From the NCBI GenBank assembly GCA_040429635.1, contig CP158972.1, positions 1,126,001 through 1,190,000 on the forward strand: DNA of 64,000 nt, given 5' to 3'. The translations under genes were made by a program, and so were the position numbers. Shown here one piece after another: positions 1 to 64,000 of this stretch; the stretch's first letter is position 1, and every line of letters begins with the position of its first letter. The DNA comes from Tamlana crocina (GTDB taxonomy: Bacteria; Bacteroidota; Bacteroidia; Flavobacteriales; Flavobacteriaceae). The notes under the pieces are model-generated. The model searched no databases. It was not told the origin of the DNA and saw nothing but the letters and a program-made list of their open reading frames with translations.

Positions 1-1174
1 GAGTAGGCTCAAGGTTGGTAACGTTTTTTAAATCTTCCGCTTTATCGGTTATATTGTTTCTGTCTTGTACCAAAACACCATTCAAACAACTTCTAACGTT
101 GGTTTGAGGCATTTCAATATCGTGGATTTTCAATAGGATTCTATTCTTTTTACCTTGTAATAATTCCAAAGCTTCAGGTGCGAAACCTGGAGCGATAACC
201 ACTTCGCAGAACAACTTGTGGATTTCTTCGGCCGTAGCCAAATCAATCGCTGTATTACTGATTAAAACACCACCAAAAGCTGAAACTGGGTCGCCAGCTA
301 AAGCATCTAAATAGGCCTGTTTTAGGTTGTCGCGTTGTGCCAAACCACAAGCGTTGTTGTGTTTTAAAATAGCAAAAGTTGGAGCATCGTTTTTAAATTC
401 CAACATTAAATTTACAGCAGCATCAACATCCAAAAGGTTATTGTAGCTTAATTCCTTACCGTGCAATTTGGTGAACAATTCATCAAAATCGCCAAAGAAA
501 AAGCCTTTTTGGTGTGGGTTCTCTCCGTAGCGTAATACTTTGCCTTTGTTTTCACTGATTTTCAATACGGTTTCTTCGTTGTTTTGGTTGAAGTAATTGA
601 AAATAGCAGAGTCGTAGTGCGACGACACGTTAAACGCTTTTGTAGCAAAACGTTTTCTGTCTTCTTCGGAAATAGAGCCGTTATTGGCAGAAATCAATTC
701 TAAAAATTCGGCATAATCATCAACCGAAGATACACAAATTACGTCGGCATAGTTTTTAGCCGCGGCACGTATTAATGAAATCCCGCCTATGTCGATTTTT
801 TCAATAATATCTTGGTTACTGGCGCCAGAAGCAACAGTTTTTTCAAACGGATATAAATCCACGATAACCACATCAATTTGCGGAATCTCGTATTCGGCCA
901 GTTCCGAAACATCACCTTCGTGGTCCTGACGGTTTAAAATACCACCAAATACTTTTGGGTGTAAGGTTTTTACACGTCCGCCCAAAATGGAAGGGTAGGA
1001 GGTCACGTCTTCAACAGGAACAACGCTAACCCCTAAATCGTTGATGAATTTTTCGGTGCCACCAGTTGAATAAATGGTAACGCCTTGTTTGTCTAATTCT
1101 TTAACTATGGGCTCTAGGCCGTCTTTGCTGAATACAGAAATTAATGCCGATTTAATGGTTTTTTCGTTGCTCAT
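1..1174 (-). CDS. purH: Bifunctional AICAR transformylase / IMP cyclohydrolase, 3' part cut by window edge
   Basis: Catalyses the last two steps of de novo IMP synthesis in the cytoplasm. I read it by translating the minus strand from the ATG at 1174; about 391 residues are visible and the C-terminal part lies beyond position 1. The N-terminal MGS-like cyclohydrolase domain (about 1-150) has the typical GGRVKTLHP stretch. The transformylase domain shows the motif KHNNACG, the counterpart of the family KHxNPCG, with the catalytic Lys-His pair present and Pro replaced by Ala. A full flavobacterial promoter lies 67-96 bases upstream. The gene is divergent from xrtF and separated from the GAF gene by about 200 bases without a further gene. 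Identification is secure; only the right extent is unknown. Confidence 0.95.
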   Translation of the reverse strand, partial: MSNEKTIKSALISVFSKDGLEPIVKELDKQGVTIYSTGGTEKFINDLGVSVVPVEDVTSYPSILGGRVKTLHPKVFGGILNRQDHEGDVSELAEYEIPQIDVVIVDLYPFEKTVASGASNQDIIEKIDIGGISLIRAAAKNYADVICVSSVDDYAEFLELISANNGSISEEDRKRFATKAFNVSSHYDSAIFNYFNQNNEETVLKISENKGKVLRYGENPHQKGFFFGDFDELFTKLHGKELSYNNLLDVDAAVNLMLEFKNDAPTFAILKHNNACGLAQRDNLKQAYLDALAGDPVSAFGGVLISNTAIDLATAEEIHKLFCEVVIAPGFAPEALELLQGKKNRILLKIHDIEMPQTNVRSCLNGVLVQDRNNITDKAEDLKNVTNLEPT

Positions 1175-1240
1175 GGCTGATAATTATGAATTGATTTTGC
1201 TGTTTTTTCGGGGTGTTATCCCTGAATTTTAAAATATTTG

Positions 1241-1270
1241 CAAAAGTACTTATTTCCTTAGAAACTACAA
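1241..1270 (-). promoter_or_regulatory. Promoter of purH
   Basis: On the minus strand a TTG (1270-1268) is followed after 19 bases by TACTTTTG (1248-1241), an exact match to the Bacteroidota housekeeping pattern TTG-N19-TAnnTTTG. It lies about 67 bases before the purH ATG. Confidence 0.75.
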
Positions 1271-1383
1271 GCTGTAAGCGATTGAAAAAGACGTGTTTTT
1301 TTAACGAAAGGTTAAAGTTGTTAACAGGTTTGTGATGTAAAAACGACCGTGCCTTAAATTTCGAAATTGAAAATATCAAAGGG

Positions 1384-1839
1384 TTAAAGGAGCTTGGCGA
1401 CTTCAGTACAAACAAACTCCAAAAAGCGTTCATCGGCCTCGGTAAAAGGATCGGGAGTGTTGGAGTCGATATCTATTTGGCCAATATTTTCGCCATTTAC
1501 AAAAATAGGAATCACAATTTCGGCCTTAACGGTAATACTGCAAGCAATGTAATTGTCCTGTGCAGAGACATCGGGCACAACAAAATTTTGGTTGCTCACG
1601 GCTACTTGTCCGCATATGCCTTTTCCGAAAGGGATGATGGTATGGTCGGTTGGAGCGCCAACATACGGCCCTAATTTCAACTCTTCTTTGTCGCCATTTC
1701 TAAAATAAAAGCCCACCCAATTATAATAATCGATGTGCTTTTCGAGCAGTTGGCAAATATCGAAAAGGCGGTCGTTAACCGTTTTGTTATCGTTCGAAGT
1801 AATTTGGGTTATTTCTGGTTTTAGTTGTTCAAAATTCAT
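1384..1839 (-). CDS. GAF-domain protein, free methionine-(R)-sulfoxide reductase-like
   Basis: A single GAF domain of 151 residues when started at the ATG at 1839; a longer frame from 1887 begins with residues that do not look like family sequence. The family (E. coli YebR/fRMsr) reduces free methionine-R-sulfoxide. Cys76 in the motif FGKGICG and Cys100 in YIAC have the same 24-residue spacing as E. coli Cys94 and Cys118, the latter being catalytic. The position of E. coli Cys84, a resolving cysteine, holds His66 here, so the disulfide relay would have to differ. It faces xrtF divergently with about 120 bases between. The function as a reductase is likely from the family but the altered cysteine set leaves room for a sensor role. 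Confidence 0.8.
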   Translation of the reverse strand: MNFEQLKPEITQITSNDNKTVNDRLFDICQLLEKHIDYYNWVGFYFRNGDKEELKLGPYVGAPTDHTIIPFGKGICGQVAVSNQNFVVPDVSAQDNYIACSITVKAEIVIPIFVNGENIGQIDIDSNTPDPFTEADERFLEFVCTEVAKLL

Positions 1840-1960
1840 TTTAAAAAGTTTGGTTGAAATTTTTAATTCTAAAAGGTGGGCCCTCAAATAATTTAATGGC
1901 GATTATCGCGCAAAAATATTTAAAAAGACGTAATTTCGATACTCGGAAAAATCTTTTTTT

Positions 1961-2512
1961 TTGAAAGCACTTTTTGTAAAATACAAGTCGGTTATAAAAT
2001 TCATCCTTACATTTTTGTTGGTTTACGGTATGCTATCGGTGGCGTATAAATTTTATTTGCAATTTTCCGATGGCTCAAAATTCTATCCGGATTACGTAAC
2101 GCATTTGGTGGCTAAACAAAGTGGAGCCTTGTTGGAAGCTTTTGGTTATAATACTGAAGTTTTACCGCACCCCAACGAACCTAGCTTAAAATTGCTGGTA
2201 AACGGTAACTATTTGGCGCGCGTGGTAGAAGGTTGTAATTCGTTAAGTGTTATGATTTTGTTTTTATCATTCATTGTGGCGTTTTCGGGAAAATGGAAAA
2301 CCACATTTTTTTACATCCTTTCGGGAAGCGTTTTAATTTATTCGGTAAACCTCCTGCGCATTGCGCTTTTAAGCATGGGGCTTTACCATTACCCAGAATA
2401 CGAAGATCTTTTGCATACTGTTATTTTTCCCGGCATTATTTACGGTATGGTGTTTTTACTTTGGATCTTTTGGGTGAACCGATTTTCAAAAATCAACAGA
2501 ACAGATGGATAG
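1961..2512 (+). CDS. xrtF: Exosortase family protein XrtF
   Basis: Polytopic inner-membrane cysteine protease/transpeptidase of the exosortase family, which in other systems processes C-terminal sorting signals of exported proteins. The 183-residue protein has about five hydrophobic segments and the expected catalytic set: Cys92 in the motif EGCNSLS, Arg133 in NLLRIALL and His152 in LLHTV. The start is a TTG at 1961; no ATG precedes the conserved part. Its stop overlaps the start of the next gene by 8 bases, so the two are co-translated. No substrate with a recognisable sorting tail was seen in the window. Small size and partner gene are typical of the flavobacterial XrtF subtype. Confidence 0.9.
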   Translation: MKALFVKYKSVIKFILTFLLVYGMLSVAYKFYLQFSDGSKFYPDYVTHLVAKQSGALLEAFGYNTEVLPHPNEPSLKLLVNGNYLARVVEGCNSLSVMILFLSFIVAFSGKWKTTFFYILSGSVLIYSVNLLRIALLSMGLYHYPEYEDLLHTVIFPGIIYGMVFLLWIFWVNRFSKINRTDG

Positions 2513-2933
2513 GCTGATAAAATATATGAGCTTAGCCCTATTGTTTTTGTTGCTGATTTTAATTCGTTTTTTTGAGGATGCCCTGTTTTACGATCCGTAC
2601 CTCAATTTTTTTCATAATGATTATTTGTACGTTGATAGCCCGCGTCGCGAAGTTGCCAAATTGATAGCCTTTACCACACTGCGCTATGCACTGAACACCG
2701 TTATTTCTTTAGGCATAATTTATCTGTTTTTTAAAGACAAAGGTATTTTGAAATTTTCGGCCATAATTTACGCATTCGCTTTTGTGGTGCTTATTTTAGT
2801 GTATTTATATTTTGTGGTAAACCCTCGGCAGGAAGATTATTATTTGTTTTTTAATATCCGCAGGTTTTTAATTCAGCCTATCATTTTAATACTGTTGTTG
2901 CCCGCATTTTATTATCACAAATTGAAGGGCTGA
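2505..2933 (+). CDS. Exosortase F-associated membrane protein
   Basis: A 142-residue membrane protein with four hydrophobic stretches (about 5-22, 60-76, 84-108, 122-136). It has the features of the short protein found beside XrtF in flavobacteria, including an N-terminal FYDPYLNFF stretch and the PRxExxxL and NPRQEDYY motifs. Its ATG overlaps the end of xrtF, which argues that the two work together in the membrane. Its biochemical role is not known; a partner or membrane scaffold for the exosortase is an inference from this constant pairing. Confidence 0.85.
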   Translation: MDRLIKYMSLALLFLLLILIRFFEDALFYDPYLNFFHNDYLYVDSPRREVAKLIAFTTLRYALNTVISLGIIYLFFKDKGILKFSAIIYAFAFVVLILVYLYFVVNPRQEDYYLFFNIRRFLIQPIILILLLPAFYYHKLKG

Positions 2934-2979
2934 AATGTTAATCAAAATCTAAAACGTTAATATTACTTTTAGTTTTTTG

Positions 2980-2987
2980 TAAATTTG
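2980..2987 (+). promoter_or_regulatory. Possible -7 promoter box before the HYC_CC_PP gene
   Basis: TAAATTTG matches TAnnTTTG. It ends only 5 bases before the GTG start, which would make the transcript nearly leaderless. No TTG is found at the usual distance upstream, so the match is partial. Confidence 0.35.
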
Positions 2988-2991
2988 TAGC

Positions 2992-3393
2992 GTGTTTAAG
3001 CAATGTTTAAATAAAGTTTTTTCAGTAGCCATGGCTTTACTGCTGTTGTTTTCAACGGTGTCTTTTACTGTTGAAAAGCACTATTGCGGTGATGTGTTGG
3101 TTGATGCGGCCATATTCAGCGATGTGGAAAAATGCGCTATGGAGGCTTTTGAAATGCTTCAGAAAAAAACATGCTGTAAGGATGAAATTGACGTGATAAA
3201 AGGTCAGGACGAACTCAAGTTTTCTTCATTTGAAGATTTGGATTTCGACCAACAATTATTTTTACAAACGTTCACTTATGCTTATTTGGGGCTTTTTGAA
3301 AGCTTTCCCAAACAAACCATTCCGCATAAAGATTATTCCCCACCAAACTTGATTGCTGATATTCAGTTAATGGATCAGGTTTTCATCATTTGA
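2992..3393 (+). CDS. HYC_CC_PP family secreted protein
   Basis: A 133-residue protein with a signal-like N-terminus (about 1-27) and the pattern that names its family: His-Tyr-Cys after the signal (EKHYCGD), a lone Cys near residue 39, a Cys-Cys pair (KTCCKDE) and Pro-Pro near the end (YSPPNL). The start is a GTG at 2992; the nearby ATG is out of frame. It opens the metal gene set and probably sits in the periplasm or outer membrane side. The conserved His and Cys residues suggest metal binding, which is an inference from the residues and the HMA/TonB neighbours. No enzymatic role is apparent. Confidence 0.8.
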   Translation: MFKQCLNKVFSVAMALLLLFSTVSFTVEKHYCGDVLVDAAIFSDVEKCAMEAFEMLQKKTCCKDEIDVIKGQDELKFSSFEDLDFDQQLFLQTFTYAYLGLFESFPKQTIPHKDYSPPNLIADIQLMDQVFII

Positions 3394-3411
3394 TTTATAA
3401 TTTTCCTTTTT

Positions 3412-3437
3412 GTCATTCCCGTGTAGACGGGAATCCA
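3412..3437. repeat. Short palindromic intergenic repeat
   Basis: A perfect 8-bp inverted repeat, ATTCCCGT / ACGGGAAT (3415-3422 and 3427-3434) with a 4-base loop, between the first two genes of the metal cluster. It resembles the ATTCCC...GGGAAT repeats scattered in many bacterial genomes and would fold in the mRNA. Confidence 0.6.
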
Positions 3438-3472
3438 CTCCATTAGAAAAATTAAAATCAAATTCAAAAATC

Positions 3473-4198
3473 ATGAAACATACATATACAGTTACGGGTA
3501 TGACCTGTAACGGCTGTAAAGCTTCTGTTGAGAAAGCTTTAAAGGCATTGCCCAATGTGGTTGAAGCCTCAGCAAATGTTGACAGGGCGGAGGTTTCGAT
3601 AGAAATGTCGCAACACATCCCCACGGAAACATTACGGCAAGCATTACCAGAAAAATATGCTCTATCCGAGAAAAATATTTTTCAAAGTACAAGTTCAATG
3701 CAAGCAGAGGTGCAAAAAAGTGATTGGCAACAATTGTTCCCTCTATTTTTAATTTTTGGCTACATTACCGTGGCCTCCATTTTGCTCAATTACACCCCGT
3801 GGAACGTAGAACAGTTTATGCTCGATTTTATGGGGCTGTTCTATATTGTGTTCAGTTTTTTCAAATTGTTAGATTTAAAGGGTTTCCCAGATTCGTTTAA
3901 AATGTACGACCCATTGGCCAAAGCACTTCCGGCCTACGGGTGGGCGTACCCATTTATTGAAGTGGCCCTGGGGCTTATGTTTTTAATGCGCATTGAAATT
4001 CCAGTGGCATTAATTGTTACGTTGGTCATCTTGGGGATTACCACTATTGGCGTTACAAAAACGTTGTTGGATAAAAAATCCATTCAGTGTGCCTGCTTAG
4101 GAACAGCTCTAAAACTTCCCATGACCAAAGCGACCTTTATTGAAAACAGTATTATGATCGTAATGGCTATTGTGATGCTTGTTAAAACCTACAATTAA
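3473..4198 (+). CDS. Heavy-metal-associated (HMA) domain fused to a MauE/DoxX-like membrane domain
   Basis: Residues 1-70 form an HMA domain with the metal-binding motif GMTCNGC (Cys12, Cys15), as in copper chaperones. The remaining part has four transmembrane helices (about 85-105, 115-135, 160-200, 220-240) of the MauE/DoxX type and a Cys-Ala-Cys motif (QCACLG) that MauE-like proteins use in redox or metal chemistry. I chose the ATG at 3473, as the upstream extension runs through the palindromic repeat. The 3' end overlaps nothing but the TonB receptor starts 5 bases later. Together this suggests an inner-membrane step in metal handling; the metal, probably copper, is not proven by sequence. 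Confidence 0.8.
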   Translation: MKHTYTVTGMTCNGCKASVEKALKALPNVVEASANVDRAEVSIEMSQHIPTETLRQALPEKYALSEKNIFQSTSSMQAEVQKSDWQQLFPLFLIFGYITVASILLNYTPWNVEQFMLDFMGLFYIVFSFFKLLDLKGFPDSFKMYDPLAKALPAYGWAYPFIEVALGLMFLMRIEIPVALIVTLVILGITTIGVTKTLLDKKSIQCACLGTALKLPMTKATFIENSIMIVMAIVMLVKTYN

Positions 4199-4202
4199 AA
4201 TA

Positions 4203-6470
4203 ATGAAAAATCTTTTGTATATATTATTAATGCTTCCAACGGTGATGTTTTCCCAAGAAAAAATTACCGGAATGATTATGGAAGCTAACCCCGAAAACAA
4301 ACATATTGGTTTAGTCGGTGCCAATGTGTATTGGTTGACAACCGAAGTGGGTGTGGTTACCGATATTGATGGCAATTTTACCATTCCATACAAAACCGAG
4401 TACAAAAAACTTGTGGTGAGTTATGTGGGGTTTAAAACCGATACGTTAACCATTAACGAACCTAAAATGGTACACCATTGGTTGCAGCCAACCGATAATT
4501 TGGATGAAGTTACCGTAACTTCCAGAAAACAGGCCACGGCCAAATCGTACCTAAAGGCAACCAATACTTTTACGGTAAGTAGTGACGAGTTGCTCAAAGC
4601 GGCGTGTTGTAACCTATCGGAAAGTTTTGAAACCAACCCGTCCATCGACGTTAATTTTGCCGATGCCGTTACCGGAACTCGACAAATAAAAATGTTGGGG
4701 CTTACCAGTCCGTATATTTTAATCGCCACGGAAAACATCCCGACTGTTCGTGGGGCGTCTCAGGCTTTTGGGCTCAGTTTTATCCCCGGAACTTGGGTGG
4801 AAAGTATTCAGATTACCAAAGGTGCTGGTAGTGTGGTAAACGGTTTCGAGAGTATCGCTGGGCAAATTAATGCCGAGTTGGTGAAACCATCAACCGATGA
4901 TAAATTGTTTGTTAATTTATATGGAGCATCGAGTGAGAGACTGGAGCTTAATACACATTTAAACACTCAAGTTAGTGATAAATGGCATACCGGTTTGTAT
5001 TTGCACGGCAACACCCATAACCAAAAGCATGATGTAAACGATGACGGGTTTTTAGATATGCCACTGTACAATCAAATAAATGTAATGAACCGTTGGCAGT
5101 ACACCGATACCGAAAAAGGTTTTGTAAGTTTCATCAATTTGAAATTCTTAAATGATGAAAAACAAACGGGGCAATTGAATTTTAACCCAGACACCGATAG
5201 GGTTACCAGAAATGAGGCTGTACTGCGTGGAGACGAAGTGTGGGGCAGCGAGATCGATACAAGACGTTACGAAATATCGGCTAAATTCGGTTATGTTAAT
5301 CCAGAAGTGCCGTGGCAAAGTATTGGTGTACAAACCGCTTTTAGTGGCCATAAACAAGAGTCGTATTTTGGCTTGAATCAGTACGAGATTGAGCATAACA
5401 GTTTGTATGCCAATGCGGTTTATAACTCTATTATTAGCGATTCCCGACACAAAATAAAAACCGGAATTAGCTATACATACGATCATTACGACGAGCTGCT
5501 CAATGTGCCCAATTTGGGTTCGGATTACGAACGTACCGAACGATCGGTTGGTGCATTTTTTGAGTACAATTACGATAATTTGGAAAAACTGAACTTAACA
5601 GCGGGAATCCGTGTGGATAATCATAATTTGCTCGGCACATTCGTTACGCCTCGATTCCATGCACGATACACACCTTGGGAGAAATCGGCTTTTCGGGCTT
5701 CTTTCGGAAGAGGCAAGCGCAGCGCCAATATTTTTGCCGAAAATCAAAATATATTTTCAACCTCAAGGGCTATTAATATTTTAAATAGCAACGGAAGTAT
5801 TTATGGGTTAGACCCCGAAATTGCATGGAATTACGGACTTTCTTACCTGCAGGGTTTCAATCTCTTCGGGAGAAAAGCCGATATTACTTTTGATTATTAC
5901 CGAACCGATTTTGAAAACCAAGTGGTGGTTGATTTTGAAAATCCGCAAGAGGTCAACTTTTATAATCTGGACGGGAAAAGTTACGCCAACAGTTTTCAGG
6001 TAGAAGTGAATTACAATGTTTTTGAACGTTTTGATTTACGGACAGCCTATAAGCTTTACAATGTAAAAACAGATTACAACAGTGGAAATTTGGAAAAACC
6101 CTTAGTGCCCAAACATCGTATTTTTGCTAATGCCGGATATGAAACAGAAATAAAAAACAATAGCCAATGGAAATTTGATGCTACTTTTAATTGGTTGGGT
6201 TCGCAGCGGTTTTCGTCTACAGAGTCGAGTCCTGCTCAGTATCAAATACCAGAACGTACACCAACGGTAACCACACTAAATGCACAGGTAACTCGAGTGT
6301 TTTCTCCAAAGTTTGAAGTTTATTTAGGGGGCGAAAATATCACAAATGTGAGGCAACCCAATCCTATTATTGGAGCCGACGACCCTTTTGGTTCAAATTT
6401 TGATACGACCTTTGTGTACGGCCCAATTTTTGGAAGCATGTATTACGCTGGGTTACGGTTTAGAATTTGA
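4203..6470 (+). CDS. TonB-dependent outer-membrane receptor, probably for a metal
   Basis: A 755-residue receptor: signal peptide (about 1-17), carboxypeptidase-regulatory-like beta-sandwich (20-100), plug domain (about 115-235) and a 22-strand-type barrel to the aromatic-rich C-terminus ending GLRFRI. The ATG at 4203 fits the signal peptide. The plug begins with an ACCNLSESF stretch, a Cys pair characteristic of receptors that co-occur with HMA proteins. Lying between an HMA-MauE protein and a periplasmic HMA protein, it probably imports a metal or metal complex using the TonB/ExbBD proton force. Substrate assignment is inference from neighbours. Confidence 0.85.
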   Translation: MKNLLYILLMLPTVMFSQEKITGMIMEANPENKHIGLVGANVYWLTTEVGVVTDIDGNFTIPYKTEYKKLVVSYVGFKTDTLTINEPKMVHHWLQPTDNLDEVTVTSRKQATAKSYLKATNTFTVSSDELLKAACCNLSESFETNPSIDVNFADAVTGTRQIKMLGLTSPYILIATENIPTVRGASQAFGLSFIPGTWVESIQITKGAGSVVNGFESIAGQINAELVKPSTDDKLFVNLYGASSERLELNTHLNTQVSDKWHTGLYLHGNTHNQKHDVNDDGFLDMPLYNQINVMNRWQYTDTEKGFVSFINLKFLNDEKQTGQLNFNPDTDRVTRNEAVLRGDEVWGSEIDTRRYEISAKFGYVNPEVPWQSIGVQTAFSGHKQESYFGLNQYEIEHNSLYANAVYNSIISDSRHKIKTGISYTYDHYDELLNVPNLGSDYERTERSVGAFFEYNYDNLEKLNLTAGIRVDNHNLLGTFVTPRFHARYTPWEKSAFRASFGRGKRSANIFAENQNIFSTSRAINILNSNGSIYGLDPEIAWNYGLSYLQGFNLFGRKADITFDYYRTDFENQVVVDFENPQEVNFYNLDGKSYANSFQVEVNYNVFERFDLRTAYKLYNVKTDYNSGNLEKPLVPKHRIFANAGYETEIKNNSQWKFDATFNWLGSQRFSSTESSPAQYQIPERTPTVTTLNAQVTRVFSPKFEVYLGGENITNVRQPNPIIGADDPFGSNFDTTFVYGPIFGSMYYAGLRFRI

Positions 6471-6544
6471 ATTGCCTCGAAGGAGGGAATCTCATTAATA
6501 GAACAAAAAATAAACAATTAACTGTCATTAATAGAAGCTTGCAC

Positions 6545-6559
6545 CGAGCGGAGTCGAAG
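6545..6559. repeat. Partial copy of the CGAGCGGAGTCGA dispersed repeat
   Basis: The core CGAGCGGAGTCGAAG recurs (with one-base variation) in the longer copies at 10950 and 27028. It lies in the spacer between the TonB receptor and the HMA gene. Confidence 0.45.
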
Positions 6560-6653
6560 TTTGGTGATCTTAAAAATTAAAGATTGATTTTTCAAAAGAT
6601 TGACACAGAAAATCATTAATTTACTTAGTATAGACAACATAAATACCATAAAA

Positions 6654-7016
6654 ATGAAAAATATAATAACCATTGCATTATTAGTTTTAGGAACAACAGT
6701 ATTTGCCCAAAATAAAAACGCACAGGCTAAGCTTGAGGTAGACGGCGTATGCTTAATGTGCAAATCTAGAATTGAAAAGGCTTGTTACGGCACCAAAGGT
6801 GTAAAAAGTGCCAATTGGGATGTGAAGACCCACGAACTGAAACTGTTTTATGACGAGCGCAAAATTAGTTTAGACAGCATTAAGAAAAATATTCTGGCCG
6901 TAGGGCACGATTTAAAGGATTTAAAGGCTACTGACGAGGCCTATGCAAGTGTTCATCCATGCTGCCGTTACCGCGATGTAGAGGTTGTAGATGACCATAA
7001 ACCTGAAAAAGAATAA
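6654..7016 (+). CDS. Periplasmic heavy-metal-associated domain protein
   Basis: A 120-residue protein with a signal peptide (1-19, cleaved after VFAQ) and an HMA fold whose metal motif is Cys33-Leu-Met-Cys36. A second Cys-Cys pair lies near the C-terminus (HPCCRYR) and the tail has His residues. The ATG at 6654 was chosen because the signal peptide begins there; the frame is open further upstream. It closes the metal set and is followed by a strong hairpin terminator. A role as periplasmic metal chaperone receiving cargo from the TonB receptor is inferred from domain and position. Confidence 0.8.
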   Translation: MKNIITIALLVLGTTVFAQNKNAQAKLEVDGVCLMCKSRIEKACYGTKGVKSANWDVKTHELKLFYDERKISLDSIKKNILAVGHDLKDLKATDEAYASVHPCCRYRDVEVVDDHKPEKE

Positions 7017-7034
7017 AAAGTATTGAATAATTAG

Positions 7035-7068
7035 AAAAGCCCAAACCGCTCGAGTTTGGGCTTTTTTT
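7035..7068 (+). terminator. Intrinsic terminator of the metal gene cluster
   Basis: AAAGCCCAAAC ... GTTTGGGCTTTTTTT, an inverted repeat of about 11 bp followed by a T run, 18 bases after the HMA gene. Confidence 0.85.
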
Positions 7069-7152
7069 AGTTTTGGTTAAATATTTCACAATAAAAGAGC
7101 GATGAATTTAATTTCTCATTACCTTTAGTAGGTTCTTTTAAATGAAAATATT

Positions 7153-7239
7153 ATGGGACAATTAAAGTCTAAAGCAAAGTCGGTTTTACCCAAGCAAGCG
7201 GTAAACAAGACGCCACAGGCTCCTGCTAAAAAGAAGTAG
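7153..7239 (+). CDS. Possible 28-residue basic small protein
   Basis: An ATG frame of 28 codons lies between two terminators: it starts MGQLKSKAKSV, is rich in Lys, and ends APAKKK. A TACCTTTA box close to TAnnTTTG lies about 20 bases upstream and a hairpin terminator lies 60 bases downstream, giving it the outline of a transcription unit of its own. No Shine-Dalgarno-like sequence is obvious, which is normal in this phylum. I do not recognise a family. It could also be a chance frame within a small RNA. Confidence 0.4.
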   Translation: MGQLKSKAKSVLPKQAVNKTPQAPAKKK

Positions 7240-7296
7240 TTTGTGTAGGGTTTATTTAGTATAAACCACATTTTTTGAATAAGAAAAATAGTAGCA

Positions 7297-7324
7297 GCCA
7301 CCTTCAAAAGAGGTGGTTTTATAT
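7297..7324 (+). terminator. Hairpin terminator after the small ORF
   Basis: CCACCT / AGGTGG with a 7-base loop, followed by TTTT and an A/T-rich stretch. Confidence 0.6.
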
Positions 7325-7343
7325 TTTAGGAGAGTTTAAATAA

Positions 7344-7377
7344 AAAACGCTTCCCAATTTGTTTTGGGAAGCGTTTT
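7344..7377 (-). terminator. Intrinsic terminator of groL
   Basis: AAAACGCTTCCCAA / TTGGGAAGCGTTTT, a 14-bp inverted repeat with T runs on both strands, 65 bases beyond the groL stop on the minus strand. It may work in both directions. Confidence 0.8.
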
Positions 7378-7441
7378 ACTTATTGTTTTCACTCAAGGCT
7401 TAAGTGCTTGAGTGAGTTGTTTTGCCTGTCGATGCTCTCGA

Positions 7442-9082
<1,641 letters not shown>

Positions 9083-9166
9083 TTAAAAGTTTAATGTTCA
9101 AAGTTTAAAGTTTTTTCCAAGCTAAGGTAACTTTGAACTAGAAACCTTAAACCTGGAACTCGATTG

Positions 9167-9442
9167 TTAAACAATCGCCAATATATCGCTTTCGCGCATG
9201 ATTAAATAATCGGTGCCTTCTAGCTTTAGTTCGGTTCCAGCATATTTACCATATAAAACAGTATCGCCAACCTTTACGGTGATAGGCTCGTCTTTGGTGC
9301 CAGGCCCGGCAGCTACAACGGTACCTCGTTGTGGTTTTTCCTTAGCGTTGTCTGGAATAATAATTCCTGAAGCTGTTTTAGTTTCAGCGGCAGCAGGTTC
9401 AATAAGAACGCGGTCTGCCAATGGTTTAATGTTCAATGCCAT
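9167..9442 (-). CDS. groS: Co-chaperonin GroES (10 kDa subunit)
   Basis: The 91-residue lid of the GroEL chamber. It shows the N-terminal signature [11 protein letters not shown] (5-15), the mobile loop around [14 protein letters not shown] that contacts GroEL, and the usual [14 protein letters not shown] block. It is the first gene of the groSL unit, separated from secG upstream by a terminator, and is preceded by a sequence with the geometry of a sigma-54 promoter. No CIRCE inverted repeat was seen. Confidence 0.98.
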
Positions 9443-9492
9443 TTGTTGTATATTTTAAGTTTTAAAAATTAATATTTAACGCTTAGCCTTTA

Positions 9493-9509
9493 AGCCAAAA
9501 ATGTGCCAA
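9493..9509 (-). promoter_or_regulatory. Sigma-54-like promoter upstream of groS
   Basis: The minus strand reads TTGGCACATTTTTGGCT. Against the sigma-54 pattern TGGCAC-N5-TTGCW, the -24 block is exact, the spacing is exact and only one base of the -12 block differs (TGGCT for TTGCT). The implied start site, about 12 bases further, leaves a leader of about 40 bases to the groS ATG. No TTG-N19-TAnnTTTG match was seen here. Confidence 0.5.
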
Positions 9510-9540
9510 TACAGGCAGACTGACAAACTTGCAGAAACAA

Positions 9541-9572
9541 AAAATGCCAGCTGGAAAAGCTGGCATTTTTTT
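9541..9572 (-). terminator. Intrinsic terminator of secG
   Basis: AATGCCAGCT / AGCTGGCATT with a 5-base loop and T/A runs on both sides, 18 bases past the secG stop; it separates secG from groS. Confidence 0.85.
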
Positions 9573-9589
9573 ATATGTATAAAACAAAA

Positions 9590-9967
9590 TTATTCGTTTT
9601 CTGCGGGTGCATCTGTGGCTTCTTCTGTTGAAGTGGCAGGTGCAGCGTCTTGTGCATTTGGCAGTGCTTCTGGCAACGGTTGTGTTGTAGTTGCATCAGG
9701 ATCTAATGCTTTAGAATCTACCGTTTCAGAGCTTCTGTTTATAGCAACGTTCGATAATAAAATCAATACCAAAAGTAATGTTGCTAAAGTCCATGTGCTT
9801 TTGTCTAAAAAGTCGGTTGTTTTTTTAACACCACCCAATTGTTGTGTGCCACCGCCACCAAACGAAGATGACAATCCGCCGCCTTTAGGGTTTTGTACCA
9901 TGACTACTACCACTAGTAAAAAGGCCACAACCACTATAAGGACCAAAAATATTGTAAACGTACTCAT
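9590..9967 (-). CDS. secG: Preprotein translocase subunit SecG
   Basis: Small inner-membrane subunit of the SecYEG channel. The 125-residue protein has two transmembrane helices (about 4-24 and 55-75) joined by a conserved loop rich in Gly and containing VMVQNPKGGGLSSSFGG, typical of SecG. The tail is acidic and rich in Ala, Pro and Thr, longer than in E. coli but usual in this phylum. Its ATG overlaps the stop of the upstream TPR gene in the form TAATG, which implies translational coupling. Confidence 0.93.
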   Translation of the reverse strand: MSTFTIFLVLIVVVAFLLVVVVMVQNPKGGGLSSSFGGGGTQQLGGVKKTTDFLDKSTWTLATLLLVLILLSNVAINRSSETVDSKALDPDATTTQPLPEALPNAQDAAPATSTEEATDAPAENE

Positions 9968-10914
9968 TATTCTTTATTGTTTTGTTCTTGTAATTGTTCT
10001 ACTGCTTTAATTTGGTTTGCAAAGAAACCACTTTTTTCTGGATATTTCAAACTTAAAATTTTATATGACTGAATGGCCTTTTTGTAGTTTTTCTGCTCTA
10101 CGTAAATTCGCGCCAAAGTCTCGGTCATTAAGGCTTCGGGCTGTATCATCTGTGCCTTTGCCAGATTGCCTTTTTTTGAAAGGGGTTTTGTGGGACTGAT
10201 TTTTGGGTTCTCTGAAATGAACTTGTCAATCAGTTTGAATTTTTTTGCTTTTTCCGTAGGAACGGGTTTTTCGTAGGAATCGTTTTCAACTTCAACAATA
10301 TCCTTATCACGGTTTATGGGTTTGTAACGAGTGAGTTTCAGCCACTCGTTAAAAGAGTGTTTTTCGCGCTTGTCGAACTGAAGGGGCTGTCCCAAATTTA
10401 AAACCTCTTCGGCCGAAGCTTCTTGAGTTTTAGTGCTTGGTGTGGCTTCTTCAATAGTTTCTGATTCATCTAAAACAAAAGCCGATATTTTTTTAGGGCG
10501 AGGTTCTTTGGGTTCGAAAAGCTCTGGGTCCAAAGTACCTTCGGTGTCCTTTATGTGTTGGTTGAGGGTATCATCAGTTTCCATGCTTTTTTCAACGGAA
10601 ACCGCTTCCACTTCCACATCAAAACCTTTTAAACTTGACGTGTTTTGTTTGATGAATTTTGAAATTTTATTCTGAATGAAGGCTTCCGAAGTGATAAAAT
10701 CGAACAGAATACTCCTGTCTGTGGTGTAAGCAGCGGTGGTTTTCAATTCTTGGTTGTAACTGATGCTGCCTTGGTTTTTGAGGCCTTTTAAGTAAATAGC
10801 GCGTGCCGACTGAAAATATGGAAATTCGTCAATAACAGATTTTACGCCATCAGTTTGCTGATGCGTAATAGTTTGCGGGTGTTGCAGTAAGTGTGTAAAA
10901 TCTGTAAGGTTCAT
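9967..10914 (-). CDS. Tetratricopeptide-type hypothetical protein upstream of secG
   Basis: A 315-residue soluble protein starting at the ATG at 10914; a TTG four codons earlier is also possible. The N-terminal half is helical and the middle is acidic and low in complexity. The C-terminal 60 residues form one or two TPR-like repeats (TLARIYVEQKNYKKAIQSYK then KYPEKSGFFANQI). It sits between lptE and secG in a gene order that, as far as I recall, recurs in flavobacteria, and is translationally coupled to secG. A link to envelope biogenesis is suggested by neighbours only. Confidence 0.7.
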   Translation of the reverse strand: MNLTDFTHLLQHPQTITHQQTDGVKSVIDEFPYFQSARAIYLKGLKNQGSISYNQELKTTAAYTTDRSILFDFITSEAFIQNKISKFIKQNTSSLKGFDVEVEAVSVEKSMETDDTLNQHIKDTEGTLDPELFEPKEPRPKKISAFVLDESETIEEATPSTKTQEASAEEVLNLGQPLQFDKREKHSFNEWLKLTRYKPINRDKDIVEVENDSYEKPVPTEKAKKFKLIDKFISENPKISPTKPLSKKGNLAKAQMIQPEALMTETLARIYVEQKNYKKAIQSYKILSLKYPEKSGFFANQIKAVEQLQEQNNKE

Positions 10915-10949
10915 TGGCTTCGCCAAATGTATTCATTTTTTATTTAATT

Positions 10950-10979
10950 AAGACTTCTCGACTCCGCTCGAAGTGACAA
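10950..10979. repeat. Dispersed repeat, copy 1 (reverse orientation)
   Basis: The reverse complement of this 30-base stretch matches 27028-27057 at 28 of 30 positions. Its core, CGAGCGGAGTCGAGAAGTCT, is a common type of flavobacterial spacer repeat. Confidence 0.7.
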
Positions 10980-11017
10980 TGTTGATTTTTTTGCAGACGC
11001 CCTTATTTGGTTTTCTC

Positions 11018-11060
11018 TTTCTCTCCCTTGGGGGGAGATGTCCGCAGGCCAGAGAGGGAT
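11018..11060. repeat. G-rich spacer repeat with inverted arms
   Basis: Contains TCTCCC-TTGG-GGGAGA and a second AGAGAGGG arm; it resembles the spacer elements seen near other genes in this group and abuts the lptE stop. Confidence 0.4.
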
Positions 11061-11569
11061 TACCACTTTGCCAAAGTGGCGTTAAAAATATCTTGGGTGA
11101 TGCGTTCAAAAATAGTTTCGTGTGCCAAGGTTTTTTGAGCGCCTATAAGTTGTTGGCTTCCGCCATAGTCATAAAAAAAGGAGAAGCTTTGTTCTAAATC
11201 GTCATCAGGTTTTTTTGTGTTGAAAAACCGTAGTTTTACACCTATGGTCAATCGGTTTTGCGCCGCTGTGTTTTGCGATGTGGCCGTAGTGGGCGAAATG
11301 CGGTATTCGGTAATTTCGCCTTCGTAAACCAAATCGCCGTTTGATGGCACCAAGGTTAAATTAGTTTGGTTTTGTATTAAATCTTCCAGGGCCAGTTTAA
11401 AATCGCGTTCTAAAGCAGGCTCCACTAAAAGAGCCGTGTTTTCAAAACGGTTTACTTGATAGGTTTCGGTGCCTGCCGGGATGGAAGCTCCGGTAAAGGA
11501 ATAAATGCCACAGCCGAAAAGCGATAGAGTTAAAGCGAAAATAAGAAGGTGGTTTATATTTTTTTTCAT
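11060..11569 (-). CDS. lptE: LptE family lipoprotein, LPS assembly
   Basis: LptE is the outer-membrane lipoprotein that plugs the LptD barrel and helps insert lipopolysaccharide. The 169-residue protein has a lipoprotein signal with lipobox LFGC (Cys20), followed by the GIYSFTGASIP start typical of Bacteroidota LptE. It includes the mixed alpha/beta core with the VNRFENTA and LVYEGEITEYRISP stretches. It lies between the sigma-54 activator and the TPR gene, with repeat-bearing spacers on both sides, so it may be transcribed separately from either. Confidence 0.85.
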   Translation of the reverse strand: MKKNINHLLIFALTLSLFGCGIYSFTGASIPAGTETYQVNRFENTALLVEPALERDFKLALEDLIQNQTNLTLVPSNGDLVYEGEITEYRISPTTATSQNTAAQNRLTIGVKLRFFNTKKPDDDLEQSFSFFYDYGGSQQLIGAQKTLAHETIFERITQDIFNATLAKW

Positions 11570-11583
11570 GCGGTTTTCGTTTT

Positions 11584-11618
11584 GTCATTGCGAGACTTTT
11601 TTAAGTCGTGGCAATCTG
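11584..11618. repeat. Inverted spacer repeat, GTCATTGCGAG type
   Basis: GTCATTGCGAGACTT ... AAGTCGTGGCAATC: imperfect inverted arms around a T run. A further GGAATGAC-type element follows at about 11641-11673. Both are in the spacer upstream of lptE. Confidence 0.6.
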
Positions 11619-11701
11619 ATAAATTGATTTTTTAAATAGAGATTCATCCTCGTTCCTCGTTCGGAATGACAATATCGATTAATTTTTTATTTAACGGTAA
11701 A

Positions 11702-12970
11702 CTACAAATCGTATTGCTTAATCTTCCTGTAAAGCGTACGCTCGCTAATCCCCAATTCGGCAGCGGCCAACTTGCGCTTTCCGTTGTGGCGTTCCAGTGA
11801 TTTTTTTATGAGTTCCAATTCTTTGTCCTGTAACGATAAGGTTTCTTCCTCTTCAATTTCTTCGGCAAAATGATATTTGTCTTGAGCCATTTCGTTGTCT
11901 TCATTGGCTTCAACATGCTCGGGTATGGAAAGGAATTCGGCTGCTTCGGCGGTGTCCTCAAAATCGATATCATCTTCATCGTCGTTGCCGTATATTTTCT
12001 GGATAAGTCCCTCGTTTTCCTTTTCAACGTCTTTGGTATTGCCCGATTTCATGAGTTCCATGGTGAGCTTTTTTAGGTCGTTGAGGTCGCTTTTCATATC
12101 GAAAAGCACTTTGTAGAGGATTTCTCGTTCGCTGCTAAAATCGCTTTCAGACTTCGAAGTTTTAATTACGGCAGGCAAATTGCTTCCCGAAGTGGGTAAA
12201 TACGCTCGTAAGGTTTCGGCGGTAATGGTGCGGTCCTGCTCCAAAACTGATAATTGCTCTGCTATATTCCGAAGCTGACGCACGTTTCCGCCCCAGCGGT
12301 ATTTTGTGAGCACTTGCACGGCGTTATCGGTCAACTTAACCGTGGGCATTTTGTACTTTAAGGCAAAATCGCTTGCAAATTTCCTGAATAGCAGGTGAAT
12401 ATCTTCCTGTCTTTCCCGCAAAGGTGGCAAATGGATATCGACCGTACTTAATCGGTAAAATAAATCTTCACGGAATTTTTCCTTTTGAATGGCCTCAAAC
12501 ATATTTACGTTGGTTGCCGCCACAATGCGTACATTGGTTTTTTGCACTTTACTGGATCCCACTTTTAAAAACTCGCCATTTTCCAATACACGCAACAAAC
12601 GTACCTGGGTGGTTAAGGGCAATTCGCCCACTTCATCTAAAAATATGGTGCCGCCATCGGCCACCTCAAAATAGCCCTCACGGGTTTGGGTGGCTCCGGT
12701 AAAAGCACCTTTTTCATGTCCGAATAATTCACTATCAATGGTACCTTCGGGGATGGCGCCACAGTTTACGGCGATGTATTTATTGTGCTTTCGGTGCGAT
12801 AGTTGGTGAATAATTTTAGGAATACTTTCTTTACCAACACCGCTTTCTCCAGTAACCAAAACCGAAATATCGGTGGGTGCTACCTGAATGGCTTTTTCAA
12901 TGGCACGGTTGAGTCCGGGCGTGTTGCCAATAATTCCAAAACGTTGTTTTATTGCTTGAACTGATTCCAT
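11702..12970 (-). CDS. Sigma-54-dependent transcriptional activator without receiver domain
   Basis: A 422-residue bacterial enhancer-binding protein. The AAA+ domain begins almost at the N-terminus (Walker A GESGVGKE near residue 40) and holds GAFTGA, the loop that contacts sigma-54, and the Walker B region FLDEVGELP. An acidic linker (about 290-370) leads to a Fis-type helix-turn-helix ending ISERTLYRKIKQYDL. There is no receiver or sensor domain, so activity must be controlled by expression, a partner protein or the linker. It follows miaB by about 41 bases. The sigma-54-like site upstream of groS, 2.2 kb away on the same strand, is a possible target. Confidence 0.92.
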   Translation of the reverse strand: MESVQAIKQRFGIIGNTPGLNRAIEKAIQVAPTDISVLVTGESGVGKESIPKIIHQLSHRKHNKYIAVNCGAIPEGTIDSELFGHEKGAFTGATQTREGYFEVADGGTIFLDEVGELPLTTQVRLLRVLENGEFLKVGSSKVQKTNVRIVAATNVNMFEAIQKEKFREDLFYRLSTVDIHLPPLRERQEDIHLLFRKFASDFALKYKMPTVKLTDNAVQVLTKYRWGGNVRQLRNIAEQLSVLEQDRTITAETLRAYLPTSGSNLPAVIKTSKSESDFSSEREILYKVLFDMKSDLNDLKKLTMELMKSGNTKDVEKENEGLIQKIYGNDDEDDIDFEDTAEAAEFLSIPEHVEANEDNEMAQDKYHFAEEIEEEETLSLQDKELELIKKSLERHNGKRKLAAAELGISERTLYRKIKQYDL

Positions 12971-13012
12971 AGGACCTTTCCGCTAAAGCGGAAATCTATT
13001 TTAAAATTATTA

Positions 13013-14461
13013 TTAGTTGTTTTCTGAGTACCCAACGGCCTCTCCGATTAAAGTGGCGGTAGTACAATCAATAGATTTTACATTAACAAAATCGCCTACT
13101 TTGTAGTGTTCTTTTGGGAACACACAAACAATGTTTTCTGAGGTACGGCCCGACCAATGGTCGCTCGACTTTTTTGATTCTTTTTCAATCAGTACTTCCA
13201 CCACAGAACCTAAGTGTTCTTTGGTGCGCATGCCACTGTGCTTTTGTTGAAGCTCCACAATTTTTGCCAATCGGCGTTTTTTGTCGGCTTCGGGCACATC
13301 ATCATCCATTTTTCTTTCGGCCAAAGTGCCTGGGCGTTCCGAATAGGCAAACATATAGCCAAAGTGGTATTTCACGTATTCCATCAACGATACCGTATCT
13401 TCAAAATCTTCTTCGGTTTCTGTTGGGAAGCCTACAATCATATCCTGACTGATACCACAATTTGGGATGAGCCTACGGATGTTGTCGATAATTTCAATGT
13501 ATTCCTTGCGGGTATGCAAACGGTTCATTTCCTTTAAAATGCGGTCGCTACCACTTTGCACGGGTAAATGGATATAATTGCAGATGTTACGGTATTTCGC
13601 CATGGTTTCAATCACATCAATCGTAAAATCTTGCGGGTTGGACGTTGAAAAACGAAAACGCATTTTGGGCTGTGCTTTGGCGCACATTTCCAAAAGGTTG
13701 GCAAAGTTTACTGCTGTAGCTTTTTGCAAGTCGCTGGCTTTTTCAAAATCTTTTTTAAGTCCGCCGCCATACCAAAGGTAGCTGTCAACATTTTGCCCAA
13801 GCAGGGTTACTTCTTTGTAGCCTTTATTCCAAAGGTCGTTAACTTCTTCAATAATACTTTGCGGGTCGCGGCTACGTTCGCGTCCACGGGTAAACGGTAC
13901 TACGCAAAAAGTGCACATATTGTCGCAACCACGGGTAATGGATACAAAAGCCGTTACGCCATTGGTGTTTAACCGAACGGGAGCAATATCGCCATAGGTT
14001 TCTTCTTTTGAAAGGATAACGTTAATGGCATCGCGGCCTTCGTCAACCTCGCTAAGCAGGTTGGGTAAATCTTTATAAGCATCGGGGCCAACCACTAAAT
14101 CAACAATTTTTTCTTCTTCAAGAAATTTAGATTTTAGGCGCTCTGCCATACAACCCAGTACGCCCACTTTCATTTTGGGGTTGTGGTCGCGTTTTACGGC
14201 GTTATATTTTTCAAGACGCTTTCTAACGGTTTGCTCGGCTTTGTCGCGAATAGAGCAGGTGTTTACCAGAACCAAATCGGCTTCTTCCAATTTCTGGGTA
14301 GTGTTAAACCCTTCAGTCGCTAGAATAGAAGCTACAATTTCACTGTCGCTGAAATTCATGGCGCAGCCGTAGCTTTCAATAAAAAGTTTACGCTTGTTGC
14401 CTTCTTTTTGTTCTAAAACCAGCGATTCGCCCTGTTTGTTTTCGTCAATAATTTTTTCCAT
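13013..14461 (-). CDS. miaB: tRNA-2-methylthio-N6-dimethylallyladenosine synthase MiaB
   Basis: Radical-SAM methylthiotransferase that turns i6A37 into ms2i6A37 in tRNAs reading U-starting codons. The 482-residue protein has an N-terminal UPF0004 domain with three cluster cysteines (SYGCAMN, NTCSIRD, LGCMAER). The radical-SAM motif is CDNMCTFC, and a TRAM domain forms the last 65 residues. I start at the ATG at 14461; a TTG two codons earlier is less likely. A good promoter lies about 40-70 bases upstream. It heads the leftward block that continues through the sigma-54 activator. Confidence 0.95.
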   Translation of the reverse strand: MEKIIDENKQGESLVLEQKEGNKRKLFIESYGCAMNFSDSEIVASILATEGFNTTQKLEEADLVLVNTCSIRDKAEQTVRKRLEKYNAVKRDHNPKMKVGVLGCMAERLKSKFLEEEKIVDLVVGPDAYKDLPNLLSEVDEGRDAINVILSKEETYGDIAPVRLNTNGVTAFVSITRGCDNMCTFCVVPFTRGRERSRDPQSIIEEVNDLWNKGYKEVTLLGQNVDSYLWYGGGLKKDFEKASDLQKATAVNFANLLEMCAKAQPKMRFRFSTSNPQDFTIDVIETMAKYRNICNYIHLPVQSGSDRILKEMNRLHTRKEYIEIIDNIRRLIPNCGISQDMIVGFPTETEEDFEDTVSLMEYVKYHFGYMFAYSERPGTLAERKMDDDVPEADKKRRLAKIVELQQKHSGMRTKEHLGSVVEVLIEKESKKSSDHWSGRTSENIVCVFPKEHYKVGDFVNVKSIDCTTATLIGEAVGYSENN

Positions 14462-14497
14462 AGTCAATACTGAAACTCGTCACACTCAATTAGCATG

Positions 14498-14529
14498 CAA
14501 ATGTACAATATTATTTGTGTTTATGACAA
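14498..14529 (-). promoter_or_regulatory. Promoter of miaB
   Basis: Minus strand TTG (14529-14527), 21 bases, then TACATTTG (14505-14498), matching TTG-N19-21-TAnnTTTG about 37 bases before the ATG. Confidence 0.7.
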
Positions 14530-14626
14530 AGTGACAGTTTGAATTTCCTTGAAAATGTATTAAAATTTGTTAATTTTTATACGCAACCAAAAAGCCATTT
14601 TTGTATCTAAAATAAAAAATAGTTTG

Positions 14627-15076
14627 ATGAAAAAGAGTCTCAAAACCATGTTGTTAGCTTTTGTAGCGTTGTTGTGTTTTGTAAATATGACTTGCGAAAA
14701 CGACGATGATTCCAATGGCTATATGGGCGACTGCGACCAAAATACTGTTGTCGATAGCGATACGTATAAAAATCTGGAAACAGACCGTTTTACAATTATT
14801 AGTGCTGAAATTACTGGAGATTGCCTAAATCTTGAAATTGGAGCTTCGGGTTGCGACGGAAGCACTTGGCGTTTTAGTTTGGTCGATTCGGGAGCAGTGG
14901 CCGAATCATTTCCCGAGCAACGCTATTTAAAACTTCAACTTCTAAATGAAGAACTGTGCGATGCCTATTTTACAAAAACCATTTCGTTCGATTTAACACC
15001 TTTGAGGGTGAGTGGTAGCAACGAAATTATTTTGCATATTGAAGGGTTGGAAACGTCGTTGAACTATAAATATTAA
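14627..15076 (+). CDS. Hypothetical lipoprotein or secreted protein
   Basis: A 149-residue protein with a signal peptide (about 1-22) and a Cys in the setting VNMTCENDDD. The acidic run after the Cys is what Bacteroidota use to send lipoproteins to the cell surface, although the residues before the Cys are a weak lipobox. The mature part has four more Cys (DCDQ, GDCL, SGCDG, ELCD) and a beta-rich pattern. I do not recognise a family. The ATG at 14627 starts the signal peptide; the longer frame upstream is not needed. It is divergent from miaB. Confidence 0.65.
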   Translation: MKKSLKTMLLAFVALLCFVNMTCENDDDSNGYMGDCDQNTVVDSDTYKNLETDRFTIISAEITGDCLNLEIGASGCDGSTWRFSLVDSGAVAESFPEQRYLKLQLLNEELCDAYFTKTISFDLTPLRVSGSNEIILHIEGLETSLNYKY

Positions 15077-15185
15077 TTGAGATGATCTTTGGGGTTATGT
15101 CGTTTTTTCGAGTGATTTTCTGGAAGAAAATTGTATCGAGAAACACTTTTCAACTGATAAGAATTTAAAAATAAAATATTTTGCC

Positions 15186-16424
15186 ATGAAATTAAAATAC
15201 CTTTTTCTGTCCCTGATCGTTGTGTTGGCTTTTTCGTGCGACACCAATGATGAAGACTACGAATTTGTGCAAGTGGCCACGCCACAATTAATGAGTAAAA
15301 CGGCATTTAGAAGCTCGGTGGAAGTCGATGCCCCGAAAGACATTGAAACCGTTGGGAAAATTTACGCTTATAAGGATTATATTTTTGTAAGTGATGAAAG
15401 CAAAGGGGTACATGTTATTGATAATTCCAACCCGGCCGTTCCAAAATCCATCAAGTTTATCAAGATTCCGGGCAATGAAGATATTTCGGTAAAAGACGAT
15501 TTTTTGTATGCCGATAGCGCTACCGATTTGGTGGTTTTTGATATTTCGGATATCAATAACATCAGTGTGGTTGGGCGTTTAAAAGATGTTTTTAATGTGT
15601 ATGATTATAATGTGCCGTTGGAAGCCCAAGCGGTTGATTATGCCAATTATGATTATGAAAACGATATTATAGTGGGGTGGACCATCACCACCGAAAGACG
15701 CAAAAAACAGGATAGTGATGTTTTAATAGATATGTTTTTGGATGGCGGTCGGGTTTTAAATGCCAGTGAATCGGCCACAGGTAGTGGTGGTTCTTTGGCG
15801 CGTTTTCAGATTGTGGACCATTATTTGTACGCCGTGGGGAATTACGAAATGGCTATTTTCAACATCCAAAATTTGGCAGAGCCCGTACTGACCAATACCC
15901 AATATGCCGGTTGGAATATCGAAACTATGTTTCAGGCAGAAGGCTATTTGTATTTGGGCAGTACCAACGGTATGTATATTTATAATTTAAATAACCCGGC
16001 GTTGCCCGAATACGTTTCAGAATTTACCCATTGGGAAGGCTGCGACCCCGTAGTGGTTGATGGCAATTATGCGTATTTGACCTTGCGTGGTGGTAATGCT
16101 TGCGGACAATTGGAAAGCGTTTTGGAAGTGATTGATGTAAGTGATAAATCAACTCCGAAATTAGCGGGAAGATACGAATTGGAAAACCCGTACGGTTTGG
16201 GCATAAAAAGTAACGTGCTTTTTGTTTGCGATGGTACGGCGGGCTTAAAGTTGTTTGATAAAACTAATCCGTTGGAAGTGCGTTTTGTTAAGCAATTTCA
16301 AGATATTCAAGCAAAAGACGTTATTCCGTTGGAAGATAAACTGTTGATGATTGGCGGAGACATGCTTTATCAATATAACTATGTTGAAAGTGGTGTGGAA
16401 CTGGTGAGTGAATTTGAGTTGTAA
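15186..16424 (+). CDS. LVIVD-repeat lipoprotein (beta-propeller)
   Basis: A 412-residue lipoprotein: signal with lipobox AFSC (Cys18) followed by DTNDEDYE, an acidic surface-export type start. The body has repeated LVVFDISD- and LEVIDVSD-like units (for example near residues 118, 215, 265 and 317), the LVIVD repeat that folds as a beta-propeller. Such proteins are cell-surface or outer-membrane proteins of unknown role. It follows the previous lipoprotein gene by about 110 bases and may be in the same unit. Confidence 0.8.
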   Translation: MKLKYLFLSLIVVLAFSCDTNDEDYEFVQVATPQLMSKTAFRSSVEVDAPKDIETVGKIYAYKDYIFVSDESKGVHVIDNSNPAVPKSIKFIKIPGNEDISVKDDFLYADSATDLVVFDISDINNISVVGRLKDVFNVYDYNVPLEAQAVDYANYDYENDIIVGWTITTERRKKQDSDVLIDMFLDGGRVLNASESATGSGGSLARFQIVDHYLYAVGNYEMAIFNIQNLAEPVLTNTQYAGWNIETMFQAEGYLYLGSTNGMYIYNLNNPALPEYVSEFTHWEGCDPVVVDGNYAYLTLRGGNACGQLESVLEVIDVSDKSTPKLAGRYELENPYGLGIKSNVLFVCDGTAGLKLFDKTNPLEVRFVKQFQDIQAKDVIPLEDKLLMIGGDMLYQYNYVESGVELVSEFEL

Positions 16425-16455
16425 AATTTAATTATCTTTTTTTGATGTAAAAATG

Positions 16456-16546
16456 GCTCGCAAAGGACCGAAGGCGCCAAGCAATAACTAAGTTCAGAAA
16501 AACTTCCGTAAGATAAACTTTGCGACTTCGCACCTTTGCGAGAGCT
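16456..16546. repeat. Large imperfect inverted repeat, GCTCGCAAAGG type
   Basis: The arms GCTCGCAAAGG (left) and ACCTTTGCGAGAGC (right) face each other across about 65 bases that contain smaller CTTTGCGACTTCGC units. It is a typical non-coding spacer repeat; no protein is encoded in it. Confidence 0.55.
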
Positions 16547-16577
16547 AAAATAAATAAACTCCAAAATGATTTTGACG

Positions 16578-16608
16578 AAAATCCTGCGCCACAGCAGGAT
16601 TTTTTTTT
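16578..16608 (+). terminator. Hairpin terminator
   Basis: AAAATCCTGC / GCAGGATTTT with a 6-base loop and a run of T, about 155 bases after the LVIVD gene. Confidence 0.7.
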
Positions 16609-16678
16609 GCACGCATAGCTGATGTTTTTAAAAAACAATTACATTTATGCAAAATTAACCCGTCAAAATTCCAATTGT

Positions 16679-17452
16679 ATGGATGCGTACAACCGCTTAA
16701 TGCATAAAATTGAAAATGCCAAACCTTTAGAATTTAGTCATATTTTTGATAACGTTATCGAGCTTTTTAAAAAAGTTTGGCTGAAAGGTTTTTTGGTGGT
16801 TTTGATTATGGTAGGGATAGCCATGCTTGTTGGCGTGGTGTTTTCATTAATTGGGTTAGCACCAAAAGGTAATTTGTTTGCCGATGGGATTAACCTGGAA
16901 GCCTATCTTGATTTCTACTCATCGAGCATCATTCAGAATATACCCCAAACCATTTTGACCACTACGGTAAGTTTAGCTTTGGTTTCGGCGTTTTATAAAA
17001 TCTGTATTCAGTTTGATGCCGGAAAACAACAAGTGGTTGAAGATTATTTCCAGTTCTTTAAAAAGGAATATTTCTCAAAATTATTGATGTTGGGTATTAT
17101 CCACACGGGTATAGCTACGGTAGCGCAACTTTTGTTTTTTGTTCCGTATATATATGCTGCCGTGCCATTGGCTTATTTTGCCATTGTTTTTGCGAATAAC
17201 CCTGAACTAAGCGAAATGGAAATAGTAAAAGCCAGTTTCGCATTGGGTAATAAAAAATGGCTGATTTCCTTCGGAACGCTGTTTGTTGCGGGTTTATTAG
17301 GGTTCCTTGGAATTTTAGGTTGTGGCATAGGTATCCTGTTTACCATTTCAATTGTGTACCTGCCCACTTTTTTTATTTATAAAAAAGTAGTTGGGTTTGA
17401 CGATACCAGCGAAATCGATTTGATAGGGCGCGAAAACAATATCAATTTTTAA
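16679..17452 (+). CDS. Polytopic membrane protein, tandem paralogue 1
   Basis: A 257-residue protein with about six transmembrane helices. I chose the ATG at 16679 because it aligns with the start of the next gene (both begin a short helix, then ENAKxLEFxxIFxxxIELFKKVW). The frame is open upstream to 16622. A central QFFKKEY motif and NKKWLISFG motif recur in the paralogue. Proteins of this kind are sometimes mislabelled beta-carotene monooxygenase in databases; nothing here supports that. The fold resembles membrane domains of unknown function found in flavobacteria. The role is unknown. Confidence 0.7.
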   Translation: MDAYNRLMHKIENAKPLEFSHIFDNVIELFKKVWLKGFLVVLIMVGIAMLVGVVFSLIGLAPKGNLFADGINLEAYLDFYSSSIIQNIPQTILTTTVSLALVSAFYKICIQFDAGKQQVVEDYFQFFKKEYFSKLLMLGIIHTGIATVAQLLFFVPYIYAAVPLAYFAIVFANNPELSEMEIVKASFALGNKKWLISFGTLFVAGLLGFLGILGCGIGILFTISIVYLPTFFIYKKVVGFDDTSEIDLIGRENNINF

Positions 17453-17470
17453 TATTAAACAAACAAAAAT

Positions 17471-18238
17471 ATGAGTACATTAAACGTTTTACTTGAAAAA
17501 GTAGAAAATGCCAAAGATTTGGAATTCGGCGATATTTTTAATAAAAGCATCGAGCTTTTTAAAAAAGTATGGTTGCAGGGTTTGGTTATGCTTTTGTTGA
17601 CTATGGTATTGATGATACCTTTTTATATTGTTATGTATCTGCCGTTAATTGCCATGGGTATTTTTGATCCCGAGGCGATGCAACAGGGCGGTCAGCCAGA
17701 TATTGCCATGCTTATTCCGTTTTACATATTAATGGTGGTGTTTATGTTTTTCGCTATGGTTATAGCATTTGCATTAAAATCGGCATTTTACAGAATTTGT
17801 AAATTCAAGGATTTTAATGAAGCCACATCCGACGATTATTTTTATTTTTTCAAAAAACCATATTTAGGGAAAACCATAAAGGTGGCTGCTATAACTTTCG
17901 GTATTTCGCTTTTAGCCACGTTACTATGTGTTCTGCCAATAATTTATGTGATGGTGCCTCTTGCGCTAATCAACGTGATTTATGCTTTTAATCCAGATAT
18001 GGAAGCGTCCGATATTGTGAAAGTAGGCTTCAAATTAGGAAACAAAAAATGGTTGGTCACATTCGGTTTGATGTTCGTGGCCGGGCTTTTAGCGCAAGTA
18101 GTAGGTGTGGTTATGTGTTTTATTGGTGTGGTTGTAACAGCATCGTTTGCTTATTTACCGGTTTATTTTGTTTATAAAGATACCATCGGTTTTAAAGAAC
18201 AAAACCCCATTGACGAAATAGGAACTCCAATAGAATAA
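17471..18238 (+). CDS. Polytopic membrane protein, tandem paralogue 2
   Basis: A 255-residue membrane protein, paralogous to the preceding gene and starting 18 bases after it, so the two form an operon closed by a terminator. The shared motifs are ENAKDLEFGDIFNKSIELFKKVW at the start, YYFFKKPY-like in the middle, and GNKKWLVTFG. Six hydrophobic helices are visible. The long periplasmic or cytosolic loop after helix 1 differs between the two (a Met/Gln-rich stretch here). They may form a heteromeric complex; this is inference from the duplication. Confidence 0.7.
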   Translation: MSTLNVLLEKVENAKDLEFGDIFNKSIELFKKVWLQGLVMLLLTMVLMIPFYIVMYLPLIAMGIFDPEAMQQGGQPDIAMLIPFYILMVVFMFFAMVIAFALKSAFYRICKFKDFNEATSDDYFYFFKKPYLGKTIKVAAITFGISLLATLLCVLPIIYVMVPLALINVIYAFNPDMEASDIVKVGFKLGNKKWLVTFGLMFVAGLLAQVVGVVMCFIGVVVTASFAYLPVYFVYKDTIGFKEQNPIDEIGTPIE

Positions 18239-18259
18239 ATTTTTAATTAATTGAAAAAG

Positions 18260-18293
18260 ACCTGTTTTTGTAGCGGTAAAAACAGGTTTTTTT
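18260..18293 (+). terminator. Terminator of the tandem membrane-protein operon
   Basis: ACCTGTTTTT / AAAAACAGGT arms with an 8-9 base loop and a T7 tail, 22 bases past the stop. Confidence 0.85.
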
Positions 18294-18348
18294 GTGTGGT
18301 TAATGTAGGGTTAATCCATAAAATGCTACAGATAAATATTTTTTAATA

Positions 18349-18356
18349 TACATTTG
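18349..18356 (+). promoter_or_regulatory. Possible -7 box before topA
   Basis: TACATTTG matches TAnnTTTG, 19 bases before the topA ATG. No TTG at the expected distance, so support is partial. Confidence 0.4.
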
Positions 18357-18375
18357 TAGCTTCAAAAAGTGAAGT

Positions 18376-20883
18376 ATGGCGAAGAATTTAGTGATAGTAG
18401 AGTCACCTGCAAAGGCAAAAACCATTGAAAAATTCCTTGGAAAAGATTTTAAGGTTGAGTCCAGTTTTGGGCATATTGCCGACCTGCCTTCCAAAGAATT
18501 GGGCGTTGATGTTGACGGTGATTTCGAACCCAAATACGAAGTTTCAAAAGACAAGAAAGCAGTCGTAAAAAAGCTGAAAGATTTAGCGAAGAAAGCAGAA
18601 ACCGTTTGGTTGGCTAGTGATGAAGACCGCGAGGGAGAGGCCATTGCGTGGCACTTGGCGGAAACTTTAAAACTGGATAAAAACAAAACCAAACGTATTG
18701 TTTTTCATGAAATTACTAAATCGGCCATTCAAAAAGCGATTGAAAACCCAAGAGGCATTGATTACGATTTGGTAGATGCCCAACAGGCACGCCGTGTGTT
18801 GGATCGTATTGTGGGGTATGAACTCTCGCCCGTTTTGTGGCGAAAGGTAAAAGGCGGATTGTCAGCAGGGCGTGTGCAGTCGGTTTCCGTACGTTTGATT
18901 GTTGAAAAAGAACGTGAAATTGATGCCTTTACGCCCGAAGCATCCTATCGTATTGATGCGGAGTTTTCAAATGAAGACGGGCAAACCTTCAAAGCGAAGC
19001 TTCCAAAGAACTTTTCAACCAAAGAAGAGGCGCAAAAGTTTTTGGAGCAAAATGCCGCAGCCGATTTTAAGGTTGCCGATTTAACCAAAAAGCCAGCCAA
19101 AAAATCGCCCGCAGCGCCGTTCACCACGTCAACATTACAACAGGAAGCGTCGCGTAAATTATACTTCTCGGTAAGTAAAACCATGACTTTGGCGCAACGC
19201 CTTTACGAAGCGGGTTTAATTACTTATATGAGAACCGATAGTGTTAACTTATCGGATGAAGCCCGAAAAGGCGCTGAGGCTGAAATTAAAAATGCCTTTG
19301 GCGAAAAATATAGCAAACCACGAAATTACACCGGAAAAGCAAAAGGGGCGCAGGAGGCGCACGAGGCCATTCGTCCTACCAGTTTTGCGACGCATTCGGT
19401 GGATATTGATAGAGATCAAGCCCGTTTGTACGATTTGATTTGGAAGCGTGCCATCGCATCACAAATGAGCGAGGCCGAATTAGAGCGCACCAATGTGAAA
19501 ATTAGTGCATCAACCCACAACGAAACTTTCACTGCCAACGGAGAGGTAATTACTTTCGACGGATTCTTAAAAGTATATCTGGAAGGTACCGACGACGAAG
19601 ATGTAGAACAAGACGGCATGTTGCCAGCCATGAAGGTGAACGAAACCTTGTTGAACAGTTTCATTACGGCCACCGAGCGCTATACGCGTCCGCCAGCAAG
19701 ATACACCGAAGCGTCTTTAGTGAAAAAATTGGAAGAATTGGGTATTGGTCGTCCGTCAACCTATGCGCCAACCATTTCAACCATTCAGAATAGAAATTAC
19801 ATTGAAAAAGGCTCTGTGGATGGAGAGGAGCGCAACTATTCGCAGCTGAAATTGCAAAACGGACAAATAAAAGACATCACTTTAACCGAAAAAGTAGGTT
19901 CCGATAAAGGTAAACTCGTGCCAACTGATATTGGAATGATTGTAACCGACTTTTTGGTGAATCATTTCGATGCCATTTTAGATTATAATTTCACTGCCAA
20001 AGTAGAGGAAGATTTTGATGATATCGCCGAGGGCAAGGAGGATTGGCAGAAAATGATGAAATCCTTTTATAAAGATTTTCATCCGGTGGTTGAAGATGTT
20101 AAGGAAAATGCCGACAGGGAGTCTGGTGAGCGTATTTTGGGCACAGATCCAAAAACAGGAAAGCAAGTGAGTGTGCGTTTAGGAAGGTTCGGGCCTATGG
20201 TGCAAATTGGTACCGTGGATGATGAAGAAAAACCACAATTTGCCAGTTTAAGCCCAGACCAGCAGTTAAATACTATTACTTACGAGGAAGCTATGGATTT
20301 ATTCAAGCTTCCAAAGGAACTTGGGCAATACGAAGGCGAATATGTTGAAGTAAATAACGGACGTTTTGGGCCATACGTAAAGTTTGGCGATGCGTTTGTT
20401 TCCCTTCCAAAAGGAACCGATCCGTTAAGTGTTGAGTTGGATGATGCCATTGTGTTGATCAAGGAAAAACAAAAAGCCGATGCACCTATATATATGTATA
20501 AGGATTTGCCGGTACAAAAGGGTAAAGGTCGTTTTGGCCCATATATAAAATGGAACAACATGTTCATTAACGTGAACAAAAAGTACGATTGGGATAATTT
20601 ATCGGATGAGGATATTGTGGAATTGATTGAAACAAAAATTCAAAAGGAAATCGATAAGGTTATCCATAATTGGGAAGAAGAAGGCATTCGTGTAGAGAAA
20701 GCACGTTGGGGTAGACATAATGTTATCAAAGGCAAAACAAAAGTAGAATTGGCCAAAACCGTTGATGTTAAAGACATGACGATTGATGAGGCCAAAGCTA
20801 TCATAGAAGCCAACGCTCCAAAAAAGAAGGCCACCAAAAGAAAAACCACAACCAAAAAGAAAACATCCACAAAAAAGAAATAA
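18376..20883 (+). CDS. topA: DNA topoisomerase I
   Basis: Type IA topoisomerase, relaxes negative supercoils. The 835-residue protein has the N-terminal Toprim domain (LVIVESPAKAKTIE, then ASDEDREGEA with the metal-binding acidic triad). The gate domain carries the catalytic Tyr284 in LITYMRTDS. The C-terminal third holds repeated GRFGPYVKxG units, the Bacteroidota form of the topoisomerase C-terminal repeats, in place of Cys zinc ribbons. It ends in a Lys/Thr-rich basic tail, presumably for DNA contact. It lies just upstream of the arginase-fold gene and gldK. Confidence 0.97.
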   Translation: MAKNLVIVESPAKAKTIEKFLGKDFKVESSFGHIADLPSKELGVDVDGDFEPKYEVSKDKKAVVKKLKDLAKKAETVWLASDEDREGEAIAWHLAETLKLDKNKTKRIVFHEITKSAIQKAIENPRGIDYDLVDAQQARRVLDRIVGYELSPVLWRKVKGGLSAGRVQSVSVRLIVEKEREIDAFTPEASYRIDAEFSNEDGQTFKAKLPKNFSTKEEAQKFLEQNAAADFKVADLTKKPAKKSPAAPFTTSTLQQEASRKLYFSVSKTMTLAQRLYEAGLITYMRTDSVNLSDEARKGAEAEIKNAFGEKYSKPRNYTGKAKGAQEAHEAIRPTSFATHSVDIDRDQARLYDLIWKRAIASQMSEAELERTNVKISASTHNETFTANGEVITFDGFLKVYLEGTDDEDVEQDGMLPAMKVNETLLNSFITATERYTRPPARYTEASLVKKLEELGIGRPSTYAPTISTIQNRNYIEKGSVDGEERNYSQLKLQNGQIKDITLTEKVGSDKGKLVPTDIGMIVTDFLVNHFDAILDYNFTAKVEEDFDDIAEGKEDWQKMMKSFYKDFHPVVEDVKENADRESGERILGTDPKTGKQVSVRLGRFGPMVQIGTVDDEEKPQFASLSPDQQLNTITYEEAMDLFKLPKELGQYEGEYVEVNNGRFGPYVKFGDAFVSLPKGTDPLSVELDDAIVLIKEKQKADAPIYMYKDLPVQKGKGRFGPYIKWNNMFINVNKKYDWDNLSDEDIVELIETKIQKEIDKVIHNWEEEGIRVEKARWGRHNVIKGKTKVELAKTVDVKDMTIDEAKAIIEANAPKKKATKRKTTTKKKTSTKKK

Positions 20884-20975
20884 GCCCGTAATGGGCATTA
20901 TACTGATAATGGTCAGTATCTTGGAAATAATTTAAGGATGCGAATAAAGAACATTGTTATAAAAGTGTAAAATAG

Positions 20976-22142
20976 ATGAATTTTAATTTTCTCTCTCCGG
21001 TTTCAGATTTAGTACTTGCACATAATGAGCTACTATCTCCCCAAGCATTAGGACGGAAAATTAAAATTCACTCAGAACAAAACGGTATTCCTGATTTAGA
21101 GGGTGTTAACATCGCTATTTTGGGTGTGCTTGAAAACCGAAACGATGTTGATTACATAGGCGAGGAGTTTCAGCTAAATGAAATCAGGAAATCGTTTTAC
21201 AGTCTCTTTCCCGGTAGTTGGAATACCACGGTTGCCGATTTGGGTGACATTGAAAAAGGCGAAAGTGTTGAGGATACCTATTTCGCACTAAAAGAAGCCA
21301 TTGGTATTCTGGTGAAAAAAAAGATTATTCCAGTAATCATCGGTGGCTCCCAAGATCTTACTTATGCCAATTACCGTGCTTACGATGCTTTAATCCCTAT
21401 GGTGAATGTGGTAAACGTTGATGCCCAGTTTAATTTGGGCGATTCTACAAAACCCATTAAAAATAACAGTTTTGTTGGGAAGATTATTCTCGATAAACCA
21501 TACAATTTATTCAACTACGCCAATATTGGCTACCAAACCTATTTCAATTCACAGGAAGAAATCGATTTGATGGACAGCTTGTATTTCGAACTGTACCGAT
21601 TAGGGGAAGTATCAAAGGATATCACTTCGGTTGAGCCCGCTTTGAGAGACGCTCATATTGTGAGTATTGATTTAAATGCCGTTAAAAGTTCTGAAGTGAG
21701 CCTTAGGCAGCGTTTTTCACCAAACGGACTGGATGGCAAGGAAATTTGTGCCATAGCCCGATATGCGGGGATAAGCAATAAAGTGAGTTCCTTCGGAATT
21801 TATGAATATAAGCCATCAAAAGATGATGAAATGACCGCTATGCTGGTGGCGCAAATGCTTTGGTATTTTATTGAAGGGGTGAACTATAGGGTGAAAGACG
21901 ACGATTTTTCAGATGATTCGAGCTACCAAAAATTTACGACGCTTACTGAAGATCACCAGCTTGTTTTTTATAAAAGTAATAAAACGGGCCGATGGTGGAT
22001 TGAAATTCCTTTTTTGTCTGAAGTCAATAATAAATTAAAGAAGCATACGTTATTACCATGCATGCATCAAGATTACCTTGATGCCTGTAATAATAAGGTG
22101 CCAGAGCGCTGGTATAAGGCATTTAGGAAAAATAGCGTGTAG
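20976..22142 (+). CDS. Arginase-fold protein (ureohydrolase superfamily), probable pseudoenzyme
   Basis: The 388-residue protein has the overall pattern of ureohydrolases (arginase, formimidoylglutamase), but the manganese-ligand motifs are altered. GGDH is GGSQ (Gln126), DAHxD is DAQFN (Asp149, Gln151, Asn153), and SxDxD is SIDLN (Asp232, Asn234). Four of the six metal ligands are therefore replaced, always by isosteric amides, while the surrounding residues are well preserved. Hydrolase activity is unlikely. It sits between topA and gldK; from memory this order is seen in other flavobacteria, where it is often labelled formimidoylglutamase or arginase. A structural or regulatory role linked to gliding/secretion is conjecture. 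Confidence 0.8.
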   Translation: MNFNFLSPVSDLVLAHNELLSPQALGRKIKIHSEQNGIPDLEGVNIAILGVLENRNDVDYIGEEFQLNEIRKSFYSLFPGSWNTTVADLGDIEKGESVEDTYFALKEAIGILVKKKIIPVIIGGSQDLTYANYRAYDALIPMVNVVNVDAQFNLGDSTKPIKNNSFVGKIILDKPYNLFNYANIGYQTYFNSQEEIDLMDSLYFELYRLGEVSKDITSVEPALRDAHIVSIDLNAVKSSEVSLRQRFSPNGLDGKEICAIARYAGISNKVSSFGIYEYKPSKDDEMTAMLVAQMLWYFIEGVNYRVKDDDFSDDSSYQKFTTLTEDHQLVFYKSNKTGRWWIEIPFLSEVNNKLKKHTLLPCMHQDYLDACNNKVPERWYKAFRKNSV

Positions 22143-22225
22143 CGAAAGGCGTATGGGTGAACAGTTAATTTTATCGGTGAAATGCTAATTTTTTACGATG
22201 AAACGTATTTTTTTTAGATAAAAAG

Positions 22226-22256
22226 TTGTTTTTTAAAAAATATATAAATATGTTTA
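22226..22256 (+). promoter_or_regulatory. Probable promoter of gldKLMN
   Basis: TTG (22226-22228), 20 bases, then TATGTTTA (22249-22256), one base off TAnnTTTG, 44 bases before the gldK ATG. Confidence 0.5.
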
Positions 22257-22299
22257 CGCTCTCAAAATTGAAGCATGAATAATTAACCTCGAGTTTTCT

Positions 22300-23667
22300 A
22301 TGGATATGAAGAAGTTTATATTATTAACCGCAGTATTGACAATGCTAACTAGTTGTGGCTCCAAGGATAGGGGCGAATTGGTAGGTGTTCAAGGAAAAAA
22401 ATGGCACCCAGAAAAGCCGTATGGCATGGAACTTATTCCAGGGGGAGCATTTATTATGGGTAAAGCCGACGATGATTTGGCAGGTGTGCAAGATGCACCT
22501 TCTAAAACCGTTACCGTTAGAGCTTTCTATATGGATGCAACCGAAATTACAAATAGCGAGTACCGCCAATTTGTAAACTGGGTAAGAGACTCAATTATTA
22601 GATACAGATTGGCTGTTTTGGCCGATGAGGTTGGTATGTTGCCAGAAGATGGAGGCATTGGTGAGTACGCATTTAAAGATGCCGATACCGCTAATATGTC
22701 CGTTTACGAAAAATACATGTTCGAAAACTATACCGGATTGGGGCCTACAGGTTATGAAGGCCGAAAAATAAACAAAGACGTCGATTTGGTTTTCGATACT
22801 TCTGATTACCCAGATGAATATTACACCGAAGTAATGGATACCATGTATTTGCCTTTGGAAGAGTCTTACAACGGGCAACGTACTTGGGATGTTACTAAAT
22901 TCAAGTTTCAGTACAATCACATGGATATCCAAGAGGCAGCGAGAAACAGAGGTATTAAGCGTAAAGACGTTATCATAAAAGAGGAGATTGAGGTATATCC
23001 AGATACTACCGTTTGGATTCGCGATTTTGCATATTCATATAACGAGCCTATGCACAACGACTACTTTTGGCACGATGCATACAGCGATTACCCAGTAGTT
23101 GGTGTAACTTGGGATCAAGCAAAAGCATTTTGTGAGTGGAGAACCATCAACAAAAATTCATATCAAAAATCTAAGAAAGGTGCTGCTTTGGTCAATACAT
23201 TTAGATTGCCTTCGGAAGCCGAGTGGGAGTATGCCGCAAGAGGTGGTCTGCAAGCTGCAACTTACCCCTGGGGTGGGCCTTATACAAAAAGTGACAGAGG
23301 TTGCTTTATGGCCAACTTTAAGCCGGTTCGTGGAGATTATGCGGCCGATCAAGCACTGTATACTGTAGAAGCCAAATCATACGAGCCAAACGATTACAAC
23401 CTGTATAATATGGCCGGAAATGTGGCCGAATGGGTAAATGCATCATACGATCCATCATCATATCAATACACTTCAACCATTAACCCAAGTGTAAACGATA
23501 ATGAAAATACGCGTAAAATTGTTAGAGGGGGCTCTTGGAAAGACGTGGCATACTTTTTACAGGTAAGCTCAAGAGATTACGAATACGCAGATTCAGCAAG
23601 AAGTTATATAGGTTTCAGGACCGTTCAAGATTACATGGGGACAAAAGTAACAAGCAACGGAAACTAA
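22300..23667 (+). CDS. gldK: Gliding motility / T9SS lipoprotein GldK
   Basis: Outer-membrane lipoprotein which, with GldN, forms the periplasmic ring of the type IX secretion system. The 455-residue protein has a lipobox LTSC (Cys19 counting from the ATG at 22300; a second ATG two codons later is equally usable). It is followed by a formylglycine-generating-enzyme-like domain (FGE/SUMF1 fold) with MELIPGGAFIMG, RLPSEAEWEYAARGG and GGSWKD motifs. The FGE fold here is structural, and the copper-binding Cys pair of the true enzyme is not seen. It leads the gldKLMN set. Confidence 0.95.
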   Translation: MDMKKFILLTAVLTMLTSCGSKDRGELVGVQGKKWHPEKPYGMELIPGGAFIMGKADDDLAGVQDAPSKTVTVRAFYMDATEITNSEYRQFVNWVRDSIIRYRLAVLADEVGMLPEDGGIGEYAFKDADTANMSVYEKYMFENYTGLGPTGYEGRKINKDVDLVFDTSDYPDEYYTEVMDTMYLPLEESYNGQRTWDVTKFKFQYNHMDIQEAARNRGIKRKDVIIKEEIEVYPDTTVWIRDFAYSYNEPMHNDYFWHDAYSDYPVVGVTWDQAKAFCEWRTINKNSYQKSKKGAALVNTFRLPSEAEWEYAARGGLQAATYPWGGPYTKSDRGCFMANFKPVRGDYAADQALYTVEAKSYEPNDYNLYNMAGNVAEWVNASYDPSSYQYTSTINPSVNDNENTRKIVRGGSWKDVAYFLQVSSRDYEYADSARSYIGFRTVQDYMGTKVTSNGN

Positions 23668-23746
23668 TTTATAATCAAATCTAAAATCATAAACTATTAA
23701 TTAACCTACTTAAGTATAACCTACTTAACATTTAAAACCGAAAATT

Positions 23747-24385
23747 ATGGCAAAGTCAAAAGCAAACAAGAAATTCATGAATATGGCCTATGGATTGGGA
23801 GCCGCAATTGTAATTGTTGGTGCACTATTCAAAATCATTCACTTCGAAATTGGCCCGCTAACAGGTAACGTTATGTTAACCATTGGTTTGGTAACGGAAG
23901 CGATTATATTCGCATTATCGGCATTCGAACCTGTTGATGATGATTTAGATTGGTCTTTAGTATATCCAGAATTAGCTGGAGGGCAATCAAGCAAAAGAGA
24001 AGCAAACGAAGATGCGCAAGGATTACTATCTAAAAAACTAGATAACTTATTAAAAGAAGCAAAAATTGATGGCGAGTTAATTTCAAGTTTGGGCGATAGT
24101 ATCAAAAACTTTGAAGGTGCTGCCAAAAACATGTCTTCTACAGTAGATTCTATTGAAGCTACTAAAAAGTATGGCGAAGAATTATCTTTGGCTGCCGCTC
24201 AAATGGAATCGCTAAATAGCTTGTACAAAGTACAGTTAGAAAGCATCAATAAACAAGCTGCCATTAACGAGGAGTCTGTAGAAAATGCCGCAAAACTTAA
24301 AGAGCAAATGCAATCTTTAGCATCAAACCTGTCTTCTTTAAACGGTGTTTACGGTGGAATGCTTTCTGCAATGAACAAAAATTAA
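23747..24385 (+). CDS. gldL: Gliding motility / T9SS motor protein GldL
   Basis: Inner-membrane subunit of the proton-driven GldLM motor that powers secretion and gliding. The 212-residue protein has two transmembrane helices (about 13-32 and 38-58); the second contains the Glu-bearing stretch TEAIIFALSAFEP with the acidic residue needed for proton use. A long cytoplasmic helical tail follows. It lies 79 bases after gldK and 43 bases before gldM. Confidence 0.95.
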   Translation: MAKSKANKKFMNMAYGLGAAIVIVGALFKIIHFEIGPLTGNVMLTIGLVTEAIIFALSAFEPVDDDLDWSLVYPELAGGQSSKREANEDAQGLLSKKLDNLLKEAKIDGELISSLGDSIKNFEGAAKNMSSTVDSIEATKKYGEELSLAAAQMESLNSLYKVQLESINKQAAINEESVENAAKLKEQMQSLASNLSSLNGVYGGMLSAMNKN

Positions 24386-24428
24386 TTAGGGGTTAAGCCT
24401 AAATTTATTAACCAAAAACCTAATTATC

Positions 24429-25991
24429 ATGGCAGGAGGAAATTTATCACCTAGACAGAAAATGATTAATCTGATGTACCTCATATTCATCGCAATGTTG
24501 GCTTTGAATATGTCGAAAGAAGTACTTTCAGCATTCGGATTAATGAACGAAAAGCTTACAGAATCTAACAAAGCTACAGAGCAAAGAAACGCCAACTTTG
24601 TAGCCAGTTTAGAACAAAAAGCAAACGACCAACCTGAAAAATATGAACCTTTAAAAGCTAAAGCCGCTCAAATTGATGTTTTAGCCCATAAATTTGATGA
24701 CTATTTAGAGGATTTAAAAGGGAAAATGACAGCCGATCTTGACGATGCTACCGATTATGAAGTGATGGACAAAGGAACTTACCTTGACGAAAACTTCTTT
24801 AAAGGCGATAAGTTAAAAGAAGACGGACAAGAGTTCTTAAATCAAATAAACTCATTTAGAGAAGGTGTGGTTAAAGTTCTTGAGAACGAACCAGGAATGG
24901 AAAGCATCGTAAAAGATGTAAAGGAAAAATTCAATACAGAGCAAGAAATCAATAGAGACGGTATCAAAATCGATTGGTTGGATTACCATTATAAAGGATT
25001 TCCTTTGGTAGCTTCATTAACTAAAATGACGCAATTACAGGCCGATATCAAAACCACTGAGTCTGAAATTCTATCAAATATGTTGCAAGGTACACTTTCC
25101 AGTGAGGTATCAATGACCAACTATACCACGTTGATGGAAACTTCAAAATCAGCTTACTTTAACGGCGAGCAATTTGACGGACAGATTGTATTGGGTCGTA
25201 AAGATGCTTCAACAAAACCTAAAAGGGTTGAACTGACTTTAGACGGTAGAAAGTTAACTGAAAACCAATATTCAATTGAAGATGGTAAAGTAAAGTTAAA
25301 GATTGGTACTGGCGGTGTTGGAGAGCACAAAATAGAAGGTAACCTTTATTTTGGTGAAGGCGGTGAAGAAATTGCGGTTCCTGTAAGTTCTTCGTTCGCA
25401 ACCGTTGCCAAGCCAAACGCAGCAACCATTTCGGCCGATAAAATGAACGTAGTGTACCGTGGTGTTAAAAACCCAATGACTATTTCGTTTGCTGGTATTC
25501 CAGATAACAAAGTTAATGCTAGCGCACAAGGTTTATCTAAAGCTGGTGGTAGCCGTTATGTAATGGATGCGACCAGAATTCAAGGTCGTGAAGTAACTAT
25601 TAATGTTACTGGAACCTTGCCTGATGGTGGAAAAGTTAGCGATAACGCGAAATTCAGAATTAAAGATTTACCAAAACCAACCGGTACCATAAGAGGGGAA
25701 GATGGTCAGGTAAAAATGCAACGTAACAGTTTAGAGATTTCTACTGTTGGTGCGATGTTCGATGATTTCGATTTCGAATTGCCATTACGTGTAACCGGAT
25801 TTAAATTTAAAGTTCCAGGACAACCTACAATAAATGTTAACGGTAATAAGTTAGATAGTAGAGCCAAAAGCGCATTGCGTAAAGCAAAACGTGGCGAGGG
25901 CGTTCAAATATTCGATATTGAAGCTAAAGCCACTGGCGTAAGCGTAATACTTAAAAAAGTATCGCCAGTATTTATTGAGCTTACAAATTAG
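24429..25991 (+). CDS. gldM: Gliding motility / T9SS motor protein GldM
   Basis: The 520-residue partner of GldL: a short cytoplasmic start (MAGGNLSPRQKMINLMY), one transmembrane helix (about 14-34), and a large periplasmic part made of four domains that reach the GldKN ring. Length and the conserved start are as in other flavobacteria. Its helix pairs with the GldL helices to form the motor core. Confidence 0.95.
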   Translation: MAGGNLSPRQKMINLMYLIFIAMLALNMSKEVLSAFGLMNEKLTESNKATEQRNANFVASLEQKANDQPEKYEPLKAKAAQIDVLAHKFDDYLEDLKGKMTADLDDATDYEVMDKGTYLDENFFKGDKLKEDGQEFLNQINSFREGVVKVLENEPGMESIVKDVKEKFNTEQEINRDGIKIDWLDYHYKGFPLVASLTKMTQLQADIKTTESEILSNMLQGTLSSEVSMTNYTTLMETSKSAYFNGEQFDGQIVLGRKDASTKPKRVELTLDGRKLTENQYSIEDGKVKLKIGTGGVGEHKIEGNLYFGEGGEEIAVPVSSSFATVAKPNAATISADKMNVVYRGVKNPMTISFAGIPDNKVNASAQGLSKAGGSRYVMDATRIQGREVTINVTGTLPDGGKVSDNAKFRIKDLPKPTGTIRGEDGQVKMQRNSLEISTVGAMFDDFDFELPLRVTGFKFKVPGQPTINVNGNKLDSRAKSALRKAKRGEGVQIFDIEAKATGVSVILKKVSPVFIELTN

Positions 25992-26056
25992 AAAAACTAT
26001 TTGGGATGGTTTTTACAAGCCATCCCAAATATTGATAATGCAAAATAATATTTAAG

Positions 26057-26947
26057 ATGAATCTAAAAAGTGTTTTATTAACCGCCGCAACTGTTTTAAC
26101 GGCATCAGGTATGTTCGCTCAAGCTAACATACTTAACGCCAAAAGTCCAGAGGAAATTGGTGTAAGAACCGAAGCCCAAAAAGCAGTTGACAATGATAAG
26201 CCATTGGAATATGGTTATGTTGATGATAGGGATATTTTGTACTCTAAAATGGTATGGGAAAAAATTGTACTCGACGAGCGTGCAAACTTTCCGCTGTACT
26301 ATCCAATAGATACCAACAATATCGGAAGCAATAGGCGGTCGTTGTACGATGTATTGATGAAAAGCATCAAAACCGGTAAGATTGAAAACATTTACGATGA
26401 TTCTTATTTTACCACTAAACGAACCCTAAAGGATATTGAAGGCGCATTAACATTGATTGATACTACCGAATTGGGTATCGAGCAAATTAACGCCGGTGAA
26501 GAATTGTCGCCAGAGTACATTGTACGAAGAGACATTACTGCTGCCGATATCATGGAATACCGTATCAGAGGGCTTTGGTACTTCGATAAGCGCCAAGCCG
26601 AAATGAAATACAGATTATTGGGTATTGCTCCCGTAGCGCCCGATGTAAACTTTATTGATTCTGATACGCCCGATTTAGTGGAATTGTTTTGGGTGTTTTT
26701 TCCAGATGCCAGAGAAGTGCTTCATGAGGCGAAATCGTTTAATAATAAGAACAGCTCCATGCCATTTTCTTTCGACCATGTGTTGAATGCCAGGCGTTTC
26801 CAAGCTTATATTTACAAAGAGGAAAACGTGCAGCAGGATAGGGCTATTTCAGAATACGTGTCAGATAACGCTTTGATGCAATTGCTCGAATCTGAACGAA
26901 TTAAAGATAAAATCAGGGATTTTGAACTGGATATGTGGACATACTAG
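26057..26947 (+). CDS. gldN: Gliding motility / T9SS protein GldN
   Basis: Periplasmic ring component that binds GldK and GldM. The 296-residue protein has a signal peptide (1-22, ending FAQA). It shows the conserved family blocks VDDRDILYSKMVWEKI near residue 57 and DKRQAEMKYRLLGIAP near 176. It ends the operon and is followed after about 30 bases by a hairpin terminator. Confidence 0.95.
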   Translation: MNLKSVLLTAATVLTASGMFAQANILNAKSPEEIGVRTEAQKAVDNDKPLEYGYVDDRDILYSKMVWEKIVLDERANFPLYYPIDTNNIGSNRRSLYDVLMKSIKTGKIENIYDDSYFTTKRTLKDIEGALTLIDTTELGIEQINAGEELSPEYIVRRDITAADIMEYRIRGLWYFDKRQAEMKYRLLGIAPVAPDVNFIDSDTPDLVELFWVFFPDAREVLHEAKSFNNKNSSMPFSFDHVLNARRFQAYIYKEENVQQDRAISEYVSDNALMQLLESERIKDKIRDFELDMWTY

Positions 26948-26973
26948 TTTAAAACTCAAAAAGAATAAAAGAA

Positions 26974-27002
26974 AGCCGTCATTTTAATGATGGCTTTTTT
27001 TT
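26974..27002 (+). terminator. Terminator of gldKLMN
   Basis: AGCCGTCAT / ATGATGGCT with a TTTA loop and T8 tail. Confidence 0.85.
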
Positions 27003-27027
27003 GTGGAGAATATAAAAAGTAGTTTTC

Positions 27028-27057
27028 TTGTCATTTCGAGCGGAGTCGAGAAGTCTC
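27028..27057. repeat. Dispersed repeat, copy 2
   Basis: Inverse-oriented partner of 10950-10979 (28 of 30 identical); core CGAGCGGAGTCGAGAAGTCT. Located in the spacer after the gldN terminator. Confidence 0.7.
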
Positions 27058-27191
27058 ATCCTGTTTAAAACTCAATTCTCGAAACGATAACTATTGTGCG
27101 TTATCGAAATTTAGAATGATGAACTTTTTGAATCTCTTTTTTATAGCGAATATGTTCTCCCAATAATTTTTCTGGCTATATTCGTGCCATT

Positions 27192-28235
27192 ATGCAAGTA
27201 GATTATATTATAGTTGGCGTGGGCTTGGCCGGTATTAGTTTTTGCGAACAGCTTAAAGCCAATAACAACACGTTTTTGGTGTTTGATGATGCTTCGCAGC
27301 AGTCGTCAACCGTGGCTGGAGGTATGTACAATCCTGTGGTGCTAAAGCGTTTTACGCCCGTTTGGAAAAGTGCAGAGCAACTCGATTTGGCTTTGCCGCT
27401 ATACGCTAAAATTGAAAAAGATATTAGTGCTCAATTGGATTATAAAATTCCGGTTTATAGAAAATTTGCTTCAGTGGAAGAACAAAACAATTGGGTAGCA
27501 GCTTCCGATAGACCATTCCTCTCGGAATATATGAGCGAAAAAATTATCAAAAATGATAACCCCTCCATAGAAGCGCCATTTGGTTTCGGAAAAGTAAACC
27601 ATACAGGACGTATTGATGCCAAAGCTTTGGTGGAAGGGTATAAGTCGAATTTGCGAGCCGATCAATGTTTAAGAGAGGAAACTTTCAATCATAACGATTT
27701 GAATTTTGGTGGAAATACCATAAAGTACAAGGATGTTGAAGCCAAGCATGTCGTTTTTTCAGAAGGATTTGGGGTGGTGAACAACCCGTATTTTAAAGCA
27801 TTACCGCTGGTGCCAACAAAAGGCGAGTTGTTGACCATACATGCGCCAGAATTAAATGTTGATTATATCATAAAAGCTGGTGTATTTTTAATTCCTTTAG
27901 AAGACGGTTATTATAGAGTGGGAGCGACTCACCAATGGGAAAACTTAAACCATTATGTCACAAACGAAGCTCGTGAAAAGCTTTTAAACCGATTAGAAAA
28001 AGTCATAAAATGCGAATTTAAAGTTACCGATCAAGTAGCTGGCATCAGGCCAACGGTAATAGACCGAAGACCTTTGGTGGGGCAGCATCCCGAACATAAA
28101 AGCATGTACATATTGAACGGTTTGGGCACCCGTGGCGTGATGATTGGTCCCTATGTGGCCCAACAACTTTTCCAATTTATAGAAAATAACGAGCCGTTGG
28201 AAAAGGAAATCGACATTAAAAGGTTTTCAGAGTAA
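27192..28235 (+). CDS. FAD-dependent oxidoreductase (DAO family)
   Basis: A 347-residue flavoprotein. The N-terminal Rossmann motif is DYIIVGVGLAGIS (4-16) and the C-terminal block GIRPTVIDRRPLVG and NGLGTRGVMIGP is that of the D-amino-acid-oxidase/glycine-oxidase family, with the Arg that typically binds the substrate carboxylate. The exact substrate cannot be told. There is no signal peptide. The gene stands alone, convergent with the DUF983 gene, whose stop lies 8 bases away. Confidence 0.85.
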   Translation: MQVDYIIVGVGLAGISFCEQLKANNNTFLVFDDASQQSSTVAGGMYNPVVLKRFTPVWKSAEQLDLALPLYAKIEKDISAQLDYKIPVYRKFASVEEQNNWVAASDRPFLSEYMSEKIIKNDNPSIEAPFGFGKVNHTGRIDAKALVEGYKSNLRADQCLREETFNHNDLNFGGNTIKYKDVEAKHVVFSEGFGVVNNPYFKALPLVPTKGELLTIHAPELNVDYIIKAGVFLIPLEDGYYRVGATHQWENLNHYVTNEAREKLLNRLEKVIKCEFKVTDQVAGIRPTVIDRRPLVGQHPEHKSMYILNGLGTRGVMIGPYVAQQLFQFIENNEPLEKEIDIKRFSE

Positions 28236-28242
28236 ACGGCTA

Positions 28243-28629
28243 TTATTTCTTATTAGCTAAAGATTTATCGTAACTCATAAAAAAGTTAATCCAAATATTT
28301 CGGGAAAGTCGCATGATTATTGGCATAAAAACAACCAATGTGCCTACTATTGAAATAAACATAACGTTGAGCCCCGCATTAAACACAAAAAACGAAATAA
28401 CAAAAGCGGCTGTGGCAAAAGCGATACCAACAGCGTAGCTTACGTACATGGCGCCATAAAAAAAAGACGGTTCAATTTTGTATTTGGTACCACAACAGCT
28501 ACAGGTTTCGTGCATATCCAAAACCTCTGTAAGGGCATACGGGTTTTTGTTTTTGTACATCGATTCGCCGTGGCATTTTGGGCAAGAACCGGTTAAAATG
28601 CTATATAGTTTACTTCCTTTTTTAAACAT
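28243..28629 (-). CDS. DUF983 family membrane protein
   Basis: A 128-residue protein with a zinc-ribbon-like N-terminus (CPKCHG and CSCCGTKY, two Cys-x2-Cys knuckles) followed by two or three transmembrane helices (about 55-75, 79-105), the layout of DUF983. No function is established for the family. It is divergent from the ABC-F gene. Confidence 0.85.
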   Translation of the reverse strand: MFKKGSKLYSILTGSCPKCHGESMYKNKNPYALTEVLDMHETCSCCGTKYKIEPSFFYGAMYVSYAVGIAFATAAFVISFFVFNAGLNVMFISIVGTLVVFMPIIMRLSRNIWINFFMSYDKSLANKK

Positions 28630-28716
28630 ATTATTTAATGTATTTTTGCAGCCAAGAATTGCAGTGTAAAAATACTATTTAATGAACAAAAACACTGTAA
28701 TTAAAGTTACATTTCT

Positions 28717-30627
28717 ATGATGAACATTCATAATTTATCCGTTTCATTTCAAGGAGAATATCTTTTTGAAGACATCACTTTTAAACTCGGAAACGGCGAC
28801 AGGGTAGGGTTAATTGGAAAAAATGGAGCAGGAAAGTCTACCATGCTTAAAATTTTATCAAAGGAAATGGAGCCCGATACCGGTCAGATTGCGGCCGATA
28901 AGGAACTTAAAATTGGCTTTTTAAAACAGGATATCGATTTTATTTTCGGTCGTACCGTTCTAGAGGAAGCCTATGAAGCGTTTACTGAAATTAAGGCTTT
29001 AGAAGCTAAAATGGATTCGGTAAACACACAAATGGTCGAACGCACTGACTACGAAAGCGAGGGCTATCACCAATTGATGGTTGATATTAATGAATTGCAG
29101 CACCAATATGAAATCTTGGGCGGTTACAATTATCAAGGTGACACCGAAAAAATCCTTCAAGGTTTAGGTTTTAAACGCGAGGAGTTCGATAAACTCACCG
29201 ATACCTTTTCGGGCGGATGGCGCATGCGCATCGAATTAGCCAAACTGTTGCTGCAAAACAACGATATTTTGCTTCTGGATGAGCCTACCAACCACTTGGA
29301 TATTGAATCGATTATTTGGTTGGAAGGGTTTTTGAAAAATTATGCAGGGGCAGTGGTAATCGTATCGCACGATAAAATGTTTTTGGATAATGTGACCAAC
29401 CGAACCATTGAGATTTCATTGGGAAGAATTTACGATTACCCCAAACCCTATTCAAAATATTTGGTGCTGCGCGAAGAGCTGCGAACCCAGCAGTTGGCTT
29501 CACAAAAAAACCAGCAAAAGCAGATTGAGCAAACTGAAAAACTAATTGAAAAATTCCGTGCAAAAGCCTCAAAAGCCACGATGGCACAATCGCTGATAAA
29601 AAAGCTGGACAAAATAGAGCGCATTGAAGTTGATGAAGACGATAATAGTGTAATGACGCTTAACTTTCCGGTTTCGGTGACGCCGGGAAAAGTAGTGGTC
29701 GAGGCCGAAGCTATTTCAAAAAGCTATGGTGAAAACCAAGTGCTTAAAAACATAGATTTGTTGATTGAGCGAGATAGTAAAACGGCATTTGTTGGGCAAA
29801 ACGGGCAAGGAAAATCCACTTTGGCAAAAATTATTATTGGAGAAATAAAGCACCAGGGAGAGCTAAAATTAGGGCACAACGTGCAGATTGGCTATTTTGC
29901 CCAAAATCAAGCCGAATATCTCGATGGCAATAAAACCGTGCTAGATACCATGATTGACGCGGCCAATGAAACCAACCGTAGTAAGGTGCGTGATATTTTG
30001 GGGTCGTTTTTGTTCCGAGGTGAAGAGGTTGAGAAATATGTGCGGGTACTTTCTGGTGGAGAGCGAAACCGATTGGCACTGGCAAAACTGATGCTTCAAC
30101 CATTCAATGTTTTAGTTATGGATGAGCCTACCAACCACTTGGACATCAAATCTAAAAATGTACTGAAGGAAGCTTTAAAACGCTTTGAAGGCACATTGAT
30201 TATAGTATCGCACGACCGTGATTTTCTTCAAGGGCTAACCAATGTGGTTTATGAATTTAAAGACCACAGGCTTAAAGAGTATTTGGGCGATATTGATTTT
30301 TATTTGGAACAACGCCAAGTCGCCAGTTTACGGGAAGTTGAAAAACGTACGGTGGTTGCCACAAAACCCAAAGAAAAAAAGCAACAGAGTTACGAAGAGC
30401 AAAAAAAGCTAAAATCGCTAAACAATAAGTTGAGTAACGTAGAGGCAAAAATCAATCAATTGGAGCGCGATATTAAAGCGATTGATGTCGAGTTGGAAGT
30501 TAATTATGAAGAAGTGACCTCAAAGCCCAATTTCTTTGATAATTATCAAAAGAAGAAAACCGATTTGCAGAACTATATGCAAAAGTGGGAAGATATTCAA
30601 TTGGAAATTGAAGCTTTCGAAAGGTAG
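28717..30627 (+). CDS. ABC-F family ATPase
   Basis: A 636-residue soluble protein with two ABC ATPase domains and no membrane segment. The Walker A motifs are GKNGAGKST (about 35-43) and GQNGQGKST (about 364-372), and the signature motifs are FSGGW and LSGGE. A linker between the two domains (about 255-310) and a C-terminal coiled coil (about 555-636) are also present. ABC-F proteins act on the ribosome, either in translation control or antibiotic protection. The size and C-terminal coiled coil resemble the Uup/YdiF type rather than EttA. A TATTTTTG box at 28641-28648 may be part of its promoter. Confidence 0.9.
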   Translation: MMNIHNLSVSFQGEYLFEDITFKLGNGDRVGLIGKNGAGKSTMLKILSKEMEPDTGQIAADKELKIGFLKQDIDFIFGRTVLEEAYEAFTEIKALEAKMDSVNTQMVERTDYESEGYHQLMVDINELQHQYEILGGYNYQGDTEKILQGLGFKREEFDKLTDTFSGGWRMRIELAKLLLQNNDILLLDEPTNHLDIESIIWLEGFLKNYAGAVVIVSHDKMFLDNVTNRTIEISLGRIYDYPKPYSKYLVLREELRTQQLASQKNQQKQIEQTEKLIEKFRAKASKATMAQSLIKKLDKIERIEVDEDDNSVMTLNFPVSVTPGKVVVEAEAISKSYGENQVLKNIDLLIERDSKTAFVGQNGQGKSTLAKIIIGEIKHQGELKLGHNVQIGYFAQNQAEYLDGNKTVLDTMIDAANETNRSKVRDILGSFLFRGEEVEKYVRVLSGGERNRLALAKLMLQPFNVLVMDEPTNHLDIKSKNVLKEALKRFEGTLIIVSHDRDFLQGLTNVVYEFKDHRLKEYLGDIDFYLEQRQVASLREVEKRTVVATKPKEKKQQSYEEQKKLKSLNNKLSNVEAKINQLERDIKAIDVELEVNYEEVTSKPNFFDNYQKKKTDLQNYMQKWEDIQLEIEAFER

Positions 30628-30735
30628 TTCATCGAAGTGCAAATGTTAAAAAATAATGTATTTCATCGAATAAAATAGTTTTTTGTCTAGGTTTGGGTTA
30701 TTTTTGTGAGAGAATTAATCCCCCAAATCTAAAAT

Positions 30736-31557
30736 ATGAAAACTTTAAAACTTGTCGTTTTGTGTTTTTTTACAACAGCTTATTCTTTTGCAAGTATTTC
30801 TTCAACTGAAAGAGAGGCGTTAATAGCTGTGTATAATGCAACAAATGGAGCTAATTGGAACACTTCGTGGGACCTAAATACTACGGTAGACAAATGGTAC
30901 GGCGTTAAAGTTGAAGCTGGTAAAGTGGTAGAAATCAATTTACAATTCAACAATTTATCTGGAACATTGCCTCAAGAAATAGGGAATTTAACAGGTTTAC
31001 GAACCATAAACTTAGGCTTCAATAAATTAAGCGGAGAACTTCCCTCATCATTAAGAAACCTTAAAGAATTAACAGCTTTAGAATTGTTTATGAACCGTTT
31101 TGAAGGACAAATTCCTTCTGAACTTGGTGAATTAAAAAAGCTTGAGTCATTACAGTTGTACAGTAATAAATTTACTGGAGAAATACCAAACTCTTTAATG
31201 AGGTTGACTAATTTGAAGGTGCTTTTGTTAGGAAGTAATTTTCTAACAGGACCGATTCCAGCCGAGATTGGTGCTTTATCAAACTTGCAAAAGTTTAGTG
31301 TGATGGATAACCAGATGTACGGCGAAATTCCTTCAGAAATGGCTAGTTTGACTGAATTGGAAGAGTTGTTGTTATCAACAAATCAATTTACAGGTGATAT
31401 TCCAAAAGAGTTTTTGAATTTAGAAAAACTGAATACGTTTATGGTAAGTGATAATAATCTGAATTACGAGTATATAAGTATTTCAGGTAAAAACCCGCCA
31501 GCATTGATGATGGAAATAGAAAATTCTACCGCTGTAATGGATTTAGAAAAAGAATAA
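30736..31557 (+). CDS. Secreted leucine-rich-repeat protein (plant-type LRR)
   Basis: A 273-residue exported protein: signal peptide (about 1-19), an LRR N-terminal cap (STEREALIAVYNATNGANW with W-rich block DKWYGV), then about seven 24-residue repeats of the type LxxLxLxxNxLxGxIPxxL. That is the pattern of plant LRRs also seen in Bacteroidota surface proteins. No T9SS C-terminal domain or transmembrane anchor was seen, so it probably stays in the periplasm or is released. A terminator follows. Confidence 0.85.
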   Translation: MKTLKLVVLCFFTTAYSFASISSTEREALIAVYNATNGANWNTSWDLNTTVDKWYGVKVEAGKVVEINLQFNNLSGTLPQEIGNLTGLRTINLGFNKLSGELPSSLRNLKELTALELFMNRFEGQIPSELGELKKLESLQLYSNKFTGEIPNSLMRLTNLKVLLLGSNFLTGPIPAEIGALSNLQKFSVMDNQMYGEIPSEMASLTELEELLLSTNQFTGDIPKEFLNLEKLNTFMVSDNNLNYEYISISGKNPPALMMEIENSTAVMDLEKE

Positions 31558-31584
31558 AGTAAAGCTTATAATTTTGTTTAAAGG

Positions 31585-31614
31585 GAGCCATCGAATATTT
31601 TGATGGCTTTTTTT
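31585..31614 (+). terminator. Terminator of the LRR gene
   Basis: AGCCATC / TGATGGCT arms, 8-base loop, T7 tail. Confidence 0.8.
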
Positions 31615-31624
31615 ATATTTATAA

Positions 31625-31808
31625 ATGATTGAACATTATTTTACTTGTCCATATTGTTGGGAACAAATTTCCATGTTGTTGGATAACTCTATTTCTGACC
31701 GAGAAATATATCGAAGATTGTGAAGTCTGCTGTAACCCGATTCAAATAGGTTTAAAATTTAATGGGACGCAATTAATAGATTTTCAGATAAGTAATATAG
31801 AACAATAA
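31625..31808 (+). pseudogene. CPXCG-motif cysteine-rich protein, broken by a one-base shift
   Basis: The first frame starts MIEHYFTCPYCWEQISMLL and stops after 32 codons (TGA at 31721). In the +1 frame the family sequence continues as YIEDCEVCCNPI to a stop at 31806. Together they make the usual ~60-residue zinc-ribbon protein with Cys-Pro-Tyr-Cys and Cys-x2-Cys-Cys knuckles. The shift lies near 31697-31705. One base too many, or a sequencing error, would explain it. The function of the family is unknown. Confidence 0.75.
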
Positions 31809-31826
31809 ATTTTTATTGCTAAATGC

Positions 31827-31856
31827 TTGCAGAAACTAAAAAGGGTTGTATATTTG
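31827..31856 (+). promoter_or_regulatory. Promoter of the initiator tRNA
   Basis: TTG (31827-31829), 19 bases, TATATTTG (31849-31856): perfect match to the phylum consensus, 11 bases before the tRNA 5' end. Confidence 0.85.
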
Positions 31857-31867
31857 CAGTCCAATAT

Positions 31868-31940
<73 letters not shown>

Positions 31941-31994
31941 CTAAGTTTAAAACGAACGTAATGAGCGGTTTAGGTTTTCCTAAACCGTTTTTTT

Positions 31995-33351
31995 ATGCTC
32001 ACCATTAAACAAATACTTACCTTTGCATACGATAGTGAATACGAAAGTGCATACGATTTGTCAGAAAAGCGACCATTTTCCCAGCCCAAAATCTACACCG
32101 GCAACGGTGACCTGAATAAGCGCTGGTACGTGTACTTTTCGTTCCGTGACCCCGGGACGTGCCGTTTGAAACGCCAGACCCCGATATACGGAAACGCCAA
32201 TGGCTACAAGACCAAGGAAGAGCGTTTGGCGGTATTGACCGTGCTTCAAAAAACACTGTTGCGGCTTTTGAGAAAAGGTTTTAATCCCTATAAGGACAAT
32301 ACGGAACTTTTCAATAGCCTTTACAATGGGACTAGCGAAGCCCCTAAAGCGGAAGGCTCGAAAGAAGATGATGGAACGGGGCAACCCAAAGAGCCGAATC
32401 CCATTGAAAGGCAGTTACCTAAACAGGCAGAAACGGAAGCCGAGAACGGAGCGACACTTGACGAAGCCTTCAGCCTCGATGCCGAGATCAAATCGGAGAC
32501 GCTCCAGCCCAGTAGCCAGCGCTCCTACAACAGCCACATCAACGTGTTCAGGAAATGGCTGGCGGAAAACCGCCCCAAAATGGAATACATCGGGCAGCTG
32601 GACAAGCAGACCGTACTGGACTTCCTGAAACATATACTCAAAAATTCATCGGCAAGGAACAGGAACAACTACCGGGCCAGCCTGAGCAGTCTGTTCTCTA
32701 CATTGGAGGAGCATGAATATGTAAGTAGCAATTTTGTTAAGAGGATAAAGGTCTACAAGTCCAATCCAAAGCGCAACAAAAGCTATACCGACACTCAGCA
32801 ACAGGAAATATTCGACCATTTGGAAAAGGAGGATCCGTTGCTCTTACTCTTCATAAAGTTCGTGTCGTACAATTTTTTTGAAGCCGATCGAGGTTTGTCG
32901 TCTAAAAGTGGGCGATATCGATCTTGAAAAGCGCACGCTCAGCTTTAAGGCCAAGAACAGTGAGCACAAGACGAAGATCATCCCCGAAATACTTTGGCGC
33001 GACCTGCCAGACCTTTCAGCATTTAACAGGGAAGACTTTCTTTTTACGCCACAGGGCCTGGGCGGGCAATGGGAAGGGACGGCCGATAGCAAACGCAATT
33101 ATTTTTCCAAACGCTTCAAGAAGGTGGTCAAGGAGAAGTTTTTGTTGGGGGATGACCATGGCATGTACAGCTTTAGGCATACCTTTATATCGAAACTTTA
33201 CAAAGAACTGGAAAAGGCCTCATCGCCGCACGCCGCAAAGAGCAAGTTGATGCAGATTACGGGGCACAGCTCGATGAAGGCGTTGGAACAGTACCTACGG
33301 AGCATAGACGCAGAATTACCGGAGGACTATTCCGAAATGATTAAAAATTGA
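31995..33351 (+). pseudogene. Tyrosine-type site-specific integrase, frameshifted
   Basis: Two frames together make one integrase. The first (31995-32927) has the N-terminal Arm-like part, an acidic linker and the SAM-like core-binding domain (about 165-255). The second continues the catalytic domain from about 32877 with EVCRLKVGDID, YSFRHTF and GHSSMKALEQYL (Tyr nucleophile near the end). The break falls in a run of seven T (32873-32879); six T would restore the frame. The first catalytic Arg (family pattern RPxE) appears as Lys (KPIE), and the usual His of HxLR is Tyr. If real, the frameshift inactivates the enzyme. Confidence 0.8.
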
Positions 33352-34025
33352 TGGGAGACAGACTTGAACATTTTATAACCGCCTCGATCTTCGACCTTAT
33401 GGACTCGACGTTGTTCTACGTGCCGGAAATATTGGTCGATACCTTTTCGCCGGAGGAAAAAGAGGCATGGGCGCCCCATGTGAACCAATTGATGCTGGTA
33501 GATGGCAACGGGTTCAATTTTATCGTAGAGGAAGACGATGTGGCCATCCAGGTGATGAAAAAGTTCAATAAGCTCAGCGAAGTGGTTTTTTCGCTCTACA
33601 ACCTAAAGGACCAATTTGGCGAATCGGCCTTTCGGTACGCAGTCGAAAAGTACGGCGGGCTGGTGGCACTGTTCCATTATGTTACGGACTGGATGGACAA
33701 CAATTGCCAGAAGGATATAGCGGACCTGACCGAAAACCACAAAAAGGCCTTTAGCTTACAGCGCCAACTGCATCTGGATCACAAGCTCGATTTCGAGAAA
33801 CGGTTCGCACTGCCAAAAACAGAGATTGGGGCAAACAGCCCAATAGTAGAGTTGGTCAAAAAGAGCTTTGGAGGTTTGGTGCCCAATCCCAACACCCGGA
33901 CGGCTACTGGAACCAACGACCGCCAGACCAAAAAGGAGCGCTTACAAAAGATCAAGTGCGGTACCGAGGAAACAGCCGAAAAATACCTCTTATCTACGGT
34001 TTTTGGTATCAAATTTGAAAAATAG
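33351..34025 (+). CDS. Hypothetical protein of the integrase module
   Basis: A 224-residue soluble, mostly helical protein starting at the ATG at 33351, which overlaps the integrase stop by one base (TGATG), so it is co-translated with it. An in-frame TTG one codon upstream is unlikely to be used. I recognise no domain. The C-terminal part is basic (KKERLQKIKCGTEETAEKYLLSTVFG) and the region 55-110 is weakly amphipathic. Coupling to the integrase suggests a role in element maintenance, but that is inference. Confidence 0.65.
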   Translation: MGDRLEHFITASIFDLMDSTLFYVPEILVDTFSPEEKEAWAPHVNQLMLVDGNGFNFIVEEDDVAIQVMKKFNKLSEVVFSLYNLKDQFGESAFRYAVEKYGGLVALFHYVTDWMDNNCQKDIADLTENHKKAFSLQRQLHLDHKLDFEKRFALPKTEIGANSPIVELVKKSFGGLVPNPNTRTATGTNDRQTKKERLQKIKCGTEETAEKYLLSTVFGIKFEK

Positions 34026-34032
34026 AGACTAT

Positions 34033-34064
34033 TATGCGTAAAATAAACGTATATTTGACGCATA
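34033..34064 (+). promoter_or_regulatory. 32-bp near-palindromic operator overlapping a -7 box
   Basis: Arms TATGCGT and ACGCATA frame a symmetric interior (28 of 32 positions pair in the palindrome). It ends right against the next ATG and contains TATATTTG (34050-34057). Symmetry around ACGT suggests a dimeric repressor site and a nearly leaderless transcript. Confidence 0.65.
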
Positions 34065-34508
34065 ATGAACGAACCAAGATTTTATACCTGTAAGTTCTGC
34101 TATAAAGAATACGTGCCCACAAGGCGGGGCGCACAAAAATATTGCAGCGATACTTGCCGCTCCAAAGCCTACCACCATAGAAAATTACGAAAAAATGGTC
34201 TGGAGAAGAAGGGGACGCTGCCCGATAAGTACGCTGCTGACAAAAAGCCGCCCGGTAAACAATCGGTGGACAAGATGAGCCTGGCCGGAGTGGGCAACGC
34301 CACCATGGGGACCCTGGCGGCGGATGCCTTTAAATCTATTCTGACCAAATACGAGAACAAGGCGGCTACCAAAAAAGACATCATGGAACTTAAGTCTGTT
34401 TTGAGCGGCGCCAGATATTATCCCGTAAAAAATATGATAAGGGACTCTCTTGGAAGGGCGCCGCACTATGACATGGAAACTGGGAATGTGGTTTATTTAT
34501 TGGTATAG
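34065..34508 (+). CDS. Small zinc-ribbon protein of the integrase module
   Basis: A 147-residue basic protein. The N-terminal 45 residues form a Cys4 zinc ribbon (YTCKFCYKEY then YCSDTCRSKAYHHRK), a type found in DNA-binding proteins of mobile elements in this phylum. The remaining part is Lys-rich with a helical C-terminus. Its ATG abuts a strong palindrome that covers its own promoter box, so it may repress itself. Target and role on the element are unknown. Confidence 0.7.
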   Translation: MNEPRFYTCKFCYKEYVPTRRGAQKYCSDTCRSKAYHHRKLRKNGLEKKGTLPDKYAADKKPPGKQSVDKMSLAGVGNATMGTLAADAFKSILTKYENKAATKKDIMELKSVLSGARYYPVKNMIRDSLGRAPHYDMETGNVVYLLV

Positions 34509-34670
34509 TCAATGAGTCAAAGTCAATATTGTGGAAAAACTGACAAAATCGTTCAAGGTTAAAGAGAAACTTTCTCTAGGAATTCAAGAATACAGGCGTA
34601 TGGTTGTAAGCCTCCCATAAAATCGAACTGTTTAAAAGTGTAAAAATAATATTAACTTTAAACAGTAATT

Positions 34671-34937
34671 ATGAGAAGAAGTAAATTTAGTCCACAGCAA
34701 ATAGCTAAGATTTTAAAAGAGTTCGATAACGGCAAGAGTGTTGAACAGATAACGCGCGAACATGGAGTAAGTACATCTGCCTTTTATAAATGGCGAGAAC
34801 GTTATGCAGGCATGAACGGAAAAGAACTAAAGCGTATTAAAGAATTAGAAGAGGAAAATCGCAAACTTAAACAGATGTATGCAACTTTAGCCTTAGACCA
34901 CCAAATGGCTAAAGAAATAATTGAAAAAAAGCTATAA
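34671..34937 (+). CDS. IS3-family transposase OrfA
   Basis: An 88-residue DNA-binding protein: helix-turn-helix (QIAKILKEFDNGKSVEQI ... STSAFYKWRERYAG) and a leucine-zipper-like tail (RIKELEEENRKLKQMY). Near its end is the slippery run A-AAA-AAG (34925-34931) at which a -1 shift would fuse it to OrfB, as in other IS3 elements; the -1 frame is open from there. Confidence 0.9.
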   Translation: MRRSKFSPQQIAKILKEFDNGKSVEQITREHGVSTSAFYKWRERYAGMNGKELKRIKELEEENRKLKQMYATLALDHQMAKEIIEKKL

Positions 34938-35800
34938 AGCCCTGCCGTAAGCGGAGTATTGCAAAGGAACTTATTCATTACGGTATCAGTAGGGCGTGCC
35001 GTGTTCTCAATATGAGTAAGAGTGTCTATTATTACACACCATTACCTAAGGACGATCTCGAGATAGAACAAGCTTTACAGCAAAAGGCTTAAGAGCATTC
35101 TGAAGAAGGATTTTGGAAAGCCTATGACCGATTACGAGAAGAGGGCAAACCTTGGAATCACAAACGTGTGCATAGGGTTTATGTTTCTTTAGGGCTGCCT
35201 TTGAGAAGAAAGGTAAAGAAACGTTTGCCTGTTAGAGTAAAAGAGCCTTTAGAGGTTCCTAATGAGCTCAATCATACTTGGAGTATGGATTTTGTAACCG
35301 ATGTTTTAGAGAACAAAAGACGTTTTAGAGCATTTAATATCATTGATGATTTTAACCGAGAAGTTCTTCATATAGAAATAGATTTTTCATTGACTAGTAA
35401 TCGCATAGTCTGGGTGCTTAACCACCTAATAAATAAAAAAGGAAAACCCCAGAAGATACGAATGGATAACGGCCCTGAGTTTATCGCTAATATCACTAAT
35501 GAATGGAGTCAAATGCATGGAATAGATTTTAAATATATTCAACCAGGAAAACCAACTCAAAATGCTTTTATAGAACGCTTTAATGGAAGTTATAGACGTG
35601 GAGTTCTAAACAAATACATATTCGAAGATCTTGATCAAGTTAGAGAACAAACCCAGATATGGATAGATGACTATAACAACCACAGACCACACGATGCTCT
35701 AGGAAAAATTTCTCCAATTAAATATGCAAAAATTAATTCTCATGGAGCTAGCTCCATGAGAATTAAAAACAGTAATTTTAAACCAGTTTTAGAAAATTAA
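34925..35800 (+). pseudogene. IS3-family transposase OrfB with an internal stop
   Basis: Entered by -1 frameshift at 34925, the frame reads KELIHYGIS, then meets TAA at 35090-35092 where family members would have a codon such as GAA (QQKA[16 protein letters not shown]). After the stop it runs intact to 35800 with the DDE catalytic residues in [14 protein letters not shown] and [13 protein letters not shown] single G-to-T change explains the break. A shorter product could start at 35168. Confidence 0.85.
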
Positions 35801-35904
35801 GCAGTTCTAATATGGGGAAGCTTACATGGTGTAAATAATGTTTTATGTTTGATTCCGAAAATTATATTTGGCTTTTTAATTTTTATATTAGTAAAATTTA
35901 AATT

Positions 35905-37689
35905 TTGAATTGCCAAAAATCTATAGCAGTACTCCCATTCGTCAATATGAGTAACAATATTGATAACGAATATTTCTGCGATGGATTAACTGAAGAGATA
36001 ATTAATGCTTTAGCAAAAATAAAAGGCCTTTCTGTAACCTCGCGAACATCTTCATTTTATTTTAAGAACAAAAAAGTAACAGCTAAAGAGATTAGAGAAA
36101 AGTTAAAGGTGGCCGCCTTTATTGAAGGGAGTGTAAGAACATCAAAAAAGAAAATGCGCATTACAGTGCAAATGATCGATACTGTTGACGATTTTCATTT
36201 CTGGTCAGAAACATTTGATAGAAACCCAGAAAATGTTTTTCAGGTACAAGATGAAATTAGTCTATTCATCGCAGAGAAGTTAAGGGAACATATTGGCCAT
36301 TTAGAAATAGGGGAAAAGTTAGTAGAACCTATTGATGTACCCATTGATATTTATAAAGAATATCTAAAGGGCAGATTTTATTTGATGAAGCTAGACTATG
36401 ATAACATCATTAAGTCATTTGTAATATTTAATAATATTACCAAGAAAGAACCCGGTTTCCTTAATCCTTATTTAGATATAAATTTAGGGTATACATACAT
36501 GGGTGCTTTAGGATTATTGCCAGCTTACGAAGCTTTTCATAAAGCGCAGCCATATTTTCAAAAGGCTTTGACTCTTGATCCAAATTCAGCAAGAGTCCAA
36601 TTGAATTTATCTTGGATTGAATGTTGGCAGAACTGGAATTTAGAGAAGGCTTACGAACATGTTAATAAAGCATTAGAGATTCAACCAGCAGATGATATTT
36701 ACTTAACCATTTCTAACTATTTAACCGTTGAAGGAAAATTAGATCCAGCGCAAAACTATTTAGATAAGGCCTTACAATTAGATCCGTTTTCTGCGATGAA
36801 TCATCATTATAAAGGCTTCTTGCTTTACCTACAGGAAAAGTACAATGAAGCAATTCCTTATTTACAGAAAGCTTTAGAGTTAAATGGTGATTTACCTTTT
36901 CCTCCCTTATATATTGGTGAATGTTTGTTGCTTACAGGTAAACATGCAGAAGCTATTAATTATTACAATAACTTAAAAGGCGTTTCAGTAAGTGATTTAA
37001 CTCAACTTGGTGGTTTAACCATGTGCTATGCCAAAACTAATGATATTGTAAAGTGCAAAGAAAAGATGGTAGAGCTTGAAGGTTATTTACAATCTGATAA
37101 TATAGATAAAGCATTTAATTTCTTGATTTTAGTAAATGTGTTATTGGGTAACTACAATAAGGCAATAGACCTTGTAGAACAAGCTTTTGAAAATCACTTA
37201 CCTTTAATTTTATTATTAAATACCGAGCCTCTATTAAAACCTATAAGAAACAACAAACGCTTTAAAGGCATCATGCTCAAAGCAATTCCTGATAATGTTA
37301 ACTACAAGCAGAAAAAAAAGTACAAACACGCTTTGCTGGATACAACCGAAATTAAAAAGTACAGTAAAGAATTAGAGCAACTAATGATAGATTATAAACT
37401 CTACATAAATCCAGATCTATCATTAAAAGATCTAGCATCGTACTTAGAGCTTCCAGCAAATTACGTCTCTCAATTATTAAATCTAGGTTTTGATAAAAAT
37501 TTCTCAGAATATGTCAATACCTTTAGAGTAAATGAATTTAAAGAACGCATTCTTTTAGAAGAAAACAAAGGTTTAACAATAATGGCAATTGCCTATGATA
37601 GTGGGTTTAATTCTAAAACAGTGTTTAATACGTTTTTCAAAAAAATGGAAGGGAAAACACCCAATGCTTATCTAAAATCCCATCAATAG
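35905..37689 (+). CDS. TolB-like/TPR/AraC transcriptional regulator, paralogue 1
   Basis: A 594-residue regulator. Residues 1-125 form a TolB-like (FlgO/CadC-type) domain beginning QKSIAVLPFVNMSNNIDNEYFCDG. Residues about 145-400 hold TPR repeats (for example AYEHVNKALEIQP and YNEAIPYLQKALEL). The last 110 residues are an AraC-type double helix-turn-helix ending GFNSKTVFNTFFKKMEGKTP. There is no transmembrane segment, so it is a cytoplasmic regulator, possibly sensing a protein or peptide through the TPR part. The start is a TTG; no ATG precedes the conserved residues. A TATATTTG box lies at 35863-35870. A close paralogue is at 43278. Confidence 0.85.
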   Translation: MNCQKSIAVLPFVNMSNNIDNEYFCDGLTEEIINALAKIKGLSVTSRTSSFYFKNKKVTAKEIREKLKVAAFIEGSVRTSKKKMRITVQMIDTVDDFHFWSETFDRNPENVFQVQDEISLFIAEKLREHIGHLEIGEKLVEPIDVPIDIYKEYLKGRFYLMKLDYDNIIKSFVIFNNITKKEPGFLNPYLDINLGYTYMGALGLLPAYEAFHKAQPYFQKALTLDPNSARVQLNLSWIECWQNWNLEKAYEHVNKALEIQPADDIYLTISNYLTVEGKLDPAQNYLDKALQLDPFSAMNHHYKGFLLYLQEKYNEAIPYLQKALELNGDLPFPPLYIGECLLLTGKHAEAINYYNNLKGVSVSDLTQLGGLTMCYAKTNDIVKCKEKMVELEGYLQSDNIDKAFNFLILVNVLLGNYNKAIDLVEQAFENHLPLILLLNTEPLLKPIRNNKRFKGIMLKAIPDNVNYKQKKKYKHALLDTTEIKKYSKELEQLMIDYKLYINPDLSLKDLASYLELPANYVSQLLNLGFDKNFSEYVNTFRVNEFKERILLEENKGLTIMAIAYDSGFNSKTVFNTFFKKMEGKTPNAYLKSHQ

Positions 37690-37733
37690 AATTAGTTCTG
37701 ATTTATAAAATAGGACGTTTATCATTTCATTGA

Positions 37734-38366
37734 ATGTTAGTTTTGTCTTGTATTTATAAATTCAATTTTTTTGAAATTAAACTATTTATCAAATTATGTT
37801 TTGCGATACTACTATTTAGTACTTGTAAAGGTCAGATAAATTCTGATATAACGGAACAACCAATCTTATCTGATTACTCAGTAGGAGAAAAATGGATATG
37901 GAAGTATAAAGGGGTGACTGCCAAAGGAGAAGTAAGATCTGAAGGCAGAGACACACGAGAAATAATAGAAGTTAACGGTGAGTTGCATATAACAATTGGT
38001 AAGGATATGATTCCTGTCTCAGAAATTGTAAAACCCGAAGAAAGTAAAACGCCAAAGTACGATTGGCCTCTTAAAGTGGGCAAAAAGTGGATCTATGAAG
38101 AAAACTGGACAAGTCAAGATGGGACAACAGGAAATCAACAACTAAATGCCGAAATTTTATATTATAAAGAAGAGAAAGTAGATGCAGGAACATTTATGGC
38201 GTTTACGATTCATTATAATGGTAAAATCACAAACTCCAGATGTTATAATGCGGTTGTAGATGAGATTTGGTTGTACGCACCTAAAGTCAAAAATTTCATA
38301 AAGCTTACTCAAAAGCAAGATGATTTTGTTTATAACGAGGAGCTAGTTGAGTATTCAAATCAATAA
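37734..38366 (+). CDS. Hypothetical exported protein
   Basis: A 210-residue protein with a hydrophobic segment (about 14-30) ending in a Cys context (LLFSTCKGQ) that could be a lipobox. The mature part is beta-rich with paired KW/YW motifs (GEKWIWKYKG and GKKWIYEENW), two related halves. I recognise no family. It follows the regulator by 44 bases and the next small gene almost overlaps it, so they may be one operon. Confidence 0.6.
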   Translation: MLVLSCIYKFNFFEIKLFIKLCFAILLFSTCKGQINSDITEQPILSDYSVGEKWIWKYKGVTAKGEVRSEGRDTREIIEVNGELHITIGKDMIPVSEIVKPEESKTPKYDWPLKVGKKWIYEENWTSQDGTTGNQQLNAEILYYKEEKVDAGTFMAFTIHYNGKITNSRCYNAVVDEIWLYAPKVKNFIKLTQKQDDFVYNEELVEYSNQ

Positions 38367-38424
38367 TATTCTAAGCCTATCTAATTTTATCAAAAATCAA
38401 AAAAGAATACAAACATTGGAAAAA

Positions 38425-38601
38425 ATGGAAACTAAAAAAAGTAAAAAAGGAGTAAAATTAGGAATAGGGATTATACTAGGAACTATAATAGGCTATCTAA
38501 CCTCAAATATGCAATTATGGTTCGTACTAGGCATTGCAATTGGTGCGGCTTTAGAATATGGAACTCAAAAAAATAATAAAAGCAACAACAAAAGCCATTG
38601 A
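38425..38601 (+). CDS. Small two-helix membrane protein
   Basis: A 58-residue protein from the ATG at 38425 (the longer frame from 38347 would overlap the previous gene). It has two Gly-rich hydrophobic helices (GVKLGIGIILGTIIGYL and LWFVLGIAIGAALEYG) between basic ends. Its function is unknown; the layout resembles small membrane proteins encoded beside transport or stress genes. Confidence 0.55.
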   Translation: METKKSKKGVKLGIGIILGTIIGYLTSNMQLWFVLGIAIGAALEYGTQKNNKSNNKSH

Positions 38602-38710
38602 TAATACAATTTGTCATTAAGATTATACAGTTCAGTTGTTTATTATTTTTTAAAGTTTCGGTTTACTAGATATTTGCCTTGTCAATGAAAAATTGTTAAC
38701 GATATAATTT

Positions 38711-39727
38711 ATGAAAACTAAACTCATCATAAGACTAGCATTATTAATTGGTACTATAGTTTCTATGTTTTTTGTGCCATGGATTTTGGTAAAAGCATGG
38801 GTTCTTCCAATGCCAAATACGGTTCAAGAGCAACTAGATGAAGCTGTAAGTCATGGGTTTGAAGGTGTAGTTGTATATATAGACCAAGCAGGAAAAGAAC
38901 CGCAGTCTTATGGTTCTGGATGGCATAATCGAGAATCAAAAACTCCTGCCAAACTCCATACTTTATTTAAAATAGCCAGCATTAGTAAACTTTATGATGC
39001 TGTGGCTGTAACCAAATTGGTAAGCGATGAACGTCTTTCTTTGGATGGAACAATTGCTGATTATTTGCCAGAATTAGTGGGGAAAATAGAAAATGCTGAT
39101 AAAATCACTTTAAGGTTGCTGATACAGCATAAAAGTGGAATCCCGAATTTCACAGATGCTCCAAAGTTTTGGGCAGCGCCCACCGAATCCTTTGAAGAAA
39201 GTATCGCATTAATTGAAGGGAAACCAGCAAACTTTGAACCTGGTGAAGATTATGAATATTGTAATACCAATTATTTGTTAATCAATAAGATTATGGATAA
39301 TGTCTTGGGGTATAATAATTTTCAATTCATACAAGAAGAGATTTTAAAACCATTAAATCTTAAAAATACTTTTGGTTCACTTAACGAAGTTAATATAAAT
39401 AATGTAATGAGCGGCTACCATATAGGATACCCTCATGACTTAAAAACAAATGATTACGGTATGCTCGCCACAGCAGAAGACGTGGGAACATTCTTGAGAG
39501 CATTGAACGATGGAAAATTGTTTAAAAATAGAGAACAAGAAATATATGCTTCTATCTATAAATTTGAGCATGATGGATGGGTTCCAGGATACCAGAGTTT
39601 TGCCAAATATTATATAGATATAGATGCGGTTGTTGTTTGCTTTTATAATACAACAGACCCGAAATTACTCAATTGGAACTTGTCAGAAATAATAAATAAT
39701 AGAATTTATAAAATTATCCGAGATTAG
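38711..39727 (+). CDS. Serine hydrolase of the beta-lactamase (class C / DD-peptidase) family
   Basis: A 338-residue exported or membrane-anchored enzyme with an N-terminal hydrophobic segment (about 5-30) and the beta-lactamase-fold active site. Ser90-Ile-Ser-Lys93 (SxxK), Tyr-Cys-Asn in YEYCNTNY (YxN), and His-Asp-Gly in HDGWVPGY in the place of KTG. Such proteins hydrolyse esters, peptides or beta-lactams; the substrate cannot be told from sequence. It is the first of three such genes in the accessory region. Confidence 0.85.
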   Translation: MKTKLIIRLALLIGTIVSMFFVPWILVKAWVLPMPNTVQEQLDEAVSHGFEGVVVYIDQAGKEPQSYGSGWHNRESKTPAKLHTLFKIASISKLYDAVAVTKLVSDERLSLDGTIADYLPELVGKIENADKITLRLLIQHKSGIPNFTDAPKFWAAPTESFEESIALIEGKPANFEPGEDYEYCNTNYLLINKIMDNVLGYNNFQFIQEEILKPLNLKNTFGSLNEVNINNVMSGYHIGYPHDLKTNDYGMLATAEDVGTFLRALNDGKLFKNREQEIYASIYKFEHDGWVPGYQSFAKYYIDIDAVVVCFYNTTDPKLLNWNLSEIINNRIYKIIRD

Positions 39728-39765
39728 AATATTTAATAACAAACTTAAAAACTCTTTTTAATAAA

Positions 39766-40668
39766 ATGAAAAAAAATCCAGTAGTATTACTTACAACTCT
39801 AATTCTAAACATGTTTTTTTTAGTTTCATGCTCAACTGATGAAGATAATACAAACAACAACATTTATTTAGAAATACCCGATGCTAGTTTTGAAGCTATA
39901 TTGATAGAGCAAGGTATCGATTCAGATGGAGAGATTAATAAACAAATGCTAAAAGCTGATGCCAATATTATTGAAGAATTGAATTTAGCTACATTAGAGT
40001 ATGGTGCTATTTCTGATTTGTCCGGAATAGAGGGTTTTGCAAGCCTAAGAAAACTAATTGCCTACCAGCATGATATAGAGCAGATAGATTTGAGTTTTAA
40101 TGTTCTTTTAGATTCTGTATACCTTGCAGGAAACAATATCGCAAGTATTGATGTAAGCAACAATATTAATTTAGAACTGTTAGATTTATCGGGTAATAAC
40201 CTCGAATCTGTAAACGGATTGATTGATTTATTAAAATTAAAGTCATTGGACTTATCATTTAATTATCTCGAAGAATTAACGCTAAAAAACCCGTCGTTAA
40301 AAATTTTGCACATTAGTCATAATGATTTAACGTCAATAAATATCAAAGATGCCATTAACCTTAAAAACCTATTGTTAACTACAAACAAGCTCCAAAATTT
40401 GGATGTTTCCTCAAATTTAAATTTAGAAACTTTATTGGTGTCAGATAACCAATTGGAAAGTATCAATCTTACGGAGAATAGTAGTTTATCACATTTGTAT
40501 ATCACCAGTAATTTACTAACAAATTTAGATGTTAGCAGTAATACAAATCTTGTAGATTTAAGAGCGGATAGAAACCCCAATTTAAGTTGTATAAAAATAA
40601 ACAGTGGTCAAAATATACCTATGGTATCATTAGCTGCTTACCAAGAATTGAATACCTCTTGTAATTAA
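39766..40668 (+). CDS. Leucine-rich-repeat lipoprotein
   Basis: A 300-residue lipoprotein: lipobox LVSC (Cys22) followed by STDEDN. The entry domain (IPDASFEAILIEQGIDSDG) is the one that precedes LRRs in many flavobacterial proteins. It is followed by about eight short LRRs of the type LxxLDVSxNxNLxxL. The C-terminus ends CxK...NTSCN with two Cys that may form a disulfide. It is probably displayed at the cell surface. Follows the serine hydrolase by 38 bases. Confidence 0.8.
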   Translation: MKKNPVVLLTTLILNMFFLVSCSTDEDNTNNNIYLEIPDASFEAILIEQGIDSDGEINKQMLKADANIIEELNLATLEYGAISDLSGIEGFASLRKLIAYQHDIEQIDLSFNVLLDSVYLAGNNIASIDVSNNINLELLDLSGNNLESVNGLIDLLKLKSLDLSFNYLEELTLKNPSLKILHISHNDLTSINIKDAINLKNLLLTTNKLQNLDVSSNLNLETLLVSDNQLESINLTENSSLSHLYITSNLLTNLDVSSNTNLVDLRADRNPNLSCIKINSGQNIPMVSLAAYQELNTSCN

Positions 40669-41030
40669 TTACAAATTCAAAATTGAAAAAAGCTATTACT
40701 TTTTAATTGTATTTGCTTTGCAGCTTTATCTATTTATTGAAAATTATATTTGGGTTGAGGGCGGTTTTGTTAGAAATTTCAAATAAAAAGGATGAAAAGC
40801 TTGCTAATTTGTTTTAGGGCTTTTGTGCCCTTTTGTTTTCAGTGTAATAATCTAACTGCTGACTCTTCCTTGGCGTTGGGTGTATTGGAAGCACGGTTCA
40901 TAAGTGTTCACATTATTCGATATTTATTTCGTTCCTTAATAGGCACATCAAAGATGTAAAATGTTCCGATTTCTAAACACGAACTTTTAAATACAAAACT
41001 ATTCGAACCTTTGCTGTAAATAAAGTAATT
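40669..41030. other. Intergenic stretch without a gene
   Basis: No open frame of interest in these 362 bases. Seen are a weak hairpin at 40816-40831 and a TATATTTG box at about 40750 within GAAAATTATATTTGG, a 15-mer that also occurs before the regulator at 35905, so this may be a leftover promoter. An ACCTTTG-type box lies about 20 bases before the next ATG. Confidence 0.5.
40816..40838 (+). terminator. Weak hairpin terminator
   Basis: AGGGC-TTTTGT-GCCCT followed by TTTGTTTT, about 150 bases after the LRR lipoprotein gene. Confidence 0.45.
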
Positions 41031-41993
41031 ATGAAAGCAGCAATTTACACAAAATACGGTTCCCCAGATGTTATTCAGGTTATAAATACTGATAAACCGA
41101 CACCTCAATCTAAGGAGGTTTTGGTTAAAATTAAAGCATCTTCAGTTACTAGGGCAGACACTATGATGCGTCAAGGTATTCCAAGATTTGGAAGGTTATT
41201 TCTTGGTGTATTTAAACCAAAAAATACAGCTTTAGGAACAGGCTTCTCGGGTATCGTTGAAGCAGTTGGAGCTGATGTGAAAAAGTTTAATATTGGAGAT
41301 GAGGTTTTTGGTGAAAAGTTATTTAGCAATGGTTGTAATGCTGAATATCTATGTATTTCAGGAGATACGGTTGTTGAGTTGAAGCCAGATACGATTTCTC
41401 ATGCACAAGCAGCGCCGGTCTGTGATGGCTTTTTAACTTCTTATAATTTTTTAAAAGACATCGCAAATATCAAACAAGGACATCATATTTTAATAAATGG
41501 CGCTTCCGGAAGTCTGGGGTCTGCAGCAGTTCAACTATCAAAATTAATGGGAGCAAAAGTCACAGGAATTTGTAGTACCAAGAATATTGATTTTGTACTA
41601 GCATTAGGTGCTGACGAAGTGTTAGATTATACCAATGCAGACCTAAGCGATCTAAAATATAAATATGATGTGATTTATGATGCCGTTGGAAAACTATCCT
41701 ATGAAACCGTGAAAAATTCAATTAGTTCTGATGGAATTTTTATGACGCCAGTATTAAGTGGTCAAATACTCTGGCAAATGATCATGAATTCAAAAAAAGT
41801 AAAGTTTGCTGCTACAGGCATGAAAAAGACCAAAGAATTAAAGCGATTATTCAATGATTTAGTTTACTTTTTTAGAGAACGTAAATTATATACCAATATA
41901 GATCGTACATATGATCTATTAGAAATCACAAAAGCGCATCAATATCTTGAAACGGGGCGTAAAGTCGGTAACGTAGCAATTATCAATCCATAA
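41031..41993 (+). CDS. NAD(P)-dependent alcohol dehydrogenase / quinone oxidoreductase (MDR family)
   Basis: A 320-residue zinc-free-type MDR reductase. The GroES-like catalytic domain runs to about residue 115, then the Rossmann nucleotide motif GASGSLGSAAVQ (about 156-167). The catalytic-zinc Cys/His set is not complete and the zinc knuckle of four Cys is absent, as in quinone oxidoreductases. The substrate is unknown. It is followed 26 bases later by an alpha/beta hydrolase gene, suggesting a small catabolic or detoxifying operon. Confidence 0.85.
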   Translation: MKAAIYTKYGSPDVIQVINTDKPTPQSKEVLVKIKASSVTRADTMMRQGIPRFGRLFLGVFKPKNTALGTGFSGIVEAVGADVKKFNIGDEVFGEKLFSNGCNAEYLCISGDTVVELKPDTISHAQAAPVCDGFLTSYNFLKDIANIKQGHHILINGASGSLGSAAVQLSKLMGAKVTGICSTKNIDFVLALGADEVLDYTNADLSDLKYKYDVIYDAVGKLSYETVKNSISSDGIFMTPVLSGQILWQMIMNSKKVKFAATGMKKTKELKRLFNDLVYFFRERKLYTNIDRTYDLLEITKAHQYLETGRKVGNVAIINP

Positions 41994-42019
41994 ATTATCA
42001 ATCAAATAACGAACAGCAG

Positions 42020-42874
42020 ATGTTTTTTAAATCAAAAGAAGGAAAATCAAAAATTTTAAGGCTTTACAATCAAAAGTTACAGGAGTTGAATATTGAATAT
42101 TCAGAAAAATCTCTAGAAACAAAGTTCGGAGTGACCAATGTTATTATTATTGGCGATACTAAAAACCCTCCTTTAATACTGATTCACGGAACAGGAGGTT
42201 GCGCTCCACAAATTTTAGATTCTTTTCCAAATTTATCATCAAAATATAGCGTTTATGCTATCGATGTGTTAGCGCAACCGAATAAAAGTGCAGAGAACAG
42301 ATTGGATATAAAGTCTTTAGATTATGGGGAATGGCTGTTGGAAGTCATCATAAAATTAAGATTAAAAGAAGTCACTTTAGTTGGGTTTTCCTTTGGAGGG
42401 TTAATCAGTTTAAAGGCGCTCGAATTTAGTGAAATACCAATAAAAGAAGTTTTCTTAATCGCCCCAGTCTATATCGTAAATGGTAATCCACTTGTAGGTT
42501 TTTTCAAAATGTTCCTACCATTAAAAAAGTTTATTAAAACTAATAATCAACGTTACCTTAAAAAAGTAATGGGTGTACTTTTTTCTGAATACGACGATTT
42601 TGCTTTAACCTACATGTCAAATACATTTCAACATTGCAACATGGATTTTTCTCCGCTTCCTATAATTTCTCAAGATTCAGCCCATAACATAAAAATACCA
42701 ATCAGCATTTTTGCAGCTGAAAAAGACATCATGTTTCCAGGAAAAAAGTTAATAAAAAGAGCGAAGCGAATATTTCCATCTTTAGAGGAAGTTGTTTTAC
42801 TAGAGAATTCTAAACATGTGCCAAGTACAACAAATTTAAAAAAAATTGAAGTCTTAATTCTCAGAAGCTATTAA
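42020..42874 (+). CDS. Alpha/beta hydrolase
   Basis: A 284-residue hydrolase with oxyanion motif LIHGTGG (about 54-60) and nucleophile elbow GFSFGG (Ser about 119). The acid is probably in AAEKDIMFPG and the catalytic His in SKHVP. The triad looks intact. There is no signal peptide, so it is cytoplasmic. The leader AATCAAATAACGAACAG just before the ATG matches the leader of 45156 at 15 of 17 positions. The 3' end runs into the remnant of another hydrolase. Confidence 0.85.
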   Translation: MFFKSKEGKSKILRLYNQKLQELNIEYSEKSLETKFGVTNVIIIGDTKNPPLILIHGTGGCAPQILDSFPNLSSKYSVYAIDVLAQPNKSAENRLDIKSLDYGEWLLEVIIKLRLKEVTLVGFSFGGLISLKALEFSEIPIKEVFLIAPVYIVNGNPLVGFFKMFLPLKKFIKTNNQRYLKKVMGVLFSEYDDFALTYMSNTFQHCNMDFSPLPIISQDSAHNIKIPISIFAAEKDIMFPGKKLIKRAKRIFPSLEEVVLLENSKHVPSTTNLKKIEVLILRSY

Positions 42875-43115
42875 TTGGTACAGAAACCTTGATAGAAATT
42901 GGCATGTTATGGCAAATGTAAAACCAAGAATCAATCACCCAACTTTAATGATTTATGGTGAAAAAGATGTCATTCCAAAATCTCAAACTTTAAACGATTT
43001 TGCACCAGATTTAAATGTTGTTAGCTTAAATTGTGGGCATCATATCCAACAAGAAAAACCAAAGGAAACCAATGAAACAATTATAACTTGGTTAAAACTG
43101 CGAAAGATTGGTTGA
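42858..43115 (+). pseudogene. C-terminal remnant of an epoxide-hydrolase-like protein
   Basis: Only the last ~85 residues of an alpha/beta hydrolase remain. They read INWYRNLDRNW, then HPTLMIYGEKDVIP (catalytic acid strand) and LNCGHHIQQEKP (catalytic His). This is the cap-and-core end of the epoxide hydrolase/haloalkane dehalogenase group. The nucleophile half is missing and the preceding hydrolase is of a different type, so it is a fragment left by deletion or recombination rather than a gene. Confidence 0.7.
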
Positions 43116-43277
43116 AAACTTGTTCCCCTAATGTACAGATTTTTTTTTTTTTAAGTTAAAGCATAGTTGATTGCTCTATCTAGAGGTAGCTAGTCTTATT
43201 TATTTAAAAATATTATTTGTTTTTGTTAATCAATCTTTTAACCTTTTATTTTACATTTGTTTTAGCAAAATAAAAGT

Positions 43278-45050
43278 TTGATTAGCCAAAAATCAATAGC
43301 CGTTTTACCTTTCGTCAATATGAGCAATCATATTGATAACGAATATTTTTGTGACGGAATCACAGAAGAAATCATCAACGCACTAACAAAAGTAAAAGGC
43401 TTAAAAGTAATTGCAAGAACCTCATCTTTTGCCTTTAAAGGAAAGGATATTGATATCAGGGAAATTGGCAAGCAATTAAGTGTAAATACAATTCTTGAAG
43501 GAAGTATAAAAAAAGCACAAGATAAGGTTAGAATAACAGCGCAGTTAATAGATGTTGTGGACGGAATACATTATTGGTCTAAAAAATACGATAGAGAACT
43601 GCTTAACATTTTTGAATTAGAAGACGAAATTAGTTTGGCTATAGCAGAAGAGGTCAGAAACAATTTCGGTCATTTTGAATTGCAAGAGCATCTTATTAAA
43701 CAACCCACAAACAATATTGATGCTTACCAACAGTTTTTAAAAGGGCGTTCATTACAATTAAAATGGACACCCGAAAGCATAAAAGAGGCTATTACATGTT
43801 ACAACCAAGCCATTTCGCTCGATAAGAATTATGCAAAAGCTTACTATGCAAATTTGCAATGTTATGGCTTATTGGCAATGTGGGGCTATATGCCCTATCA
43901 CGAAGCGATGGAATTGGCAATTAGTAATTTATTAATCGCCAAAGAAATTGATACCTCTTTACCAGAATACCCATTATCTTTTGTAGGTAAGTTTTTCTGG
44001 GAAGAATGGGATTTTAAAAATGCCTACCTACATATAAACAAAGTATTAGAGATAAACCCAAATCACATAGATGGTTTAGAAGCTATGGCAGAGTTATGTA
44101 TCGCTCACGGTTTTTTTGATGTAGCTTTACAATATGCCAACAAATTATTAGAGGTAGATCCGCTTTCGGCTAACAACTATTACACTTTAGCACATATTTA
44201 TTACTATCAAGGTCAATATGAGAAAGCTTTAGAAAAAGTAAATTACGCTTTAACACTGAATCCTCAATTAGAATTGGCACATCATTTAAAATGCTTTTGT
44301 TTAATATGGCTTAGCAAAAAGCAAGCGTTTATTTCCCATATTCACAACTCTACATTCATAGAAGAAAAGGAAATACTGTATAGCATTATTAATGAAAATG
44401 TAGTTACAGTTCCGCAACAAATTATTGATAAATGGGCTAAAAATAGTCCTAATCAAACAATGTTGGTCCCTTATGATGCATTTATATTAAGCAATTCAAA
44501 ACATAGCGACAAAGGGTTTTTACGTTTAAAGGAAATGATTAACCATAGACGAGGTCAAGTCATCAACTTTAGGCAAGAACCTTTTTTTAGACCCTTGCAT
44601 AGTTTCAATGGGTTTTTAGAATTACATCAGTCAAACTTACTTTTAAAAGATGTTAAACCTCTTCAAATAGAGCAAGAAGAATCACAATCAATTCTTTTGG
44701 ATAATCAACAAATAGATACTCTAAAAGAAGAATTACTTTCTTATTTTAGGGAAGACGAACCGTATTTAAATCCTCAATTAACATTAAAGTTTGTAGCAGA
44801 TATTTTAGGGTTAAATACAAATAAAATGTCTTATTTAGTTAACCAAGCATTTAACGTTAACTTTAATGACTTTGTTAATTCGTATCGTCTCAACTATTTT
44901 AAAAACATAGCCTTAAATCCTAAAAATGCACACCTTACCATTCTTGGTTTAGCTTATGATAGCGGGTTTAATTCTAAAAGTGTTTTTAATACGTTTTTCA
45001 AAAAAACAGAGGGCATTACCCCTAAAGCTTGGTTAAAAGCCAATTCGTAG
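43278..45050 (+). CDS. TolB-like/TPR/AraC transcriptional regulator, paralogue 2
   Basis: A 590-residue paralogue of the regulator at 35905 with the same three parts: TolB-like start QKSIAVLPFVNMSNHIDNE, TPR middle (about 145-360; for example YEKALEKVNYALTLNPQL), and C-terminal AraC helix-turn-helix (GFNSKSVFNTFFKKTEGITP). It too begins with TTG. The N- and C-termini are nearly identical to paralogue 1 while the TPR middle has diverged, consistent with different ligands but similar promoter contacts. TACATTTG at 43252-43259 is a probable -7 box. It directly precedes a serine-hydrolase operon. Confidence 0.85.
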   Translation: MISQKSIAVLPFVNMSNHIDNEYFCDGITEEIINALTKVKGLKVIARTSSFAFKGKDIDIREIGKQLSVNTILEGSIKKAQDKVRITAQLIDVVDGIHYWSKKYDRELLNIFELEDEISLAIAEEVRNNFGHFELQEHLIKQPTNNIDAYQQFLKGRSLQLKWTPESIKEAITCYNQAISLDKNYAKAYYANLQCYGLLAMWGYMPYHEAMELAISNLLIAKEIDTSLPEYPLSFVGKFFWEEWDFKNAYLHINKVLEINPNHIDGLEAMAELCIAHGFFDVALQYANKLLEVDPLSANNYYTLAHIYYYQGQYEKALEKVNYALTLNPQLELAHHLKCFCLIWLSKKQAFISHIHNSTFIEEKEILYSIINENVVTVPQQIIDKWAKNSPNQTMLVPYDAFILSNSKHSDKGFLRLKEMINHRRGQVINFRQEPFFRPLHSFNGFLELHQSNLLLKDVKPLQIEQEESQSILLDNQQIDTLKEELLSYFREDEPYLNPQLTLKFVADILGLNTNKMSYLVNQAFNVNFNDFVNSYRLNYFKNIALNPKNAHLTILGLAYDSGFNSKSVFNTFFKKTEGITPKAWLKANS

Positions 45051-45071
45051 CAAATCCTATTTAGTTCGTTT

Positions 45072-45153
45072 CAAATTATAATTCAGAACGATTGCTTTAG
45101 TTATCTGATGAATCTTTGCATCATCATTTAATTAATAATCAAAAAACGAACAG
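45072..45153 (+). promoter_or_regulatory. Shared promoter/leader A, before the serine hydrolase operon
   Basis: AAATTATAATTCAGAACGATTGC, then TTG-N16-AATCTTTG (TTG 45092-45094, box 45111-45118) and the leader AATCAAAAAACGAACAG up to the ATG. The same elements in the same spacing occur at 48236-48313. Confidence 0.6.
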
Positions 45154-45155
45154 TT

Positions 45156-46235
45156 ATGACAACTTTACACAAAATTTTTGTAGCATTTATGGTAACTACC
45201 ATAATCCTTTTTACATCTTGTTCAAAAGATGATGACAACAACACACCATCAAACAATTACACAAACGTAGAAAATTTACTAAATGAAATTGATTTTCAGG
45301 GGTATGCCATTGTAACTAAAAACGGAAACGATTTAGTGAGACAAGGATTTGGATTGGCAAATCAAACTTCAGCTTTATCACAAGATTACAATCTCGCTTA
45401 TCGCATCGGGTCAGTTACCAAAACATTAACAGCAGCTGGCATTGTCCAATTAAAACGCGATGGCTTAATTAATAGTTTTAATCAAAGTTTAGATGAATTT
45501 GACCCTGAATTTCCAAACGGTAGTCAAATTACTATTGCACAGTTATTATCACATCAATCGGGTATTCCAGATTATCAACTTGTAGTAGAGGAAGCTTACG
45601 AACAAGGAGAAACTTTAGATGAAGAAGATATATATGAAGTAATTAAAGAATTGATTTCTATAAATGGTCTAAATTTCTCACCAGGTACTAATAAACAGTA
45701 CAGCAACTCAAACTTTCTTATTGCTGCTTTATTAATTCAAGAAGTATCTCAAATGCCTTACCACGACTATATGCAACAAAACATATGTAATCCTCTTGCA
45801 ATGTCTAATACATATAAAGGTACTGATGTAATTGATGAAAATACACACGCTCAAGGCTATTTAAATGGTAACACAAATAGCACCTACCCAATGACAATTG
45901 CTTTTGGTGCTGGAGACTATAGTAGTACACCAAAAGATATGGAAACTTGGGCTAATGCTGTAAAAAACAATTGGTTTACAAATAATGAAAAAACCGAAAT
46001 ATTTACCCAAAACGTACCAAGTGGTTATACCGATTTTGGTTTAGGCTGGTTTACCACCCAAGAGGGAAATACAACAATGTATTGGCACGGTGGCGATATT
46101 AATGGCTATTGGAGTATGATTGGTTTTATACCAGAATACGATGCTACCATTATTTTGTTAAGTAATCAACAAGACGATACAGGGGCGCAACGCAATGCCA
46201 TTATTGAGCAATTATTAACAAATGAGTTTAATTAA
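45156..46235 (+). CDS. Serine hydrolase lipoprotein (beta-lactamase family)
   Basis: A 359-residue lipoprotein: lipobox FTSC (Cys22) followed by SKDDDNN, an acidic surface-export start. The active-site set is complete: Ser86-Val-Thr-Lys89 (SxxK), Tyr-Ser-Asn in KQYSNSNF, and His-Gly-Gly in YWHGGDING. It is probably a surface or periplasmic esterase, peptidase or beta-lactamase-like enzyme. It heads an operon with the reductase at 46257 and the next two genes, ended by the terminator at 48157. Confidence 0.85.
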   Translation: MTTLHKIFVAFMVTTIILFTSCSKDDDNNTPSNNYTNVENLLNEIDFQGYAIVTKNGNDLVRQGFGLANQTSALSQDYNLAYRIGSVTKTLTAAGIVQLKRDGLINSFNQSLDEFDPEFPNGSQITIAQLLSHQSGIPDYQLVVEEAYEQGETLDEEDIYEVIKELISINGLNFSPGTNKQYSNSNFLIAALLIQEVSQMPYHDYMQQNICNPLAMSNTYKGTDVIDENTHAQGYLNGNTNSTYPMTIAFGAGDYSSTPKDMETWANAVKNNWFTNNEKTEIFTQNVPSGYTDFGLGWFTTQEGNTTMYWHGGDINGYWSMIGFIPEYDATIILLSNQQDDTGAQRNAIIEQLLTNEFN

Positions 46236-46256
46236 AATCAAAGTAACCTTATAGCA

Positions 46257-47123
46257 ATGAAACATACTAACATATTACTGGCAGGTGCTACAGGTTACTT
46301 AGGGTCTTATCTGTTAAATGCCTTAATTGATAATCAAAATCAAGTTCTTGCCATTGTGCGTAATCCAAATAAACTTAAAAATAATAACGAAAATTTTTTA
46401 GAGGTTAAACAAGCAGAAGTTACAAAACCTGATACCCTACGTGATATTTGCAAAGGTATTGATACGGTTATATCTACAGTAGGTATAACAAGGCAAAAAG
46501 ATGGCTTAACATATTTAGATGTAGATTATCAGGCAAATATGAATTTGTTGGAAGAAGCAAAAAAAGCAGGTGTAAAACATTTTGTTTACGTTTCGGCTAT
46601 CAATGGCAATAAATATCGGAATTTAAAAATTTTTGAAGCCAAGGAAAAGTTTGTCGATGCCTTAAAAGCTTCAGGACTAAACTATACCATAGTAAGACCC
46701 AACGGTTTTTTTTCAGATATGAAAGATTTTTTGCAAATGGCAAAATCGGGTCGGGTTTATTTGTTTGGCTCGGGCAATCAAAAATTCAACCCAATTCACG
46801 GTAAAGATTTGGCAACATTTATTGTAGATAATCTAGAGGAAACCAATAAAGAATTAACCATTGGTGGCCCCGACGTGTTAAGTCTTAATGATATTGGTAA
46901 ATTAGCTTTAAATGCTTTGAACAAACCCATAAAAATCATTCATTTACCAGATTGGATGAGAAAGCTAACCATTTGGAGTTTAAGAACCTTTACTAGTGTA
47001 AAAACCTATGGGCCAATTGAGTTTTTCCTAACCCTTATGGCAGAGGATAATATAGCACCAACCTACGGAAAGCATCACTTAAAGGATTTTTATGTTCAAG
47101 AAGTTAAAACGATTGGAGTATAG
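46257..47123 (+). CDS. NAD(P)H-binding atypical SDR (NmrA-like)
   Basis: A 288-residue cytoplasmic protein with the Rossmann motif LAGATGYLGSYLL (about 8-20) and the VSTVGITRQKDGLTYLDVDYQ region typical of atypical short-chain dehydrogenases. The YxxxK pair is not in the classical position, so it may be a redox sensor or a reductase of another type. It begins 21 bases after the serine hydrolase stop. A related start (VIGGTGKTGRRV) is seen at the right edge of the window. Confidence 0.8.
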   Translation: MKHTNILLAGATGYLGSYLLNALIDNQNQVLAIVRNPNKLKNNNENFLEVKQAEVTKPDTLRDICKGIDTVISTVGITRQKDGLTYLDVDYQANMNLLEEAKKAGVKHFVYVSAINGNKYRNLKIFEAKEKFVDALKASGLNYTIVRPNGFFSDMKDFLQMAKSGRVYLFGSGNQKFNPIHGKDLATFIVDNLEETNKELTIGGPDVLSLNDIGKLALNALNKPIKIIHLPDWMRKLTIWSLRTFTSVKTYGPIEFFLTLMAEDNIAPTYGKHHLKDFYVQEVKTIGV

Positions 47124-47136
47124 TAAAAGCATCACA

Positions 47137-47506
47137 ATGAAATTATCTCAAAAAATCGCTCTAATTATTATTGTTGCCTACTGTATATTTCACGTACTGG
47201 TTTTATTTCAAATCATTCCCTACACTATAGTTTGGGGTGGTAAAATAAAAGCTATTTCAGAAATGTATATCTTGGAAGGAGTGGCATTAATAATAATGCT
47301 GTTTATAGGCGCAGTCCTTTCTATGAAAAGCAGACTGGTAAAATCAATTTTTACAGCTAAAACCATAAAAAGGATACTTTTGGTTTTTGCATTTTTTTTT
47401 TATGTTAAACACCATTGGTAATCTATTAGCTGAAAACATAATTGAAAAATGTCAGGCTATCATAACCCTATATTTAGCCATAGTATTTTATAAATCATCA
47501 AAATAA
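47137..47506 (+). pseudogene. Small membrane protein interrupted at a T10 run
   Basis: From the ATG at 47137 the frame encodes two hydrophobic helices and then runs out of phase at ten T (47392-47401), ending VKHHW. In the neighbouring frame the family-like ending MLNTIGNLLAEN continues to a stop at 47504-47506. The whole would be a ~120-residue membrane protein with about four helices. The break may be a length change in the T run or a sequencing error; the intact form would be a normal gene of the operon. Confidence 0.6.
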
Positions 47507-47517
47507 ATGAAGACTCT

Positions 47518-48135
47518 ATGAAAGCACCCAACCCAAGTACCCTATTCCCGTTACCCAATTATAAAAAACTTTGTTTTTTAAAGAATCTTATTAACAATCC
47601 AAATATTATAGTGGGAGACTATACGTATTATGATGATTTTGAAGATGTTTCAAACTTTGAGAAAAACGTAAAATATCATTTTGATTTTATTGGAGATAAA
47701 CTCATTATAGGTAAGTTTTGTATGATTGCTTCAGATGTAACATTTATTATGAATGGTGGTAATCATCTTATTGAAGCCACAACAGCATATCCATTTGCCA
47801 TTTTTGGTGGCGCGTGGCAAGATGCCATGGAAGGTAAAACCTATCCAACCAAAGGTGATACCATAATCGGTAATGATGTTTGGATTGGTCACGATGCTAC
47901 CATTATGCCTGGTGTTCACATTGGTGATGGTGCAATAATAGCATCAAAAGCGGTTGTGACAAAAAGCATAGCACCTTACACTATTGTTGGGGGTAATCCT
48001 GCTAAACCTATAAAAAAACGGTTTTCTGAAGATACCATTTCAAAACTATTAGAGTTAAAATGGTGGGATTGGGAGATTGAAAAAATTACTGAAAACGTAG
48101 AAAAGCTTACCTCTAATCCTGAAGCGTTGCTTTAA
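47518..48135 (+). CDS. Xenobiotic O-acetyltransferase, Vat-like (streptogramin A type)
   Basis: A 205-residue left-handed-beta-helix enzyme. The sequence follows Vat streptogramin A acetyltransferases more closely than CatB: [14 protein letters not shown] start, [24 protein letters not shown] and [20 protein letters not shown]. It ends [16 protein letters not shown] and LKWWDW. The catalytic base His83 in GNHLIE lines up with the active His of Vat(D). Likely transfers acetyl from acetyl-CoA to a hydroxyl of a drug or small molecule; actual resistance is not shown by sequence. It is the last gene of the operon that starts at 45156. Confidence 0.85.
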
Positions 48136-48156
48136 GATAATACCCTAAGGACTAAT

Positions 48157-48190
48157 AAAAGGCTTAACTCTAAAATGTTAAGCCTTTTTC
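48157..48190 (+). terminator. Terminator of the 45156-48135 operon
   Basis: AGGCTTAAC / GTTAAGCCT arms, 8-base loop, T5 tail, 22 bases after the acetyltransferase stop. Confidence 0.85.
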
Positions 48191-48235
48191 TTTTAGTGAA
48201 AAAATAAGCATTAGTACTAAGTATTAAAAAGGTTC

Positions 48236-48330
48236 CAAATTATAATTCAAAACGATTGCCCTTAAAATTCAGTGAATCTTTGTACCATCAAATTATTAAT
48301 CAAAAAACGAACAATTAAAAACACATTACA
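48236..48330 (+). promoter_or_regulatory. Shared promoter/leader B, before the outer-membrane protein genes
   Basis: AAATTATAATTCAAAACGATTGC, then TTG-N16-AATCTTTG (TTG 48256-48258, box 48275-48282) and AATCAAAAAACGAACAA: near-identical to 45072-45153, with the same spacing. Confidence 0.6.
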
Positions 48331-48975
48331 ATGAAAAAACTACTAATCATCTGCTTAACTCTTTGTACACTAAATATTTTTGCTCAGAGTAAATTGGAAT
48401 CAACAAAGAAAAACGATACAGGTTTCAAATACAGAGCGAGCTTTCCTGCTATTATCTTAACTAACATTGGCGACGGAGGCAAAAGAACCAATACACAACA
48501 TATTGAACTTCATATTAAACGAGAATTAGATCCTAAAAACATCGTTGGAGTAAAATTCGCCACTTGGCGATTATTTCAACCCATGGGAATTCAATGGTGG
48601 GATGGGCTTTTAGACAAAATTGATTCTGAAACTGAATTTTACCCCGGTTATCTGCGCGAAACTGGCGTGGGTGTATCGTATCAGCGTATGCTTTGGAAAG
48701 GGTTATTTGCATCTGTAGAAGTATTGCCATTACACAAAACTTATTTAGACTTAAATAGCAAGAAAATTGCAAACGGATTTAAGCTCTACACGTCCTATCA
48801 CATAGGCTACCACATTGCTTTTGGAAAAAAGAAACGCATTTTTATCGAACCCCAAATTCATTGTCAAAATTGGATGTTTGACACAAACACGCCAGAAGCA
48901 TTTAAACAACTAGATAATAGATGGAAATCTCACTTCCTTTTTGAACCAAACCTTTATGTTGGAATAAAGTTTTAA
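48331..48975 (+). CDS. Hypothetical outer-membrane or secreted beta-rich protein
   Basis: A 214-residue protein with a signal peptide (1-19, ending IFAQ). The mature part alternates aromatic and polar residues in short strands (for example GVSYQRMLWKGLFASVEV, LYTSYHIGYHIAFG) and ends on a C-terminal Phe (VGIKF), the usual mark of an outer-membrane barrel. I recognise no family. Lies 43 bases before another small barrel gene. Confidence 0.65.
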   Translation: MKKLLIICLTLCTLNIFAQSKLESTKKNDTGFKYRASFPAIILTNIGDGGKRTNTQHIELHIKRELDPKNIVGVKFATWRLFQPMGIQWWDGLLDKIDSETEFYPGYLRETGVGVSYQRMLWKGLFASVEVLPLHKTYLDLNSKKIANGFKLYTSYHIGYHIAFGKKKRIFIEPQIHCQNWMFDTNTPEAFKQLDNRWKSHFLFEPNLYVGIKF

Positions 48976-49018
48976 TTAAAAAAGAGCAATTAAAAAATTA
49001 ATTATAAAAACAATTAGC

Positions 49019-49624
49019 ATGAAAACAATAAATAAACAAATTAGATTAGCAGCGGTACTTACGGTATTTACATTAATCACCACAGCAACATTTGCACAAG
49101 ATAACTTAAATACAGAAACGACTATTAAACGTAAAGGTTTTATCTTTGAGTTTACTTTAGGTGCTGGTTTTATTGGTATTGAAGATAGCCAGGGTACTCA
49201 AACTTTCGATAAATTTGAAGGAGGTATTAGTTTCCCTGAATTGAAGTTTGGTCATATGTTAAACGATAACTTGGCAATAACGGTTTCTATGCCTGGAAAG
49301 ATTTATGAATTTCAAGAAAACGACAGGCATTTTGGAGTATTTGTCCCTTCTGTTCAATATTGGATAAAAGATCGTTGGTGGATTCATGGTGGTATTGGAT
49401 TGGCGGTTGACGGACCTGCACTATACGATATTAAAGAAAATGTGAATGATGATTGGAATTTTGGAGGTGCAGTTATGGCAAGTACAGGCTATGAATTTTA
49501 TAAAAAGAAAAACTTTGCAATGAATGTACAGTCCAAATTAGTAATGGGGACGGCCTATTTAGATGGTGATGCGCAAAGAGATGCTGTAACTTTTAGTATA
49601 GGTATAGGGTTTAGTTGGTTTTAA
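49019..49624 (+). CDS. Hypothetical outer-membrane beta-barrel protein
   Basis: A 201-residue protein with a signal peptide (about 1-26, ending TFAQ) and an eight-strand-like barrel pattern (FIFEFTLGAGFIGI, LAITVSMPGKIYEF, FGVFVPSVQYWI, RWWIHGGIGLAV), ending in IGFSWF with a terminal Phe. Its small size suggests an OmpX/OmpW-like porin or adhesin. The precise role is unknown. Confidence 0.7.
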   Translation: MKTINKQIRLAAVLTVFTLITTATFAQDNLNTETTIKRKGFIFEFTLGAGFIGIEDSQGTQTFDKFEGGISFPELKFGHMLNDNLAITVSMPGKIYEFQENDRHFGVFVPSVQYWIKDRWWIHGGIGLAVDGPALYDIKENVNDDWNFGGAVMASTGYEFYKKKNFAMNVQSKLVMGTAYLDGDAQRDAVTFSIGIGFSWF

Positions 49625-49673
49625 TAATAAAGAACTAAATTTATAATTGCTAACAATAGCAAAAAGCAATCAC

Positions 49674-50804
49674 ATGAAAAACAATGTATTACTAGGTCTG
49701 TTGCTTTTTATTTCGTTATCCTGCTTTGGTCAAAATATAAATAAGGAGGTAAAGAAATTATTTAATACCGAATTAGAAAAAGAAGCTATTAAAAGTGCTT
49801 TTCTGCATGTGTATTCTAAATCAAAAGGAATTAATATTCAGTTAGCGGAAAGTAAAATTAATTCAGAGGATAATATAAACATCAATAGTCCTTTTTATAC
49901 AGCGAGTATTACCAAAATGCTAACAGCTACCGCTATTGGAATTTTAAAGGATTATAAGAAGTTAAATTTTGAAGATGAAATACATAAATATCTACCAGAA
50001 TCACTTGTCGAAAACCTTCACGTTTTAGATGGTAAGGAGTACTCAAAGGAGCTAACCATAGCTCATTTATTGCAACATACTTCTGGTTTACCTGATTATT
50101 TCACAGATTCAACAATTGATGAAAGCCCTAATATTATCAATCAACTACTCCTGGATACCAATAAGCTTTGGTCGCCTCAAGAAATTATTCAGTTTACAAA
50201 AAATAAGATGGAGCCTCATTTTGCTCCCGGTAAAGACTATCACTATACCGATACAGAATATGTACTTTTGGCACTTATTATTGAAAAAGTAAGTGGTTTA
50301 TCATTAGGCGAGTTCTTTCACGAATTTATTTTTAAACCTTTAGGGATGGACAGTTCGTATGTCAATTTAAAATCGCCATCTAAAAAGACTAAACTTAAAA
50401 TAGCTAAGTTTTATGCCGGAGACATCGAGCTATCGTCGTTCAAAAGCTTAAGTGCCGATTGGGGCGGTGGAGGTTTAGTGTCGACAACCCAAGATTTAAT
50501 TCGCTTTTTAAAAGCTTTTAATGAAGATTTAATTGTAAAAAAAGAAACCCGTTACACCATGCAAAACTGGGTGTATGAAACGGTAGGCATGGAATACGGT
50601 TTTGGAATAAGAAAAGTATCTTTTAAAGAGAAGTTGAATACAGATGACTTGGAACTTATTGGTCATACTGGCAGCACGGCTTCATTTTTATGGTATTGCC
50701 CACAATTGGATACTTACATTGCTGGTACTTTAAATCAAATAGAAGCTTCAAAAAGCACACTGAATTTGGTTCGTGAAATACTTAAAATAATAGAAAACAA
50801 ATAG
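49674..50804 (+). CDS. Serine hydrolase (beta-lactamase family), third copy
   Basis: A 376-residue secreted enzyme from the ATG at 49674 with signal peptide (1-20, ending SCFGQ, possibly lipidated at Cys17). The active site is Ser78-Ile-Thr-Lys81, Tyr-Thr-Asp in YHYTDTEY (Asp for the usual Asn) and His-Thr-Gly in LIGHTGS. It is followed after 4 bases by a protease-like gene, so the two are co-expressed. Function as esterase or peptidase is likely, substrate unknown. Confidence 0.85.
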   Translation: MKNNVLLGLLLFISLSCFGQNINKEVKKLFNTELEKEAIKSAFLHVYSKSKGINIQLAESKINSEDNININSPFYTASITKMLTATAIGILKDYKKLNFEDEIHKYLPESLVENLHVLDGKEYSKELTIAHLLQHTSGLPDYFTDSTIDESPNIINQLLLDTNKLWSPQEIIQFTKNKMEPHFAPGKDYHYTDTEYVLLALIIEKVSGLSLGEFFHEFIFKPLGMDSSYVNLKSPSKKTKLKIAKFYAGDIELSSFKSLSADWGGGGLVSTTQDLIRFLKAFNEDLIVKKETRYTMQNWVYETVGMEYGFGIRKVSFKEKLNTDDLELIGHTGSTASFLWYCPQLDTYIAGTLNQIEASKSTLNLVREILKIIENK

Positions 50805-50808
50805 TAGT

Positions 50809-52056
50809 ATGAACGCATTTAAAATAGTAGCAACTCATTTTTTAATTTTAGTATTTTCAGTGCTTAATGTATTGTTTGCACAGCCACCGAATAAAATGAA
50901 CTGGAAAGAGGACCTTAAAATTTATAAAGCGTCTTTGGAACAAAAACATATCGATCTATACCATACGGTAACTAAAGAAGAATTTTATAATGAGTGGAAT
51001 TCAATTTATGAGAGTGTTGAGACATTAAACGATTTTGAGATTATTCTCAAACTAATGCGTTTAACAAGGCGCATAAATGATGGGCATACGTCTGTATCCT
51101 TCAGAAATATGCCAACACATCGATTTCCTTTTGAAGTTACATTGATAGAGGACCAATGGCGCGTGGTAAAAACATTAAATGAGAATAAGGATATTTTAAA
51201 AACTACGTTGAAATCTATAAACGGAATTTCAATTGATAAAGTGGCTCAAAAAGTTTCAGAAATTGCCCAGTTTGTTGAAAACGAATATTCTTTAAAGGAA
51301 AGAACTGGTAATTACTTAACTACTGCAGAATTTCTTTTCTATCTTAATTTGATTGATTCAAAAAATAAAGCAACGTTTAGTTTTCAAAAAAATAATAACG
51401 AGTTAATTAATATGGAATTGACTGCTATTACTAATGAAATGTGGCAGGATAGGCATATTTCTGAAATGATTACATCTGTTCCTGAAATAGAAAGGCCCAA
51501 TATTGACAACCTTGATTTGTGGTTCGCCCCAATTTCAGAAACAAAAGGACTATATGTAAATTTTAAAACTTACCCTTCATTTGAAGAGATGCAAAGTTTT
51601 GGGGAACGATTGGTTTCTTGTATTCAAGAAAAGCAGATAAAACAAGTCATTATAGATATGAGAGAAAATGGTGGTGGCGATTTGTATGTAGGTACAGTTT
51701 TAGCCTATGCCCTTAATCTTGCCGATTCCATAGATTGGAAAAACGGCATATTTGTATTAACAAGCAATAAAACCTTTTCTGCCGCAACAAGTAATGCAGC
51801 GCTTTTCAAACAATTGTTAAATGCTAAAATTGTTGGTCAGCCCACTGGTTCCAATCCAAATGGGTATCAAGATATGGATTCATTTACATTGCCCAATTCA
51901 AAGTTAGTTATCACATATTCTAAAAGATTGTTTCGTTTGTCAGAAGAAGAAAATAAGGCACTGATGCCCGATATTTTAATTCGTCCTAGTTGGGAAGACT
52001 TAGTCAGTGGCAAAGATACAGTTTTAACCAAGTTGTTAGATGTAATAAGTTTATAA
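50809..52056 (+). CDS. S41-family (tail-specific-protease-like) exported peptidase
   Basis: A 415-residue exported protein: signal peptide (about 1-24), an N-terminal helical part with the NDGHTSV motif near residue 90, and an S41 core. The core has VIIDMRENGGGD and SNKTFSAATSNA, where the Ser of FSAA is the likely nucleophile, then IVGQPTGSNP. The PDZ domain is absent or reduced. Such proteins cleave unfolded or C-terminal segments in the periplasm. Starts 4 bases after the serine hydrolase stop, so the two enzymes probably act in one process. Confidence 0.8.
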   Translation: MNAFKIVATHFLILVFSVLNVLFAQPPNKMNWKEDLKIYKASLEQKHIDLYHTVTKEEFYNEWNSIYESVETLNDFEIILKLMRLTRRINDGHTSVSFRNMPTHRFPFEVTLIEDQWRVVKTLNENKDILKTTLKSINGISIDKVAQKVSEIAQFVENEYSLKERTGNYLTTAEFLFYLNLIDSKNKATFSFQKNNNELINMELTAITNEMWQDRHISEMITSVPEIERPNIDNLDLWFAPISETKGLYVNFKTYPSFEEMQSFGERLVSCIQEKQIKQVIIDMRENGGGDLYVGTVLAYALNLADSIDWKNGIFVLTSNKTFSAATSNAALFKQLLNAKIVGQPTGSNPNGYQDMDSFTLPNSKLVITYSKRLFRLSEEENKALMPDILIRPSWEDLVSGKDTVLTKLLDVISL

Positions 52057-52262
52057 ACTGTTAAATAGTGATTTTTAATTTTACCCACAAGTAATTAAAT
52101 GGTCTATTAAAATTTTAAAATATTAGGATACAATTAGGTTTTTTTCAGTCAAAATTTGTTCCTTTCCAATAGCAGGATGTAATAAAACAATTGTAAAAAT
52201 GAGTAAAGTTTTTAATAATTAAACTTAGATGGTTAACTTTAGAAAAAAGTATAAAATTCATC

Positions 52263-52858
52263 TTGAACTTAAAGTACTCACATAAATTAATTATTGACAA
52301 TGTTAGCAGGTTTATCGATTTAACCGAGCTTGAAAAACAGAAGTATATTTCTTTGCTTACCGAAGTAAACGTCATGAAGAAAGCATTTTTAATGCAGGCC
52401 GGTGAAATTACTAGATATGAGTACTTCATTACAAAAGGTTGCTTAAAAGTGTATACTTTAGATGAAGAGGGGGCACCTCATATCTCTCTATGTTTGCGGT
52501 TGAAGATTATTGGACAGGAGACCTGGCCAGTTTTATCAATAAAGAACCATCGCGTTATTTTATTAAAGCCACTGAGGATTCTGAATTATTGGGTGTTTCT
52601 AGAGCTAATTATGATCTACTATTTCAAGAAATACCAAAATTTGAAAAGTTTTATCGCATTCTTTATCAAAGGTCGCTGATAAGTTATATAAGGCGCTCAA
52701 ATCATGGTATATCCTTAACAGCAGAAGAAAGATATTTGGTGTTCAAAAAAAAGTATCCAAATATTGTCAATAGAATTACCCAAAAAGACTTAGCTGGGTA
52801 TATTGGCATTACGCCAGAATTTATGGGCAAGATTATCTCCAAAGTCAATAGAATGTAA
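52263..52858 (+). pseudogene. Crp/Fnr-family regulator interrupted at a CT repeat
   Basis: The frame starting with TTG at 52263 encodes the cyclic-nucleotide-binding-like domain up to TLDEEGAPHIS, then loses phase in ATCTCTCTATG (about 52477-52489). In the other frame it continues MFAVEDYWTGDLASF to the end with the helix-turn-helix ITQKDLAGYIGITPEFMGKII. Removal of one CT restores a 198-residue regulator. The small barrel, DoxX and FMN-reductase genes that follow are its likely targets. Slippage, decay or sequencing error are all possible. Confidence 0.75.
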
Positions 52859-52911
52859 AAGTCTTAAACTAGTTCATTTTTTTTCACGTGCTTCCATCGG
52901 AATTTTGAAGC

Positions 52912-53556
52912 ATGAAAAAAATAATAATCATTACTTCATTTTTTACAATTGGTTTTGCAAACTATTTGCAGGCACAATTTACCCAAGTAGAACTGTTTTC
53001 TGGATTTGGTAAAACAGATTTTAATCTGTATTCTAGCTATCCAATTAATGAGGGAAATACACTGAGTATTGCCACCCTCACCTTTTTTCAAAAATTCAAC
53101 AAAAAGGAAAATGAGAGTTTTGATGAGGTAGGCGTTCAGCCAACTTTATTCTGGAACATTAATAAGAATATTTCCATTGGGCCTTCTTTATATTACAACA
53201 GCGTTGCAGGATATTCGCAACGCTTATCAGTAAAATTCACGCTAAAAAATTCACGGATATTATTTGTCATTATTCCCACAGTTGCCCATTCTGAGCAGAC
53301 CAACGCTAGCTATGCCGAAGCCTTTGCTCAGTTTCAGTTCAACATTCCCATAAGTAATAAAGTATCGCTTTGGTTAAACGGGCAGTTTTTAACGGTGTGG
53401 GATGAATTCAAGAGGCATTCTAGAAGTTTTCAGCAATGGCGTGCCGGCGTATCGTTCAATGGGCACCAATTCGGTTTTGGGCTAGACTTTGACCAATATG
53501 GGCCAAACCCTATAGAAAAATCATCTTTCGGTGTGTATTACCGAAAAACATTATAA
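52912..53556 (+). CDS. Hypothetical outer-membrane protein
   Basis: A 214-residue protein with a signal peptide (1-21, ending LQAQ) and a barrel-like pattern of strands with aromatic girdles (FGFGLDFDQYG, VSLWLNGQFLTVW, ending FGVYYRKTL). I recognise no family. It is 53 bases after the Crp/Fnr gene and 22 bases before a DoxX gene, so it is probably part of the same unit. Confidence 0.65.
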   Translation: MKKIIIITSFFTIGFANYLQAQFTQVELFSGFGKTDFNLYSSYPINEGNTLSIATLTFFQKFNKKENESFDEVGVQPTLFWNINKNISIGPSLYYNSVAGYSQRLSVKFTLKNSRILFVIIPTVAHSEQTNASYAEAFAQFQFNIPISNKVSLWLNGQFLTVWDEFKRHSRSFQQWRAGVSFNGHQFGFGLDFDQYGPNPIEKSSFGVYYRKTL

Positions 53557-53578
53557 ACAATTTTAAATCTTCAACATT

Positions 53579-54034
53579 ATGAAAACTTTAGTACAAAAAC
53601 TTTTAACGACACATCCAAATATTGGATTTAGTATTGCACGATTAACACTCGGTTTAGTAATATTTCCGCATGGAGCACAGAAATTACTGGGGCTGTTTGG
53701 AGGTTATGGTTACTCAGCCAATATGGAAGCATTTACAGCGCAAATGGGATTACCAAGCATTGTAGCCTTCTCAATAATAATGATTGAATTTTTTGGCTCT
53801 ATTTTCTTAATTCTTGGACTCTTGAGTAGATTTTGGGCACTATCACTTGCCGGAATGTTTGTGGGTATTATTTATACTACACAGTTAGAACATGGCTTTT
53901 TTATGAATTGGTTTGGTAATCAAGCTGGAGAAGGATACGAATATTCTCTTCTTATAATCGGTCTTGCCCTAACCACATTGGTAAACGGTAGTGGAAAATG
54001 GTCAATAGATAAATTAATCTCTAAAAAGCAGTAA
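53579..54034 (+). CDS. DoxX family membrane protein
   Basis: A 151-residue protein with four transmembrane helices (about 18-36, 60-82, 88-106, 122-140) and the typical ARLTLGLVIFPHGAQKLLG and GSIFLILGLLSRF motifs. DoxX proteins couple to thiol or quinone redox processes in the membrane. The next gene, a flavin reductase, begins 2 bases after the stop, supporting a shared redox function. Confidence 0.88.
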   Translation: MKTLVQKLLTTHPNIGFSIARLTLGLVIFPHGAQKLLGLFGGYGYSANMEAFTAQMGLPSIVAFSIIMIEFFGSIFLILGLLSRFWALSLAGMFVGIIYTTQLEHGFFMNWFGNQAGEGYEYSLLIIGLALTTLVNGSGKWSIDKLISKKQ

Positions 54035-54036
54035 TC

Positions 54037-54621
54037 ATGAAAACGATAATCACAATAGCTGGAAGCAACAGTCAAAAATCTATAAACAAAAGTTTAATAA
54101 CCTATACCGCTGGTTTGTTGGAAAATCTCGAAATTATTTCAATCGATTTAAACGATTATGTGTTGCCTATTTATAGTGCAGATTTTGAGGCTGAATATGG
54201 TATTCCGACCGCTGTTAAAAGACTAAACGAGTTGTTTAATACTGCCGATGGATTTATAGTTTCTCTTGCAGAACATAACGGGTCTTATTCAGCGGTATTC
54301 AAAAACACGATAGATTGGTTATCTCGTGTAAATATGAAAATATGGAGAGAAAAATCTATGCTGTTAATGGCAACCTCACCAGGAGGCAGAGGCGGTGCCA
54401 CTGTTTTACAATCGGCAAGTACTTACTTTCCGTTTATGGGGGCCAGTATTACAGATACGTTTTCATTGCCCTCTTTTTATGATAATTTCAATAACGGAGA
54501 AATTAATGATAAAAGTTTGAAGGAAGAGATTCGTAAAAAGACCCAGGCATTTCACACCATAGTAAATAACACATATAAAGAAGCAAAGTTCGATTTAGTA
54601 GAATCACATTCTAATAAATAA
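54037..54621 (+). CDS. NADPH-dependent FMN reductase-like flavoprotein
   Basis: A 194-residue flavodoxin-like enzyme with phosphate-binding loop IAGSNSQKSINKSL (about 7-20), the AEHNGSYSAVFKNTIDWLSR motif and SPGGRGGATVL. These fit the NAD(P)H:FMN/quinone reductase family (SsuE/YhdA group). It reduces flavin or quinones with NADPH. Co-transcribed with doxX. Confidence 0.87.
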   Translation: MKTIITIAGSNSQKSINKSLITYTAGLLENLEIISIDLNDYVLPIYSADFEAEYGIPTAVKRLNELFNTADGFIVSLAEHNGSYSAVFKNTIDWLSRVNMKIWREKSMLLMATSPGGRGGATVLQSASTYFPFMGASITDTFSLPSFYDNFNNGEINDKSLKEEIRKKTQAFHTIVNNTYKEAKFDLVESHSNK

Positions 54622-54703
54622 CCTTTTATAATTTATAAATTAAGTATATGAAAAACTCAATCAAAAATATTATTTTGCTCAGGAGCATAATAAAATTGAC
54701 GTC

Positions 54704-55681
54704 ATGGCTGTTGTTTTTTCTACTATATTCAAGAAAGCTATTAAACTTGCGCTCGAAGAAGGCGCGCCTAAAACCAGCCTTGATTGTTCAGTAAGTCATA
54801 AAACCGAAAATGAACGGGTCTCAATGGACTTATTACTTGATATCTATGAATGCGCTGAAAAACATTTACCTGCAGGTTTTGGACTAAGACAAGGCAAACA
54901 GCTTGATTCTAATGACTATGGTACTTTAGGATTATCCTGGAAAACCTGTCTGAAAGCTATCGATATATTGAAAAATGTAAAAAGATACATGGTACTTGTA
55001 ACCGATGATGGCAGTATTGAATTACTTGAACGTGATGGTATAATTAAGCTTATTTTGAATAGGGACGTTTACAGATTAGGCGTTAAAACAGCAAATGAGG
55101 CGTCTTTTGTTATGTTGGTAGGAGTTTTAAATGAAGTAACTGGTAAAAACATTAAGCCTGTGGAAGTTAATTTCAAGCACACCTTTACCAATAGTGACTA
55201 TTTTTCTGACTATTTTGATTGTCCCGTTAACTTTAATTCTTCTAATAACACGTTGGTTTTCAGAGCAAAAACACTTGAGGTCTCGACTATAAAAGCTGAT
55301 AAGTTTATTCACCAGTTTTTAGTAGAACGTATGGAACAAGAAAAATCAAATCTTAACAAAGAAGATGATTTACTAACATACGAAATCAATAAGATTCTTA
55401 AAGAGTCTATGGCAAGTGGGATACCCAGTATTGCTCAAGTAGGTGAATATTTAGGGGTTAGTGCTAGGACACTCAAAAGAAGGCTGGCTGAAAGAAACTT
55501 AACATTTAGAGAGCTTATCCAAAAGAACCAACAAGAAACGGCCACATTATTACTTTCAAATTCATCTCAATCTGTTGGCGAAATCGCTTTTTTAACTGGC
55601 TTTTCTGAACAAAGTGCCTTCAATCGGGCATTTAAAAGATGGACTGGTCAAGCTCCAAACGAATACAGAAAAACCCTGTAG
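54704..55681 (+). CDS. AraC-family transcriptional regulator, paralogue A
   Basis: A 325-residue regulator of the OruR/ArgR-like group: an N-terminal ligand-binding-type domain (about 1-190, with GFGLRQGKQLDSNDYGTLGLSWKTC) and a C-terminal AraC double helix-turn-helix (about 225-325). The recognition elements are IAQVGEYLGVSARTLKRRL and VGEIAFLTGFSEQSAFNRAFKRW. It lies upstream of the DUF4386 membrane protein gene, and the spacer between them has a two-half-site operator. A paralogue with nearly the same helices is at 61738. Confidence 0.9.
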   Translation: MAVVFSTIFKKAIKLALEEGAPKTSLDCSVSHKTENERVSMDLLLDIYECAEKHLPAGFGLRQGKQLDSNDYGTLGLSWKTCLKAIDILKNVKRYMVLVTDDGSIELLERDGIIKLILNRDVYRLGVKTANEASFVMLVGVLNEVTGKNIKPVEVNFKHTFTNSDYFSDYFDCPVNFNSSNNTLVFRAKTLEVSTIKADKFIHQFLVERMEQEKSNLNKEDDLLTYEINKILKESMASGIPSIAQVGEYLGVSARTLKRRLAERNLTFRELIQKNQQETATLLLSNSSQSVGEIAFLTGFSEQSAFNRAFKRWTGQAPNEYRKTL

Positions 55682-55698
55682 ACCTTTTTGTCCCAAAA

Positions 55699-55754
55699 TG
55701 TCAAATCTTCGGCACAAAGGGTCAATTTATTAAGACATCTTTTCATCAATTTTG
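55699..55754 (+). promoter_or_regulatory. AraC-type operator and promoter before the DUF4386 gene
   Basis: Half sites TGTCAA (55699) and GGTCAA (55720) are direct repeats 21 bp apart, two helical turns. A CAATTTTG box (55747-55754) replaces TAnnTTTG and no TTG -33 element is present. The same layout is at 62749-62804. Confidence 0.6.
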
Positions 55755-55778
55755 CTTTAAATCACAAACATTTAAAAA

Positions 55779-56504
55779 ATGAAAAGCATTAAATCTTTTG
55801 CGAGTATGAAATTGATCCGCTTTACAGGAGCACTCTATCTTTTGGTCATTATTTGCGCCGGCTTTAGCCAAGGTTACGTTCGAGGCACCCTAATTGTCCC
55901 GGGAAATGCTGTAGAAACAGCAAGCAATATATTACAAAACAAAGAACTGTTTCAATTAGGGTTAACCACCGACTTGATAGCATTTCTTTTAGACGCTGTT
56001 ATAGCCATACTATTGTATAAAATTTTTAAACCTTTCAATAAAACACTGGCGATGGTGTCTTCGGCCTTTAGGCTAATAGCACATCCAGCTATAGGAAGTT
56101 TAAATTTATTAAATCACTATATGGCTCTTAAAGTATTAGAAACTGATAGTTTGTCAAATTCATTTAGTATAACTCAAGTTCAGAACATAAGCACCTTATT
56201 TATGGAAGCGCATCAGTATGGATATCTTATCGCAGGAACCTTTTTTGGAGTGCATTGCCTTTTATTGGCAATACTAATTTACAAATCCAATGTATTCCCA
56301 AAGGTGTTTGGTGGCCTATTCCTTGGTGCCGCAGCTGGTTATTTGATAGAAACGTTTGGAAATTTTAATTTTCCGGGTTATGAGGGTTATACGGCTCTTA
56401 TCGTTGGTGTTTCGGCTGCTATTGGAGAGGTTGGATTAACTTTATATATGCTCATTAAAGGCACGACAACATCTTATAAAAACTTAAAAAACTTACCATT
56501 ATGA
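55779..56504 (+). CDS. DUF4386 family membrane protein
   Basis: A 241-residue protein with about six transmembrane helices, beginning with a short basic arm then FTGALYLLVIICAGFSQGYVRGTL, typical of DUF4386. The family has no established biochemical role. It is the direct downstream neighbour of an AraC regulator and overlaps by 4 bases (ATGA) with the following ABC ATPase gene, so it may belong to the same transporter unit. Confidence 0.85.
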   Translation: MKSIKSFASMKLIRFTGALYLLVIICAGFSQGYVRGTLIVPGNAVETASNILQNKELFQLGLTTDLIAFLLDAVIAILLYKIFKPFNKTLAMVSSAFRLIAHPAIGSLNLLNHYMALKVLETDSLSNSFSITQVQNISTLFMEAHQYGYLIAGTFFGVHCLLLAILIYKSNVFPKVFGGLFLGAAAGYLIETFGNFNFPGYEGYTALIVGVSAAIGEVGLTLYMLIKGTTTSYKNLKNLPL

Positions 56505-57373
56505 ACTCTTTAAAAATTAGCAATCTTAATCTAACCTACAAAAACGGTTACAACGCCATTAATGGTATTTCCTTAGATATTAAAAATGGCATGTTTGGGT
56601 TATTAGGTCCAAATGGGGCCGGAAAATCGTCTTTAATGAAAACTATCGTTGGATTGCAAAAACCTACATCTGGTAGTATCGGTTTCAATGATGTTGATAT
56701 TGTAAACAATCCCGATTACATAAAAAAGAATTTAGGATTTCTACCTCAAGATTTTGGTGTTTATCCTAAAGTAAATGCATATGACCTATTAAATCATATT
56801 GCAATTTTAAAAGGAATTTCCAACAAAACAGAGCGTCAAAATCAGATTCAATATTTATTAGAAAAAGTTAATCTCTGGAATTTTAGAGATAAGGAAGTAC
56901 ATACATTTTCGGGAGGTATGAAACAGCGTTTCGGAGTGGCACAGGCCTTGCTTGGAAATCCTAAAATAATAATTGTTGATGAACCAACAGCAGGGCTTGA
57001 TCCAGAAGAGCGTAATCGATTTAATACCTTGCTAAGTGATATTAGTAGTGAAGTTGTTGTGATTTTATCGACCCATTTGGTTGAAGATGTGAAAAATCTG
57101 TGTTCAGAAATGACCATAATAAATCGAGGAAGGGTTCTTAAAACAGGAAAGCCAAAAGAATTAATTAAAGAACTAGAAGGTAAAATCTGGTCAAAATTTA
57201 TTGATAATCATGAATTAGAAGTCTACAAATCAAAATTTAAGGTTATCAGTCAGCAACTTATCGAACGTCAATTACAAATCACGATATTTTCAAACGTGCA
57301 GCCAGAAGGATTTTTGCCGGTAGAACCAATACTTGAGCATGTCTACTTTAATGTGCTTTCTAAAAACAGTTAA
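56501..57373 (+). CDS. ABC transporter ATP-binding protein
   Basis: A 290-residue ATPase with Walker A GPNGAGKS (about 38-45), signature FSGGMKQR (about 138), Walker B IIIVDEPTAGLDPEE and the switch His in LSTHLVED. Its start overlaps the DUF4386 stop and its stop is 2 bases before the permease. The gene pair and order fit an ABC-2 exporter; substrate is unknown. Confidence 0.93.
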   Translation: MNSLKISNLNLTYKNGYNAINGISLDIKNGMFGLLGPNGAGKSSLMKTIVGLQKPTSGSIGFNDVDIVNNPDYIKKNLGFLPQDFGVYPKVNAYDLLNHIAILKGISNKTERQNQIQYLLEKVNLWNFRDKEVHTFSGGMKQRFGVAQALLGNPKIIIVDEPTAGLDPEERNRFNTLLSDISSEVVVILSTHLVEDVKNLCSEMTIINRGRVLKTGKPKELIKELEGKIWSKFIDNHELEVYKSKFKVISQQLIERQLQITIFSNVQPEGFLPVEPILEHVYFNVLSKNS

Positions 57374-57375
57374 TT

Positions 57376-60300
57376 ATGAATGCAATATTTCAATTCCAAT
57401 TACGGCACAGCGGTAACCGGTATATTTTAAGTTTAACAGGAGCAATATTATTGCTCGTAGGATGGTTCTGCGGTTATAAATTTAATTTAACTGCAGGTGA
57501 GGGTATATACCTTAATTCACCGTATACTATTGGGTTTATGATGGCCTTGCTTAGTTTGTCAATAATATTTTTAGCCATTTCATACGCAATGGAGATTCTA
57601 TTGAAAGAATGGGATACAAAGTTTGACATTATGTTATTTTCATATCCTGTTACTTTAGACACCTATTTAATAGGCAAATTTTCAACGTTTACTTTAAAAA
57701 CTTTTCTCAGTTTTTTCATTTTAATTGTTGGTTTTGTGATTGGTCAAAACTTGCGTACAGGAAGTGAGATGCAGGAAGGGTTTAATCTCTGGTTTTATTT
57801 ATATCCTTTTTTGATTTTCGGAGTGCTAAACTGCCTTTTTATATGTAGTTTTTTATTCATGGTCGCTTATACAACTCGTAAAAAATTATTGGTAGTTGTA
57901 GGTGGTTTATTGCTTTATGTGCTTTACATGGTTTTGTTGGTGTTTTCTAATTCACCATTTATGGCTGGAAGTACCCCTCAATCGATTGAAATACAGCAAC
58001 TATCAGCTTTGTTGGATCCTTTCGGGGTGTCTGCATATTTCTTCGAAGCTAGGAACATGACGGTCATCGCAAAAAATGAGATTTTAGTTCCGCTTAGTGG
58101 TTTTCTGGCGGCTAACCGTTTAATTTATCTATCTCTATCAGTTGTGTTTTTGATTATTACTCGACATTTTTATTCTAGTAACAAAAGTGTAAGTAAAAAA
58201 GAATTGAAGCGCAAAAAGCAGAAAGTTGGAGACACTATTGTTAGAATAGCAAAAGTTGAAATACCAGTTCTTGATTTTAGTTTTAAATCTGAATTGAAGT
58301 CCATTTTATCCTTTTCGAAAGTAGATTTAATTTATTTATTTAAAGGTGTTACCATTGTCGCGGTTACTATTTTGTTGGTCTTTTTTGTAGGGATGGAAAT
58401 GTATGCGGCCATTGATAAGGGTATACGTTTACCCCAATACTATGCGAGTTCAGGGCTTTTAGCCACATCTATTTCTCAAAGTTTTCACTTGTTAGGCGCC
58501 TTCATTTTGGTGTATTTTGTTAACGATATTTATTGGAGAAGTGAAGCAGCTCGTTTTTATTTGATTGAACAGAGTACATTTTTTTCAAAATCAAAATTAA
58601 AAGGACACTTAGTATCCATTGGTGTATTATTACTATTTCTAACGACTATACTTATTGCATTGGCTTTACTTTTTCAAATAAGCTATGGATATACCCAAAT
58701 TGATTGTTTGGCATATTTAGGTGTTGTACTATTTAACACCATTCCACTTTTTCTTTTTGGAACTTTAATGCTTATTATAAACTGTGTTTTTAAAAATAAG
58801 TACGTCGCCTTAGGTGTTTCCATTATTTCAGTAATAGTTCTTGCAACACCCTTGATTAAGATGATGTTGCCCTATCCATTATTCCATGTTTTCTCAGGCT
58901 TTAAAGGCGTGTACAGTGACCTAAATGGTTATGGTGTGTACTTGTCTGTATTTTCAAGCCGCTTATGTTTTGGAGTAAGTTTGTTAGGATTATTGTGGAT
59001 TGTCAATTCATATTTTAAATCAAGACAATGGACAAAAATGAAGTCTGTTTTTGTCATTGTTTTCTTGGGATTAGGCGTCTCTAGTGGTGTTAACTTCATG
59101 GAAGGTTATATGCCGAAGAATGAGGATTCTAAAATGATAGAAGCTTTTAACTACGAAAAGAAATATCGTCATTATCAGAATATTCCCCAACCTACTGTTG
59201 TTGATGTAGATACTAAAATTGACTTGTTTCCATCTAAAAACTCATATAACATTCAAGGTAAATATGTATTACAAAATTTAACAGAAGGACCAATACACAG
59301 TATATTATTAAATTTTCATTCAGATTTAGAGCTAGAGGAGGCCACTTTTAATGTCCATGGTGAAAATATTGCAATTGATGAGTTAATCACGGAACTACAA
59401 CTTGGTAAACCTTTACTACCTAATAAGACAGCAGTATTGGACTTCAAATTGTCTTATAATTGGTATGCCGTAAACGGTCATCAATCCTTCAATGCAATTG
59501 TAGGAAATGGATCGTTTATGAGGATAAGTAATTACTATCCAGTACTGGGATACCAATCAGATAAAGAGATAGCGGATGAGCAAAAGCGAAAAGAGTATAA
59601 ATTAGCCGCTAAAACTGGCTTGAAAGCACTTGAAATGCCTGAGGTCTTCAGGAGTGACTTTATAAAATTGAATATGACCGTTTCAACTGAGGGGGGCCAA
59701 ACGCCAATTGGAACTGGAGATGTTGTGAGGTCATGGTCAGATAATGGTAGAACTTTTGTGCAACACAAGGTTGACAGCATCCCATTTCGTTTCGCAATAG
59801 CATCTGCAGCATATAAAAAACAATCATTACTCCATCGAAACATAACAATTGAAGTGTTATACGATGATATGCATTTTGAAAACGTGGATCGACTTCTTAA
59901 TAATGCCAAACTAAGTTTAGACTACTGCATAGATAACTTTGGCACTTATCCCTTTGAAAAAATCAGTTTTGTTGAAGTGTCATCTTTTACCAGTGGCTTT
60001 GCGGCAACTGCTTATCCGTCTGCTGTATTTATGACCGAAAACCTAATTTTTCATACCAACATAGAAAGTGATCCTAGTAAGGATGTGATTAATGAACTTG
60101 CTGGACACGAATTGTCTCATTTATGGTGGGGAAATAGTCAAGTTAGTCCGGATATAAGAGAGGGTGCTTCTATGCTTACAGAAACCTTAGCCATGTATGC
60201 GGAAATGATGATTTACAAACGATTGTATGGAGAAGAACGCATGAAGGAACGTTTAGCAATACATGAACAAATTTATGAAAATGAAAAAGGATTATATGGT

Positions 60301-60546
60301 GATTCAGCACTATTTAAAGTGCCTTATGGTGCAACTCATCTTGCTTATTCAAAGGGAGCTGTTGCTATGGTAGAATTATCAAAGTTAATTGGTGAAGACC
60401 AGGTAAATCTGGCATTGAGGAACTTCCTTCAAAATAATCAATATCCAAAAAAGCCAACCTCGTTGGATTTGCTTAATGAATTTTATAAGGTAACTTTAAA
60501 TAAGAACGTGAAATTACAAATTGAGGCATTATTTAAAGAAATTTAA
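57376..60546 (+). CDS. ABC-2 permease fused to an M1-family aminopeptidase
   Basis: A 1,056-residue fusion. The first ~580 residues have about twelve transmembrane helices in two ABC-2-like halves. From about 600 on lies a periplasmic M1-type metallopeptidase with zinc motif His911-Glu-Leu-Ser-His915 and the downstream Glu in MLTETLA. The spacing from HELSH to that Glu is 20 residues, two longer than in classic M1 enzymes, apparently by the REGAS insertion. Coupling export and trimming of peptides in one chain is a fair inference. Partner ATPase is the preceding gene. Confidence 0.85.
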   Translation: MNAIFQFQLRHSGNRYILSLTGAILLLVGWFCGYKFNLTAGEGIYLNSPYTIGFMMALLSLSIIFLAISYAMEILLKEWDTKFDIMLFSYPVTLDTYLIGKFSTFTLKTFLSFFILIVGFVIGQNLRTGSEMQEGFNLWFYLYPFLIFGVLNCLFICSFLFMVAYTTRKKLLVVVGGLLLYVLYMVLLVFSNSPFMAGSTPQSIEIQQLSALLDPFGVSAYFFEARNMTVIAKNEILVPLSGFLAANRLIYLSLSVVFLIITRHFYSSNKSVSKKELKRKKQKVGDTIVRIAKVEIPVLDFSFKSELKSILSFSKVDLIYLFKGVTIVAVTILLVFFVGMEMYAAIDKGIRLPQYYASSGLLATSISQSFHLLGAFILVYFVNDIYWRSEAARFYLIEQSTFFSKSKLKGHLVSIGVLLLFLTTILIALALLFQISYGYTQIDCLAYLGVVLFNTIPLFLFGTLMLIINCVFKNKYVALGVSIISVIVLATPLIKMMLPYPLFHVFSGFKGVYSDLNGYGVYLSVFSSRLCFGVSLLGLLWIVNSYFKSRQWTKMKSVFVIVFLGLGVSSGVNFMEGYMPKNEDSKMIEAFNYEKKYRHYQNIPQPTVVDVDTKIDLFPSKNSYNIQGKYVLQNLTEGPIHSILLNFHSDLELEEATFNVHGENIAIDELITELQLGKPLLPNKTAVLDFKLSYNWYAVNGHQSFNAIVGNGSFMRISNYYPVLGYQSDKEIADEQKRKEYKLAAKTGLKALEMPEVFRSDFIKLNMTVSTEGGQTPIGTGDVVRSWSDNGRTFVQHKVDSIPFRFAIASAAYKKQSLLHRNITIEVLYDDMHFENVDRLLNNAKLSLDYCIDNFGTYPFEKISFVEVSSFTSGFAATAYPSAVFMTENLIFHTNIESDPSKDVINELAGHELSHLWWGNSQVSPDIREGASMLTETLAMYAEMMIYKRLYGEERMKERLAIHEQIYENEKGLYGDSALFKVPYGATHLAYSKGAVAMVELSKLIGEDQVNLALRNFLQNNQYPKKPTSLDLLNEFYKVTLNKNVKLQIEALFKEI

Positions 60547-60547
60547 T

Positions 60548-61639
60548 ATGAAAACAGCAAGAAAGAACCTTATGTTAATAGTATGTATAACGTTAACATT
60601 TCCTTGCTTGGCGGCCACAGTGTTGGTAAATCAAGAATCGGAATCTATCGATTTAGTTATACAGACAGACAATGTTTCGATTGGCGGAACACTAGTTATT
60701 CCATCCAATCGTAAAGTGAAATCTCTAGTTGTCATGAGTTCTGGCAGTGGTCCACAAGATAGGGATGAAACCTTAGAGGGTTTTAAGATTTTTAAAGTTA
60801 TAGCGGAACACCTAGCCTCAAAAGGAATAGCATCTTTCCGTTACGACGACAGAGGCGTGGGAACAAGTACAGGTGATTTTGCAAACAGCACAATCGATGA
60901 CCATTCAAAGGATTTAGAAAGCATAATCGATTACTTTAAAACCTACAAAAAGTATTCATTCATTGATTTTATATTATTTGGTCATAGCCAAGGAGGTATT
61001 ATTTCTGCAAAGGTTGCTGTTAATAATAAGTCTGTGAAAAAAGTAATTCTAATGGGAGCGCCAGCAGTACCACTAATAGAGGTGGTACTTTATCAAGTCA
61101 GGCAGGAATATAAACAATCTAATATTTCGAAATCATTAATTGAAGCCGATATTTCAGCGCATAATAAATTGATGAGAGCTATTGAAGATAATAAGCATAT
61201 TGATGAAGCGTATCAATTATTTCAAGAAACTACCAAGTCCATACTGTATGAGTTAATGTCATCAGAAGAAATTGTTGATACCTTAAAAATCGAAAAAGAG
61301 GCGCTGGCCAAAGCCAACCAATTCAAAATAATTTATGCGTTACCATCACTGGCATCTTTCCTATACTATCACCCTTCTAAAGATTTAGAGTTATTGGAAG
61401 TACCTGTGTTGGGTTTATTTGGTGGTTTAGATTTTCAGGTTCCTATAGACCAAAATAAAGACCGTATGGAAAATGCACTTCTCAAATCTGGAACGGAGTA
61501 TCATTTTATAATATTTGATAAGGCCAATCATTTTTTTCAAAAGGCAACCACAGGAAGTAGGGACGAATATGCTTCCCTTGAAAAGAAATTTGTTGATAAT
61601 TTTCTCGGTGAAATTTCATCTTGGATACTTGATAAGTAA
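60548..61639 (+). CDS. Secreted alpha/beta hydrolase
   Basis: A 363-residue exported hydrolase from the ATG at 60548, with signal peptide (about 1-22). The nucleophile elbow is GHSQGG (Ser about 143), the acid is probably in FGGLDFQVP, and the His is in KANHFFQ. The fold is that of prolyl-oligopeptidase-like or dienelactone-hydrolase-like serine hydrolases (YDDRGVGTSTGD early motif). It starts 1 base after the permease-peptidase stop, so it likely acts with it on the same substrate. Confidence 0.85.
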   Translation: MKTARKNLMLIVCITLTFPCLAATVLVNQESESIDLVIQTDNVSIGGTLVIPSNRKVKSLVVMSSGSGPQDRDETLEGFKIFKVIAEHLASKGIASFRYDDRGVGTSTGDFANSTIDDHSKDLESIIDYFKTYKKYSFIDFILFGHSQGGIISAKVAVNNKSVKKVILMGAPAVPLIEVVLYQVRQEYKQSNISKSLIEADISAHNKLMRAIEDNKHIDEAYQLFQETTKSILYELMSSEEIVDTLKIEKEALAKANQFKIIYALPSLASFLYYHPSKDLELLEVPVLGLFGGLDFQVPIDQNKDRMENALLKSGTEYHFIIFDKANHFFQKATTGSRDEYASLEKKFVDNFLGEISSWILDK

Positions 61640-61702
61640 TTCAAAATGAATTGATAACATAGGAAAACATATTTATTTCTAAAATCGTAATTTAGTAATG
61701 TG

Positions 61703-61715
61703 TCAGGAATCCTGA
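61703..61715 (+). promoter_or_regulatory. Perfect palindrome before AraC paralogue B
   Basis: TCAGG-AAT-CCTGA within GTGTCAGGAATCCTGATGTC, 22 bases before the ATG at 61738; a possible binding site for a dimeric repressor or autoregulator. Confidence 0.5.
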
Positions 61716-61737
61716 TGTCTTTAAATTCAAATTAAAG

Positions 61738-62727
61738 ATGAAATACTTCTCTGTTAATCTATATAAAAAGATACTTAACTGTGCTATTGCTGAAGGAATG
61801 TCAAGCAAGGATTTTGAAAATTGGCCAATTTCGCTTGAAGAGGCTGAAAATTTAAAATTTGTTTCTGCGGATCAACATTTAAATGCGCATGAATTGCTTG
61901 ATGAAAAGCTTAAATCTGGATTTGCGATTCGAGTTGGTCAGCAGATGAAAATCGAAGATTATGGGGTATTGGGATTATCCTGGAGAACCTGTTCAAAGGT
62001 CAGAGAAATTTTTGATCGTAGTGAACGCTATTTTAAATTGCTATCCAATACCTATAATTGGGAAGTTAAGGATGGTGAAACTTTTTCTCATATAATTCTT
62101 AATAGACCTGCTAATAGTAGAGGAATGCAACTGTCCTCAGAAGCCAGTTTGTCTGCAACAGTAGTAGTTGTAAAAGCGATGTCTGAAAAAAATATTATGC
62201 CAGTTCAAGTAAGTTTCAAACATAAACCACCTAAAGATATTACCAGTTATAAGGAAGCATTTAATTGTCCTGTCTCATTTGATCAACCACAATACTCCAT
62301 AAGCTATAAAACAGAAGATTTAAATTTAAGAACTGCTAAAGCAGATGCCAGCATTAATAGTTACCTTTTACAACAAGTCGATGAAAAAACTAAAGGCATT
62401 AAAATCCCAGGCTCAAAATTTGTCCGAGATGTTGAATCTCTAATAAAAGATGCGCTACCCACAGGAATTCCAAGTATTCATCATATTGCTGACCTTACAG
62501 CTATGAGTAACCGAACGCTGACGAGAAGACTTTCTGAAGCTGGTGTTACTTATCGTGACTTAATTAAAAAGACTCAAGAAACCATTGCAAAAGATATGCT
62601 CAGTAATACCACACAAAGCATTGGTGAAATTGCCTTCTTAACTGGTTTTTCCGAGCAAAGTGCGTTCAACCGTGCTTTTAAAAAATGGACAGACCAAACT
62701 CCTTCAGAATTTAGAAAACCCAACTAA
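61738..62727 (+). CDS. AraC-family transcriptional regulator, paralogue B
   Basis: A 329-residue paralogue of the regulator at 54704 with the same layout: ligand-type domain (GFAIRVGQQMKIEDYGVLGLSWRTC) and AraC helices (HIADLTAMSNRTLTRRLSE, IGEIAFLTGFSEQSAFNRAFKKW). The second helix-turn-helix is nearly identical between the two, which predicts shared DNA contacts. Upstream of the DUF1772 gene, the spacer has the same operator geometry as near paralogue A. Confidence 0.9.
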   Translation: MKYFSVNLYKKILNCAIAEGMSSKDFENWPISLEEAENLKFVSADQHLNAHELLDEKLKSGFAIRVGQQMKIEDYGVLGLSWRTCSKVREIFDRSERYFKLLSNTYNWEVKDGETFSHIILNRPANSRGMQLSSEASLSATVVVVKAMSEKNIMPVQVSFKHKPPKDITSYKEAFNCPVSFDQPQYSISYKTEDLNLRTAKADASINSYLLQQVDEKTKGIKIPGSKFVRDVESLIKDALPTGIPSIHHIADLTAMSNRTLTRRLSEAGVTYRDLIKKTQETIAKDMLSNTTQSIGEIAFLTGFSEQSAFNRAFKKWTDQTPSEFRKPN

Positions 62728-62748
62728 AATTATCCTTTTGGCGGAAAA

Positions 62749-62804
62749 TGTCAAAAGGTTGTCTTTAAGTGTCAAAAATCTCTTTTGAACACTTCGCACC
62801 TTTG
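62749..62804 (+). promoter_or_regulatory. AraC-type operator and promoter before the DUF1772 gene
   Basis: TGTCAAAA (62749) and TGTCAAAA (62770) are direct repeats 21 bp apart; CACCTTTG (62797-62804) starts 27 bp after the second, with no -33 TTG. Geometry equals that at 55699-55754. Confidence 0.65.
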
Positions 62805-62873
62805 TATCATCAAATTAACAACTCGATATAACAACAGTATCAATCTGGATTACATCCACAAAGAGTAATCAAA

Positions 62874-63368
62874 ATGGAAATAAACTTTAAAATTATCGTA
62901 TTAATACTAGGCATCTTATTTACAGGCCTAACAGCAGGATTGTGCTTCACATGGTCTAATGCTATAACACCCGGCATTGGCAGATTGGATGACTTAGAAT
63001 TCTTGCAATCCTTTCAGGCAATGAATCGCGCCATCATCAACCCGAGTTTTCTCATTGTTTTTTTTGGACCAGTGATACTATTATTCATTAATGCTTTTTT
63101 GCATAGGAGCTCGAATCCAACCACATTTTGGTCATTTACTCTGGCTGCAATTTTGTTTTTTGTGGGAATAGGTCTTATTACAATTTTTAAAAATGTTCCG
63201 CTTAATGAGACTCTAGACAAAACAACCTTGGAAAATTTATCGGCAATTGAACTTAAAGAATTGCGAACAAAATTTGAGCAACCTTGGAATCGCTGGCACA
63301 TTCAACGCACGATAGCATCGTTCACATCATTTGCGCTCTTAATAACCGGACTAATGTATTCAAAATAA
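62874..63368 (+). CDS. DUF1772 family membrane protein
   Basis: A 164-residue protein with four transmembrane helices (about 5-28, 55-75, 88-105, 145-161) and the FTGLTAGLCFTWSNAITPGIGRL start and NVPLNE motif typical of DUF1772. Related fungal proteins include anthrone oxygenases, but this group lacks a proven activity. It is controlled, by position, by the AraC-type operator just upstream. Confidence 0.85.
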   Translation: MEINFKIIVLILGILFTGLTAGLCFTWSNAITPGIGRLDDLEFLQSFQAMNRAIINPSFLIVFFGPVILLFINAFLHRSSNPTTFWSFTLAAILFFVGIGLITIFKNVPLNETLDKTTLENLSAIELKELRTKFEQPWNRWHIQRTIASFTSFALLITGLMYSK

Positions 63369-63411
63369 AAACTGAACAATTTTAAAAAACTATAAATAAA
63401 AACGAAAAATC

Positions 63412-63813
63412 ATGAAACAAATTAGAATCATAGGTATTGCTATAATAATCTGGATTATAGGAGTTAGTATTTACACTCTTTCATTTTACATCCCAATTTT
63501 AGAAGACTCTGAATTACAAGCTAATATTTTACTGTCTTTAGGAATACTACCCGTAGTGTGGTTTGGAGCAAAACAATACTACAAAAGAAAAAGTACTACG
63601 AAAGGATACTGGTTAGGGTTAGCCTTTTTCTTAATCGCTGGCGTTCTGGATGCACTAATTTCAGTACCCTATTTAATAGCACCATATGGAGGAACACATT
63701 ATAGTTTCTTTACTGCTATCGGTTTTTGGCTTATCGGAATCGAATTTATAGTAATGTCAACTGCTTATTGGTACATCAATGTTAAAAGCAGAAGAAATAT
63801 TACAAATTATTGA
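63412..63813 (+). CDS. Small four-helix membrane protein (DUF5367-like)
   Basis: A 133-residue protein with four hydrophobic helices (about 6-27, 40-56, 67-88, 98-124). The pattern and neighbourhood resemble DUF5367 proteins, but I am only fairly sure of that name. It follows the DUF1772 gene by 43 bases and precedes an NmrA-like gene by 55 bases, so the three may form an operon. Confidence 0.7.
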   Translation: MKQIRIIGIAIIIWIIGVSIYTLSFYIPILEDSELQANILLSLGILPVVWFGAKQYYKRKSTTKGYWLGLAFFLIAGVLDALISVPYLIAPYGGTHYSFFTAIGFWLIGIEFIVMSTAYWYINVKSRRNITNY

Positions 63814-63868
63814 TAAAAGAAAAAACAGAAAATTTCAAATAATTAATAACAATTTTAAAACAGAAAAC

Positions 63869-64000
63869 ATGAAAACAGAAAACATTTTAGTTATCGGAGG
63901 AACTGGTAAAACTGGTCGCCGAGTTGCAGAAAATTTAACACAATCCGGACACAACGTACGCGTTGTGGGCAGAAAAACAAACCCAGCTTTTGATTGGGAA
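63869..64000 (+). CDS. NmrA-like NAD(P)H-binding protein, cut by window edge
   Basis: The first 44 residues are visible, starting MKTENILVIGGTGKTGRRV, the Rossmann start of the NmrA/atypical SDR family. The remaining part lies beyond the window. It resembles the start of the protein at 46257. Proteins of this type act as NADP-binding sensors or reductases. Confidence 0.75.
   Translation, partial: MKTENILVIGGTGKTGRRVAENLTQSGHNVRVVGRKTNPAFDWE

Follow-up and report, generated by a model that had tools for sequence, protein, structure and literature searches.

Direct-repeat operators predicted beside PF12625 AraC-family regulators in Tamlana crocina and their relatives

Introduction

In the sections of PMC4514859 drawn on here, AraC of Escherichia coli is given the half site TAGC-N7-TCCATA, XylS the site TGCA-N6-GGNTA-N6-TGCA-N6-GGNTA, and MekR the site CACC-N5-CTTCAA-N6-CACC-N5-CTTCAA. 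As written there, all three have two-box half sites in direct repeat, like the operators reported below; by arithmetic, the repeats of XylS and MekR have the same 21-bp period, and the AraC half site has the same length, 17 bp. They differ in their box sequences and in serving promoters with sigma-70 -35 and -10 elements, whereas our sites face a Bacteroidota -7 box. Within the same phylum, direct repeats of a similar period (about 21 bp) have been predicted for Bacteroides AraC-type regulators, those of hybrid two-component systems and RhaR, but these are other regulators with carbohydrate-use targets, and our motif is not among the AraC-type motifs in the available parts of those articles (PMC3878776, PMC3870299). 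SphR of Pseudomonas aeruginosa, an AraC-family activator whose ligand is the hydrophobic sphingosine, binds two direct repeats TGNCCSNNRNNSNCC 6-8 bp apart (PMC3900636, in excerpt); by eye, the opening TGNC and the inner C of this repeat overlay TTGGC...TGTC; the sequence and the targets are otherwise not those of the regulators studied here. To date, we have found no description of a motif or site for these regulators, in a literature search that left subscription journals mostly uncovered and is weak evidence of novelty.

Here, we analyse two spacers in a 64-kb window (the whole stretch of DNA examined, CP158972.1 1,126,001-1,190,000 of assembly GCA_040429635.1) of the 3.75-Mb genome of the marine bacterium Tamlana crocina. 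Each spacer very probably contains an operator and a promoter that serve the next operon, with class II activation predicted to come from the product of the AraC-family gene immediately before the spacer. A precise operator predicted for these regulators makes their targets readable from genomes and provides what may be a clean case of class II activation at a Bacteroidota -7 promoter without a -33 element.

Results

Both window regulators carry a C-terminal double helix-turn-helix (HTH_18) and an N-terminal PF12625 domain above the curated cut-off (Table 1), and the genome encodes exactly these two PF12625 AraC regulators. The nearest solved chains by sequence, the AraC family regulator 5chh (E 9.3e-14) and VirS (8rcx, E 1.8e-13), are nonetheless distant from them. 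The assignment of the first targets to DUF4386 and DUF1772, made in an earlier sequence-only reading of this DNA, was borne out by Pfam; the present Pfam name of PF08592 is Anthrone_oxy. A gene like the ATP-binding gene of module 1 is also next in L087, L088 and L089, and the NmrA-like gene was labelled by its likeness to L009 8449-9291 (PF05368).

Table 1. Coordinates of the two modules within the window
Feature	Position	Strand	Basis
Regulator 1, AraC family, PF12625 (Arabinose_bd) + HTH_18, 325 aa	54704..55681	+	Pfam
Module 1 distal half site, TTGTC-N6-TGTCAA	55688..55704	+	
Module 1 proximal half site, TCGGC-N6-GGTCAA, 21 bp from distal	55709..55725	+	
Module 1 putative -7 box CAATTTTG, 27 bp after GGTCAA start	55747..55754	+	role inferred
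Module 1 first target, DUF4386 (PF14329)	55779..56504	+	Pfam
ABC transporter ATP-binding protein, probably same operon as DUF4386	56501..57373	+	by eye
M1 peptidase domain + weak ABC2-membrane match, probably DUF4386 operon	57376..60546	+	Pfam
Alpha/beta hydrolase, possibly DUF4386 operon	60548..61639	+	Pfam
Regulator 2, AraC family, PF12625 + HTH_18, 329 aa	61738..62727	+	Pfam
Module 2 distal half site, TTGGC-N6-TGTCAA	62738..62754	+	
Module 2 proximal half site, TTGTC-N6-TGTCAA, 21 bp from distal	62759..62775	+	
Module 2 putative -7 box CACCTTTG, 27 bp after proximal TGTCAA start	62797..62804	+	
Module 2 first target, DUF1772 / Anthrone_oxy (PF08592)	62874..63368	+	Pfam
DUF5367 (PF17329), probably DUF1772 operon	63412..63813	+	Pfam
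NmrA-like gene start (cut by window end), probably DUF1772 operon	63869..64000	+	

The first spacer holds TGTCAA at 55699 and GGTCAA at 55720, followed by CAATTTTG at 55747; the second holds TGTCAA at 62749 and again at 62770, followed by CACCTTTG at 62797. The spacings claimed at the outset, 21 bp between half sites and 27 bp from the second to a CAnnTTTG box, can thus be read directly in both places. The half sites themselves exist, but they had been drawn too short, the upstream part of each unit having been overlooked: the full window unit is TTGKC-N6-KGTCAA (17 bp), present twice at a period of 21 bp, the module 1 proximal site having TCGGC in place of TTGKC. With this part added, the operators run from 55688 to 55725 and from 62738 to 62775. 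When KGTCAA-N15-KGTCAA was sought in the window with at most one mismatch, there were two matches, and 46 of 100 shuffles also reached two, so that the count by itself is ordinary and it is the positions of the matches that stand out. A motif search of the whole genome, proposed with the original observation, returned the exact pattern only at the two window places (one match for a backward control pattern), where it begins 17 and 21 nt past the stop codons of the two PF12625 regulators. When scored with a 38-bp matrix trained on 40 sites from relatives, with the window excluded, the two operators reach 41.5 and 54.4, against 1.6 for the runner-up position in the window and at most 8.3 across 50 Markov-1 sequences of 64 kb.

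The operator is retained beside related regulators. Comparison over the last 250 residues reduces the 55 loci collected to 45 distinct regulators, with both window regulators counted and L042 (partial match, broken frame) and the window copies L001-L003, L008, L061 and L062 left out. Disagreement among orthologous spacers would have told against the operators; instead, one was present at all 45, with the consensus unit TTGGC-N6-TGTCAA (17 bp) twice at a 21-bp period in every case (the matrix was trained on 40 of these sites, whose scores are therefore in-sample). It begins 4-14 nt past the regulator stop codon at 42 of the 45 and overlaps the stop in L029; in L010 and L036 it lies further on, ahead of the DUF1772 target gene. 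In G031 and G323 a gene is inserted ahead of DUF4386, and each of the two genes has its own operator with the box spacing unchanged. Across a family survey of 397 genomes, the motif (at most one mismatch) occurs in 12, all within the 16 that have the regulator. Searches of the same-genus genomes G001 and G002 found neither regulator 1 nor regulator 2 at the cut-offs used.

A NANNTTTR box stands at a fixed spacing from the operator (offset 59) in 41 of 42 operators and at offset 60 in the remaining one, L032; it begins 21 nt beyond the second half site, and its role as a -7 box is suggested by the consensus TAnnTTTG (PMC9723704, in part). A TTG at -33, noted as missing from both window promoters, is found in 0 of the 42. 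The C at the first base of the box holds for both window sites and is not strictly conserved, the 42 operators having C in 31, G in 5 and T in 6 (including L032, whose box sits one base further on). Since the -33 TTG is absent throughout and the first base is not T in 36 of 42, these promoters look weak without help. A scan of the module 1 spacer found neither a terminator nor a sigma-70 promoter.

The sites appear to be confined to the neighbourhood of the regulators. With up to three mismatches, the 16 regulator genomes contain 24 places, 20 of them beside a regulator, at distances of up to about 1.4 kb; the other four, all at three mismatches, are at background level, as the backward control pattern gave three. 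A genome-wide regulon is therefore rejected for these 16 genomes, in which the targets would comprise one or two nearby promoters per genome. Autoregulation through the same operator in this clade was likewise dropped: across the 45 loci, no operator with a matrix score of at least 8 lies upstream of the regulator, and no common copy was seen by eye in the 130 nt ahead of each regulator start.

Discussion

The reading of the spacers as operators rests on the repeats, the fixed -7 box, the lack of a -33 TTG, and conservation beside the regulator or, where gene order differs, beside the target. By analogy with AraC, one monomer would occupy each half site with one helix-turn-helix per box, and the dimer would lie along a single face of the helix, from about -71 to about -34. 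In the 42 operators the proximal site overlaps -33/-35 and keeps its distance to the core box fixed, a class II geometry in which the proximal monomer may stand in for the absent -33 contact; it is this position that points to activation rather than repression. A ligand of the PF12625 domain would switch the regulator on. The target families (NmrA, DUF1772, CMD and, identified by eye in outgroups, SRPBCC-like and sterol-desaturase-like proteins) suggest a small hydrophobic or redox-active compound.

Whether each regulator also binds the other operator of the window, as the sequence-only reading had raised as a possibility, we regard as a tentative idea with the balance somewhat against it. The second helix-turn-helix is nearly identical in the two proteins by alignment, and a matrix of module-2-type sites gives the module 1 window site a score of 35.3. 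That value falls, however, in the low tail of the leave-one-out self scores of module 2 (30.0-59.9), other module-1-type sites score 10.0-36.2 on the same matrix, and sequence scores are not affinities.

Repression is also possible for AraC-family proteins, and at the same operators the regulators could act mainly by blocking RNA polymerase at -33, a region that does lie under the proximal site. We consider this improbable, because the promoters, lacking a -33 TTG in 42 of 42 operators and a first-base T in 36 of 42, look weak unaided. Less probable still is that the repeats function at the RNA level, forming a hairpin or terminator where the regulator transcript ends. Every half site is an imperfect inverted repeat, and the module 2 spacer folds with a z of -2.98 (3 of 200 shuffles fold equally well), but the module 1 spacer is ordinary (z -1.04). 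Two of ten stem pairs lean towards a hairpin: pairing at (-4,20) is in excess, with 6 of 500 shuffles attaining it, and that at (-1,17) slightly so (24 of 500), the other flank pairs having no excess; moreover, operators also occur away from the regulator, ahead of target genes, and on the opposite strand in outgroups, leaving a role in RNA largely unsupported.

The earlier suggestion of a duplicated regulator-operator-target module holds in so far as each is a unit with activator (class II) geometry, and fails as to local or recent copying. The birth of one module from the other in this lineage, to which two related regulators about 6 kb apart with operators of one kind might point, is rejected as hardly credible on identity and tree: the regulators are only 38% identical and not each other's closest relatives, long branches (2.56 and 2.29) part the two groups, each regulator is closer to proteins from other genomes, the targets are of two different families (DUF4386 versus Anthrone_oxy/DUF1772), and of the 16 genomes in which a relative occurs, 14 have a single match at E<=1e-60. 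(L047 is grouped with module 1, though it is a long row of unsure place in the tree.) By these sequence comparisons, the two modules of the window represent distinct, old lineages within a single type of regulator.

Only a subset of the outgroup PF12625 regulators, and of the plasmid homologues from Cyanobacteriota and Pseudomonadota, has similar sites alongside. A site beyond chance is absent in 11 of 16 outgroup and, depending on the cut-off, 7 to 9 of 14 plasmid homologues; the code is thus not general to PF12625. Five of the 11 positioned outgroup sites (L095, L099, L101, L103 and L106) have scores that 10% or more of simulations reach. The plasmid set consists of 14 places hand-picked among the matching records (149 in one search, 13 in another), and the test for a box at offset 60 used seven hand-picked places, with the weak L109 and L119 in and L113 (a near copy of L107), L114 and L118 out. 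Because the region for the 16 outgroups and the offset of 60 were chosen after the results had been seen, the p values are optimistic. We give even chances to the proposal that a single operator code of this PF12625 AraC subfamily (TTGGC-N6-TGTCAA twice, 21-bp period, core box 21-22 nt on) has been maintained, sequence and spacing alike, in five phyla (Bacteroidota, Calditrichota, Ignavibacteriota, Cyanobacteriota and Pseudomonadota). What changed, on this view, is the order of the genes (the target lying downstream, divergent or convergent) and the core promoter (resembling TAnnTTTG of Bacteroidota or a sigma-70-like TAnnnT). Since the activator would supply the -35/-33 contact, such modules could pass from one phylum to another whose housekeeping promoters differ and, if so, would need only the short core common to TAnnnT and TAnnTTTG. 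The operators could serve to test whether activator-dependent promoters pass between phyla whose core promoters differ; at the outgroup and plasmid sites, a TAnnnT box often stands at the same spacing.

Conserved operators beside the two regulators

On sequence grounds, the operator is real, strongly conserved and of a known kind, and we infer that the regulators bind it. The half sites and spacings described for both spacers by the sequence-only reading were confirmed by direct reading. KGTCAA-N15-KGTCAA with at most one mismatch is not rare for 64 kb (at least two matches in 46 of 100 shuffles); the exact pattern occurs twice in the whole genome (3,752,971 bp), both times in the window, and a backward control pattern once. 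PF12625 regulators likewise number exactly two in the genome, and they are the ones adjoining the window matches. The conserved unit in relatives is 17 bp, TTGGC-N6-TGTCAA, present twice with a 21-bp period. A 38-bp matrix, trained on the operators of 40 relatives with the window's own left out, scored 41.5 in module 1 (regulator 1 and the DUF4386 gene) and 54.4 in module 2 (regulator 2 and the DUF1772 gene); the next place in the window scored 1.6, and the maximum over 50 simulated 64-kb sequences was 8.3.

Full operators in the window
Feature	Position	Basis
Module 1 full operator	55688-55725	17-bp unit of relatives
Module 2 full operator	62738-62775	17-bp unit of relatives

Comparison of orthologous spacers, proposed in that earlier reading, covered 55 loci comprising 45 distinct regulators, the window's two among them (L042, with a broken frame, was excluded), and the operator is present at all 45. 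It starts 4-14 nt past the stop codon in 42; the remaining three, none in the training set, were located by matrix scan, overlapping the stop codon in L029 (39.1) and displaced downstream, ahead of DUF1772, in L010 (55.5) and L036 (39.8). By record L029 belongs to Calditrichota and L032 to Ignavibacteriota, the other named loci to Bacteroidota. Robertkochia sediminum has, on a single contig, two module-2-type regulators (L018, L022) separated by about 34 kb, and an operator accompanies each of them. A TTTGANCA element lies past the proximal site in 11 of the 45 loci.

Relatives of regulator 1 (E<=1e-60) occur in 16 of 397 family genomes, and the operator pattern at up to one mismatch in 12 of the 397, all among those 16; its 14 places all lie near a regulator, the most distant at about 1.4 kb. 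At up to three mismatches the pattern is found in 16/16 regulator genomes, at 24 places (20 near a regulator, 4 elsewhere), against 3 places for the backward control. Among 395 phylum genomes, taken regardless of regulator content, the exact pattern has a single match, which lies in the window's genome.

Promoter geometry and proposed mechanism

Counted from the operator start as 0, a NANNTTTR box starts at 59 in 41 of 42 operators and at 60 in L032. None of the 42 has TTG at the -33 position, and their -7 boxes begin with C (31), G (5) or T (6). A study of Flavobacterium psychrophilum gives the sigma-A -7 box, TAnnTTTG, as covering -12 to -5 (PMC9723704); on that basis the half sites would by arithmetic fall near -71 to -55 and -50 to -34. 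Most likely, a regulator dimer would occupy the two direct half sites, its proximal monomer covering -33/-35 and touching RNA polymerase; binding, activation and a ligand are all presumed. Published accounts describe a similar layout for AraC, XylS and MekR sites (PMC4514859) and 21-bp direct repeats for AraC-type regulators of Bacteroides (PMC3878776, PMC3870299), both like the window operators. The operator idea of the sequence-only reading was right; what is new is the exact operator code and its link to this PF12625 regulator group.

The module-2 spacer (62734-62794) has two possible RNA hairpins (folding z -2.98). Extra operators ahead of target genes argue for a target promoter and against a role at the 3' end of the regulator gene. 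In two genomes (G031, G323) the regulator, which shares 78-79% identity with regulator 1, is separated from DUF4386 by a gene that resembles DJ-1 by eye (L087 3351-4681, L088 3468-4778); this gene and DUF4386 each have an operator of their own with unchanged box spacing. L014 and L015 have a second operator before NmrA, and L034 also has a second one.

Relation of the two modules

That the modules are a duplicated unit, as had been suggested, is not supported: the regulators share 38% identity, target families differ, and the tree puts them in groups set apart by branches of 2.56 and 2.29, regulator 1 with L007, L044 and L046 (joined by L047, placement unsure) and regulator 2 as one of 40 others. 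We conclude that two modules use one operator code without recent duplication. DUF4386 followed by ABC genes is kept in three module-1 relatives (L087-L089); by eye, module-2 relatives mostly have DUF1772, DUF5367-like and NmrA-like genes, with a small CxxCH or CMD protein frequent (the Pfam search covered the proteins of L009 and L010). With a matrix from module-2-type sites alone, the module-1 site of the window scores 35.3, compared with module-2 self scores of 30.0-59.9, so that cross-talk is possible in the window; other module-1-type sites score 10.0-36.2. The small CxxCH gene, which in many relatives (e.g. L009) separates the operator from DUF1772, is absent at window 62805-62873; the L009 protein has only a weak haem-binding match, under the cut-off, by family search.

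Regulators outside the clade and on plasmids

PF12625 regulators occur in 14 of 295 class genomes, the window's included. For 16 outside the clade (13 genomes; identity to the window regulators 17-34% across the aligned part), the best matrix site lies in the stretch directly before the PF12625 domain in 11 cases, 10 times on the opposite strand (binomial 2e-10, region picked after looking). Only five (L096, L097, L100, L102, L105) score above all 300 Markov sequences; the box is at 59 or 60 in L094, L095, L096, L097, L102 and L105, and in L100 on the other strand. Several divergent genes are SRPBCC-like by eye.

Among 14 hand-picked plasmid loci, five (L107, L108, L113, L115, L120; L107 and L113 share one site) exceed all 300 simulations; the values are 0.007 for L118 and L119, 0.030 for L114, 0.057 for L109 and 0.077-0.91 for the other five. 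Plasmid homologues in other phyla have neighbours of the same types, in the orders DUF4386-AraC-NAD(P)H-binding protein (Picosynechococcus), AraC-DUF1330-NmrA-anthrone oxygenase (Phaeobacter) and AraC-NAD(P)H-binding-DUF4345 (Ruegeria). In Picosynechococcus the operator (24.9) starts 7 nt past the stop codon, as does that of Phaeobacter (32.4), which has a second one ahead of NmrA (21.6); the Ruegeria site is weak (2.5). Two Burkholderia loci have an opposite-strand site upstream of the regulator, ahead of a sterol desaturase-like protein (by eye), and a Klebsiella plasmid has one ahead of an alpha/beta hydrolase. TANNNT starts at 59 or 60, the position of the Bacteroidota -7 box, in 5 of 7 hand-picked non-Bacteroidota places (background 0.0045 per position; binomial 1.2e-9). 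Also new are signs of an operator code common to five phyla and to two types of core promoter.

Other genes in the window

An FMN reductase (PF03358; 54037-54621), directly upstream of regulator 1, is similar by eye to proteins within the module-2 operons of L011, L013 and L041. Two frames that overlap (52263-52679, 52490-52858) appear to be a single Crp/Fnr-type regulator broken by a frameshift (52263-52858; weak HTH_Crp_2 match only, under the cut-off). A 1056-aa protein (57376-60546) has a weak ABC2-membrane match and an M1 peptidase domain.
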